Made by a program: the position numbers and the translations under genes
Part shown: positions 1 to 64,000 of the stretch, in pieces
How positions within the stretch are numbered: the first letter of the stretch is position 1
How the letters are laid out: every line of letters starts with the position of its first letter
The notes under the pieces: generated by a model
Databases searched by the model: none
The model's input: the letters and a program-made list of their open reading frames with translations, nothing else
What the model was told of the DNA's origin: nothing
Assembly (NCBI RefSeq): GCF_020520425.1
Contig: NC_079491.1
Coordinates: 29,069,449 to 29,133,448, forward strand
DNA length: 64,000 nucleotides
Direction of reading: 5' to 3'
DNA from: Spinacia oleracea
Taxonomy: Eukaryota > Streptophyta > Magnoliopsida > Caryophyllales > Amaranthaceae

Positions 1-2625
1 ACAAAGACGATGAGGTAAGGGAGAGGGAGGGAATTGCTTTGATATTGGAAATCACTATTTTTGTGGACTGGCACACCACCCATCCCACCACCCATCTATA
101 AAGAAACTGAGTCGATTCAGTTTCATGGCTAATTCCAACGAATGACAGCCAACCAACTTGCCAATTTCCAGAAGGATGTCCAAATTCTCTCCGTGATTAA
201 ACGTATCGATTTGTTTTCACAGTCAATCATTATTATTCTTAATATGAAGTGGACCCTTCTCAATTCCTATTACGATCTATAGGGGAGAGCGAAAACCTGG
301 TCTTCTTGAGTGGAGGCCGTGCTACTTAGCTATGTAACAAGGCAGTCAATGATGAAGAAAAAGTGTTTTATCAAGGGTAAAATTGTCTCATCTTTTTTTT
401 TTATTAAGCTTCATGTCTTGTTTTCCTTTCAAATCTTTCATGCGGATCATTTTGAAGAGTTTTGTTTCTTCAAGAAAAAAAGGCAAAAAATCCCATCCGT
501 TTCCTCCCTTCCATTTCCGGCACCTCCACACTTTTCTATCCAAACAAGGAATATCCTTCTCTTCCTTTCCCTACCAATCCATGTATCCAATCAAGAAGTA
601 AGGATCGCCGTTGTGTTAATCAATGAGCTTTGTGCATGTGTCACAACATGATTCAACAAACTTGGCAACTCACAATTTGTATTCATCTGTCCCCATAGAA
701 TCATCCAATTGAACCTTTTGTGTTAGGTAACGCAAAATAATGAGATATAGCATTTACCCAGAAGGACTCAGAGCTTGTGCAAATTGAAGCACATATAGAC
801 GAACATGAGGCACACAATCAAAAGAATTCTGGCTGCTGGGGTGAAGCAAAACTAATGAAAGTTTTTGCGGTTGATGACTGATATTCTTTTATTATTTTTT
901 AAAATTTAAACCAAAAAGTTAGTGATTCTTTTTACTGTTTTCACATTCCCTTCTGTGCCCTTGCCTTTCGACATAGTGTTTCTCCAATTCCTCGTCTCTA
1001 TTTTTTCATTCTTTGCATTCATTAAAGTAGAATGTTTTGGGCTATTTGCATGTGGGCTATGTATGCACATTTCAGATAGAGTTGTGATATTAGGAGTAAG
1101 CTAAATCCTCTGGGAAAACGTTTGTTAGTTTTGGGTTTTCTGCGGTTTAACGCCTATCTTTCCCAATCTACACCTTATTTTGCACGCTCTAATCGAAGAC
1201 GCGTACACTGGTAAACGTGCAATTAAGGGAGAAATAAAAAGAATAAAAAGGCAAATTCACTTCTGTAATAGTGAAATAATTGTTAATTTATTGTCATTTG
1301 CGCTCTACTGCAATGTGAGGTGTTCGTGATAGGGCAGCATTAACTTTCTAAACTTAAGTGATAGAGTAAAAGGGAGTACGGATGTATTTCTAAGAAGTCG
1401 AAATGCTTTCCCCTATTAATTCTGGAGAGGGCACAACAAATACTTATAGACTATGAAATGAGTCCAAAGAGATGTAATTTTAAATTCAAAAACCAAAAAA
1501 TTGTTTGAATGTAGTGTGAAAAGAGGATGAATGTGAAGTAGCGAGAACAGATTGACATAAAAATATGTAGATATTTGGCAATATTCTGTTTATGCAACTT
1601 AAGCCTCAATGATCATGAATGATTGAGTTGAAACTTGAAAGCCTTTTTTCTTGTCCCCTTTTGCCCATCTTTATGTTTTGTGTTGTTATGCTCTTTAATA
1701 GGGGACACTAGGCTGGGGTTCTCACATCCCTGGAATCCTGGATAACCCAATTCCTTGGTTTACATCTAGCAGACTTTTTGGTGGATAATTTACTTATGTA
1801 TTTTACAATTCTGCAGGGTGCATTAGTTGGGGACTTGACTTGAAGCAATAAAGTGAGCACTAGCAGTCCTGGTTTAGAAAAGCCAACCATGAGCTTCGAG
1901 TAGATCACCACCAACTCATGTTCTTTCTACTGTTATTTTTTCTTCGATATATGTATGTATTGATCTTGCAAAATGGCGGAGGAAACCAATCTGCTTTTTA
2001 TTTTACTTTATGATGTTAGCAAAAATTGTCATCTTTGAGCATTGTTTGGGCTTTCTAAATTCTATTGTAATCAAGTCTGAGGTTTTTTTTGGATAAGTCA
2101 AATGATTGACAAATTGGACATAAAAAGGTTACTGACATGATAATCATAGCATGAAACTGGTATATACTAGGAGATTTGCTTATTTAATTATTCGTTATAA
2201 TAGCACGTTCGATGCAGAAGCAATTGTTGTCTTGTGTCCCAGGAAAGAAAGTAACACACCTGTTTGGTTTGCTTATACTGACAGTTTGATTCTTGAATAC
2301 GTGAGTCATGAGTCATGATCCCTTACTTCAGATTGGAATAATCCCAACTTTGTAATGATTCTTTTTTGTTTAGGGGATAAAGGATGTATGTTTGATTTTG
2401 AAATACACTTCGGTGTGAATTGTCCACCTAGTCGAGTAGTGAACATGAATACTTGAGAAAGATTCAAAGGACAACTAGCTGTATGAGCCTCATGAGGACG
2501 GTCTGCATTACATATATTGGTGTCTACCCCCTCTTCGTGTACCGATTTTCGTCATCAAAATCCGAAAATATGAAGTGAAACTAGTGAGCTTAGTTTAGTC
2601 AAACAAAGCGAAATAAACAATAGAA
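1..2625. other. Intergenic DNA with no supported gene
   Basis: I see only short open frames here, with no recognisable domain, no convincing exon and no clear transposon end. The stretch is AT-rich and has plant intergenic character. It could hold 5' regulatory DNA of gene A or the tail of a gene lying before the window. Confidence 0.5.
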
Positions 2626-2950
2626 TTAACAGAAAACACTAAAATTCATGATGAGTTGATGACGGGCAGAAGCTGCTAGGGAATGCGAAGGCTGGATCAC
2701 AGAATGAGACACCTTCAAAAGCGAGAACCAAGACAAAGACTGAAAGATATGACACAACTCCTTGACCAACCACAACGAAAACAGAGCAAAATGAGACGTC
2801 ACAAGCAAACCAACCAATGTAGCAGAGCCCGTGTATACCCGAATCCTATAGTAATCCCGATAAATAGCCGTCCTTACCGCCTATAAGCAAGCCGTCAACT
2901 CAGCCTGAAGAGCAGAGTCTAACACACAAGTTTGATTCCCTCCCTTGGAA
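2626..2950 (-). pseudogene. LINE RNase H-domain remnant
   Basis: Read on the minus strand, about 100 codons resemble the C-terminal RNase H domain of plant LINE ORF2 proteins. In order there is an ALQAELTAC-like block, then IRVYTGSATLVGLL (family form close to VYTDSLTLV), and finally LLKVSHSVIQPSHSLAASAR (family form close to KVSRSxVQxAHSLA). One in-frame stop falls just after the first block, and nothing of the upstream reverse transcriptase is visible. I read it as an old, short, dead LINE fragment upstream of gene A. Assignment rests on motif similarity by eye. Confidence 0.5.
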
Positions 2951-3527
2951 AGTAAAAAAGAACACATGATCGCGACGCAACTAAACCACACTTTTGGTTA
3001 GAAGTATCCAACCAAGCCCAATCAAAGATTAGACAAACTTGATTACTCCGTATTTAGAGGGAGAAGCATTTTAGTACTCCTATTGACTATTGATTGATTG
3101 AGACTTTGAGAGGATTGAGGGAGATAAAGTCTTTGGATAGTTTGACAATTTATCAATTCTTTCCATAATACAAAAAAAAAAAAAAAAAGATAAATACTGG
3201 TATTAAATTTAGTGAGTAGTGGCCTTGGTTGACCAAAGTAGGCTATGCCATTGGATTTGGTCCGCAGATGAGCGCCGAGAGATTAGAGAGAAGAGGAAGA
3301 AGAAAAAGAGCGCATTTCCAATTTAATTTTAATTTTGATTTTAATTTAATTTTATTATTGGTATCTCTTCTTCGTCTCCAACAAAGTCGAATCGCTCGAA
3401 AGAGAGTCGAAGCTGCTTTTCTTTTCTCGCCCTCATCAATCCAATCATAATCTCTCTCCTCACTCTCCCTTTTTTCGATTTTCGATTTCAAGTTTTGGTT
3501 TTCTATCTTTGTCTCCCCCCTTTCCTC

Positions 3528-3540
3528 TATAAACCCTAAA
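3528..3540 (+). promoter_or_regulatory. TATA box overlapping a telo-box, gene A promoter
   Basis: TATAAA lies at 3528-3533 and overlaps AAACCCTAAA at 3531-3540. The second motif is the plant telo-box, common in promoters and leaders of housekeeping genes. The position, about 330 bp upstream of the gene A start codon in a pyrimidine-rich stretch, fits a core promoter. Transcription start is inferred to lie near 3560. Confidence 0.5.
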
Positions 3541-3723
3541 ACTACCTCACCATTTCTTTATTTTGAATTTATCTTACATTTGATTTCTTCATCCAATAAA
3601 TAATTAAAGAATAGCCGTTGTAATTGTGATTTTGATTGTGTTGGATTACGGAATTCAATTGTCAACGACAATCGTCTTTCTTTACAGACGCCATCGTCGC
3701 CCAACGGAGTTTCCCTATCGCAG

Positions 3724-3824
3724 GTATTGCTTCCATCATCACTTTCCCTTTTTACATTCATTCGCCCTTTTTTATTTCATTTTGCAATTCCATTTTTGTA
3801 TAATTTTGTGGGATTGCTGTTTAG
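3724..3824 (+). other. Possible 5'-UTR intron of gene A
   Basis: GCAG|GTATTG at 3723/3724 looks like a donor. A T-rich stretch of 101 nt then ends in GCTGTTTAG at 3824, a good plant acceptor. Splicing would remove it from the leader without touching the coding sequence starting at 3859. This is inferred from splice-site appearance only. Confidence 0.4.
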
Positions 3825-3840
3825 GGTTAGGGTTAGGGTT
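3821..3840 (+). repeat. Short telomere-like repeat in the gene A leader
   Basis: Three consecutive TTAGGG units plus a partial unit lie 20-40 nt before the start codon. They follow the possible 5'-UTR intron acceptor. Plant leaders often carry one telo-box; three perfect six-base units in a row is less common. Confidence 0.8.
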
Positions 3841-3858
3841 CGAAGATCATCGTCACGA

Positions 3859-6800
3859 ATGGAAGCAGCTGCTGGAAGTTCTGACGGACACAGAGATAGA
3901 GATAGAGATAGAGGCAGCTCCGCCAATTTGAATTCAAGACGATATAGGGTGCATTTTTCTGCTTCCAATTTCATACGCTCTCCAATTTCCACTCTCTTAG
4001 AGTATTCCGGTCTTTTACGTCCGAGGTCCAACAACACCCATGAATCCGATTCCCTCATTCCTGCTAACTCCTCTGCCCATCTTCATGATTCTTCTCCCAA
4101 CGCCGGCGAGGTCTCCATTAGGATTATTGGTGCTTCTGAACATGACCATGACAGAGTAGACCCCACCACCACCACTACTGCACCTTCTGGTGTACACCTC
4201 CAACCATGCCCTACTGAGGTCTCCGTCCAGCCTGTTAACATGCCCATTTCTTCCACCACTGCTGCATTAGACGGCCAGGAGGATTCCAGGGCTGATCGAC
4301 CCACTGGGGATACTCATACCGGGGTTTCTCAATTCTCTAGTTCCAGTTCTGATGCTGAGGCTGCTGATGGTGGTGCTGCGAACAATCGGGATTCTACTTA
4401 TCAGAGGTACGACATTCAACAGGCTGCCCGCTGGATTGAGCAGGTCCTCCCTTTTTCGCTGCTCCTACTCGTTGTTTTTATCCGCCAACATCTGCAAGGT
4501 ATTATCTTTTCCCATTCTGTCTCTATACATATCATTTCGTTACTCTGCAAACTACTACTCCGTATGATTTTTTGATTATTTTGCTATTTTTTTTAGAATT
4601 GTTGTCCTGGTTTTAAAGTAGTGTGCTCCTAATCTTTCTGGTGGAACTAGTGCAACCTTTTTTGTATATATCGGTTTATCATAAATGTTTGGGTGGTAGC
4701 TTTGATTGTCACTGTTTCCTGACATGAGAACATGTTTCACTTATTGACACTTCCATATTGTGTCTTCAATTAATCCTGTGATTGTTTTTATTCAACGGGA
4801 TCCTATTATAGTCTACCACGGCTACCATGTTCTCTATTTTTTGGTTTTTTTTGTTATACTTTCCAGATTTTTGTCGTAAATCACTTCCTTTGTGCTGGTA
4901 CATTCAAATTCTTTCTGTTTGTGAAAGGTTATATTGAGCAGCTTATATTAGTCGTTTCTTTAGATGCTTGTATCTGTTTCAATGATACTGTTCTTCATCT
5001 CAATGCCAAATGTCGGGGGCATCGGTCTGCTATTAATTTTTGGCGCGTCCAGATCTCCCTAAATCTATCTAATTTAATTTTTGTTCATGGAGTTAAAGTG
5101 AACATGCTGTTTCTTAGTGTGCTTTGTGCTTAAGAGGTCCGCGATGTTTGCACGCTTTCCAGCATGGTTTGTTTTCTGATGTGTGTTTAACTTCTGCGGG
5201 GATTACAGGTTTTTTTGTCACAATATGGATTGCTGTTTTTATGTTCAAGTCCAATGACATACTGCGAAAACAAACTGCTCTTAAGGTACTTGAATTTTCT
5301 TGATATTTAGTGGTGTCTGGCTTATTGCCTGCTACTCAATCTTACGAATGACTTTCATTCATGCTGGTACAGGGAGAGAGGAAGGTTCCTATTTTGGTAG
5401 GCATCTGTATTTTGTTCACACTTCATGTTGGTGGTGTTTATTGGTGGTACCGAAATGACGACCTTCTCTACCCGTTGATTATGCTACCCCCAAAAGAGAT
5501 ACCTCCCTTCTGGCATGCTGTTTTTATCATCATGGTCAACGGTGCGTGCTAGCCCTTATTTACTCAAGCATTTTAATACTATGAAATGTGGAACTAGAGT
5601 TACAAATAGTGCCCTAATGTCAATAAGATGCATTGTTTCTGGTGATGGAGGTTTTGTTGTTTGTTTTGTTAGTGTTATTTTTTTGTTACACCGTATGCTT
5701 TATCATACTGTAAAATTGAGTTAGCAACATGCTAAAAATTCTTGTGGGGAAAATTAAATTTCTTATGAGACATTGAAGGTTATCTTTGTTGTGGAGGCAA
5801 TTGAATTAATTTTTGATTGACAGAATGTTACCTGAATTGCATTACGTTTTGGTATGTGGAATGGGTTATTGAAATGTTTTTCCTACCTAAGAAATGTCTA
5901 TTACTACGCTGTGTATTTTGTACCAATTTTCATGTTACGTATATAATTTGCCGAGGGTGGGCGAGCTCTGTAACACTAGTTTAAAGTGTATCAGTACCAC
6001 TATACAGTGTACCCCATACCATTTGCATGTTTGGGATTGTTGGTTGCCGCGCATGTGGGTGGGGGGGATACAGAATGGATAACTCTTGTTTGATAGTGCA
6101 GTAAACTTTTGACTCCGTAGTTAAGGAAACCCTGATTGATTTATTGGTTTTGGGAGTTGTCGATGAAAATATCCATTAACTTCTGTTGGAATTATTCCTG
6201 AATCCCGAAGGACTAATTTCTGTAAGTTCCTCGCTTTACATCCGAAGAGAACTATCGGTTTATAGTGAAACCTTCTTGGTTGTTGTGTTAGACTTATTTG
6301 GTTATAACTTATAAGATAATAACTTCCGTGGAGGATAGAGATTGATGTAATATAATATGCCTCTTCTTAAAATGACTCTTTTTAGAAGGGCCTATTAATA
6401 GGGCTTGTGTGCCGAGAATTCTGTTTATAGCATACTTTTCTCGCTGACGGAGGACCATTGGTTGCTTAGTATTTATGGCTACACAAGAAGCAGCCTGGAA
6501 TTGTTAATATTGTTGAATATCTGTTTCACCTAGTTGGTGGTATGGTCCAATATGTGGAACCGTTGTGGATTTACAATCAGGTGAATAGAACGCATCCTAA
6601 CTCTTCGGCAACAAGGTTATCCAGAAAAATTTTGGAAGAAGAAAACAAATGAACAGTGCGACAGAGCTTTATGACCAAGCCTTGTCGTTCCCATATAATA
6701 TCATCACTGGATGGTCGGCTAAATGAAAATAGTCATATTAGTTTGCACCTTAACAAGAGCTCCAACAATCCAACATCTGAACTACTTAAATTAAGATATC

Positions 6801-9800
6801 TAAGATTTAGTGCTGAAACCCTATATCTGAAATTTCCCACTCAAAAATTGATCTGCCATTTATTAGCAGAATGACACATCTTAAGGTTATCTAATTCCCT
6901 ACTCACCCAACAAACCGTGAACCAAACAACTATTATAACATGGAAATGGTACATTTTTCGTCTAATATGGCAAATTAGGTAGCAAACTGTGAACCTGTAC
7001 CCAATATCATACTAGCTAATCAGGTAATGAAGTTCAATATGCTAATTTGATCATTCTAGGTTGTGTGCCATAGTCATTTTGACAAATCTACGTTGTGTAC
7101 AAATCTGAATGAACTACGCTTGAGTTCAGAAGAACATAATGATTGGGGAGTGATTTAGGATACAAGGATTAGGTCCAGTGCACCCACGGATATTATTAAA
7201 TTATTATTTGATCATTTTCTTCTATTAAATATTTAATTAAACATTTCTCCTCCTATACACAGTAATTAATAAATTTGAACAAACTAATTTAATCATATAA
7301 TATGCCATTCTTGTCCTACTACCTACGTATTACATCTCTTATATTCTTAATAATATGCTAATTTGACCAAAATATTTAGTTAATATATTTTCCATTATTA
7401 AATATATACCGATTTGACTAAAATAACCAAAATTCATTTTTAACAAATTATCATTACATGGTATCTATTATTTCCATAATCTTTAAACCAATATTTTTTT
7501 ACATACATAACAAAATTTATATAAAAAGGAAAAAAAAATAAAGTGGAGAATTTTTTTAGGAAAAATGTTTTTGGTGGAATAATTTTGCACTAGGAAGTGA
7601 CCTGTCTCATTCCTAGTGTTTGTTTTAGTATAAACTTATAGATTTACTCGGATCTCTTTGTTAATATATATTAATTTTATTCCATTTCTTTATTTTTTGT
7701 ATATAATTTTTGTAAAAGATTCTCATTTCTGTCATTTACATATATAAATACTAGATTATATCCCGTGCACGCACGGATATTCTAAAATTATTATTTGACC
7801 GTATTTTTGATAAAATATTTATCCACTTAAAGCTAATGCATAATTAATAAATCTTGAGCATACTCATTTAATCATCTAATATGAAAAGTCCTACTTCGTA
7901 TTGTATATGCTTAATATGGTAATAAATATTGAGTAAGTATATTTTACATTATTGATATACCGCTTGACTAAAATATTTCCAGAGATATATATTATTGTCA
8001 TATTCTGTAATCCAATATTTTTTTCCATACATAAACCATATATATAAAAAAATAGAAACATAAAATAAATAAAGTGCATATATTTTAGGAAATAGTTTTT
8101 TGCCGGGAAAAAATTGCACCAGAAAGTGACATGTGTCATTCCTGGTGTCTGTTTTAGTATAAAGTAATAGATAGATGTGAAGGTGCAATTGATTATTGTC
8201 ATATATTTGGATATCAATATCTTTTAGCCAAAATTATTTTTATTAGGTAAATGAAGAAGTAAAAGATTACAATTTATTTAACTCAGATCTCCAAATTAAT
8301 TCTATATTAATTTTATTTCATTCCTTTTACGGAGTGTTTGACTATGTTATTGTTGGTAATTTCCATAACCATTCTATCAATCTCATTTTAAGAAATTTAA
8401 GGAAAAAAGAGAAAAAAAAAACATTTTGTCGGGAAAATATTGCACCAAGAAATGACACGTGTCATTCCTGGTGTCTGTTTTAGTATAGTGTAATAGATAT
8501 CCCAATCTTTTTGGTGAATGCAAAAAAGAATTGACAGGCAGGTAGGTTCTGTTTAGATGATCATTAGTATCTTCTGATTTTTGTGTTTGGAGGATGTGTA
8601 TGCTTTATTGCTGCTTGATTATCTTGGTCCTGCCTGCCTCTTTAGTTGTGGTTATTCAGTCAAGATTATTTAACAATGTTATCAGCCACTGTCTCTAGGC
8701 AACGGGTGGTTGGATAAAGGCTTGAGGGAGGGGTGGTAGGTTCCTTTTAGGGATATACGTGCATGTTAGGTTTAAGAATTAAGATGTGCGGCATGTGCTT
8801 GTAAAGTTGTAAGCGCATGCCTGTCTGTGCAGACAGGTTTTAACATTTATATGTGGGGAAATATATTTGCTACTTTTTCATCCTGGTTTCCTTCATTTCC
8901 CACCACTTTTATTATCCCTCACAATCATCCCTCATCTGAACTCTGAAGGGGCTAGTGTCTTGGAGTACACAAAAGAATGCATCCTGGATAGTGTACTGAA
9001 TTAAGGAAATTATCTTGTCAAAACAAATTATTGTTTAGAAATAATTTCTGGAGGAGTTCTATCCCAAAGCAAATTTGGCAAGAATCTTATGATAATCTTC
9101 CTTCAATATGCAGAATTTTATTGATAGTTTTCCTTTATAATTATTATTATTATTCAGACACTTGGTAGTATTTTATACATGTGTTAGAAACCTGTTAATA
9201 CCCCAAATCTTTTTGGGGCTAAGGCTTTGTTGTTGTTGTTGTTGTTAGAAACCTGTTAATATTCATTAGCTAGTTACTTGTAATCAATAAACTATTACTT
9301 GTGAGTTTAAATGCCAGTGCAATTTATTTGTCAACTGTTGATGCCAATCAATTACTAGTCTTAAAAAAGATAATGGTGTGGTTATGGAAGGAGTTACGTG
9401 TGTAACTGGAATATGCATTTCTGTGACGTTTTTTATAAGCTTTTGTTTTTTACTCGAAGAGATTGTTGAATTTTTTGTTTGTTTCCCTGATTGATTATTG
9501 TGGAACTAAATCTTTTGTTTTGTCGCTTGTCGTAGATTTCTGATCACCTAATTACAATAAATCTATTTCTTTCTTTCATCCATTGGAAAATAACTCTATT
9601 TTGTGTACTTATAATTTTTGATTGTTGGGAAAATAATGTGCATTTGGCTTTCTCAGACACCTTGGTCCGCCAGGCAGCTATGGTCTCCAAGTGCATACTA
9701 CTCATGTATTACAAAAATAGCAGAGGAAGGAATTACCGTAGGCAGGTAGAATATAAACATTTTTTGTTTGTTTTATGGCGCTCATATGTTCAATGTTTTA

Positions 9801-11802
9801 ATTGCAATCGTGTATGCTTGCTTTACCTAGTGTTCTGATTGTCATGTACTTTGTTTCCAGGGGCAAATGCTGACATTAGTGGAGTATCTTTTGCTACTAT
9901 ATCGTGCATTATTGCCAACTCCAGTTTGGTACAGGTTTTTCCTGAACAAAGAATATGGAAGCCTCTTTTCATCTCTAATGACTGGATTGTATTTGACTTT
10001 TAAGCTCACTTCTGTTGTTGAAAAGGTCTGTCTTTTGGTGATCTGTTTTCCATATGCTTGCATCTTCCTCGATAGTGTCTCTTATATGCAACTTTTTGTT
10101 GACCTTATACAGGTTCAGTCATTCTTTTCGTCAGTTAAGGCATTGTCACGGAAAGAGATCCACTACGGAGCTTATGCAACTTCAGAGCAGGTACATAAGC
10201 TGTATATTTTTACCAGAAATTGTCCTAATACCATAATTTGTAGGCGATGCTAACTGTAAAAAAGGTTTCCGAGCTCCTATACTTCGTTCTTACATCATTT
10301 TGTTCTCTTGCTTACTGCTGTTGTTGAATTTTTGCAACGCCTTAGAAAAACATCCCCCCTTTTTTCCCCTTCTGTATCTTTTGTCGCTGTTCTTTTAGGA
10401 ATTGTGTGGGTGGGGGGTGGGGGGGGGGGGGGGGGGGGAGGTTTGAGAGTGGATCAAAGAATTGGGATTTTAGATATGCCTCATTCGCCTTTGAATTACC
10501 CTGGATGATACTCCTATATCAACACTAAATCATGCCTTTGTAAGTGTTAATTTAAAATTCTTATTTCTGATAGTACTAGTGTACTACACTCCTAGTAGTG
10601 GTTGAATGTCATTACATGCCAAAATTTTCAAAGTTTACTTATAATTTAAAATATCACTGTAAATCCTGTAGGCTTCAGAGCTGTGAAAATCTGCTAGAAA
10701 GATGTTATACAGGAGCACCTCCAAAGACTTCAATTTAAGCTCTGATTTTCAATTTCTCTCTGTTTGAAGGATGCTTGATTATGATTACAATTGTTTTTGC
10801 TTTACGCATCTTTGTTGTAACAACATAATACTTGCTAAATTTAGGTTGTAAAATATTCCCTTGTCTTGATAAACCACAAACATTTTTCCAATGTTCGTGG
10901 TAACTCATAATGATAAATCTATATTTAACAAGCTACCTTCTTTTATGCGAAGGCTGGGGTGTCTGTTGGGTTAGTTGGCAGTCTTGGTACACCTTTGTGG
11001 CTTTGCCAGCTTGGTGGTTGCAAATCTCAAATATATAGGGTATGACCTGTAAGATGATTGGAGTTCATCTTCTTAGATGTGAAAAGTTAGACTTGTGAAG
11101 AAAATGCGTAACTATTTGACTCTACTTAACTGCGGGGAGCAGGCGAATTCCATTTTATAGAAGTAGAACTTGCCAGAAATATCGTGTTTGACTATTAATA
11201 AATTCACAGTTTGCTTCTACTTCTTAAGAAGTGCATTACTATGTAAATTTAACAGTCGTTTGATTTATTTTGTCTTGTAATAATGAAATTTACTGCATAA
11301 GCATGTCTCACTTTCACAACCCTGCGACCTTAGCCAGGGCTGTAATTAAAGATGATGTGTAAGGATTGCTTGCCCTTCAATATTTGATCTTTGCGTATTT
11401 GATTGGCAATCTTCTAATTGTAGGTAACTGCTGCCGGCGATATGTGTGCTATTTGCCAAGAGAAGATGCATGCTCCTATCCTGCTTCGCTGTAAACACAT
11501 TTTTTGTGAAGATTGTGTGTCAGAGTGGTGAGTTAATTATCATCAACTGCTTTTTGTTGTACTTCAACCTCTATGCCTTAATTTCTGGGACCATAGGTAA
11601 ATGCGTCCGTAGTGCAATATGGATCAATATAAGTTCAAGAAAATTGTTCAATGGATGTGTAAATATGTTTGCTTAATAATCCGGTTCCTTTTTCAGGTTC
11701 GAGAGGGAAAGAACATGTCCTCTATGCAGGGCCTTGGTGAAGCCTGCAGATCTCAAATCGTTTGGTGATGGATCAACTAGTCTGTTTTTCCAGTTATTTT
11801 GA
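3859..11802 (+). CDS. RING-finger transmembrane E3 ubiquitin ligase, RNFT1-like (gene A)
   Basis: Exons: 3859-4498, 5209-5285, 5373-5541, 9657-9745, 9861-10025, 10113-10190, 11424-11527, 11697-11802. All introns are GT-AG and every junction keeps frame, giving 475 aa. The first ~190 residues are low-complexity and Ser/Asp/Arg-rich, with a DRDRDRDR run. From about residue 195 to 390 there are several hydrophobic segments, for example [16 protein letters not shown] and [19 protein letters not shown]-terminal C3HC4 RING follows (C414, C417, C429, H431, C434, C437, C448, C451), with the RERTCPLCR ending typical of RNFT1/RNFT2. The family are membrane-embedded ubiquitin ligases, RNFT1 acting in ER quality control; the role of this plant copy is inferred. 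The start is the first ATG after the leader; an in-frame extension to 3727 lacks ATG. Intron 3 (4.1 kb) is swollen by Helitrons. Confidence 0.93.
7163..7642 (-). mobile_element. Non-autonomous Helitron, older copy
   Basis: On the minus strand the element starts TCTATAAGTTTATACTAAAA and ends in a degraded hairpin and tail (plus-strand GTCCAGTGCACCCACGG near 7172). It is about 480 bp, AT-rich and non-coding. The subterminal block resembling AGGAATGACACATGTC is shared with the copies at 7751-8171 and 8400-8497 and with the split Helitron at 38810/52746. The terminal CTAG is mutated, so this is the oldest-looking copy. Confidence 0.6.
7751..8171 (-). mobile_element. Non-autonomous Helitron, intact termini
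   Basis: On the minus strand the element runs from TCTATTACTTTATACTAAAA to a CCGTGCGTGCACGG hairpin and a final CTAG. It sits between host A (8172 complement) and T (7750 complement), as expected for Helitron insertion at AT. It is 421 bp and has no coding capacity, so it would have depended on RepHel protein supplied in trans. Open frames across it are chance. Confidence 0.75.
8400..8497 (-). mobile_element. Helitron 5'-end fragment
   Basis: The minus strand again shows TCTATTACACTATACTAAAA followed by the same ACACC-AGGAATGACACGTGTC block. I find no matching 3' hairpin or CTAG between 8172 and 8400, so this is a solo terminus. Sequence just left of it (8255-8320) resembles the spacer between the first two copies (7643-7700), suggesting local duplication. 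Confidence 0.55.
10191..11423 (+). other. Intron 6 of gene A
   Basis: No gene or mobile-element end is evident. The notable content is a run of 20 G at 10419-10438, preceded by shorter G runs. Confidence 0.7.
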
Positions 11803-12940
11803 GCAAGGAGTTTTTTCTTCTTTGAATCCTTGCTACATTGAAAAAGCCGATGATCAAAAAGCGATTTCATGATTCATTCAGAAGTAAAGAAAGCTACAGT
11901 TAAGCTGCAGTGCTGGTTGTTGGCTACATGAATCTAAGCCACCGATTGACACATAACTTGACAGGATCTCTGTTTATATGTTGTATTAAAAACATCTACA
12001 TGTATCTATCTAAGTTAGCTCGTAAATTTATAGAGAATTCGTACATTAAAACAATGTATACAACTGTGCAATCTCCAGTAATGGAAGTTTTCTGAAAGAA
12101 ACTGTGCATTCTATCTGCCTCTTAGTTAAAAAGTTTATTTCAGACTGATTTTCTTCAGGGAGTAGGCACTTGATAGAAACTATCCTGATCATCTGTCGGA
12201 GTGTTGGAACTTGTTATTGTTCAAGGTGTGGAACTAATCTAGCAGCACAGATTGTCTAGCGTAGACTAAACTGGCATGTTGTGGTAGATGTCAAATGTTT
12301 GACATTTCATTTGAGGTTGCACAGAGAAGGACATGGATCCTGTAAAAGCGCGGTCTTGATTATACTTGTATTAGAAAGGAAAATGTCATAACCCTTCCCT
12401 GTGTTAGTCCTTTGAATAGGTAGTAGGATTTCAGATAGTTATGATGGTACCTCAAGTTAGGTATAGGTAATGAAATGGAAACAAATAAGGAATCATTTTT
12501 GTATAGCATTTTTGTTACCATAAGGTTGGGATTGGTTACCCTTAGCCTCACTTCATTATGAGGAATGACCGAATGAGGATAAGTGTCTTTTAAGTTGCAA
12601 AGGAGCTTAGTTTACACTTAACTCCATCTAACTCAAGTGCAAGGGAAAGGAGAAAGAACACTAAGCATGCCGCACATTCACAAATCTATGATCATAACAT
12701 TTGAACCTCTCCCTTACAAAAAATTGAAGAGTTTCTAGCCATGTAGGATAGCTCATAAATAAGCCAAAGCATAACAGTAAATACATTATTTGTCAAAGGT
12801 AGGAAATTGATGATTCTGGCAATACCTCCCAAAAGAATTGATCAAGAAAATAATCAAAGGAAAGAGGAAAAGAAAGGGGAAAAAAGTGTAATATCTATGG
12901 TCACCCAAAGGCACCCACAAGGCGTCAGAAACAGGGCATA
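11803..12940. other. Convergent intergenic region between genes A and B
   Basis: This holds the 3'-UTR of gene A (+) and, on the other strand, that of gene B (-). I see no coding exon and no clear transposon. Exact polyadenylation sites cannot be set. Confidence 0.6.
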
Positions 12941-15138
12941 TCAAGAGGCTTTTATTTCTCCAGCAGGCACAAGTGATGAAGTTGGAACGTCTGAGGATCT
13001 TGTTCTTTCTGGAGGACAAATTGTAGGAGGAGGTGAAATGTTAAATTCCAATTCCTCCTCCTGTTCCTTTATCTCTGCAAAGCTGAGGGAGGAACCTTCT
13101 GTAAGATAATTTGGTGATGTTGGTGTGCTAGAGAGTACCTTTGTATCATCCATAGAAAAGGGGTAAACTTCCGTGACTTCTTCAGCACCCTCATCCAAAT
13201 ACACAACGTCTTGCATTGTCAGTTGGTGATATTCAACTATTTCTCTTAGAAATCGATTTTCACGAGCATATACTGAGTTTTCATGAGCCAAACGAGCCTT
13301 CTCAGCCAAAAGAGTTTCCAGCTGTAGTCGTATCTGATAATAATCAAGCATAACAAGATTTGGCATTATAACACATATGGACCTCAATGAACTTGCTAAT
13401 ATTTATGTCTTCGCATGCTTTCATATTGATAGACAAATGTTAGACAGAATCATGGGCTTGTTCAGATAATTAACAAGAAATTTATCAAGTGAATTATTGC
13501 ACATTTGTTCTATATTCCCAAGAACATGCATTTCAGAGAGATGATGATTGGTAATTCAAATCATTTGAGGGAATTCATAAACTTAAGAGTGGAGATGCAT
13601 AACTCACAAGAATTATTCTACATAAATGTACACACTCATTACTATCATTTCAATATGTAATCTTCTTGTTGAAAGATCTTTGTGGGGTAGTGAGAAGGCA
13701 TACCAGATCGTCATCAGCAGGGTTGTCTCCTTTCTCCCGACTCTCTCGATGTCTCTTATTTTCTTCTTCTAATTGTGCACAACGTTCCTTTGCAAAGGCT
13801 AGATCAGCTTTCACAGTTTTAAGCTCCCGTAGAAGAACTTTTGCTTTGGCAGCAGTTGCCATTGCAACCTGTAAACCAAATAATATAAATAATAATGCTC
13901 TTTAGTCTTTAGGCATACGAGAAGAAAACTATGTTCCAATTAAAGCAAGAGGATGGATGTAATAGTATAGCTAATAGCTAATAGTGTTATCATGTTATGC
14001 ATATAGAGCTGTGTTTGTAATCCCTGCAATAACACGATTACATAAATGCCACCTTACGTCGCGAGAAGCCTTGAGTTGTGTTTCTTGATTGTTTAGTGCA
14101 GTAACCTGCACAGGCTGTGCAACTGGACGCTGCCATGAAGTGTTTTGCACAACAGTTGCTTGATCAGGAGTATCTGAAGTGGCTCCTCTTCTACGAAGTT
14201 GAATTTTGCGTGTTTCTTGTATAAAATCTGCTGTCCTATTGCGAGTTTCCTGAATAATATCAGCAGTTTTGTGCTCCATGATTGTACGACCTTCCTGCAA
14301 AGCAAAGGAAAACTAAGTTGAGAAGCAAAGGAAAACTTAAGTTGAGCAATAAAGGAAAAAGAGGATGGATGCAAAAAAGGGTGTTGACTGTTGAGCAATC
14401 AGCAATAGGCAAACCTCAAAAGCATTGCCAAGGGTATCACCAAAGTTATTAAGGGAACAAGTAATGGCATCGAATCGCTTTCGCAATCTAGCATTATCAG
14501 TCTTAGAACCAGTCTGTGAAGGTTCATGGGATTGGTAAAACTGAAATGACAAAAAACAACAACATAATTAACCAAGTGGGAAACAGCAGAAAATGATTGA
14601 GAATGGGAATAGAAGAAGAAGAAGAAGAAGAAGAAGAAGAGAAATGACCTGATTATCCTGAGGTTGAAAGTGGTTATCATCTTCATCAAGTATGGATTTT
14701 GCCTTCCTAGCAAGAACACCCCAAAATCCATATTTAGGGTCGTCTGAGTCTCTCATAGAGCTGCTCTCAGATCCCTAGCGAAATTACAATTGTCAGCTAA
14801 AAAATCATGTTTAAAATTCCTGAATTAAATTTCTGAATTAATAACAATTGAATTACCTTGGTAAAGGAACTAGGATGAGAGAGAGAAGAAGAAGCGGTGG
14901 CGGTTGCGGTTGCGGTTGCAGTGGTAGATGGAGATGCATAAGCAGAACCATAACCGGAGGAATCTCGATGAACAGCGGAGGCTCTGGTGGCTCTGGCAGC
15001 CAAGGATCCAGTTTCTTCATCTTTTTTAAATTTAGTGGTTTTGTTGTTGTTTTGCTTGGGAAGATGATCATCATCGTCTTCCTCCTCAAAACTGAAGGTG
15101 GCAGCCTTGCTTATCCCAGCTCTCCTCCTGTACGCCAT
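12941..15138 (-). CDS. Conserved plant coiled-coil protein of unknown function (gene B)
   Basis: Exons in transcript order: 15138-14857, 14774-14649, 14540-14415, 14294-14058, 13868-13704, 13333-12941. Every junction is GT-AG and falls on a codon boundary, giving 442 aa. The protein starts [20 protein letters not shown]. An Ala/Thr/Ser-rich stretch with [14 protein letters not shown] follows, then exon 2 with [20 protein letters not shown]. Exons 3-4 contain [20 protein letters not shown] and paired [20 protein letters not shown] segments. From about residue 255 to 345 the sequence looks like a coiled coil ([19 protein letters not shown], then [11 protein letters not shown] and [16 protein letters not shown]). 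The tail is acidic. There is no signal peptide or membrane segment. I do not recognise a named family, and no function can be assigned. The ordered all-phase-0 exons support a real, constrained gene. Confidence 0.88.
14609..14640 (+). repeat. GAA trinucleotide microsatellite
   Basis: About ten GAA units lie in intron 2 of gene B, next to the splice donor of exon 2. On the transcribed strand this reads as a TTC pyrimidine tract. Confidence 0.85.
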
Positions 15139-15906
15139 TTCTTTGTAATTCAATCAAAATTGAAAACCTAATTTTAGCAAAATCACAGAATCTGGAATTG
15201 AATGATTGATTGATTTAATCGCCCGCGAACAAGAAAAAGGCGGTTTGATGATGAAGAAGAATGATCATATGATTCCTTTTTGCTTTTTGCTTTTTCCTTT
15301 TTCCTTTTTCCTTTTTCCTTTTGGTGTTCTTCCAGGTTGTAAGTTGTAACTAACTCTCCGTACAAGCAACATACGAATTACCATAAACAACTCCACTTCT
15401 CACTACTTTTCCGGTGCATTTTTTTTCCAAAGTCAACATTCCCCTTCCTTACATCCCCACCATACACTTTTTTTTTTACATAATTCATTCATTCTTTCAT
15501 TTCTGTATACATCATATCTCTGTTATGTGGTAACTATTTTTTAACACACGAGGTAACATCTAGTACAATTTTGTGTCAAAATTTAACAACTAATTTCTTC
15601 CGAACAACATTGTTACATAATGTCTAAAATACACATACTCTCGCAATCTCATTTTTCTTTCCCGGTTAAATAGAACAAGTAAAATGAGACGGATGGAGTA
15701 TTAAAAAGTGGAATCTAGTTCGAGTTTTGCTTTATATCAGCTCTAGTTAAAATATTTCTAAGCTAAAATTAAGATCAATTTTATTCAATTTGTCTATTCA
15801 GATCAATCCTCTTTCAATCACATCATCCTTTTTTTCTCTTCATTTGAACACTTTACTTATTTAACAACTTTGTTATCCAAAAGCATAATTTCATAATAAA
15901 GAAAAC
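15139..15906. other. Upstream region of gene B
   Basis: This is presumed 5'-UTR and promoter of gene B. It holds a repeated TTTTTCC/TTTTTGC tract at 15276-15322. A Stowaway-like end fragment (AGACGGATGGAGTA) lies near 15687-15700, with no partner end found. No gene is visible. Confidence 0.5.
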
Positions 15907-16088
15907 CCGGCCATCAGACCACCACCTGATTGGGGCTGAACTTGGTAGGGAGAACCCGTGTTCGATCCCCCGCAACAACAATTGGGAGGGGACCGAAACC
16001 TATCCACCCAGAACTCGCCCCGAATCCGGATTAGCCATAAGGGTGAACCGGGTGCTAACACCAAAAAAAAAAAAAAAAAAAAAAAAAA
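15907..16088 (+). mobile_element. tRNA-derived SINE
   Basis: A GC-richer block of about 180 bp includes GTTCGATCCCC at 15960-15970, a match to the RNA polymerase III B box. It ends in an uninterrupted A tract at 16063-16088. This GC-rich body plus A tail in AT-rich DNA is typical of plant SINEs. I cannot find an unambiguous target duplication or a clean A box, so the 5' end may be truncated. It lies downstream of gene C. Confidence 0.65.
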
Positions 16089-16307
16089 GAACAAAACTGT
16101 GGCAGTGCAGTTTTATGAGAGGATTAGTGGTAAGACGGCAAGGGATGCCATCAGCTGAAGGATAAAAATGAGGTAGCCGAGTCTTCATAAGATAGGGTGT
16201 TGTAATATGATGATTATCAAGACAGACTCCTTTATTATGGTTGGTGTATCCGCCAGATGCCTTCCCAAAGCTGATTTTAGTTGCAATTGGTAAGGGGCTG
16301 CTACTAT

Positions 16308-19300
16308 TCATCTCCGAAGGTAGCCAGCAGCAATCGTGGTAGAGCTATTATCAAAATCATCATCACTCAAGTCTATCAGCCTCGACTTTAAATTGAAAAG
16401 AAATTGGTTGGACACTGATGATGGCTGCATATAATTCACGACTTCATGTATTGCTGTTGTTGTTTGACCTGCAGGATTGAACTCGCTAGCTCCAAGCAAT
16501 GCAGATGAAGGGATGACTCTGTGAGTCTTTAAATTGTCATCTTTATAAGAACATCTAACTAGATAGCTTGAACTTGGGATAGCCTGAACCTGATTTAAGT
16601 CAAAGTTGTTGACAGCCTGAATTTGCTTCAATTTCGTCTCTTTCACTGCTGAAGGCATTGTATTCACACTGTAGCTTAGCATGTCACCGTCTTTTTGCAG
16701 CACCGTTGGTGTTGTCAACTCGGTATTTTCATTTACCTTGCTACCAGTGTGGACTATGGCATCTACATCTTCACCATACTGACCTAAAGAGATGTTTTGG
16801 TGAAGTTTGTGTCTCCTAGCAAAAACAGCCATACTTTTCATGTTGCCTTGAACTTCTGGTTGATTTGTACATGTAATAGTAGATTTAGTATCTAAGCAAC
16901 TTCTGGCTGATTTTTCTCCAATTTTGCAAACATCACTAGGTTTCTTTTTGTCATTGGTTGTTACAATGCCAATCAGATTGTGAGATGCAGGACATGTTGT
17001 ACCACTGAACAAAAAATTATTAGGTTCTCTCTGAACAGAAGACGAGGCAGCAGGGGCTAGAGAATTGCAGGTTGAAGAATTGTCCCAATCATTTATACTA
17101 GACCTCCTACTACAGGAGGAGGCTTGCATCCATAGTCCTTGTAATTTGTTACTGGCAACTCTATGAGCAGTAGGTCCCAAATCTTTAACAAACAACAGTA
17201 AGCTTTCTTTGTATCTGATTTCCTCCTGATTTGTCTGCAAACATTAGATCATTAGGGCTCGTTCGGTATCACTGTCAGTTTCTAGTTTTTGGTTTTTTGG
17301 TTTTAAAGGTCATATGATCAAGATTGAATCATGAACTAAAAATAGTCATACTTATATTAATTATGTTGATGTTGAAAACTGGCAACAAAAAAGTAAAAAC
17401 ACTTTTTTTGGTTTTCATATTTTGGTTTTTAGTTTTGTGAAAATCAGAAAAATGGAAACAAAAAACGATTCGAACGGGGCCTAAGCAAAAGCTAAATGAC
17501 CCTAATTCATATCCAGATATGAAGGGCACCAATCGAGTAAAACGTGAGTAGCTCAAATACCAAAAAGAATCTAAGTAAACTACCAAGTGTAGTCGACTAT
17601 TGCATCTTCTTTGCATCGTCCAAACTTTAGCAGCTAAAAAGACAAAAAAATGGCTTAAGGAGCGTATAGCAGTAAACCCTTACACGTATAAGCGATTTTG
17701 AGTCGCAAAATATTGGTGAATCAGCTGAGCTTGCTAAGCGAATCCAAGGTTTGTACGTAGAACGCCGATCAACCCCAGTCAAACAAGTTCTTCTTTGTCT
17801 TCCAAAACCTGCCTTCATAACGAACTAGAAGAGAAGTTATCAAGACGGCATCAACTAAGACTAAAAAGAGAATCTCCTCATCTGAGAGGCTCATATAATT
17901 AAAGATCTCAGCCAACTTCTGTAAAATTCCCTTCCCCCTTTTTTCCCTTAAAATAAATGTTGGTTCCTACAGGCACAGTATCCTGAACACCTGGACAAAA
18001 GATATTAAAGAAAGATGACTTATGACATCCCTGGCTTCTTTCTGTTTGGAGTACAGATTTCTTTTCAAGTTTTGAGTTTTGGGCTTATTGCTAATAGTTT
18101 CATTGGTTAACTTAGAAGGTTTTTCCTCTGCTTAGAAGGTTGTAATTTTTCTTTCTAGATCAGAGGACAGCTTGTCCTCGTTGTTTGCTTGGAAAAAAAA
18201 ACTTCAAATGCAAAAAATTAAGACAGGTACTCAGCAACGACTGACCTTTACGGTCAAGATCAGTACTAATGCCATAGGATTCCAAGTGCCTTTGTAGTTT
18301 CCGGTATGAGCCAAAAGTCAAACCATTATGTTCACCATCAAATCTTCTACTTGATCTTCGCCTTATTGTAGTATAGTCCACTTTGAAATTTTCAGTATCA
18401 GTTTTCAGGACAAAGAAAAGCTTTTTCGCTAGATCCTCCAAAGCACGAGCCTGGTAAATTCCAATTATTGCGTCACTACATGAGGAATGTCATCTATTGC
18501 AGCAAAAATAATTTTTCATTATCAGAAGTTTCTAACATACAAAATACAAGGGCTAACCTGTCTGAAATACACGGTGGCTGATGAATTGAAATGCATAGCG
18601 TTCCCAAATATCAAATATACGTCATGCTGCATGGAGCAGAAAAATGACAAGTCAGATTGTGTTTGGAATGAGCTCATTTATCTAGACCTATTATATGTCA
18701 ACCCTTCAAGGCTTTAACAAGAAATGCCGAAACAATAAACTTCAGAAGTAACATGATTTTCGCATTGAAGGAAGCAATGTGGATTGGCGAGTCTATGCTG
18801 CAACTACGCTTGGAATACTAACCACGATAATATGGAGATATATGAAATGTAAGATAAATATAACAAAAGATCAGACCAGGAAATCCATTGCACTTAGAAT
18901 AGAAATTAGACATTGTGCTGATGGGCGTATCAAACCTCGAACTGCTGAAGATTCTTGTACATGCCTTCATGAAGTTTAGCTCTCATTGTACCAAAATCCA
19001 TTGGCTCTTTGATGATTTCATAATACTCTTCAACCTAAAGGAATTTTGGAACAAGAAACTCGGTAAGATATGAGGAAAACAGGAGCGCCTCCATATAACT
19101 AGTGATCAAAATCAAGGGTTTGAAGATAACGATAGAAAGGGTGACCAACCTCACTGGGATCCACCGGCTCAGCAAATATATCATATGTATCTCTCCTGAA
19201 AATAAGTCATTTTCAAAATGATTACGTAACATGATTGTTACCAAGAACATTTTATGGCACGGTCGGTATTCCTTTTGGGTCAATACATGCAAGTAGATTT

Positions 19301-20307
19301 GAAAGTACACAGAGAGGAATAGAGGATAAGACATTCAGCTATAGAGTTATAATGTTACTATGACCTAGAAATTCAAATACCTTTGCAATGTGTCCAGGAC
19401 AAGCTCTAGCTTGCTTTTGTCCGGTAACCATGACTCATCTGCTTACAAAAATGAGGTAAAAGTTAGGGATATGTATAAGACCTGCATACAAAATACAATT
19501 CGCCAACATAGTTATTCAAGGATCCGAGGGAAAACAAAATGAGACACTATAAACAAGATGATTTCCATTCTTATGAAAAGGTTTAAAAAACTGCATAGGC
19601 TAGTTTATCTGCGGAACTAGGAGTGAAGTTATGAGAAATTGTCATCAGAAACAACAAATTAATTTCTGGATTAGCTGACAGGAAATGGGGTGGCACGACA
19701 AAGAAAAAAAGAGGACTTACCATCTTTTGAATGATCATGATGATAATGATTTGGAGGTCCATCACCCTGCTCACAGCTTATAGCAAATCAAAGATTGTAA
19801 ATCAGTAATTAGTGATATAAAGGGCATGCATCCATGAACACAAAATGAGTAAACTGAAAGCCTGTGTAAGGAATACAGATTGTGATCACGGAGATATGTC
19901 TACAAAGACTACAAGATAATGCAATGGCAGTGAAGAAGCATAAAGGGAGTGTTGCACATATGTGTTGATATAGCTAATTACCCCGTAACAGTTACCTGTG
20001 GAGTGGATGTGGGAGAGTCATGGACTGTTTGAGTGGAAGCTTAGTACCGGAGCGTGGATGGGGGACAAGTTTGTCATCTTCGTGTTGGTTGTTATCGGAG
20101 TGACATGAGGGTTTAGGGGGAACAAAGGCAAACAACTCCTTTGATGTAGTTACCTTAGTTATGGTATTAATAGTAGCAGCAGCAGGAATGTTAATTTGTG
20201 AATGAGGTGCTGAGGAGCCGGAGACGGAGAGTCTGGGGCTCCTCCTCCTTTGTCCATCCCCAAAACTACCTCTCTCGCCGCCCCACCTCCTCTTTTGTCC
20301 TGCCCTT
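16308..20307 (-). CDS. Bromodomain-containing protein (gene C, 5' end unresolved)
   Basis: Exons in transcript order: 20307-19996, 19776-19721, 19438-19381, 19195-19150, 19034-18936, 18626-18558, 18450-18246, 17808-17684, 17234-16308, all GT-AG and frame-compatible. Together they encode a bromodomain: KLELVLDTLQRRDTYDIFAE, then VDPSEVEEYYEIIKEPMDFG, then KLHEGMYKNLQQFEHDVYLI. The acetyl-lysine-binding Asn is in GNAMHFNSSATVYFRQARAL. Downstream come RRRSSRRF, a STYKPW motif and YKESLLLFVKDLGPTAHRVA, then a long Ser/Thr-rich tail. This order matches a plant bromodomain subfamily that I believe includes Arabidopsis At1g58025. Such proteins bind acetylated histones in the nucleus. The most 5' exon lacks an ATG in its frame, so at least one upstream exon is missing; a candidate ATG at about 20897 does not join in frame by an obvious splice. 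The acceptor at 19776 was chosen over nearby AGs to keep frame. Confidence 0.87.
17253..17484. mobile_element. TIR MITE in an intron of gene C
   Basis: The ends are inverted repeats: GGGCTCGTTCGG at 17255-17266, and CGAACGGGGCC at 17471-17481. The interior is about 200 bp, AT-rich and non-coding, with self-complementary GGTTTTTAG/TTTTGG stretches. The flanking bases (TTA left, TAA right) do not form a clear target duplication. A hAT-type or Harbinger-type MITE is the likely class. It lies in the intron between 17684 and 17234. Confidence 0.55.
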
Positions 20308-20949
20308 CTGCATAAATATGATACACAAATGAATGATCAACATGCTTTATCAGCTCAAATGCTTATAGGATTGTTCTTTATTAGAAAAATCAACATTTGT
20401 AGTCAAGTTGTTTCATTAATCTGAATTGAACATTACAATTTGTTTTAGAATCGTTGGAATGGAGCACAGTAATAAGTAATAACACATTAACACATACTTG
20501 CATTTCTAAATTCTGGGTAACTCCCCTAAGAGCTCTTCCGAGTTAATAATCAAAATTCTAAACAAGCAATGAAATGCTAAGTATAAAATCACCTGGACAT
20601 CTTCGGGAGGTGATAATTGACAAACTTTGATTACAAACTGGAGTGTAATTTCAATTATTTGAATGAAACAATTGCTTGGGTTTTTATAGTACAAATTCAT
20701 CAAAGGCATTACCCATTTACTAATTAAGAGACAATTGCATGAAAATCATTACAAAAATGGTATGAATTGAAACACAATAAGGAAACCAGAGATCGCGCAC
20801 CTTCACACTTCAAGTTGAGAATCAACAACGCAGCTGTCAAATTCATTTGCTCACCAAATTTGGGAGATTCTTTTCCCAAAATCCCAGATAACCCTTCATA
20901 TCCGAAACAGAGTTTTTTTTCCCTTTAAAAGGCACGCACGGGAGTACTT
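20308..20949 (-). other. 5' region of gene C
   Basis: This probably contains the missing first exon and promoter of gene C. One open stretch on the minus strand (20709 to about 20593, ending before a GTGATT donor) could be an exon but shows no known domain. AT-rich otherwise. Confidence 0.4.
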
Positions 20950-21221
20950 ACCCTATGTTCTGTTATGTTCGACTTATTCGACTTATTTGACTTATTTCAC
21001 ACAAAATAAGTTTAGATAGTTTTAGTAAAGTTCAAAAATGTTCAGAAAAGTTCAGATAATATAAATTCAGCAAAAATAAGTTATTTTCATACATTTTCAC
21101 ACACAAATAAGTTTATTTCACACAAAATAAGGTTTTTTCAGATAAAATAATTTCAGATAAGTTCAGTTACGTTCAGATAATATAAGTCAAGTCAAAACGA
21201 GTCCAATAGAATGGAGCGTTA
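20950..21221. mobile_element. MITE-like repeat upstream of gene C
   Basis: About 270 bp is built of variants of GTTCAGATAA, AAATAAGTT and TTTCACACAAAATAAG. Its ends are loosely inverted: TTCTGTTATGTTCGACTTA on the left, and a right end whose complement reads TTCTATTGGACTCG...GACTTA. No target duplication could be defined. It is non-coding. Confidence 0.5.
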
Positions 21222-21424
21222 GACAATTCTTCCTAGTTGCCACTTTTGTCAAGGGACTTGTGACCAAATTGAACAAAACCAACCTAACATACCCATCATT
21301 TTTAGTTTCTCTTAAAAGAAGAAAATTATGTGTTGTAACAACTAAAATTAAAGACCAAATTTATATTTTATCACCTAAAAATATCAAAGTTTTAAATTAC
21401 CACCTAAAAATATATTTTTTCTTT

Positions 21425-21700
21425 GACCACTCGTTAACATAATAGTTAACTGAGGCGTGAAGTGGGCCCACACATTAAAATTTGCCATTTTTTCTTCCTC
21501 TTCGTTATTGATGCTCTCCCATTCTTCCTCTTCTTTAGTGTTTCTCCCCCATTCTTCTTGGTTAGTGTTGTCAACGAGGTGTGCAGTCTTCCGGAAAAAG
21601 TGTGAACACCAGTAGCTATTATCACTGCCTCTTCAGTTTGTTTACAAGTTGAACCAGAGAAGACCTCTTCTCCAGTGAGAGCAGATAGATCGATCTTTTG
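21425..21700 (-). pseudogene. Plasma-membrane H+-ATPase gene fragment, copy 1
   Basis: On the minus strand from 21700 to about 21557 the reading resembles the actuator/TGES region of plant P-type proton pumps: [10 protein letters not shown], then [12 protein letters not shown] and [14 protein letters not shown]. After a one-base frameshift comes [11 protein letters not shown]. The roughly ten residues that normally separate TGE from the VFSGST block are missing. The homology then stops; non-ATPase sequence (21425-21550, with CACCTAAAAATAT repeats and AGTGGGCCCAC) continues. The ATPase piece and part of this flank recur inverted at 23717-23925. It is a captured, non-functional fragment. Confidence 0.7.
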
Positions 21701-22051
21701 ATAATCACGATTACGAGCAACATTCCTAATAACACGAATCAACATTTCCTAACCTCAATTCGTAAAAACATTAAGCAATCAACAAATCCCCAATTTGAAT
21801 TTCATACGAACCTAAACTTTTTCCGAAAAAGTTGAGGTTAATTTCATTGATTGAATCGATAATTCAGCAAACCGAAATACAAAATGGAAATTGGGTATTC
21901 TTATGACTATAATCACCATCTGTGCAGGTTGAAGACAACTGGTTGAATTCCCATGTACCCACATTTACCGGAATCGATCCTTCTTATAGTTTATCTGAAA
22001 ATGTTACTATAGACACTCCTCATAATGAGTCCTTTGGCAATTCATTAAGGA

Positions 22052-23516
22052 TCATATATATACAAAGGAGACATATTTGCTGAATTATTAGAACGTCACG
22101 TAGGATTACTATTGGTTTTGTCCAATGAAAAATAAGATTTCTAATTTAATTTTGAATTAAAAAAATCGAGTGCCACGTAGATGAATAATTAGGCGCCATG
22201 TAGATATTTTAATTAATTAATAATATAAACAACTCTATCTAAAATCAAATACTCTAATAGTTATAAATAAATACGTATACACAACACCATGCAAAATCAA
22301 ATACTCTAATAATTTAAAAATAAATCTAAAATAAAATTCAATCCAAAACCAAACACTAATTTAAATTACAATTCTATCCCAAATCAAACACTAATCCAAT
22401 ATTAGAGCACCACGTAGGAAATCTAATGGTTTTGGCCAATGAAAAGTTAGATTTCTAAGTTATTTTTGAATTAAAAAAGTCGAGTGCCACGTAAATAAAT
22501 AATTAGGTGCCATGCAGATATTTTAATTAACTATTACTAATATATAATTACAACTCCGTCCAAAATCAAACACTCTAATAATTAAAAAATAAATCTAAAT
22601 TGAAATTCAATTCAATTCAAAATCAAACACTAATCTAACGTAGTATATAATATATAAAATATAGCATTTGTAATAGGAGTTTTATTTTGACTTAACAATT
22701 TAATAGAATCTGAAACCATATGACAAATTATTAGAGCGCCACATAGCAAATCATTAGGTTTCGTCCAATGAGAAATAAGATTTCAGATTTATTTTAAAAT
22801 TAATTGTGCCACATAGATATTTATTTTATTTAATTACTAATACAACTCTAATCATTAAAGAATAAATTTAAAAAATAATAAAACTCTACGCACAAGGGTC
22901 TTCAATTCAAAATTAAACACTCTAATAATTAAAGAATAAATCTAAAATAAAATTCAATCCAAAATCAAACACTCTAAAATTAAAGAATAAATCTAAAATA
23001 AAAGTCAAACTCAATCACTATTAATTATCAAATCAATAAAACAATCAAACACTCTATTGATTTATGTCCATTGATTTATGTAATCTTCCTATCAAAAAAT
23101 ACATATTTTTGACATCCAATATTAGTTATCAAATCAATCAATAGAATAATCAAACACTCTTGATTATGTATTCATCATCTTCCTATAAAAAAATCATTAA
23201 CAAAGAAATTATCACCTTAGTACTACCTCGATACTTCCACGTCTCCAATCATAGCTAAAATAGTTAGAGTTTACTATTAAAAAAAAGTAGAATTTTTATC
23301 ATAATAAGCTACAACTTCACAAGAGATGATATACGTACTACTGCGTAATAATGAGATTCACAATAGAAACTGAATTAAACAAATACTTAAATAATTTAAT
23401 TAAATGGACTTAGAAATAGATAAATTTATTTTCTATAAATGTTTAACATATATAATGGTACAAGATACTAAATAAAAATCCGTGCATCACACGGGCTTAA
23501 AACTAGTTATTATAAT
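22052..23516 (+). mobile_element. Non-autonomous Helitron with canonical termini
   Basis: The element begins TCATATATATACAAAGGAG, directly after host A at 22051. It ends with a CCGTG-CATCA-CACGG hairpin (23480-23494), then about 18 nt, then CTAG (23513-23516), followed by host T. These are the standard Helitron landmarks. It is 1465 bp, very AT-rich and has no RepHel coding sequence, so it is non-autonomous. The interior contains three copies of a repeat unit, listed separately. Confidence 0.82.
22085..22880 (+). repeat. Threefold internal repeat of the Helitron
   Basis: A unit running GAACGTCACGTAGGAT... to GCGCCATGTAGATATTTTAA appears at about 22090-22215, 22404-22530 and 22733-22835. Each copy pairs a CACGTAG/CACATAG block with a TCCAATGA(A/G)AAATAAGATTT-like block. 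Spacers are AT-rich with AATCAAACACTCTAATAATT variants. The copies have diverged, so the repeat predates the present insertion or has decayed in place. Confidence 0.65.
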
Positions 23517-23716
23517 TAGAGGCTTGAAAGTTGAAATTGCATGCAAGTTATTGGGATTTTTTTTCCTTTCATCCTTCTAAAATGAATGGTGGAAAAGTCC
23601 TGCTTCGATTAGCTCATCTATTTGAGGTATTACTTAGCTTACTTAGCTTTATGCTCATCTTCTGCCATAAATTGAAGAAATCTAACTTGCTTCATAAAAT
23701 TCTTTAGACAATGGTT

Positions 23717-23925
23717 TATGGTGTTCACACTTTTCTTGGGAAGGCCGCACTCCTCGTTGACAACACTGACCAGGTTGAATGGGAGAGCAACAATAAAGAA
23801 GAGGAAAAATGGGAAAGCAACGATAAAGAAGAAAGAAAGGTTCACAATTTTTTTGAGCAAATTTTAACGTGTGGGCTCCACTTCACGACTCTGTTAAATA
23901 TTCTGTTAATAGGTGGTAAAAAGTC
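23717..23925 (+). pseudogene. H+-ATPase gene fragment, inverted copy 2
   Basis: The plus strand reads GVHTFLGKAALLVDNTDQVE at 23720-23780, close to the plant plasma-membrane proton-pump sequence after the TGES loop. It then runs into non-ATPase sequence (AAAGAAGAGGAA repeats, then TTTTAACGTGTGGGCTCCAC). That tail matches copy 1 read on the other strand, so the copies share both the captured exon piece and adjacent foreign DNA. This copy lacks the upstream SALTGE portion. It cannot encode a functional pump. Confidence 0.68.
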
Positions 23926-24762
23926 TGGAGTAATAGTAAACAAGAAGGTTTTTTCTGCCTTCACCAAAGCAATGTATAGGCAACTCCTAAAACAAAAGGC
24001 AAAACTAAAACAATCATGAAAACAAATAAAAGACATCCGTCCGATCTGACCTGCACTAAGTTTGGATTTAAATTTGAAAGTTAGCAACAACTCCAAGTGT
24101 CGCCTGATCGAAATGGTTGGCCCGATCCATTGGGCTGACGAGCTGTTTCTTCGATTTTACATGCCTAATCCTTTTGGTTTTGGGAATACAAGATACTCCT
24201 AAAATTCCTTAGAGCCAGATCAAATACGCTCCATTATCCATAAAGATCTCGTAGTTATCCAAAAATGCAAGAAAGTAAGTGATCGACAACAATTCCTACA
24301 AAATCAATTTAAACTGCAAATACACTACAAATAGTACATTAGTAAAAATAGCTCCGAATAGCTCATTTAAGATCAATATTTAACAAGGGATGGAATAACT
24401 AGTCTATATAAAATGGGCATATCATATACTCACTTGATTTTAAGATGATCTGACCCAATCCAAACAAAACCCAGTTCATGTACACAATAGACTTAAAGAT
24501 GATCTAATCCAGAAAATAACCGACCCGATTTTAATTTGGTTCGAATGACCCAATTGTTCATGATTAGCACTTTATGGACCTTGGTAATGTAATATGAGAG
24601 CGGTACTGCGGTGGGTGGATTGAAATGAAGAGTGGGGCCGCCCTCGGTTGCCTGTAATGAAAAAAAAGCTACGATCTTTGCCCTCGGTTCAGAGAAATCT
24701 TTCAGCCTGTAATTATTAATGGTGTTCTGAAGTTGATTGGTTGGTTGATTACTTGTCTGCAC
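23926..24762. other. Intergenic region before gene D
   Basis: AT-rich DNA without a supported exon. The last part probably contains the gene D promoter. Confidence 0.5.
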
Positions 24763-24859
24763 TTAGGGTTTATTTCATATTCAGGATCTTGTTGCTGCTG
24801 TTTATGGAAACAAATTGGTAGTTCGACGATTTGAGGAAGCGATTTCCACCAAAAGTCAG
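24763..24859 (+). promoter_or_regulatory. Probable 5'-UTR exon of gene D with telo-box
   Basis: TTAGGGTTT (telo-box, reverse form) lies at 24763-24771. A leader ending AAAAGTCAG at 24859, just before GTAATTTC, a good donor, follows. It contains a very short upstream reading frame (ATG at 24803, 5 codons). Joining it to the acceptor at 29563 is inference and would need transcript support. Confidence 0.4.
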
Positions 24860-27589
24860 GTAATTTCTACTTTTTTTTTTTTTTGGCTTTTGAAAATTGT
24901 AATGCATTATCTGGAAGTGTATTGTATTTGTATGTTGGAAAGGGGAAATCGATATGATCATGTAAAACCCCAATTAAGAAGCAAGTTATGGCGATGAAAA
25001 CACTTGCAGAAATTCCTAATTTGTGTAGCCTATCTACATATCTTGATTATTACTCCTGCACCCTGCATTGTGTGACCACCCATTTTACCCTTCTATGTTA
25101 TATCTGGAATAGATCATCAGATTACGGGAAAACAAGAAACATGATGCTCAGATTGTATCCTAACTCCTAAGGTTATGTAGAAATGAAATAGAATTTTAGT
25201 TTTTACCCTTTGGTTCAAGTCCAAGTCCAACTCCTGTGGTTTTCTAGAAAAAGCTGATTAGCTTGTAAACTATAGCGAAAAAGGGAGTAAAGGGGTGTAT
25301 GGAAATAAGATTTCATTCATATCTCCCTTTCATACTAGTTTCATAGTAGTCTGGCCGTGGCCGATCACAGGTTGTTGTAGTCCTAAGAGTTAAGATTTGT
25401 CCTTGATTTATCACTTTTTAATTCTTAAGCTAAAATATTGTCACCAAGGACTCTCTTAGCTCCCTGACTCATGGACAGCTTTTTGTCATTAGCATCCAAA
25501 CTACTAGTATTTTTACTAGGTCAAAATGCATTATAGTAACTGCAACTTTCCAACGTTTCTCTCAAAGATCTCGACTTTTGTTTGAGATTGAATTTCTGCA
25601 GCTTTAACAATAGTGATGCTCATAGCTAAGTCCTTTGCTCAATATGCTCTTCCTTGATAATAGGAATCATATTGATTTATGTTCCAATGATATTTTTTTT
25701 TTTTGTCAAAAAGCACCTTTGTGATGTATCAGCTTTTTTCAAAAAAAATTGGTTGGTGCTACTTATCGTTAGTTTCCGGCCAAAAATGTCAAATTTCCAG
25801 CATTGACCTCGTTCTCCTTTTTTTTTGGGCTTGTCTCTCTCACTCTCCCATTTTACTTTCTTTGCCTTGTATGCAGTCCCTTTTCCTGTGTTATTTCCAT
25901 CTTACCTGCTTAGTTTTGGAGGACTTTGATTTATGGTGGGTTGGCATTGGTTTAGGAGTTTAAAGTTGTACTGGTTTCAGAGAGAGAAGGAAGCCACATA
26001 TGACTATGGCAACCGTTGCCCAGAGAGAGTAAAACAATATGACAGGAAAGAAGTGGAGAGGGGGAAAAATACTATCAGTCTATCGGTGTTAGCTTGATCG
26101 TCATTAGAATGGGTAATTTGACAAATAAACAACGGCCTGAGGGGTACACCATTGATTCTGAAGAGGAGAATTTGGCTATTTCAAGAAAAACTCTGAGGGT
26201 GCCATAGGAATTTTTCACAACTTTTGTTTCTTTATGTTTACCTAATGCCTAGCATGACAAAATTAAACCGTTCATGCAATCTTTTACAAAATTTGCCTTT
26301 TTCTTTAATCTCCCTTGTGTCTTGTTATTCGTTTTCTTTTTCTTCTTCCTTTTGCGTATGTTCTTCTTATCTCCTTTTCTCCCTCAGTCTCTCTTCCTTA
26401 TCTCTTTTGCTTTTCATCTCCTCTCTCATCTTCGTCCTTCAATAGTTGATCTTAGGAAGAAAAAAATTAATTACTTTGCGTTTCATTTGCCACATCACTC
26501 TTCATCAACTCCCCATTTTGAGAAAGTTAGTAGTGACGAAGATGGTAATCATGGGACTATATGAGAGGAAGGCAGGGATGGTGATAGGGGGGAGACAAAG
26601 TTGGTGACGGGAGAGGACTGAGAAGTAGGCAGGGGTGGTGGTGATTGATTGGTTGAAAGGGGATGGAAAGTCCTTGGTAGAGGTTGAGCAAGAAGAAAAA
26701 GAGATTGGGAGAGTGACAGTCAAAAAAGAGGAAGAAGAAAGAAGTTAGGGGAGTAAGGAATCAATGCCGGCACATTGACTTTTTTTGTCCGAAATCTGGT
26801 GTTAAAGTGCCACCAAACCAAAAAAAAAAAAAGTCAAATAAATTGAACATTGAGAGGGCTTTGTGACGAAATTGCACCTCTTTCCAAGTTTACGAAAATA
26901 ATTCATGTTAGGAAATCGAAACCTGTCTTTTTGAAGACATTTTATATACCTACTTGTTTGGGGCCTCCACATATCCTTTCAATTTATGTTGTACGAGTGT
27001 CATGTTCCCTTTGTTTATTTTCCTGACTTATATGAAATACTTTTTGTTTACCGTTTAGATTAGGTGGAACATTTAATGCCTCTTTTCTTCCAATTTAAAA
27101 TCAGTGGACCACTTAATGTCACAATTACCCCCCGAGTGCACAGTGCTCATTTAGTGCTCATTTTGGACCCCGTGAACATTCATTGAGCACCTAATAAATA
27201 TGGAGAATGATTTCAATGTACACGTGCAAGTGGGACATTATATTATATGTTGTTTGGAATTTGAAATATACGTACTTTGGGTATGAGCGATATGTTTTTT
27301 GAATTTGAACTATATGTTCATTAAAAAAAAGGGTGCACACAACCAGGTACATAAACCACATTTTGATTTTATGTGTGGTTTGTTGTTATGGGAGTAATAT
27401 GAAGGGCATTTGTAGTGAAGTTATCTTTCTGTTGGGATTATAGAATTCCTTGATCAACATGCCAGGAACTTAAACAATAGATAAACGGAGTACAAGAAAC
27501 AAAGGGATTTTTTGTTTGTTAGAAAAAGAGATTATATTAACAGTATGAAAAAAAAAAGAAAAAAGAGAAGAAACAATGTGGACAAGCAG

Positions 27590-29230
27590 TCCTCTCATCT
27601 GAAAAACTACCCAATTTCGTTGTACTTCCCTAACCGAGTAATTCTTGAAAGCCCCAACGGCCCTAGCCCATAAAGATGTTGAATATGTAACCTTGTCAAG
27701 GAACCAAAACTCTTAAAAAGACCCTCGATTCCTCTCCAACCACACATCAATAATTGCCATGAAAGCATTACGACATAACATCGTGTTCTCCTTACCCCCA
27801 CAGAACCCGATAAAACAACTTTATCCATTATCTCTGTACGGGAAACCAAAGATTCCTCATGAAGCGCAAACAATCTCCTCTGAAGGTAACTCCTCATTTT
27901 AGAATGTAAGAAATCATGTGAACATGACTCACTACTTGCACGAGAAAGCAAGCACGTATCTTGTATTCTTGTGAAATAACCAGTCATTGCCTACGTTTTG
28001 GAGCATGTCATTCGTCTTAATCCTCCATAATGCCAAAGCCCACATAAAATCCCTCACCTTAAGAGGTACGTTTGCCTTTCAAGTAAAATTTGCTACTGGA
28101 AAAACCTGGAAATTTGGCCGGTCGATTTAAGTAAACCAAATACTTACAAGAAAAAGACCCTGATGATTTCCCGGTCCATACCCTAGCATCCTCCATTAAA
28201 CTAAATGACGATCCAAGAACCTCTATTAAAGACGAAAGCTCCTCTAACTCCCTATTATGTGGTGGCCTACAAAAATGTAAATCCCACGCATTATCACCAT
28301 AGAAACAAGACACAACAACTGAAATTACCAGGGGAATTTATCACATGAAATTCCCTCCAAACATCTTCCTAAAAACTAACATGACAACCATTCCGTACTT
28401 TTAACTTTACTCAAGGGAAGAAAAGATTGAAAACCTGGGAAATGACCAAGGAAAACCATATTTTACAACTCTGTAAGAGCACTTTGTGCATGCCACTCAT
28501 TTGGTTGTAAGCCATATTTTTTTTCTTTATGACACGATGCCACAAAGACTCATAATCTCAAGGAAAACACCACAACCACTTTCCGAGAAAAAGCAATTTT
28601 TTTGACACCACTTTCCCTCTAAACATCTTCCAAAAAACGAACACGACAACCAGTCCGTACTTTGAACTTTACTAAAGGGAAGAGAAGATTGTAAACCTGG
28701 GAAATAAACTCCAAGGACAACAATTTGTCAATGTAACTTTGTAAGAGCACTTTGTGCATCCCACGATTCCCACCCATTTGGTTGTAAGCCATATTTTTTC
28801 TTTTATGACACAATGCCACAAAGACTCATAATCACGAGGAAAACGCCACAACCACTTTCCGACTAGAGCAATTTTTTTGACACCACTTTCCCAAAGCCTA
28901 AACCGCCTTCTTCTTTGGCCCGACAAACCAATACCCACCTCATAAAATGATCTTTCCTCATATTGCTAGACCCAGACCACAAAAATATTCCTCATCATTT
29001 ATTCAGTCTTACTTGCAATAGAAACTGGAACCTTCAAACAAGAGAGATAGTAGAGTGGATGCTAGACAGGCATGATTGGATCAAATTAATACTTGGATCA
29101 TTAATACTCCCACCAAGAGAAAAATAGACCTTCCCACCCATCAAGTCTTTTTGAAATCCTCGAAACAACCGGTTCCCGGAAAGAATCCGTACATGCCTCA
29201 AGAGGCCAACTCTCAACTTAACACTCAACC
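27590..29230 (-). pseudogene. Degenerate LINE ORF2 C-terminal remnant
   Basis: Several broken minus-strand frames resemble the region after the reverse transcriptase of plant LINEs. ALVGKWLWRFPRDYESLWHC lies near 28790-28860 and matches the usual GKWLWRFxxExxxLWxxVI block. DARVWTGKSSGSFSCKYL lies near 28130-28200 and matches VWxxSxSGxFSxKS. Stops and frameshifts separate them. An A-rich stretch at 27551-27570 is on the wrong strand for a poly(A) tail, so the 3' end is unclear. The copy is inverted relative to gene D. Confidence 0.6.
28351..28895. repeat. Tandem duplication of about 260 bp inside the LINE remnant
   Basis: 28351-28611 and 28612-28895 are diverged copies. Shared blocks include AAACATCTTCC, GTAAGAGCACTTTGTGCAT, CATTTGGTTGTAAGCCATAT and CACCACTTTCCC. 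The second copy has extra bases near 28700 and 28765. Confidence 0.75.
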
Positions 29231-29563
29231 AAGAAACAAAGGGACTTTTGATATGTTGTTATCCAAAAGTATTACCAATCCATCTATCATGGCAATATGG
29301 AATTGTCCTGTTGATTTTATGTTCCTATTAGCTTTCATTTGCTTATCTGCTTTTGAAATGTTAAGGAATTTAATATGATTTTGAGTTTGCTGAGTTCTTT
29401 ATATTTCTATTCTCGATTTCTCATTTAGTTTTCGTCTTTTGCTATTTCTTTTGGAGAACTTGTGCCCTCCGACACTTTAAACCTTTTATCTTGAATATTG
29501 TTAGCTCATTATGTTGAATATTTACCATCATGTTGACTTTCTACTCGTCATATATGTGTCCAG

Positions 29564-31195
29564 ATGGAATTGGACATGCAAACTATTAGACACGAGTTAC
29601 CTCATTATAATTTGCCTGATCACACTAATAATGGCTTGTCAAATGATCGTGTGGACATCCCTGTGGCATGTGGTCTTTGCGGGAGAACTCTTTCGTTGGA
29701 GCGTGAGGTTAACGCCAGTCTCCAAAGTGTCAGCATATGTGATGACTGTAAATTTCTGCTGCTTGAAGATTTTGGTACCCCAGCACACAACTCTTTTCGT
29801 AGAAGGCTTCCTGGAGGAAGAAGATCAATTAACGAAAGTTCTGACTCGATAGGAAATTTTTCACAACAGTTCTCACAAATAATTAACCTAGCAAGGCATA
29901 TTGAGCCTGAGCATGAAGATGTTGATGGAGATACTGATCCTAATTTGATGGTATTGCAGCCAACAAGTTCTCATACTACACCTAATGGTTCTAGTAGGTG
30001 GCGGAGACCATTTTCTGATACGGAAAGTGATGGGTTCAACTCTGATTCGTTTTATGGCGAGAATGAATCAAATGTCAGCTTCAGTGGATATAGGGTTTAC
30101 CATGGTGATAGTGATGCTATATCTTTTAGTACTTATGAAGGTGACTCAGGTGCTTCAATTGATGGCCATACATACTTGGACACAGACGTATATGTCCAAT
30201 CTATGGAGAGAAGTGACGTTGACAGTGATACTGATATTGATCCAATGAATGCTGGTATTGTACACTGGAATTCTGATGAAGATGAAGTAGAAGATGGTGA
30301 GTGGGGAGAAGTTTATACTGATGAGGGGAATACAGTTAGGCCTCAGGAAACGGGCGCTCATATTGACTCAAGTGCCGGCAGTGATTATTTTGTTGAACAT
30401 GGTAGAACAGATTCGTCTGAGTTTGAGGAAATGATTCACCGAAGAATCAGGGAAGTGAGGGACGTCCAGATTCCCAGTATCCCTGTAAGCATGGAAGTAT
30501 TTGGTGAAGCACCATACATTGGTAATCCCGGGGATTATCTTGATTCTCTAGTATTTGAAGAATTTTTGGAGCATCTTGCCGAGACTGATAATTCAAGACG
30601 AGGAGCACCTCCGGCTGCTGCATCTTTCATTGATACACTACCTGTTGTAGCTATTACTGATGAGCATCTGAAAGCTGATGGGTTGGCTTGTGCAATCTGT
30701 AAAGATTTGCTGATGATTGGCACTGAAGTGAATCAACTGCCATGCTTTCACCTATATCATCCATCCTGCATATTGCCGTGGTTGAGTGCAAGGAATTCTT
30801 GCCCCCTTTGTCGATATGAACTCCCAACTGATGACGGAGATTATGAGCGTGGTAAGCGCCGCACTAGCAATAGAATGGTTATTTCTGAAATTCATCAGCA
30901 GGAGGATAGGGATGATACGAGTGAAATGGGTGAATCTCAAGATTTTGTTGCCGCGTTGGGTGATGTCGGCCCTGATGTAGTAGTTTCACGTCCTAATGAT
31001 AGGAGGGCAGGATGGTTTTTCCCTATAATTAGTGTTGCAGGAATTGTGTTTGTGCTTTGGTTGGGCAATTCTCTTGCAGGTAGAAGAGGGTCAAATGGAC
31101 AACCTAATTTACATAGTTGTTCTCCACAATCCATCCATCCTTCTGGTTCATGCCCCCGCAATGAGCAGGAAAAGAGGTGGTGGTGGTGGTTTTAG
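29564..31195 (+). CDS. RING-H2 E3 ubiquitin ligase with C-terminal membrane anchor (gene D)
   Basis: One uninterrupted exon of 543 codons starts at an ATG placed directly after a splice acceptor. The N-terminus has a zinc-ribbon-like CGLC-x19-CDDC (C36, C39, C59, C62). A long acidic, Ser/Asp-rich middle follows with many SD/TD pairs. The RING-H2 is C376, C379, C394, H396, H399, C402, C413, C416, with Trp406 in the usual E2-contact position and the ARNSCPLCRYELPTDD ending seen in plant Praja/CIP8-type ligases. Beyond it, WFFPIISVAGIVFVLWLGN at about 484-504 is a single hydrophobic helix, so the protein is probably tail-anchored with the RING in the cytosol. Ubiquitin transfer is the family activity; the substrate is unknown. 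The C-terminus ends in a run of five Trp and a Phe, encoded by a (TGG)n repeat. Confidence 0.92.
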   Translation: MELDMQTIRHELPHYNLPDHTNNGLSNDRVDIPVACGLCGRTLSLEREVNASLQSVSICDDCKFLLLEDFGTPAHNSFRRRLPGGRRSINESSDSIGNFSQQFSQIINLARHIEPEHEDVDGDTDPNLMVLQPTSSHTTPNGSSRWRRPFSDTESDGFNSDSFYGENESNVSFSGYRVYHGDSDAISFSTYEGDSGASIDGHTYLDTDVYVQSMERSDVDSDTDIDPMNAGIVHWNSDEDEVEDGEWGEVYTDEGNTVRPQETGAHIDSSAGSDYFVEHGRTDSSEFEEMIHRRIREVRDVQIPSIPVSMEVFGEAPYIGNPGDYLDSLVFEEFLEHLAETDNSRRGAPPAAASFIDTLPVVAITDEHLKADGLACAICKDLLMIGTEVNQLPCFHLYHPSCILPWLSARNSCPLCRYELPTDDGDYERGKRRTSNRMVISEIHQQEDRDDTSEMGESQDFVAALGDVGPDVVVSRPNDRRAGWFFPIISVAGIVFVLWLGNSLAGRRGSNGQPNLHSCSPQSIHPSGSCPRNEQEKRWWWWF

Positions 31196-32488
31196 CCATT
31201 CGGAGTGTAAATGATGCTAAAAGCAACTGCTCTTGCTCTTGCCCTTGCTTCAAGAAAGCATGGGGTAATTTTTATTAATTTGGGATTTTACTGCAATGAT
31301 TGTCTTTGTGGCATTCATATCTCCTGAGCTCACCAGGTTTTGAATCAATGAATGCTAGTGCAATCTGTAGTTTGTCTGTCTGCGCTTCAAAACCAGAGAA
31401 GGAGATGCTGTAAAATAAAGATTTTGCTGATTGTAAATGGTGTTTGTACAGAAGATAGATTTGCTCAAGAGTTTTATTGACTTGATTGTGTGGTGATATT
31501 CGTTAGAGTTGTATTGACTGATTCTGCGTTGTATTTGGGAATCCTTATATTTAATAATATAATTCAATGTTTTCATTTTTAGCTTCTTATATGTAGCCGT
31601 TTGGGATGCATATATCATTTTCCTATTATGCGAAGCACAACATAAAAAGTTATTGATTAGCATTTGGTTTTTTTGGAAATGTATGATAATTATTGAAGGT
31701 TTTATTTATGATGAAAGATTCCAAATAGCCGTCTAACAAGCATTAAATTGTGTTAGTATAAGCATAACAATCATGTCTCTTTTTTTGAAGTGAGAATGAG
31801 ACATAAAAACGACTTGTTCAAATTGGCAGGGCTTGAGATTAAAGACTTCGTTTTGTTTCTTTAGCTCATGTTCATTTTACTATAAGTATAAACCAGTTAA
31901 CTCTAGCAAAATTAGGAGACAAATCAAGCAAAAATCAGCCAAGTTGAGCAAAGTTGAAGGAAGGTGCCTAAGTTGATTTTGTATCGTTTTAATTCTTTGA
32001 CCGAGACATTTTAACCAAGAACGAGAAATGAAGGGAGTATGCATGGTAAGATTTATTCAATCGTAATCATAATAATCATAATCATAATCCATATAATACA
32101 AAACACAGACAATTGTGCCATAGAGTATATAGGCACATGCAAGCACAATTAGAATTATATCCACATCTTCATCATCTGTACAAAGCTGCTTCTCCAAAAT
32201 CTACCAACCTTAAAACAGTTCCATGAGAAAGGCCTTTTTTCAACCCTCTTTTTCGCCTTTTCCGGGGAAGGATCTATCTAATCATTCTGGTAAGTAGTAA
32301 CATGCAGAAATTATATCAACCCTTCAGTTTGTAATTCCAGATGGCCATGTAGGCATGTACAACCTCTAGCCTTAGCCCCTATTAACTATTGCTTTTCAAA
32401 AGTACCATCAACTCCAAACATTTCAAAATAGAAACTAACTATAAAAAACAAACCTACTTAACATTGGGCAAAAGAAAGTCATGTATTT
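31196..32488. other. Convergent intergenic region between genes D and E
   Basis: This contains the 3'-UTR of gene D, with a possible AATAAA signal at 31414-31419, and on the other strand the 3'-UTR of gene E. An (ATCATA)n microsatellite lies at 32064-32090. No exon or transposon end is recognised. Confidence 0.6.
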
Positions 32489-35400
32489 TCAGAAGAGTAT
32501 GTGAATGTATAGCACAATCCATCCAGCCATTGAAATAATTGCAAATATATGAACCCAGAACAGTATTGCAGCCGATTCCTTCCCACATCCTCTCAAGTTG
32601 GCAACAGCACCTACAAAACAACCCATTTAGTCGGGCATGACCACTTGCTACTTAAGAAATCAATCAACAAATAAAGTGGCACTAAGCAAACTATTAAATA
32701 CGGCTCTTTTTTGTGCTAGAAACAATTAAAGTACCTGAAAGCACAGAAGTAGGCATTGTGTGTTGAAGTAACAGCACAAATTTGAACATCTTATCACCAG
32801 CGGGAAGGAATCCCAACTTATCAGCCAGAGTCACTATGCCAAGCCCTGCAGGTGGGACCAAAACTAACCGCCCAAAAATAATTGCAGCAGTTGTCCTGAA
32901 ACCAAGTTTTGAACTTCCAGGCCCTGCACATAAAAACACAACAGTTTGATTCTGATCCACTAATTCCTCCGTACTAAAATCAAATAAGACAGCATAACAC
33001 GACACTTGCAGTACGGAAGCTTACCATCCACAAGGTTGCCTCCCAATGCTAGCAAAATGCATGGAATCATCGCCTCCCTGGAACACAAAATAATCCATTA
33101 GAAGAATTATTGTGTAACAAGTCCCTTAATTAGCAAAAGGCGTATACTTTTCTTCAGTGATTGTTAGAAGCTGCAGAACATATAAAATTTGATGTTTTTA
33201 AAGGCTAACATATACAATTGACATATTTTTCTATTTCCTTCATCACTATGCCATGCTACAACAAACAAGAAAATATGATTATAGAACAATTTCCAATAAA
33301 TAAGGTTGATGAGTACCAACACAAGTTCCCTCTCAAAATTAAAAAGAAAGAACACAAGCTTACCCAAGAATCATGCAGCTGTCGGTGAAAAAATACAGTG
33401 GACCATCACTTGCAAAGATTAAACTCTTCAAGAAAGGCACACATCCCAGTACCATTGCCAACACCTGCAGCGTAAAATAATTTTTAAAAAGCCTTGAATA
33501 TCACAAAGATGAGAAATAAGATCACTTGACACTTGAGAAAAAACTACATCCAAAATTCACATAGAGAGGAAACACTATGATAGGGGAAATTTTTAAGGGA
33601 ATATCATTTAACGAAGTTTTGTAATGATAAGCTGGTGTTGTTTATGGAAATGGCAGCTGTTCCAGCAGACAATAACTGGGGTTTATAAGGTACTAAAAGC
33701 ACAAGTCTACTCTTCACTAGGGCTTGGCATTTTACTTTTTTGTGAAAATATCACTGGTTGGCTATTTGGCTGCATATAATGATAGGGAAGTTAAAAGGGT
33801 TTCACATCATTTGTCATTATGTTATGGAATTCCTACGCTCTTGACATGACTGTATGAGGAACCTCAGGCATAAACACAAGACCGTCAAATAGTAGATAAG
33901 TTCTAACCACTGAAATCTCAGAACGTAACATTAAATCGAGTTTTACTCTCTGACATATAAGTCTGATTAGTTGATCAAAGAAGATAATGTCATAGGTAGA
34001 AATTTCCATTAATTTTTGAACATGCATTACATTTTTCCAATTGACATGCGCATAGTAAGGGGGTGGGGGGGGGGGGGGGGGGAGCATCCATCTGGATATT
34101 CATGCACCACAAAGACTAAGCACTTGCAAATTGCAAGCTGTTATTTGCGAGCTGTTATTTAGGCAGGTGGATAGAATGAACTTACAGAAGCAATAATAGG
34201 AGGTTGTATGAGCTGTTTGAGCTTTAACTTGTCATATATGAATATTAGGAACTCCTTGATCTGCATAAAAATACAGCTTGAAACTTAGTATAATAGAGAA
34301 AGTACAGTTACTGGACACATTGTTTGGCATGATACAACGGGATCACAGGCATAGAGTCAAGAATAAAGGGACAATTTGTTCTATGCTTTTCTGCTGACTT
34401 CTGGGAGAAGAGCTGGCAATAACTTTAACAAAACAAACCAAGCAGTCAAGTCTATCAGGATTCAGGAGGTAATCCTGAGTCACCTTTAATTATTGGAGAT
34501 ATAAAAAATTTCAAAATTCATATTGGTTATAATTTATAGCAATCTCAGTAGAAATTTGATATCCTAATTCCTCACCCTTCCCCCAGTCACTACCACCAAA
34601 TTTCCTTTCCTGATTACTTTTAAAGACGTCCCAGTTCTTGCATTTCCACTTTTGATAGGTATCCCCGCACTTGTCTTTCCTTTGTGATTCAACAAATTGC
34701 ATAGAAAACTTGCCGTTACTCTCAGTAACTGACTCAGAATGATTGCTGAGACAGACATCCCCTCGGTCAAGTAAATCAGGATAACTGAGTTAAGGAAGAC
34801 GAAACTAATGCATGTGAAAAGGAAAAGGGTCAATTCCATACTGTACTCAATTGGATAAAGAGTAAATTCCATACTGTACTCAGTTGGATAATAACATCAG
34901 ACACGAGACTATATATCTTCACTGGCATGAGAGAGATTGTGTTTTCCTCCCATTGAACCGAACTCAACCCCCAATTCTGCCATTCTTTCCAAGCTCGAGT
35001 TTACTACGTAATTAGAGTTCGAGCTTGGTTCAATAAATCTAAGGCTCAGCTCGACTCAGCCATATCCACTAATCCACCCCTAACCATCATCTCTTGGGTT
35101 GGTGTTTAACGGTTTAAGCCCCAAAATGAGGGTAACAATTTCCTAATCTCTCACTCCTCCTTTAACAACCCCACCAACATCCCATATTCCCATCTACCAC
35201 GACTCAATTACCCACTATAATTTTCCTTATTCCAATATGCCTTTAACATCAGATAAACATGCGCCATTAGTCATCAGAGGTCAAGACTCAAGACAAGTTG
35301 TAATTCCATTTCTAAAGATACAGATCCAATAGGAAGATTAGCTACACAGTCATAGCATGAATTACTGGGGAGATAACTTAATGCACTTCAAAGCTCAAGA

Positions 35401-38195
35401 TTGAGATACCAGCAGACAAAAAGTCATCGTGGATTCAACAACCCACTTCCAAGTAAGTTGCTGATTTATAAAGATTGGATTAAAATCCCCACAGTCGATC
35501 CTGGTGATTTCACGGGGAAAGAATCTGGTACCTAGAATATTCAACTCTAACCACTACACAATGACATAAGCAAAGACAAGTTGTATACATGTTAACACGT
35601 TCCTAGATTATGAATAAAGAACAAACAGTACTTCAACAGGTTAGATCTTCTTTACGAATTCAAGTCAAAATTATCACAGCCTGAGTCACCTAAACAAAAA
35701 TCACGGTGTACTAAGTCAAAAGATGGTGCAAACATCAAAAACCTTTGAATCTCTACTAAGTTTTAGAATTAAACATAATGATCCCAAAACTTCTACTCAA
35801 AACCCCAGAGAAATTTATTTAATCATATAGTGATTGGAAGGTATCCATTTCCGATGGAGCCAAAGATTGATTTGTTCTTTTGGCTGTGGGATGTAATGGA
35901 CTAAATCAAGATGGCTCTTAATACCTCTTCGCTTTCTTTCTATGAAGTAGAAGATGATCGTCCCGTTGTGGTCCCGTTATCGCTTTTGGGTCAATTGGAA
36001 ACAACCTCTCTGGAATTGCAGGGGTAAGGTTGCGTACGTCCGACCCCCTTACACCGCTTCTTGCGGGAGCCTCTTTGAGGCAATGGTAATGATAATGATA
36101 ATGATATAGTGATTGGAAGCAATATGCAATCAGATCCCTAATGTGAATAACTTTTAAGCTACAGGAGAAGGAACTATGCCCAAACAAGACAGATGTGGAG
36201 AGGGTGAGGTTGTTGAGATTAAGTCAGTACTCAGTAAACCATTTAACCTAAATAAACAAATAAATGACAAAGGGAAGAAGAAAGCAGTAATAGAAGTAAA
36301 GAGAAAAGTGGAGGGGACATATTAATAAATATACGAATATATAACCATGTAAATGCAAGCAGTCGTAAATGTAGGTGAAGCAGGGACATTTGGCAGATAA
36401 GAAACTTAAAGAATCCACTTCTCATTCATCAAGCAATCACCACGTTAAACTACTAAACAAAAAGAGTTAGACTTAATAAGCTAGAAGAAAGGTAAAACTG
36501 CTCTTGCCTTTCCTTCCTTCGACACATTTGATACCAACGGCCCTTGATCTTGAGAAAGTAAAGGAACTTGTTCTGGTGTTTCACTTCCATTGTGTTGTTG
36601 ATTTTTGATTGGAAGATGTCCACCTTCAACATCAAAGGTACCTTCAGGAGGGGGTGCTAGCATTTGATATACATATGTATACAAGACAATTGCACCAACC
36701 TGGAAAACGAAGGAAATGCTCAGAGCCTCAGACTACAGAATTCAAAAAGTTTGCTGAAAAAGAAAATAACGTAACATTTGGGGATCAGTATCACTTCATT
36801 TATTCTGAAGAACAAGTAACACTGAAGGGAAGCATGGACACTGGACAATACCATGTAGGAATAGCAATCACAGGTTTGTATTGTAACAAGAATATGGTAA
36901 AAGCAGTGAAGGGTCCAAATTCTTTATTTTGTTTTAGTTTATGCATTAAGCTGTCAGATAAAATACAGCTGCAATACCGTATACAAAAAAGAAAAATACA
37001 TAGATTGTGACAAACAAGTAAATAAACTTGTTGGCACTGGATCTGGAAAAGAATGGTTCGACATCAAGCCAAACTGCTCGGAACTTTCATTTTCTAGTGT
37101 ACAGGTTAAAAGCAAAGATTGTGGAACTTATGCATGTATGCTCAAGGTGAAGAGTGATAGCAACAGATGTTGTACAACTGCATTAGCTGGGCATAGAAAA
37201 ACATACCCACTGGCCAAATGAAATATAGGCAGTTCCATCTTGACTGCACTTGTCTGAATCGCCAAAAGGATTAGCCTTATCTCTACACAAAGCTGCAATC
37301 AAGACAAGGGGCACATTGCCGATGTTTCCTGCAGAAAAGAGAACAGCAGGGTGAGTCTAAGGCATATTAGCACAAGTTAAGGAGGGGACAAAGAGTAGTT
37401 GCTAAATAAACATCAAGGCTATTCGGCTCCATATTCTGTACTAGTTTAACAAGGCATTTCACAGTTACCTATACCTCTTTAGCCAGAAGAGGTATATTAT
37501 CTATCATTCAAAATTTGGTAAATACAACAAAAAGAGCAGCAAAAACAACAATCCGATTCCAGGGTGAGAAGTAATTAGTAAGATAAATAAAAAATAAAAA
37601 ATAAATCAGTTTGAAAAGGGTTATACCGATTCCAATATGTACAACGGTGAACTTAAAGAAGGGGTATGGCGGGCGGACAATAGTTGCGACGAGTAGACCA
37701 ATGAGAGAGCCAGAAATAGTAGCCAGGATAACATTGAAAGGGATGAACCACCTGCAAAAGAAAGGAGCAGAGAAGAGGGTGAGATTGAATATGATAAAAA
37801 GAAATAATTAGTTAAAGAGAAAGGAATGTGTATCTGACCATTCAATCATCTTCTGGAGGGTAATAGATTGGCCTAATTGAGAGAAAATCAAACAGGGGAG
37901 CAGAAGAGTAAAGACCAGCTACAATGAACAATGAACAGTCCAAAGGGTCAGCAAAAACATAGAATCCAGGCAAACTGGAAATTGTAACAAAAAGAAAGAG
38001 AGGGAGGTATACCCCATTGAGCAATTTACGGCCACTAGCAGGAAGGATATTGACATACTTAGAAGCCATAAGAAAGCCGAGGAAGCACATTGTAAAAACC
38101 TTTGCTATTGGAAGGACTGCAATTTTAATGGTGGAGAAGAGGGATTGACCACCTCCTTGTGTCCCCATTAACACTTGTCCCAACATTCTCATCAT
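32489..38195 (-). CDS. PIN-LIKES (PILS) auxin carrier family protein (gene E)
   Basis: Exons in transcript order: 38195-38013, 37918-37839, 37751-37627, 37328-37207, 36699-36508, 34260-34186, 33464-33364, 33077-33025, 32923-32735, 32610-32489. They encode 413 aa, a usual PILS length. The N-terminal membrane half has ASKYVNILPASGRKLLNG, LLLPCLIFSQLGQSITLQKM and NIGNVPLVLIAALC. A hydrophilic loop follows (exon 5), then the C-terminal half with KLKLKQLIQPPIIAS, DGPLYFFTDSCMILGEAMIP, GRLVLVPPAGLGIV and LLLQHTMPTSVLSGAVANLR. PILS proteins are ER-membrane carriers thought to control intracellular auxin. The start is the first ATG (of two adjacent ATGs) before the first membrane segment. The intron after exon 5 seems to use a GC donor (AAG|GCAAGA at 36508/36507); reading through would stop nine codons later and lose half the carrier. 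It also holds a SINE. Confidence 0.92.
35825..36119 (+). mobile_element. SINE with 16-bp target-site duplication
   Basis: Identical copies of ATATAGTGATTGGAAG lie at 35825-35840 and 36104-36119 and bracket a 263-bp insert. The insert's 3' half contains GGGTCAATTGGAAACAACC (a degenerate B-box region), GGGGTAAGGTTGCGTACGTC, CGACCCCCTTAC and GCGGGAGCCTC, as in widespread plant tRNA-related SINEs. It ends in an (AATGAT)n tail instead of poly(A). It sits in the 2.2 kb intron of gene E, antisense to the gene. Confidence 0.82.
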
Positions 38196-38809
38196 TTTCC
38201 TTGACAAAATTACGAATTTTAGACAACAACAACTTGATCACTGTGATAGTTGTGATTACCTACGCAACATAGAATCACCTATTATCAAAAAAAAAACATA
38301 GAATCACCTGGAAGTAAATCTACCCTAATTCTTCGAGAGAGTAAGATTTATTGCAAAATTGAGGAATTTACCTAAAAGAAGAGAAAAAGGCGATCAGGAA
38401 TCAGGATCGCCGCAATTGCAACGAACTCAACCCACTCCCTAATCGCCTGTGTCGTCTCGTCTTCTCTACTTCTGTTGGATTCTGGATTCAAAATTGCAGA
38501 GTTTCAGAAATCCCAGATTGTTTGTTTGTTAATTATAAGAGAAGCTCGAAACAGACTGGGTTAATGACACAGACATCCGAATTGAAGTATAATTCAAACC
38601 TCTTTTGTCTTTTTATATATTATTTTATAGTCTTTTGTCTTTTTATATGATTCAAGAGTAACGACACAAACCCCTAATTAATTTTTCAATCAATCCAACG
38701 TCCCCTAGTTATTTTTTGTTTTAATTTTTTTTCTTTCTTTCTACGGAGTGTTTTATTCGTCTCCCACTAACAATCATAATTCTTTCCTTTTTTTTTTGAA
38801 TGAAGCCTA
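38196..38809 (-). other. 5'-UTR and promoter region of gene E
   Basis: Upstream of the PILS start codon lie AT-rich sequence and pyrimidine tracts. A leader intron is possible but not resolved. Repeated CTTTTGTCTTTTTATAT blocks occur at 38601-38650. The adjoining nested transposon set begins at 38810. Confidence 0.5.
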
Positions 38810-38814
38810 TCTAT

Positions 38815-38827
38815 TACTATATACTAA
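38815..38827 (+). repeat. Left target-site duplication of LINE 1
   Basis: TACTATATACTAA is repeated exactly at 51986-51998. The pair marks the LINE insertion into the 5' end of the small Helitron. Confidence 0.85.
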
Positions 38828-39018
38828 TAGGGAGGAGTGTGGGGATCGTAGGGGAGGAACCTGTTTGTGGAAAAAGAAAGGATGCAATGGAAATAGATGA
38901 TGATTTCTTGGATGAGGGAGGTACGCGCAGCAAAAAGTCAAAGGCAGCTCAGGAGATTGAGGCAAGGAGCACGATTACAGTAGCGGAGGTTGCCCTGCAA
39001 CCCCGCGAACATCAATGA
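38828..39018 (+). pseudogene. LINE 1 ORF1 remnant (C-terminal end)
   Basis: About 60 codons remain, basic and acidic in turn (GKRKDAMEIDDDFLDEGGTR, then SKKSKAAQEIEARST). They end in a TGA that overlaps the ORF2 start as ATGA. ORF1 of plant LINEs is an RNA-binding protein; its N-terminal domains lie in the part lost by truncation. Confidence 0.6.
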
Positions 39019-41829
39019 TAGGCCTTGCTTGGAACTGTCGGGGATTGGGGAGTCCTCGAGCAGAGAACGCTCTTCGGGGCGTAATTAACATCGAACATCC
39101 CCACTTTGTCTTCCTCTCGGAGACAAAGTTAAAAGGTAAAGAGTGGGAGGGAGTTAGAAGGAAAGTGAGACTAAAGAACTTTATCGGTGTGGATTGCAGT
39201 GGTGAAGGGAGACATAGGGGTGGCTTAGTTATGTTTTGGGACGACGATATAAACCTTTCTTATGTATCATCGTCCCAAAACCACATGGATTTTGAGATTA
39301 GTATGGAGTCGGGAACAAGGTGGAGACTGACTGGACTATATGGTTTTCCTGAAGATGAGAGAAAGGAAGATACATGGAATCTAATGAAAAACCTTAGAGG
39401 TGAGAGTGAGCTGCCATGGGTTTGCCTGGGAGACTTCAACTGCATACTTAATCATACTGAAAAGATAAGTGGCAACCAAAAATCACAAAGGCAGCTAGAT
39501 GGCTTTCGTAACGCTGTTGCTATTTGTCAACTGAGAGATATAAGGTTTGAAGGTATCCCCTTTACATGGACAAACAATAGGGTGGAGGGGGACAATGTCC
39601 AAGAAAGGCTTGATAGAGCTATGGTCACCTACTCATGGTTTAATTTGTTCCCATGCTCGTGGGTGGAGCACCTACCACGACGACGTTCTGACCACGTGCC
39701 TATAAAGCTAACAGTCCAGGAACAAATCCGGGTCCGAGGAGATAAGAAACGGCGCAGGCGATGCTTCCGTTTTGAAAAGGAGTGGTTGAGGGAGGACGAG
39801 TGCGGTAACATAGTGGATGAAACATGGAATGACATTGAGGGGTGTGATGTAAAGTCAAAAATTAATGCTTGTGCTGGTAGATTGAGAACGTGGAGCGGTA
39901 CCCGATCATATGATTTCATGAAGGAAATAGCTACTAGGCGTGAGCAGATCAGGTCCCTAACGAGCATGCCCACCACAGAAGGCACGCTAGGGGAGATTAA
40001 AAAGATAGACGCAGAAATTGATGAGCTGGAACACCGTGAGGAGACGTATTGGGCCCAACGTAGCAGACAGAATTGGGTCCGAGACGGAGACAAAAATACG
40101 GCTTTCTTTCACAAAAAGGCGGAGGACAGGAGGAGGAGAAACACAATTAAAGGGGTGTTCGATGAGGGTGGGTCTTGGCGGACGGATGAAGGGGAAGCAG
40201 AGGCAGTGTTTGTTGCTTACTTCAAGTCACTCTTTGAATCCAATAATAATATTGAAATGCTCCCTGTGATAGATAAGGTGCAGCCAAAGGTATCTCAAGA
40301 GATGAATCAAAGGCTAGAAGAAATGTATACGGAGGAGGAAGTAGTAATAGCTCTCAAACAAATGCATCCTACCAAAGCTCCAGGGCCGGATGGGATGCCC
40401 GTGCTCTTCTACAAAAAATACTGGCCCATTGTTGGCAAGGAGGTAACTTCGTATGTTCTGAATATTCTGAATAATGGTGCCCCGATCGAACAGATAAATC
40501 ATAATCATGTGGTCCTTATTCCAAAAAAGAAAGTTTGCCAATCCACAAAAGACTATCGCCCTATTAGTTTGTGTAATGTTTTATACAAACTCGTCTCTAA
40601 GGTGATATCAAACAGATTAAAATTGGTCCTCCCGAAGGTAATTAGTGAGTCACAAAGTGCTTTCGTACGGGGGAGTCTTATTACAGACAATGTTCTGGTG
40701 GCCTATGAAATGTTTCACTATCTCAGGAAAAAGAAAAAGGGGGCGAAGGGTTTTATGGTAATGAAGCTGTACATGAGTAAAGCTTACGATAGGGTGGAAT
40801 GGGCATTTATTCGAAGTATGATGTTAAAGCTGGGTTTTGGTGGTGGTGTTGTAGAGCTCATTATGAGATGTATTTCGTCGGTTTCATACTCCATTCTTTT
40901 CAACGGTTTTCCATCTCAAATGTTTCTACCAGGGAGGGGGTTGCGTCAAGGGGACCCAATGTCACCATTTCTTTTTCTTATTTGTGCTGAAGGTTTTACT
41001 GCACTGCTCCGGGATGCGGAATCGCGGAAATTGATCAATGGGGTTAAGATTGGTAGACACGTCCCTCCTATCTCACACCTATTTTTTTGCAGATGACAGC
41101 CTTTTATTTACTAGAGCTTGCGAGACGGAGGCGGATGCGATTCTTGATATCCTCACATCTTATGAGGCAACCTCGGGACAGAAGATAAATTTGGAAAAAT
41201 CGGAGGTCTCTTTTAGTCGGAATGTATGCGCCAATATGCAGAATACGCTTCAGATGAAGTTAAACTTTACGACTGTAAATGAGCACGAAAAATATCTTGG
41301 TCTCCCCACTTACATCGGGAGGTCTAAGAAAGTTGTTTTCCAAGTTATTCAGGACCGAGTATGGAAGAAGATTAAAGGATGGAAGGAGAGGTATCTATCG
41401 AGAGCGGGTAGAGAGGTCTTACTCAAGTCTGTAGCCCAAGCAATACCAACTTACGCGATGCAATGTTTTAAGCTTCCGGAGGGAGTATTGAACAATATGA
41501 TATCTTTGTGTCGAAACTTCTGGTGGGGACAACAAGGTAATGAGAGGAGGCTGGCCTTGATTAGTTGGGACAAAATGTGTAAGTCCAAAGATTCTGGTGG
41601 TTTGGGACTTCGCGATCTAAGGGCCTTTAACTCGGCTCTCCTTGCAAAACAATGTTGGCGACTAGTTACAAAACCGGATTCCTTCGCAGCAACAGTTTTG
41701 AAAGGTAAATACTTTTCGAGAACAAATTTTTGGGATGCTAAGGTACCTCAAGATGCAAGCTACACATGGCGCTCTATACTCTCGGCTAGGGAGTTAGTAC
41801 AGGAGGGATCACGATGGATTGTGGGGAAT
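39015..41829 (+). pseudogene. LINE 1 ORF2, 5' part: endonuclease and reverse transcriptase
   Basis: The ATG at 39015 opens an AP-type endonuclease: WNCRGLG (N7), FLSETKL (E36), LGDFNCIL and RSDHVPI. The reverse transcriptase follows with KAPGPDGMP, DYRPISLCNVLYKLVSKV and GLRQGDPMSP. There are two damaging changes. Motif A reads KLYMSKAYDRVEW, with Tyr where the family has the catalytic Asp. One extra T in a T run at about 41083-41089 shifts the frame right at the FADD active site (first frame stops at 41096; the FADDSLLF reading continues in the next frame). It ends where the gypsy LTR begins. Confidence 0.88.
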
Positions 41830-44311
41830 TGTAATACCCCGAAATTTTTAAACTCGATTTATTAAAATCAAAAATATTTATTATCTTGATTTCGTTTTAA
41901 ATAATTACAAATAATCGAATTTCGTTATTTTAAACGTTTTTACGATTTATTTTAAACGATAAATTCATAAACGAAAATTTATTTATTTTCGTTAAAGATA
42001 TTTAATAAAGAATTATTTTAACTAAACATTTCTATTTTTAGTAGTTTCCAAAAATAGCAACAAATTTCAGATATTTTGGTCAAACCTTGTGAAATTACTA
42101 AAAAGCCCTTAGAAGAGCCAAAATCTCATCTCTCTTTCCTTGCTCTCCACGTACAAATGGAGTGAAGAAATTTTCCTCCTTCTCCTTTTCCCTAAAATCA
42201 GTCCCCATTCAATTGCAAAGCCCAAATTGTCTTCCTTTTCTTCAATTACAAAAACCAGTTTCCATTTCTGAAATGCAACATCAAAAAAAATTCAAAACCA
42301 AAACCAAAAATCAATTTCACTGCCCTTTGTTTCAGGTGATTCGAACCACCACCGAGGCAGCCACCTCAACCACCACTGCTCCACTGTCTACCTCCGTCCG
42401 CCGCCACTCGACCACCGCACACCCCACCGCACACCCACCGTACCTCCTTCTCCCTCTCCTTCTCTCACGTAACCCCTGCTCTCCCCTACCCCCTCTTTCT
42501 TCGCCTCACCGCACCACCCACGCAGCACCACCACTTCCGACAACCCTCACCATTTCGTGAACCAATCTCCGCCCCAACACCACCGTCTAACCGCCGTGCC
42601 TCCGCCCAGAACCAACCGAAAAACGCCCCCTCGAACTTCCCCTGTCTCCTTGTTTCGCACCTCCCTCTCTCTCCTTTTGACCGTCGTGCCACCGCACGAA
42701 CACCGCCCTCAATGTCGCCCTTCCGGCGCTGCGCCGCCCAGCCTGCTGCCTTCCTCCCTCCTCTTCCCCTCCCCTGTTTCGTGCGCTGCTTCCAGAGAAC
42801 CAAAACCAATTTTTGGTTTTTGGTTCTTGGTTTCATTTCCCTTAAAACAAAATTAAATGGGACATACTAGTTGGGCTTTTGGGTAAGAAACTAACTTGTT
42901 AATTTCAGATTTTCTAATTTATTTAGTTTTCATGTTTTAATAAATTTTTATGATAAAATTATTTACTAATAAAATCGTTATTATTTTCAGGCTTAATTAT
43001 TAAATATCAATTTTTTTCTAATTACTACTTAACAAAATAGAATTTAAATAATATTTTCACAAAAACCGATTTATGAAATATAAATAATTATTTCGATTAT
43101 TGATATTTAAATTATGAAATTATATTTTTACTAAAAATTCGTTATTTACAAATTCGTTAGTTATAAATTTAAGATTTTATAAAATGTTGATTTTAAATTA
43201 TTTATCGATTTAGTACTAATTCAATGATTTAATATTTTTGAAAGAAATTGGACTTGGAGCTCAGGACGAACGAACCAAGGAAAATAAAACCCTTAGCAAA
43301 TCGCAGAAGTGAGGTAACGGCTATTGCTAGTACCCGCAATTCCCTTATAAATGCGTTTATGAAATTACAATGTTATGATTGATTTATGAACTGAATGTTT
43401 TGACATGTTTTATGAATTGCGGGAAATGAAATGTGATTTGATTGGATTATTTATTATAATATGATTGATTGAAATTCTTATAAAACGATCTTTATAAGAA
43501 ACCATGAATGAAATGATGTTTCTATGATGCCAGGAAAGAAATGATATTTTATTGATCCCAGGATCTATATGATGTTTTATCATGATCTCATGATCTAAAG
43601 GAATCATGTTACTCCAACTGAAGTAAAAAGGCTAAAATGTAAAATTAAACGAAACATGATAAATGAAAGTGAAAGACCTAGTCCGTTTGGCAGTATATGT
43701 TCACAGGTTACGATTCTCGGTCATGCATGTACCCATGGGGCATCCGCCCATTGAGCCAAGGCTCTCATGTTTTCGGGCCAAGGCCCCATGTTTATGGACA
43801 GCGGTCCATCGTGGAAGACGTTCCACCATGTCATACTTGCCACGGCTAGCATGTGCACCCTAAAGTTTATAAATGAATTAAATAAAGGACTTTATAAATT
43901 GTTTTACATTATTCTATTCTCCCTGTGTTATTAAATAAAATGAATTGAAATGAATTTACGTTGCTAGAATAGTTCGTTACTGAGTCTTCGGCTCACCGTT
44001 TTTGTTTTCTGTTTTAGGTACCGCTGGGAACGATGGGAACGAGTAGTGGCGAGGATTTCACTTTAATAATTAATATTCACCTAGTTCATGCTTAAGGATT
44101 TAATAGTTATTCAAAGACTTTTAATAAATTACATACTTTTATTTTAGTAATATAAATGATTATTATAAAATTTTGGGATTTAATAGCTTTTGATTGATGG
44201 TTGCCTTGTAATTCCCAAGAGGGAATTACGGCAGGTAATGTCCCGACCAAATTAGGTTAATTCCGCTGCTAATTATGCATTAATAATTGAATTAGAGGTC
44301 GGGGTGTTACA
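41830..44311 (+). repeat. Left LTR of the gypsy element
   Basis: This 2482-bp LTR is nearly identical to the right one. By eye about 20 single-base differences and a few small indels are seen. It contains a CT-rich, Pro/His-biased open stretch (42350-42830) and very AT-rich halves. It lacks a 25-bp segment present in the right LTR; the missing piece is bounded by CCTCTTCC repeats, as expected for a slippage deletion. Confidence 0.92.
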
Positions 44312-45179
44312 GTTTGGTATTCAGAGCCAAGGTTCTGGACCACAAGTGCTAAACCTTACGGGTTTTGCATGTAATAGAATTCATTAGGCTTTAAGCAAAG
44401 AGTTTTAAAGAATAAGTTGAAAAAGGAGTACTCTTACAATTTTGTTAAGCTAAAATGAATATGAGTGTGAGTGTAGGAACGGGATGAACGGGTTTATTTT
44501 CTATGATTTATTTGCTTTCATTTGTTGAGACATGTTATGTTGAATGATGTCTGTTGTCTGTCGAGGCTATGAATGATGTCACCAAGGGCTCGCAACGAGC
44601 AATCCGTTCACAATGATTATACCATATCGATGCAATTATGAGTGTTTTCTTTCCTAGTGATTGTGAATTAGAAATTGTCGATGTTAGAGAAATTTGAGTT
44701 TTATTATCCTTTGACCTATCTAGATTTGATGTAATTTTGGGAATAAATTGGTTGACTAAATATAAAGCTAACATCAATTGTTTGGGGCTTAGTGTGACCA
44801 AAATGGCAAATGAGGTTAGGATTTCGTCCCAAAAGTTAGTGAAGAAAACCAATGATTCAAAATGTCTCTACTTTGAAAACCCCTAGTGACCGATGGTGAG
44901 TTTTTTTGGTTATTCTTGTAGTGTTGTCGATCATCCATCACCGATACAACTATCGTTTGTGAATACGCAAACGTTTTCCAGAAAAGAAACCTAGTATGCC
45001 TCCACCAAGAGAATTAAACTTTAGCATTAAGTAATTACAAGGTCCACCCCTATTCCTAAAGAATGACACCAACTAAGTTGCAAAGAATTGAAGAAACAAT
45101 TAGATGATTTACTTGGATAATGGTATATTCAAGTGAGTGCATCACTTTTGGGAGCCCTGTCATATTTGTGAGGAGAAAT

Positions 45180-45950
45180 GATGAAACGTTGAGGTTATGC
45201 ATAGATTATAAAGAGTTGGACAAGAATAAATATCCTTTATTCCGCATTGATGATTTGTTTGACTAACTTCGAGGTGTAAAAGTGTTTTCAAAGATAGATT
45301 TGAGGTCTGGAACCATCGACTTTATAATAAACTTGAGGATATTCCAAGGACAACCTTTAGAACCAATCATAGTTACCATAAGTTTGCTGCAATACCTTTT
45401 GGGTTAACTAATGCATCAACTGTATCTATGGATTTAATAAACCGTATTTTCAAAGCATACCTTGATAAGTTTGCAGTTGTTTCCATTGATGATATTTTGG
45501 TATATTCTAAGAGTATTGAGGAACGCGAGGAGCATTTGAGAAAAGTGTTAGATACATTGATTGAAAACCAGTTGTATGCCAAGTTGTCAAAATATGAATC
45601 TTGATTAAGGAAATGTCATTTTGGGTCAGAGTATGTCAGATAAAGGTGTATCTATTGATCTTGTGGAAACAAAAGCAATTGTGGAATGACCTAGACCAAC
45701 CAATGTCCCTGAAGTATAAAGTTTTATTGGGTTTAGGTGGATATTATCAAAGGCCGAGACTTCTTTTTTTCTCTAAGATTGCCTTACCTATGACCCGACT
45801 AGTTAGAAAGAATATCAAATTTATGGGGAATGATGATTGTGAATCTGCAATTCGAGAACTTAAGAGACGTATCACCATTGCCTATCTCCTTGCCTTCCAT
45901 CTGGAACCGAGAGATTTGTTGTTTATAGTAATACTTCTAAACATGGAATA
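45180..45950 (+). pseudogene. Gypsy reverse transcriptase / RNase H remnant
   Basis: Readable blocks in order are [24 protein letters not shown] followed by a stop, [31 protein letters not shown], and after frameshifts KIALPMTRLVRKN and RELKRRIT. These match the Ty3/gypsy polymerase order; the active-site DD is present but the frame is broken many times. Integrase is not convincingly visible downstream (46000-48110). Confidence 0.7.
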
Positions 45951-48125
45951 GGATGTGTCAAAATGGAAAAGGAAAGTCGTAGATGATGCTTCTCGCCGAC
46001 TCAAAGCCCTTGAATAGAATTACCTTACTTATGATCTCGGTATATAATACCCTACTAGAAAAGCTAATGTTATTGTAGATGCTTTGAGTCGAAGTCTACC
46101 TTTTTCTGAGCCAACCAAGATGATATGTAAGACATGAAATCCGTGTTCATTAAGAATAAAGGAGATGTTTAAGTGCGTTAGTAACGAGACCAACTGTGAA
46201 TTATTAAGGATTTACGATAGGAACAAATTAATGATCGTTGTGGAAGTCATGACCATTATATTCGAGATTATTTTGAGCTATCACCATCAGCTACACGTAC
46301 TAAAAGATCGTCTATTGACAACGACCATAGAACCAATGACATTGTTAGTATACCTCAGAAACCCATGTCTGGAGTAGATTCTATGACAAAACCACATGAA
46401 AAAGGCAGAAATGATACCAATGGTCCCTGAAATTCTCTTTTTCTAATTATTCTGTAATTTCCCATGATATTCGTTGATATTCCTTCATTTATTATTTGTC
46501 ATTTATGTTCAGATTTTGTACCAAATAAGTTGATAGGTGTGGGTTATTGAGTACTAGGTAACCTGAAGAAGTCCAGGCATATTGGAATGATGTGATGTGA
46601 GGAGGATAGGTTAACAAATATGAGAAAGATTGACAGTTAATCGTTAAAAAAAAAGGGGTAGATTTCGACAATGACTAAGAGACAAAAGATCGAAGTTGGA
46701 AGTATCAGATAGTTATGGAAAAGAAATTTTACTTGCTTAAGTGTCCAAATATTTTTTTGAAAAGAAAACATGATATAGACCTATTATAAGAGAGCAAGAT
46801 TTTAGATTTCATTGAGATGAGTGAATTTGAGGAAATTATTTTAAGGATGGTAACATGAAAGTGTTACCTTGGGAACCCCAATCTTATGTGCAATACGATG
46901 ATGTATGAGTATTATTGAGGATCAGGATAAACTATTATGCGTCATGGAATTGGTGCAAAAGTACTTTTGAAGGTTTGTTCGAGATATGAATATATTAAAA
47001 GTTGTAACCAATCACCATAAAGTTAGCTGGAACCATTTTGGGATTTTCAATTATAGGTGAGATCTTGATGAATCACAATTAAGACCCGTGCTTTGATACA
47101 TTTAGTAAACCTACCTATGGACAGTTTGAGAATCATGGAGGAACCTAAAGAACAAATTTGAGGAAAATACAGGAGTTCATGAAGTTTTGAAATGTGTCAA
47201 GTTGGCAAGAAAGTAGCTTCGAAGGCTATGAAATGGCAATCTAGAGTGAACGACCTAAGCTAATCTATGATAAAGTATCTACCGTGTATTTTGAGTATAT
47301 ATAGAAATCTCAACCAGGCTATGTCAAGAATCGAGTCACGTAATTTGAACTGAGCCCTCCATTGTTGAAAGAATTTGACTTAGGAGAGAAAATGTTGAAT
47401 ACCATTGTTTTGAAGTGAAATAAAAGAAAACGCATGCTGAAGGACTAAAAGATGATTGATATGCCTCTATCGAGGAAGCTAAGAAAGTTATCAAGAATTA
47501 ATATGTCCGTAAGGTTAATGATATCAATTAATGTTAGAAATTTGAAAGGAATTAAGAATGATTGAGGATTGCAATGGAATTCAGATTAGGAAATCAACAA
47601 ATGACATATCTATAGGACCAGGTAGGCTGAACTAAGTTTTATGGGAGCTAGATTGTTTCTGATACAGGCACGCTTGATTGCTTAGCATCCTCCGAAAATC
47701 CGAGGTTTGTCGACTTAAAATATAAAGGATAGGTAACAAAGTCATATGTTTCACGATGTATTCTAGTCACATGATTGGACGCAAACCCCTGCAACGAACG
47801 TAGTCAACAAAGTTATTTAACGTAGAAGAAAAGATCGAATTTCGAAAGCAAAACGAATCAGGTAATGAAAGTCAACGACAAGATTCCTGCAACAGAGGAG
47901 CTCAATAACAAATGAAAGCGAAACATCTTCAAATAGTCGCCTTAACTATGTTTTCTGTAATGCATCAATCATGCGTATGCGTGAGATCAAATGAGTGATT
48001 ATGACATGTATGTTTTCAATGAATGACGAACAGAACGATCAAGTGTGAATTTTATGATTTCTAGAATCGGCAAGTTCGACTGAGCTCCAGTTTCGAGGAC
48101 GAAACTTTTCCTAAGGGGGTAAGGA

Positions 48126-50635
48126 TGTAATACCCCGAAATTTCTAAACTCGATTTATTAAAATCAAAAATATTTATTATCTTGATTTCGTTTTAAATAA
48201 TTACGAATAATCGAATTTCGTTATTTTAAACGTTTTTACGATTTATTTTAAACGATAAATTCATAAACGAAAATTTATTTATTTTTCGTTAAAGATATTT
48301 AATAAAGAATTATTTTAACTAAACATTTCTATTTTTAGTAGTTTCCAAAAATAGCAACAAATTTCAGATATTTTGGTCAAACCTTGTGAAATTACTAAAA
48401 AGCCCTTAGAAGAGCCAAAATCTCATCTCTCTTTCCTTGCTCTCCACGTACAAATGGAGTGAAGGAATTTTCCTCCTTCTCCTTTTCCCTAAAATCAGTC
48501 CCCATTCAATTGCAAAGCCCAAATTGTCTTCCTTTTCTTCAATTACAAAAACCAGTTTCCATTTCTGAAATGCAACATCAAAAAAAAAATCAAAACCAAA
48601 ACCAAAAATCAATTTCACTGCCCTTTGTTTCAGGTGATTCGAACCACCACCGAGGCAGCCACCTCAACCACCACTGCTCCACTGTCTACCTCCGTCCGCC
48701 GCCACTCGACCACCGCACACCCCACCGCACACCCACCGTACCTCCTTCTCCCTCTCCTTCTCTCACGTAACCCCTGCTCTCCCCTACCCCCTCTTTCTTC
48801 GCCTCACAGCACCACCCACGCAGCACCACCACTTCCGACAACCCTCACCATTCCGTGAACCAATCTTCGCCCCAACACCACCGTCTAACCGCCCTGCCTC
48901 CGCCCAGAACCAACCGAAAAACGCCCCCTCGAACTTCCCCTGTCTCCTTGTTTCGCACCTCCCTCTCTCTCCTTTTGACCGTCGCGCCACCGCACGAACA
49001 CCGCCCTCAACGTCGCCCTTCCGGCGCTGCGCCGCCCAGCCTGCTGCCTTCCTCCCTCCTCTTCCCTCCGCCTCGTCCATTTCCTCTTCCCCTCCCCTGT
49101 TTCGTGCGCTGCTTCCAGAGAACCAAAACCAATTTTTGGTTTTTGGTTCTTGGTTTCATTTCCCTTAAAACACAATTAAATGGGCCATACTAGTTGGGCT
49201 TTTGGGTAAGAAACTAACTTGTTAATTTCAGATTTTCTAATTTATTTAGTTTTCATGTTTTAATAAATTTTTATGATAAAATTATTTACTAATAAAATCG
49301 TTATTATTTTCAGGCTTAATTATTAAATATCAATTTTTTTCTAATTACTACCTAACAAAATAGAATTTAAATAATATTTTCACAAAAACCGATTTATGAA
49401 ATATAAATAATTATTTCGATTATTGATATTTAAATTATGAAATTATATTTTTACTAAAAATTCGTTATTTACAAATTCGTTAGTTATAAATTTAAGATTT
49501 TATAAAATGTTGATTTTAAATTATTTATCGATTTAGTACTAATTCAATGATTTAATATTTTTGAAAGAAATTGGACTTGGAGCTCAGGACGAACGAACCA
49601 AGGAAAATAAAACCCTTAGCAAATCGCAGAAGTGAGGTAACGGCTATTGCTAGTACCCGTAATTCCCTTATAAATGCGTTTATGAAATTACAATGTTATG
49701 ATTGATTTATGAACTGAATGTTTTGACATGTTTTATGAATTGCGGGAAATGAAATGTGATTTGATTGGATTATTTATTATAATATGATTGATTGAAATTC
49801 TTATAAAACGATCTTTATAAGAAACCATGAATGAAATGATGTTTCTATGATGCCAGGAAAGAAATGATATTTTATTGATCCCAGGATCTATATGATGTTT
49901 TATCATGATCTCATGATCTAAAGGAATTATGTTACTCCAACTGAAGTAAAAAGGCTAAAATGTAAAATTAAACGAAACATGATAAATGAAAGTGAAAGAC
50001 CTAGTCCGTTTGGCAGTATATGTTCACAGGCTACGATTCTCGGTCATGCATGTACCCATGGGGCATCCGCCCATTGAGCCAAGGCTCTCATGTTTTCGGG
50101 CCAAGGCCCCATGTTTATGGACATCGGTCCATCGTGGAAGACGTTCCACCATGTCATACTTGCCACGGCTAGCATGTGCACCCTAAAGTTTATAAATGAA
50201 TTAAATAAAGGACTTTATAAATTGTTTTACATTATTCTATTCTCCCTGTGTTATTAAATAAAATGAATTGAAATGAATTTACGTTGCTAGAATAGTTCGT
50301 TACTGAGTCTTCGGCTCACCGTTTTTGTTTTCTGTTTTAGGTACCGCTGGGAACGATGGAAACGAGTAGTGGCGAGGATTTCACTTTAATAATTAATATT
50401 CACCTAGTTCATGCTTAAGGATTTAATAGTTATTCAAAGACTTTTAATAAATTACATACTTTTATTTTAGTAATATAAATGATTATTATATAAATTTTGG
50501 GATTTAATAGCTTATGATTGATGGTTGCCTTGTAATTCCCAAGAGGGAATTACGGCAGGTAATGTCCCGACCAAATTAGGTTAATCCCGCTGCTAATTAT
50601 GCATTAATAATTGAATTAGAGGTCGGGGTGTTACA
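48126..50635 (+). repeat. Right LTR of the gypsy element
   Basis: This 2510-bp LTR is preceded by the polypurine tract and followed by the GGAAT target duplication. The extra 25 bp relative to the left LTR lie at about 49064-49090. Confidence 0.92.
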
Positions 50636-51953
50636 GGAATGGTAGGAGGATAAGATTCTGGAGGGATGCTTGGCTCAAGGGTGTCCCTGGTGGGCGTGTC
50701 TTGTCACCACCACCGACTGAAGAGATGGCACGAAGCCTAGTTGTGGAATGGAGGAATGAGGAAGGTACGGGTTGGGATATCCAAGCAATCATGAACACCC
50801 TAACCAATGCTGAAGTTGATGCCATTAAGGCCACCCGTATTGCTGTAAGTGAACAGGAAGACTTCTTACCTTGGCTCCACACAAAAAATGGAGTCTTCAC
50901 AGTAAAAAGTGCTTACCACCTAGAACTTCAACGTCGGAATGATAATGTTGAAACCTCCACACCTGATGGTGCAAAAAAGATGTGGACAAGAATATGGAAA
51001 AGCAACGTACCACAAAAAGTGAGAAACTTTGTGTGGAGAGCAGTCTGTAACGGGCTGCCGACCATGGACATACTCGCAAGACGTGGTTTGCAGGTTGATC
51101 GTGCTTGCCCGAGATGTGGCGACGCTCCCGAAACCATCACTCATATGGCCCTCCTGTGTAAGGAAAACAAGATGGTGTGGCGCCTCTCGCCATTACGCCT
51201 CGATATAGATGAATGGCATACCAACCTAATAGATTGGTGTGAGAGTTTTATAAAGAGTTGCAGCTCGCCCCATGCGTGGGATTTGATGATGGTGTTTATG
51301 TGGCAAGCATGGAACACCCGCAACAAGTGGGTTTTTGAAAAGAAGAAGGTTGATCCGGTGGTTACATGTGCAAGAACAATGAACCTTATTGGCGAGTATG
51401 AGGCAGCGTGTGCTCGAGAGACCGCAGCAACTGCTACTGGTACATCTAGCGTCCAACATTGGCAGCCCCCCCCCCCCCTTTGGTTGGACTAAACTTAACA
51501 CCGACGCTGCTGTAACAAGGGATGGCAAGGTTGGTTTTGGAATGGTTGTTAGGGACAATGTAGGAGATGTCCTCATGACGGCAGGAAGGAAAAGCACTGA
51601 CGGAGAAGTGGTTTTGGTAGCTGAGGCGAAAGCACTACTTTTTGGCTTGCACTTTGCATACGAAGCTGGGGGTTAGGAAGGTGCTAGCAGAGGTAGACTG
51701 CTTAGGACTGGTGCACTTGTTACAGAGGAAGACTACAGAACTCTCAGAAGCTCAAGTAGTAGTTAACGATATTTGCAATTTTGCTCTCAAGCTTGATTCT
51801 TGTGTTTTTGGTTTTATTAGACGATCATGTAATAAGGTAGCGCATACTATGGCTAGTGTCTCCCTATCCTTTGAGGAAGACTTAGTTTGGATGGAGGATT
51901 GCCCCCCAAGTGTAATCCCGATTGTCCTTGCGGACAAAACTTTGATTGAATGA
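50636..51953 (+). pseudogene. LINE 1 ORF2, 3' part: zinc-binding region and RNase H
   Basis: The reading resumes right after the gypsy element with GNGRRIRFWRDAWLKG. It passes the region typical of plant LINE C-termini: KSAYHLELQRRN, IWKSNVPQKVRNFVWRAVCN and CPRCGDAPETITHMALLC. A run of 14 C at about 51465-51478 shifts the frame. The RNase H domain then follows: KLNTDAAV, VAEAKALLFGLHFA and, after another shift near 51665, LAEVDCLGLVHLL and RSCNKVAHTMA. It stops at 51953, about 25 bp before the A tract. Confidence 0.85.
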
Positions 51954-51985
51954 AATGGCTACCTATATTTTCCCGTCAAAAAAAA

Positions 51986-51998
51986 TACTATATACTAA
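51986..51998 (+). repeat. Right target-site duplication of LINE 1
   Basis: This is the exact second copy of TACTATATACTAA, directly after the LINE A tract. It continues into the Helitron sequence AAGAGACATCAGGAATGACA. Confidence 0.85.
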
Positions 51999-52200
51999 AA
52001 GAGACATCAGGAATGACACGTGTCAATTCCTAGTGCGATTTTTTCCCGCCAAAATCACTTTCCCAAAAAAAGTGTATCTGTTTTATTTTATTTTTATTCT
52101 CTACCTTTTTTATAAACTATTTATGTATGGAAATAAAATTTTTAGTTTATAAATTATGGCAATAATAGATACGACGTAATAATAATTATTCTAAATTGTA

Positions 52201-52528
52201 CTCCATCCGTCCCGGAATACTCGACCCGGTTTGACCGGCACAGAGTTTAAGGGACTTGAATTGACTTATTTAATTTAATAGGTAGTAGTTGATAGTGGGG
52301 TATTATTTTAATGTAGTTAGTGGAAGGTGGGTTAAGAGGTGGGGTTGGGGGAGAGTAGGGGTTGAATTTTTAATTATTTTTTGTATGGAATAGGGGGTAG
52401 GTGGGTTAATAGGGGTGGAGTGAGAAATAATATAATATTGTTAGAATATTTCCATTTTTAGAAATAGGTCAAGTATTAAGGGACGGCCCGATAAGGAAAA
52501 CAGGTCAAGTATTCCGGGACGGAGGGAG
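52201..52528. mobile_element. Stowaway MITE
   Basis: The inverted ends are CTCCATCCGTCCCGGAATAC on the left and GTATTCCGGGACGGAGGGAG on the right, inside a TA/TA target duplication (52199-52200, 52529-52530). At 328 bp, non-coding, it has the Stowaway signature CTCCCTCCGTCCC. It inserted into the 3' half of the split Helitron. Confidence 0.9.
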
Positions 52529-52759
52529 TAATATTTTAGTCAAATCGCTATATTAATAATGGAAAATATATCACTCAATATTTTAGTCAAATTAACACAT
52601 TAGCATTTTAAATATGCATATTAGATGAATAAACTTAAACGAGTATGTTAAATATGTTATAACTATGCAGTAGTTTGGGGATATTCATTTACATATTTTG
52701 TGATTTTTTTTAATCAAAATCCGTGCGTGCACGGGATCTAATCTAGTAAGGCACTAAGG

Positions 52760-53678
52760 TAGTGTTTGGCCAAGCTCTTGAAAGTGTTTCTCAACTTGAG
52801 AAACTGAAATTTGGCCAAACAAGGTGTTTCTTAGAAATAGAAGCACTTTTCCCAGAAGCTCAAATGGACCCAAAATAGCTTCTAGAGGGTGTAGAAATAG
52901 AAGCTCCAATTTGGAGCTTCTGAAAACAGTTTCTCTCGGAGCTCTAATTGCTCATTTAATGAAAGTTTTTCTTGGCCAATATTACCCTCACACAATTCTG
53001 AAAATCCACAATTGCCCCAAAAAAACCCATGTCTAACAGTAGTTCTTCCTCACTTCTCACCTCTACTTCTGCAATTGACGGGACAAACTCCCCTCATCGC
53101 ACACATTCACAAAAGTTGAGACCTAAATACTAAAATGCAAACCCAAAACCAAATAAATGAACCCCCATTTCGTTCAACCCAAAAACAATTGTTTGATTTA
53201 TTTGACTAATTTTTTCATTTTAGTTAATTCAATTCGTAGATCTGTAAAAGCATTATCCATCGCTTTATACGAATATAATTTTGTGGCGGCGAGGTTATTG
53301 AATGTTGTGGTGATTATGATGGAGAGAAATAGATTAAGAAAAATAAAGTTTGACGGTGGCGATATCATTGAAGGTTGTAGGCTAGATGATGTTGGTGGTT
53401 GAGAACAAGGTATTTGACTGGTTGTTACCTTGGATTTTTTTATTTTTTTAGAACAAATTACTGTAGTACTTTTGTTTTTAAAGAATACATCATAAGCCAG
53501 AAACTCTAAAAATATAGAAAGGGCCAAACAATATAAATTGTTTCTATTTCTTAGAAATAGTTCTCCAAATTTGTGGCCAAACACTTTAGTTTATCAAAAG
53601 TGTTTCTCTAGAAACAGTTTTTGGAGAACTACTTCTAGGAAACAAAATTTGTTTTCCAGAAGCTTGGCCAAACAGACT
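52760..53678. mobile_element. TIR element with long imperfect inverted ends (hAT-like)
   Basis: The left end is TAGTGTTTGGCCAAGCTCTT. The right end, read on the other strand, is AGTCTGTTTGGCCAAGCTTC. Inverted similarity continues inward, with GTTTCT/AGAAA and TTGGAGAACT/AGCTCCAA motifs for over 150 bp on each side. TIR sequence suggests hAT; no 8-bp duplication is evident. The interior holds no transposase. Its right edge abuts the stop codon of LINE 2. Confidence 0.6.
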
Positions 53679-56600
53679 CTAGTTGTCATTGCTCAAAGCA
53701 TCAAACGCTAAAATATCAGCTACAGCTTCTGGATAGCTACTCATCCAAACTCTCCTCCCAACAGCCCATAGCAGTCTATGTGCTAGCTCATGTGCTACTT
53801 TATTACAATGCCTCTTGACAAAAGACCAACTAATGCTATTAAAAGACTCTACCAAATGGTTAATATCCTCTAAAACTAGATGAAAGTGGCTCCATCCTTC
53901 CTCATGCTCACGAATTGCGGTAATCACATTCAAGCAATCACTCTCCACAACCACATCCCCAACTCCTATCTCTGCTGCAAATTGCAACCCATAGAGAACT
54001 GATTTTAATTTGCCTCAGCTATCTTTGCTTCCCACGGGTCTGTACATTGCCACACAGCACACGCACTCACCGTGCCATCTGCTGCTCGAATTACAGCACC
54101 AACACTCGACCCCATCCCTTGCAAGCAGCCCGCATCAACATTAACTTTCACAGTTTCCCCCGTAGGTGGTGTCCAACCTGCTGTTGCAGTTGCAATATGC
54201 TCTCCCCCTTCGCCAAGTCCACCTTCCTCCCTTCGTAGCTCACTCATCAGCTTGTCCACATACTCCAAGTTGCTTTCCACCTCAAAATTCTCCCCTTCCA
54301 TAACCCATTTATTCCGAGCTCCCCAGATAATCCAACATAGCGCCATGAAGTATACACAGTCATTCCTTGAGAGCTTTGTAAAGCAGACTTCAACCCACTC
54401 TATGAAACTCCGGTACCTCCCCTCAACTTCATCACACAACCTTCTCCTCTCCCACACCAGTCGAGCAAAAACACACTCTTGCAGCGTATGCACCACCGTC
54501 TCCTCAGCATTCCCACACACTCCACACACCCTATCAACCATCGCCACTCTCCTATGCAAGACATCTTTTACCGGCAGCGCTCCCGCATAAGCTCTCCAGA
54601 AGAAGACCTTAATGCGAGGTAAGGCATGGGCATTCCATATGATGTTCCATAATCCCCTTCGAACCACAGAGGAGTTCGCGCTTGCCTCTCCATCCTCCTC
54701 CCCAAATATTGCTCTATAAGCCAACCGAACTGAGTATATGCCACTCTTTTCTAAATCCCAGAAAATCCTGTCCACCAGCCTTCGAGTACTAGTTGGTATA
54801 CCTCGTATGCGCTCACATTCAAATGGGAGAAAGACTTGATTGAGTCGAGCCATATTCCATCCACCATGTACAAGGTCCAACAGATCACTCACCAGCATAT
54901 TCTCGTCCTCCCCTCCACGCGGTGAAATAACCAAACCTGTTTGGGTGGACGGGATCCACCTATCCTTCCATACCCGAACCTTCTGTCCATATACTATCCT
55001 CCATCTCATCCCCCTACTCACCACCCACCTAGCTCCCCATATTCCTCGCCAAGTGTAGCTTGGATTGGAGCCCAATTCTGCTGTCATGAACTCTCCATTG
55101 GGATAATATTTAGCCTTTAGGACTTGTTCTACCAAGCTGCCAGGGGCGACAATAAGCCGCCAAGCCTGTTTACCCAATAGCTCCATATTAAACATCTTAA
55201 AATCTCTAAATCCCATCCCACCTGATGCCTTCGGTTTGCATAACCGTTTCCAAGCCACCCAATGTAACTTTCTCTCCTCTTTCTTTTGGCCCCACCAAAA
55301 CTGTGAAACTAGCGACCGCAACTCATCACAAAAGGAAGAAGGGAACTTGAACACACTCATCGCGTAGGTAGGGATAGATTGGGCTACCGCCTTAATCAGG
55401 ACCTCCCTACCCGCTTTGGATAAATACATCCCCTTCCACCCTTGAAGCATCTTGCACACTTTCTTCCGAACACTAAAAATTACTTTTTTTGACCTCCCCA
55501 CTACCGTGGGGAGGCCAAGGTATTTGTCATGAACATCCACTTCCTTCACCCCCAAAACTCTAGCTAGCTCCTCCCTCTTGCTTAAAGCGACTCCTTTGCT
55601 AAAAGAAACTGTGGTTTTGTCAAAGTTTACCAACTGACCCGAGGCCCTTTCATAAATGACCAACACTTCCTTAATCATAAGAGCTTCTTCCCTACTTGCC
55701 CGTGAAAAAATAATACTATCATCCGCGAAGAACAAGTGTGATATCATTGGGGCGTTAGGGACCACCCGAATGCCATGGATACTACCTCTTTCCGTAGCTC
55801 TCCGAATCAGACCCGACAAGGCCTCCGCACACATGATAAAGAGGTACGGGGACAATGGGTCCCCTTGCCTCAACCCCCTTCCTGGTTTAAATTCTGCTGT
55901 TGGGAGCCCATTCAATAATACCGAAAACGACACCGACTCCACACAATGCATGACTCTATCAATCAATCCCCATCTAGACCCAATCTCTCCATGACCACTC
56001 TAAGGAAGCCCCAGTCCACTCGATCATACGCCTTTGCCATATCTAGTTTCAATGCCATCGAACCATCTACATGCATCGAACTTTTCATGAAGTGAAATAT
56101 TTCGAAGGCAACGAGGATATTATCCGTTATAAGTCTTCCCGGAGTAAATGCACTTTTGTTTACTGAAGCTATATCACTAAGAAATATTTTCAGCCTATTG
56201 GCTAAGACCTTCGACACTAGCTTATATATCACATTACACAGGCTTATAGGTCGAAAGTCCACCATTTTATCCGCCCCTTTCTTCTTAGGTATGAGTGCAA
56301 TGAAAGTGTGGTTTACTGACTCCGCTAGCGGCGCTCCCCGTAGCACAGCCAAGACCATATTCGAGACCGAATAACCCACTATGTGCCAATACGTTTGGAA
56401 AAAGAGTGGGCACATACCATCTGGGCCCGGTGCTTTGAGCAGATGCATTTGTTTTAGCGCTTGAAACACCTCCTCCGACCGGTACAGGGCTCTCAACATA
56501 GAATTCATAGATTGCATGACTCTGCCTTCTATTCCTTGTAAGCTGACTCCATGTCCACACACCCTGCAGAGGCAAAGAGGGTCGAGAAATAGCTGTTGGC

Positions 56601-57687
56601 AGTTCGGCCCACCTCGTCACTGCCCCCCTTTCGCATACCATCATCATCTATCAATCCAGCAATGAAGTTTTTTTGTCTCCTCTGCGACGCCTTCCTATGG
56701 AAAAAGGAAGTGTTTTTATCTCCTTAAAATAACCATATGGCTCTAGATCTTTGTCTCCAGTACAGCTCCTCATGATGCAATAAGTCAGCAATATCCCGTA
56801 CTATCTTGCGTCTAATTGCCAACTGGGCTGCGTTGAGGTTCCCTTTGTTAAGATCCTTAAGCTTTTTCCTCTTCTTTCTCAGCTCCCTAAACTTGCGTCC
56901 AAACTCCTCGTCATTCCAGGCCTTCAGGTCCGCGGCACAGAAAGAAATCTTTTCCACCGCCGATGGCCCTCCTATCAACCATGCCTCATCAACAATTGCC
57001 TCGCATTTATCATGCTCAGTCCTCACTTGTTCGAACAGGAAGGGTCTATCCCGCCTCCTCTCACCTTCCTACCACTACTCAAAACAATTTTAATCGACGC
57101 ATGGTCGGACCACTCCCTATCTAAGTTCACCCCCACAGCTTTATCAAACATTTCAATCCAATCATCATTCACTAGGGCTCTATCCAGTCTGCATTGAACA
57201 ATGTCATCACCTTCCTGCTCATTGTCATATGTATATTCATAACCCGTGAATGGGAGGTCACGCAATTCACTTGACACCACTGCCTCCCGGAAGTTGGCCA
57301 TTTGCCATGTGGCCCTATCTCTTCCCTTTTTTTTTTCTCACAGTCATACATGATCTCGTTAAAGTCCCCCATGCAAACCCAAGGAGCCCTAACCTGAGAA
57401 GCTAATTCGGTAAGCAATTTCCAAGACAAAATCCTCTTTTGGACTTCGGGCCACCCATAGAAACCGGTGAACCTCCACTCCCTGTCCCCTAACCCCTCCC
57501 TCACCCACACATCAATATGATAAATCGACATGGATCTCAAATCCACCACTAGCTCCTTCCTCCATAAAAGAGCCACTCCCCCTGATCTTCCACAACTATC
57601 CACCGCAATACTGTCGTACCCCATCACTTTTGCTTTCACTTTCATAATCTCGCTACTACTAAGTTTCGTCTGTCAAGAAGACCAAAG
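53679..57687 (-). mobile_element. LINE 2: second L1-type retrotransposon, truncated at both ends
   Basis: On the minus strand it carries endonuclease, reverse transcriptase and RNase H domains. The 3' end stops at the ORF2 stop codon against the TIR element, with no 3'-UTR or A tail. The 5' end is cut by the copia LTR at 57688, removing ORF1 and the first ~20-30 endonuclease residues. It differs clearly from LINE 1, so it is a separate lineage. Confidence 0.85.
53679..57687 (-). pseudogene. LINE 2 ORF2 (endonuclease-RT-RNase H), frameshifted
   Basis: In transcript order: an endonuclease start with NTLVFLT, a frameshift, then SGGVALLWRKE, RFTGFYGWPE and CMGDFNEIM (57645-57300), and SDHASIKIVL. 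The reverse transcriptase has LLKAPGPDGM, DFRPISLCNVIYKLVSKVLA, LDMAKAYDRVDW (motif A Asp kept) and, after a one-base shift near 55965, GLRQGDPLSPYLF and HLFFADDSIIFSR. The C-terminal part has WLxxAGREVLIKAVAQ-type sequence, FFWRAYAGALP and CGVCGNAEETVVHTLQEC. The RNase H (KVNVDAGCL, then a shift near 54008, VVVESDCLNVITAI, RHCNKVAHELAH) ends at TAG 53681-53679. At least four frame breaks make it inactive, though long segments remain open. Confidence 0.87.
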
Positions 57688-58040
57688 TGTTAGGTTATGA
57701 TTCATATGACAATTCATAAATCATGCGGAAAAACCATAAACCCAGGAAAACATATTATTTACACATAATCATTTAGCATAGAATAGATGCATACTCTTTG
57801 TTGCGTGCCTTCCCTAGCTGCGCCCGAACCGAACAAGAACAAGTCTTTAGGACTCCAAGTGTCGTCCCTCCGTAGATAGTCCACAACACGTCCGGATCCG
57901 CCTTAAGATTGACCAACTAGAATCGCCCTTAAGGTACTAGAATTTTCGGCAATTTGAGCAAGATGTGTGTTTGAATTTTCTCTCAAAAACTCACTTTGAA
58001 TACTTTGAAACTTGTGTTATAAATTGTGAGCCCTAGCCTC

Positions 58041-58050
58041 ATATTTATAG
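58041..58050 (-). promoter_or_regulatory. TATA box of the copia LTR
   Basis: CTATAAATAT on the minus strand lies about 360 bp before the LTR's 3' end, the usual place for the U3/R border promoter. A transcript would start near 58010. Confidence 0.5.
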
Positions 58051-58244
58051 CGGTATGGAAAGGGAATCGAAATCCTATTCAGATACAAATTAATCAAACC
58101 TAGAATCCTACAAGAACTCTAATTTAATTAATTTATCAATTAGAATTAGGAATTTAATCATTAACCGAACTCTGCATGTTTTAGGAAACGTGCACGAACA
58201 CAAACACTTGCACACACACGCACGACAGCCACGATGGGCCTCAT

Positions 58245-58375
58245 GCGTGCGCGCGAGCAGCAGCCCACTCAGCGCCCGCGCGCGCTGCGCGCTGCGCGCG
58301 CTGTGCGCGCTGTGCGCTGCGCGTGCTGTGCGCGCTGTGCGCGCTGCGCGCTGCGCGCAGCCTGCTGGGCCTGGC
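58245..58375. repeat. GC-rich alternating purine-pyrimidine repeat in the LTR
   Basis: Variants of GCGCGCTGTGCGCGCTGC are repeated for about 130 bp in an otherwise AT-rich region. Alternating CG/GC/TG steps could favour Z-DNA, and CpG density is extreme for this window. Confidence 0.85.
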
Positions 58376-58479
58376 CTTGCTGTTTGTGCGGCGCGCTTGG
58401 CTTGCTGGGCGATGGCCTGGCTTCGTGCTGGGCCTCGTCCGGCAGGCCTCGTCCGATGCTTATTCGTACGATGCGCTTC

Positions 58480-58800
58480 CGATTAAATTTTCCGATTCCG
58501 GAATTCATTTCCGATACGAACAATATTTAATATTTCCGATTCCGGAATTAATTTCCGTTTCGAACAAATATTTAATATTTCCGTTTCCGGAATTATTTTC
58601 CGATTCCGGTAATATTTCCGATTCTGACAATATTTCCGTTTCCGGCAATATTTCCGATTCTGGCAATATTTCCATTTCCGATAATATTTTCCGATACGTA
58701 CCATGTTTCCGTTTCCGGCAACATCTACGACTTGGATAATATTTATATTTCCGATACGATCCATATTTCCGTTTCCGGCAATATCATCGTTTCCGGAGTA
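58480..58800. repeat. TTTCCG-based tandem repeat in the LTR
   Basis: More than twenty copies of ATATTTCCGATTCCGGNA-like units, with TTTCCGTTTCCGG variants, cover about 320 bp. Units are 16-20 bp and imperfect. This lies in U3, upstream of the TATA box in the LTR's own orientation. Confidence 0.85.
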
Positions 58801-59112
58801 TTCATTCCTTGCCTGTGACGATCTTAGCTCCCACTGAAACCAAGATCCGTCGGTTCCGAATATTCATAGATGGAGTATTTAATGCTATTAAATACTTGAT
58901 CCGTTTACGTACTATTTGTGTGACCCTACGGGTTCAGTCAAGAGTAAGCTGTGGATTAATATCATTAATTCCACTTGAACTGAAGCGGCCTCTAGCAAGG
59001 CATTCAGCTCACTTGATCTCACTGAATTTATTAACTTGTTAATTAATACTGAACCGCATTTATTAGACTTAACATAGAATGCATACTTGGACCAAGGGCA
59101 TTATTTCCTTCA

Positions 59113-62100
59113 GTCTCCCACTTGTCCTTAGGGACAAGTGTGCATTTCCTAATTCCTTTGTCTCTCGATGCTTGCTCTTGAACATAAGGTAAGAGTTGTC
59201 ATCCTTATTATGTCCAGAGGTGTTCCTCGGTTTCAGAGTTCAACTGATCAAATAAACAGATAATCATAGCCTATGATTCATCCGAGCACGGCCATGCATT
59301 TCACAGTTTCTAGCTCTCCGAGTGGCCTTGTACAACTTTTAAGCATCTCATCCCGATTTATGGGAGGACAATCCCAATCTTGCGATCTTGAGATTAGACT
59401 TCGTTTGATAGGTGATTACCTGAGCGTTGCCTTTATAGCCTCCTTTTACGGTGCGACGGTTGGTCAACGTCAAAGCAACCAGTTCTCAAACAAGTAATCT
59501 CAAATCACTCAGGTATTGAGGATTTAGTGTCTAATAATTTAATGAAATTTACTTATGACAGATTTTCATCTCTTACAGTAAAGTTTCATAGGTCTTGTCC
59601 GATACTAGTCTTCCCAAAGTAAGTATCTATGCAAATGATTATGACATTGCCATGTCCACATAGTTCAAGAAACAGAACTACTAGTCATCTTGCATTCTAA
59701 TCGTCTAACGTTTTCTATGCGTCCAATTTTATAGAAAACTTTGACTAGGGACCATTTTCAACCTTTGACATTCAAGTTCACTTGATAGACATTTCTTAGT
59801 CACAGGACTGGTCCTGACAGTCTATCTTGAATATATCGTCAAATTTGAAGGGACTCATCATTTAATACTAAACCAAGATTAAATGGAATATGAAAATACA
59901 TTTCATATATGATAAATGTTCAACCCCAATGTTTTATAACCATGGGCCTCAAACCCATCTTCTAAAACAATTCATGGAATTCAAAGCTATGCTTGATTTC
60001 CAGTGCTACAACGTGAGTGTTGCTTCTCACTTGTTGCATAGGTTTAGTTATCATGCTTTGCCAATCTTAATATCCTTTTCATCGAATGTTCTTCGAGATA
60101 TGATGATAAGATCTTTTCGAGTTTGTTTATTATGTGATCTAGTCTTTCTTACTTCGATGGTGGTATTACTCATTTTGCAATGAAGAACCATCAAGTTAGC
60201 AGACGTTTTTCTTGCTTCAAGAGTGGTTCTACGCATTTTTCAATGAAGAATCATCAAGCCAGCAGATAGGTGATCTACCCAAGTTCAGTGAAGAACTTTA
60301 AACAACCCTGTTTTATTGCTTCTTAGGCAATAATTACTTTTACTTCAACTTTATAGGTTGCTAGTGATGCTTTGTTTGGAATTACTTATCCAAGCAGTTC
60401 ACAGATATGTGGAATACTCTCAACTATATCTTAGAACATAGAAATCATTATTTTAATTTCCCACGCAACAACTCATGGTCTCCAACCCATGTTGCCATTT
60501 CAAAACACGATGCTCTATAGCTCGTCCTTGTCAATGGTTAACTCCAAAGGGGTCTTGCTTGATCCTTTGCCAGTGTTTCTGCGTGTAGCATCAATATTTA
60601 GCATATCTTTATTTCCTTGAATCAAGAACTATTCCTATGTACCTTTTCAAGTACCATAAGTATTCTTGATCTCAATCTAGTTGATCTTCACTTAGATCAA
60701 TAGAGATTGGTATATGTTCGTCATGGCTAAAGTCATACGATACGTTTTTGGCGATCCTCATATTATATCATACATGATAAATTCTTTTGCAGAATAATTC
60801 CCAATTGAATTCTATTCATGTAACTTTAGCTTATTCAATTTCAGCAGATACTGAATCCAGCTAAATTCTTTGACATATAATATAGGTTAAGAATCTCATT
60901 TAGACTCTTTGATGTTTAACTTAGTAAATGCTTATACATAGTTCAAACATCCTTTACTTAGATTTATTCACATGGGTCGAATATCTCCAATGGAGACTTT
61001 CGTGTTTGATTTAGTAAATGCCATTACTTAATCCAAAACAATATCATAAGATTTTGTAAATAGATCTTAATACCCAGTATGTACTAAGTTTCGCCATGGT
61101 CCATCATTGATGAATAATTTCAAATCTAAGTCATTAGCATTTGAATGTTATTTCACAATAGAGAGATATGTGTGTAATACACATAGGACCAATTAAGTTT
61201 TAAGTACTCCCACTAAACTTCTTATATATCTATAAGAATCATGTATATTTTATGAAACTAAAATACTTATTAGCTTCACTAAAATACAGTTCTAATTCCC
61301 AATTGCTTGCTTAAATCTGGACTTAGATTTCATAAGCTAGCTTTCCTTTTCAAGCATTTATTTGGATCCACAAATCCTATGACATACCATGTACATAGTT
61401 TATTCCAACATTTGATTGAGGAATACGTTTTGTCATCCAATTGCCATATGTACCAATATGCAATCATTGCTTGAATTATAGACTTAAGCATTACGATTTT
61501 GCATGAGGTTTCAACACAATCCATGCCATGAATTTGCTTGTAACCTTTAGCAACTAATCTAGCTTTGTGTGTGAACACAATTCCATGTTTGATGGTTTTT
61601 ATCCTTAAAACAAACTTGCAACCAATAGGTGTGAAACTATTCTTGCAAATCAACAAAATTTCAATTTTGTCATCAAAACATTGAGTATGTTTTATGGCCT
61701 CTAACCATTTAAAACATTTGAGTCTATATATGGCCTCTAACCATTTTAGGGAATCTAGGTTTCGTCATAGCTTTCTTTACAAGTCATAAACTCATTAATC
61801 TACATGATAATAGTTTGACTGCAAGTTGTAGGTTTCTTCACTATCGAATAGAAGAATCTCATAGTTTCATTGACCAGAACTCTATGTTTCCTTACTATCT
61901 AATAGAAGAATCTCATAGTTCCAGTGACTTGAACTCTATGCCTACTTGGGTATAGAACATCAAACAATAGAATATCAACAGGCACTTTGAGAGTCCTTTG
62001 AATATTCTATTCTCCTTGAAGCACTTGTAAAGTCTTCTAAGAGATGTCTATTCTTTAAAAGCTACTTCTAAAGTCCTTTCAGAATAAGTTCGGATTTTCT

Positions 62101-64000
62101 GAAGCACTTCGAAAAGCCTCCGGAATGTCCGTTTATGTTTGTTGTTCGCCTCGAAAACTTTCGAGGTCTATTTTCTCCCACTTGTCATTTTGGAAACGAA
62201 TCTCCAAAAGGACATTATTTCGAGCAAACAAACATTATGTTCTCAAAAATTCGTGGTAGAAACAATACCCTTGTGTCTCATTTGAATAAATCACAATGAA
62301 ACATATATCTAGACTTGGGCCTTAGTTTGTTGAATAACAAACACTAAGCTCCCACTGAGTTTAGCAACTCTTTAGATATATATAATTGAAAAGATATCCT
62401 GAAATTATTTTTCAATAGCTTTGACGAATTTGGTTTAGTTTGGTGGTAGTTGAGCATTTTGTTTTAGAAATTATAGGAAAAGTCTTTATGATTCATCATT
62501 GATCGAATCAAGTACTAATTGACTTCGATCATTCCAACGTAGATATGCCATATCTCATGGAGCTAGATTGTGAAATTACAACACACAATCATTGATGATC
62601 ATATTTGGTCTCAAGTAATCATCAACATGATCTAACCTAGATCTTTATGATTTCTTGCCGAGTGGATTTTATAATTCTGAATCTTTGAACTAGCCAAACA
62701 GATTCAACTTATATCACATTTGAGTAAATAAACCTATATTCACTCAAATCCATGTGAAATAATAAAGTCATAAAACCTTTCTTTAGCTTTGAACTCTATC
62801 GTCTAGGCGTTCTAACAATAGTTCATATTCTTTGTTACTTTCAACAAGTAAGACTAGCTTGTCTTAAGTTGATCTAGAAATCAACCAACTTTCAAAAGTC
62901 CATCAAAATAGAGCTTATGAATGTTAACTTGTTGATATGGTCTAAGCAACAATGCCAAAGATTTAATGGAACTCAAATCAAGGGTTTGATTTGAACCTAG
63001 TAAAGTTCTTTAAAGAGTTGTTTGTTTTAATCAAGCATATTGACTCAACCAGTAATTGACCATTTCATTCAAATAAACAAACAAACAAGCATTGTTTTTG
63101 TTCTTCTGAATGTGAGTCTTTCTGTGTTTGAAGCAGAAATTTAGGTATGCTGATTATGGAACAAAATAGCCATTAAGTTCCAGCCTTTGAAAGGACTTAA
63201 AACAAACTAGATGACCCTACAACTAATGTAGCATTGCCATGCTTCATTTCCCACTTGTAGGTCATTAGTGTATCCTAGCTTCCATTATTTGAGTTATTAC
63301 CGAAGTAAGAACCTCAAGCGGTATATGATACCAAGGAAGTTTGATTGCTAGGTCACTTCTCTTTAAACATAAATTTATAGGTAGAAAACGGAATCGTAAA
63401 TTCCTTTCATTTGTTCCTCGTTTTCCTATTTCTTGTACCCTTTCTTATAGTCTTAAGAATTGAATTCTTTAGTGTTGACTTTTATACTTTGTTAGACATG
63501 TCCAATGTCACCAACAAGGTTCTTTACCATTTTAATTTATGTTGAATATTCTGTTTCAACTAGATGATCTTACCAGAAGCTTCTAAAGTTCTCTAAGCAT
63601 CGATCTATTCGAATGTCTAGGAACTAGACTCATTCGAGAATTAAATGGAAAAAGGATTTTAGGTTGTTAACCATTGGTAAAGCTGAGCGTTTAAACTCAA
63701 TGCTTTATGATCTCAAAACCACATTGTATTTTGAATTCACAAGCACCAATCGGTTTGCCATTCGACTTTGATACTCGAAAACAACCATAAAAGTCGATAT
63801 AAGAAACGTACATTTTAAATTGCTCACTTTCTCTCATTTCCGTGAATCGTTCTTGGATTCACTACCAATCGAGGAAATTTACTGTTACCTTTCTAAAAGG
63901 ATTTATTGCAGTGCAAGATATTTAATTATAAACAATAATTAAAACATACATTGAAGCATGCAAAGTCTAAACATTTATCATGAATAATAACTTGAAATTA
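59113..64000 (-). mobile_element. Decayed interior of the copia element, running off the window
   Basis: AT-rich sequence follows the polypurine tract with almost no open frame. The only recognisable coding trace is a reverse-transcriptase remnant at 61330-61656. GCTCCCACTGA-like motifs recur at 58829, 61207 and 62350. No integrase or gag is recognised, and the 5' LTR must lie beyond 64000 if present. Confidence 0.6.
61330..61656 (-). pseudogene. Ty1/copia reverse transcriptase remnant
   Basis: The minus strand reads TPIGCKFVLRIKTIKHGIVF, then HKARLVAKGYKQIHGMDCVE and WYIWQLDDKT. These match the start of copia reverse transcriptase (family forms IGCKWVxKIK, KARLVAKGYxQxxGxDYxET and WxLxQMDVKxAF). 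Key changes include ET followed by SCK, where the family has FAPV, and loss of the first catalytic Asp context. About 108 codons remain open; upstream and downstream parts are unreadable. Confidence 0.72.

Follow-up and report, generated by a model that had tools for sequence, protein, structure and literature searches.

A Ty3/gypsy element within a LINE within a Helitron, and a Stowaway-type MITE beside them, at one locus of spinach

A stretch of 13.9 kb in the genome of spinach (Spinacia oleracea) starts and stops as a single Helitron does, and holds three other transposable elements between its ends. Is it one large unit, an error of assembly, or a stack of separate insertions, and in what order did these arrive? 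The locus lies in a window of 64,000 nucleotides, the whole stretch of DNA that was analysed (NC_079491.1, positions 29,069,449 to 29,133,448 of the forward strand), and positions below are counted from its first letter. By the borders read in the sequence, four elements are nested there: a Ty3/gypsy element within a LINE within a Helitron, and a Stowaway in the right part of the Helitron (Table 1). The original prediction had described this arrangement, with TC...CTAG ends of the Helitron between A and T, exact 13-bp duplications around the LINE, GGAAT duplications around the gypsy element and TA duplications around the Stowaway; the element classes and all of these borders were found as described. 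We concluded, with a probability of about 0.96, that the locus is formed by four independent transposition events stacked on one another, those of a Helitron, a LINE, a Ty3/gypsy element and a Stowaway-type MITE.

Table 1. Elements of the nested locus and the basis for each, in window positions.
Feature	Position	Strand	Basis
Helitron left piece (5' end, TC...)	38810..38827	+	preceded by A (38809); alignment with 20 relatives at their 5' ends
LINE left part, 5'-truncated, including 5' GGAAT	38828..41829	+	Pfam domains; relatives extend upstream
Ty3/gypsy LTR retrotransposon, 8806 bp	41830..50635	+	LTR pair, GGAAT duplication, protease and RT fragments
gypsy 5' LTR (TGTAATACCCC...GTTACA)	41830..44311	+	
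gypsy 3' LTR	48126..50635	+	
LINE right part, with the zinc-binding RT region and RNase H-like domain; A8 at its 3' end	50641..51985	+	
LINE target-site duplication TACTATATACTAA, 3' copy (Helitron sequence)	51986..51998	+	exact match to 38815-38827
Helitron middle piece, its last two bases the TA of the Stowaway duplication	51999..52200	+	aligns with relatives
Stowaway-type MITE, 328 bp, CTCC...GGAG	52201..52528	.	inverted ends; TA at 52199-52200 and 52529-52530
Helitron right piece: 3' hairpin (52721-52734) and CTAG end	52531..52746	+	

The Helitron (38810-52746) has TC at 38810 and CTAG at 52743-52746, a 3' end of the CTRR form, and it is inserted without duplication between the A listed in Table 1 and a T at 52747. 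A GC-rich hairpin, CCGTGC-GT-GCACGG, is placed 12 nt before the element end. The Helitron was rejoined in silico by removing 38828-51998 and 52201-52530, which gave 436 bp, the length that had been predicted. The rejoined sequence is one base short beside the Stowaway site (52196-52200), where all 20 aligned relatives have a base (G in 18, T in 2).

The rejoined sequence was searched against the whole genome, which gave 46 rows from 40 scored candidates. Among the matches listed, 31 of the 46 covered 1-435 or 1-436 with 89-98% identity, the best was 98% identical across exactly 436 genomic bases, and 43 of the 46 crossed both rejoined sites. From these rows 18 short stretches were picked; they contained 23 BLAST rows, and after exclusion of three partial ones (two in locus L079 and one in L087) 20 Helitron copies long enough to align were left. 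None of the 20 carried an insert at the LINE or Stowaway site. In the 16 relatives aligning over 1-436, the preceding base was A in 14 and the following base was T in all 16; one of the two exceptions abuts another Helitron directly, CTAG running into TC, and the other has G. At the 5' end, two of the 20 relatives had no match at the first two bases. The original prediction had proposed that the rejoined sequence should align end to end with other Helitrons, and so it does, on better copies than the one it had named. That 421-bp Helitron, at 7751-8171, is not a close relative, the identity being only 73% (296 identical of 407 aligned columns). It is thus a member of a different subfamily and was a weak control.

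Other arrangements of Helitrons were observed during these searches. The copy at 7751-8171 is flanked by a second Helitron-like copy at about 7167-7642 and, on its other side, by a 75-bp Helitron 5' head at about 8423-8497, both on the minus strand. In L079 (C1:135061700-135062440), L087 and L091, Helitrons of the same family are found inside or next to one another: a full copy is abutted by a 133-bp 5' head, the 5' end of another Helitron-like element holds inserted copies between its bases 10 and 11, and two complete copies are joined with CTAG followed directly by TC. Such an abutting pair would be explained if a Helitron entered an A|T site immediately ahead of a TC already present. At C4:114553080-114557462 (G000), four copies in one orientation, with starts about 0.8, 1.6 and 1.6 kb apart, form a local repeat array. 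In a search for an autonomous partner with the same ends, the genome contained 154 matches to Helitron_like_N, and 150 candidates were scored. Downstream of two of these matches (L099 and L100) the 3' end of the present Helitron was not found with up to 4 substitutions allowed, in stretches that may end too early; the L100 stretch carries a different hairpin and CTAG.

The Stowaway, whose name we take from its end sequence, has inverted arms of 40 nt that are 85% complementary, and no ORF of at least 100 aa is listed inside it. We read 20 other copies, and all 20 were flanked by TA on both sides; 19 were 97.3-98.8% identical to the window copy and one was 96.0% identical. Such low divergence within the family suggests a recent amplification. 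A majority sequence was made from 19 of the 20 copies, omitting one whose match starts at base 6. The window copy differs from it at 4 of 328 bases, each difference being common to at least one other copy, and so few differences would fit a young insertion. Since none of the 20 aligned Helitron relatives has the Stowaway, it most likely arrived after the Helitron did. That it came together with the Helitron from the source copy is a quite improbable alternative: the Stowaway lies inside the Helitron, so nesting alone does not fix its arrival, but it is missing even from the 98% identical relative, and none of the 50 non-self rows listed for the Stowaway extends more than 33 bases past it into the Helitron.

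The LINE is bounded by the exact 13-bp duplication TACTATATACTAA, whose 5' copy is Helitron sequence at 38815-38827. The motif occurs exactly twice in the 64-kb window when both strands are searched, and the chance agreement of one given pair of 13-base flanks was calculated from base composition as about 7e-8. Without the gypsy insert the LINE is 4347 bp long. Its left part contains the tail of ORF1, then the endonuclease and most of the reverse transcriptase of ORF2, with Pfam matches to Exo_endo_phos (1.3e-9) and RVT_1 (5.2e-22) in one frame. The right part matched zf-RVT (1.2e-19) and RVT_3 (7.4e-13), and ends with A8 ahead of the duplication. The reading frame changes twice, once near 41.03-41.1 kb and a second time between 51.49 and 51.62 kb. 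From this domain order, that of plant L1-type LINEs with an RNase H-like domain, we presume the LINE to be of the L1 type. The usual L1 target consensus is TTTT/A, and the target site here is a poor match to it.

In relatives of the LINE, ORF1 continues upstream; it is open in L010 and L024 and broken in L011 and L032, and that of L010 matches DUF4283 and zf-CCHC_4. Because the 5' end of the window copy falls inside ORF1 while its relatives continue, this copy is 5'-truncated with only the ORF1 tail kept, which the original prediction had not noted. Its closest relative among the matches found shares 87% identity with the last 0.7 kb. A genome search with 51200-52050 returned 43 rows: the window itself, two inner LINE pieces, 12 LINE 3' ends, all stopping at 51984-51992, and 28 Helitron 5' ends with starts at 51982-51986. 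Since the ends of relatives cluster there, the LINE and Helitron families meet at the junction given in Table 1.

The gypsy element interrupts ORF2 of the LINE. It has LTRs beginning with TG and ending with CA, and the duplication GGAAT is at 41825-41829 and 50636-50640. A 5-base flank match has a chance of about 0.002 and is weak evidence taken alone, but the border is supported because the duplication coincides with the borders of the family: in an LTR search of 40 rows, all 38 rows from elsewhere begin at 41823-41830, the other two being the LTRs of the window. Among the fetched loci, all five non-self LINE matches cross the gypsy site unbroken, and the ORF2 parts on its two sides share one frame.

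The interior of the gypsy element (44312-48125, 3814 bp) is short and degraded, with broken frames. A protease fragment (RVP_2, 5.3e-8, the end of the protease) is followed by a reverse transcriptase fragment (RVT_1, 2.4e-10), and the latter piece (45263-45601) matched Ty3-G Gag-Pol (PDB 7q5b, 1.9e-6) and a reverse transcriptase/ribonuclease H (4ol8, 3.1e-7). No match to integrase or RNase H was obtained in any of the seven forward open pieces of at least 45 aa, the pieces to which the scan was directed, 19 reverse-strand pieces being left out. By the positions of LTR matches, LTR starts that are neighbours on one strand form eight pairs readable as single elements, seven of them spaced at 6.2-6.9 kb (6.3 kb in the window) and one at 8.6 kb. 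Two copies were chosen for short spacing, and almost everything retrieved of their interiors aligns with the interior in the window at 80-86%. These alignments suggest that short interiors are shared by a set of copies, which are perhaps non-autonomous.

These borders determine the order of events. The LINE interrupts the Helitron and holds the gypsy element, so it is younger than the former and older than the latter. The arrival of Helitron, LINE and gypsy element in this sequence is fixed by the nesting, not by divergence, and we found no evidence contradicting the nesting. The place of the Stowaway relative to the LINE and the gypsy element is left undecided by nesting and by divergence. 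We tried to date it against the LINE by divergence, which gave no order, all four of its differences being common to other copies. In both respects the outcome agrees with the original prediction, which had given the order of the three and left the timing of the Stowaway against the LINE open.

Instead of receiving the LINE, the Helitron could have captured it, with or without the gypsy element, and brought it here as cargo. Helitrons are known to capture sequence (PMC2267711), but a LINE taken up in this way fits poorly with the duplicated Helitron sequence on both of its sides, with the empty site in all 20 aligned relatives, or with the results of searches for another composite copy, and we regard capture as very improbable. 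In those genome searches, which covered a limited number of best candidates and skipped very common words, a second composite copy was not found. Among the matches listed, no genome row other than that of the window crosses the left junction, at the right junction the other rows reach at most 7 bases across, and the left flank has one match, the window itself. Since a second copy was not found, it is probable that the composite has never been mobilised as one unit. With an intact Helitron end on either side of the 13.9 kb, rolling-circle copying could in principle take up everything together; we consider this highly unlikely, and if true, it would spread the LINE, the LTR element and the MITE together. 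A misjoin in the assembly, of halves of different Helitron copies connected through unrelated repeats, against which the original prediction had cautioned at 38827 and 51985, has a negligible probability even in a repeat-rich region with a common Helitron family, for it would not be expected to leave exact 13-bp and 5-bp duplications, LINE and LTR borders that coincide with family borders, and halves that rejoin to one 436-bp member.

The insertions were dated with substitution rates of 1.3e-8 and 6.5e-9. Between the two LTRs (2482 and 2510 bp) there are 20 substitutions (13 transitions and 7 transversions) and 4 gaps. The divergence (K2P 0.0081) corresponds to 0.31 to 0.62 My for the gypsy element. 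The tip branch of the Helitron, 0.0092 substitutions per site, gives 0.7-1.4 My at the same rates, which suggests an upper bound for the Helitron if its source was another copy. This branch comprises about 4 substitutions, and the support values around it are 54-79; the changes strictly private to the window Helitron are no more than 2 substitutions and 2 small indels. It is not significantly longer than the age of the gypsy element (P of 4 or more, 0.10), and the dates for both are soft. According to PMC6337768, 83.7% of spinach LTR elements were inserted within the last two million years, and thus the age of the gypsy element is usual.

With four independent events as the preferred reading, the locus was built as follows. 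A 436-bp non-autonomous Helitron first inserted between A and T, presumably with a Rep/helicase protein from elsewhere acting in trans. An L1-type LINE, truncated at its 5' end, then inserted 5 bp inside the Helitron and made the 13-bp duplication, probably through target-primed reverse transcription. Into its ORF2 a Ty3/gypsy LTR element integrated about 0.3-0.6 My ago with a 5-bp duplication. A Stowaway-type MITE of a near-identical family entered a TA of the Helitron, most likely some time after the first step.

Beyond the right end of the Helitron, another repeat (52753-53686) starts about 6 bp away, and many of its relatives in the genome start at or near its border. By its ends we assume that it is perhaps hAT- or CACTA-like. 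It was tried as one more layer of the nest that overlaps the end of the Helitron, and no matching duplication was found. Farther on, 54000-58000 has higher G+C and a strong negative GC skew; as a guess, it might be another LINE on the minus strand.

The nested composite is real and well resolved but ordinary, every one of its four elements being of a known kind. Nesting is common in plant genomes, and the meaning of this case reaches little past the locus. The clean relative chronology, exact to the base, makes it a possible test case for annotating nested repeats, and it sets limits to the age of the LINE, for which the closest relative among the matches has no more than 87% identity.

Each element was compared with its known counterparts. 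The Stowaway agrees with Stowaway MITEs in its CTCC...GGAG inverted ends, TA duplication and many near-identical copies, and no difference was seen. The Helitron shares with non-autonomous plant Helitrons the TC...CTAG ends, the 3' hairpin 12 nt from the end, insertion between A and T without duplication and the many copies; it does not differ in kind, and the present copy is interrupted twice. Like plant L1-type LINEs with an RNase H-like domain, the LINE has an endonuclease, a reverse transcriptase, a zinc-binding region and the RNase H-like domain, as well as the A8 3' end, a target-site duplication and the 5' truncation, whereas its ORF2 is broken by frame changes and by the gypsy element and its target is unlike TTTT/A. 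With Ty3/gypsy elements that have short degraded interiors, the gypsy element has in common TG...CA LTRs of about 2.5 kb, a 5-bp duplication, and protease and then RT fragments with a Ty3-like RT; its own interior is 3.8 kb with broken frames, similar to those of the two copies chosen for short spacing. For nesting itself, PMC6911290 counts 1491 pairs across 12 plant genomes, a study of LTR-in-LTR pairs. Later elements lie inside earlier ones there as they do here, whereas the present locus mixes classes.
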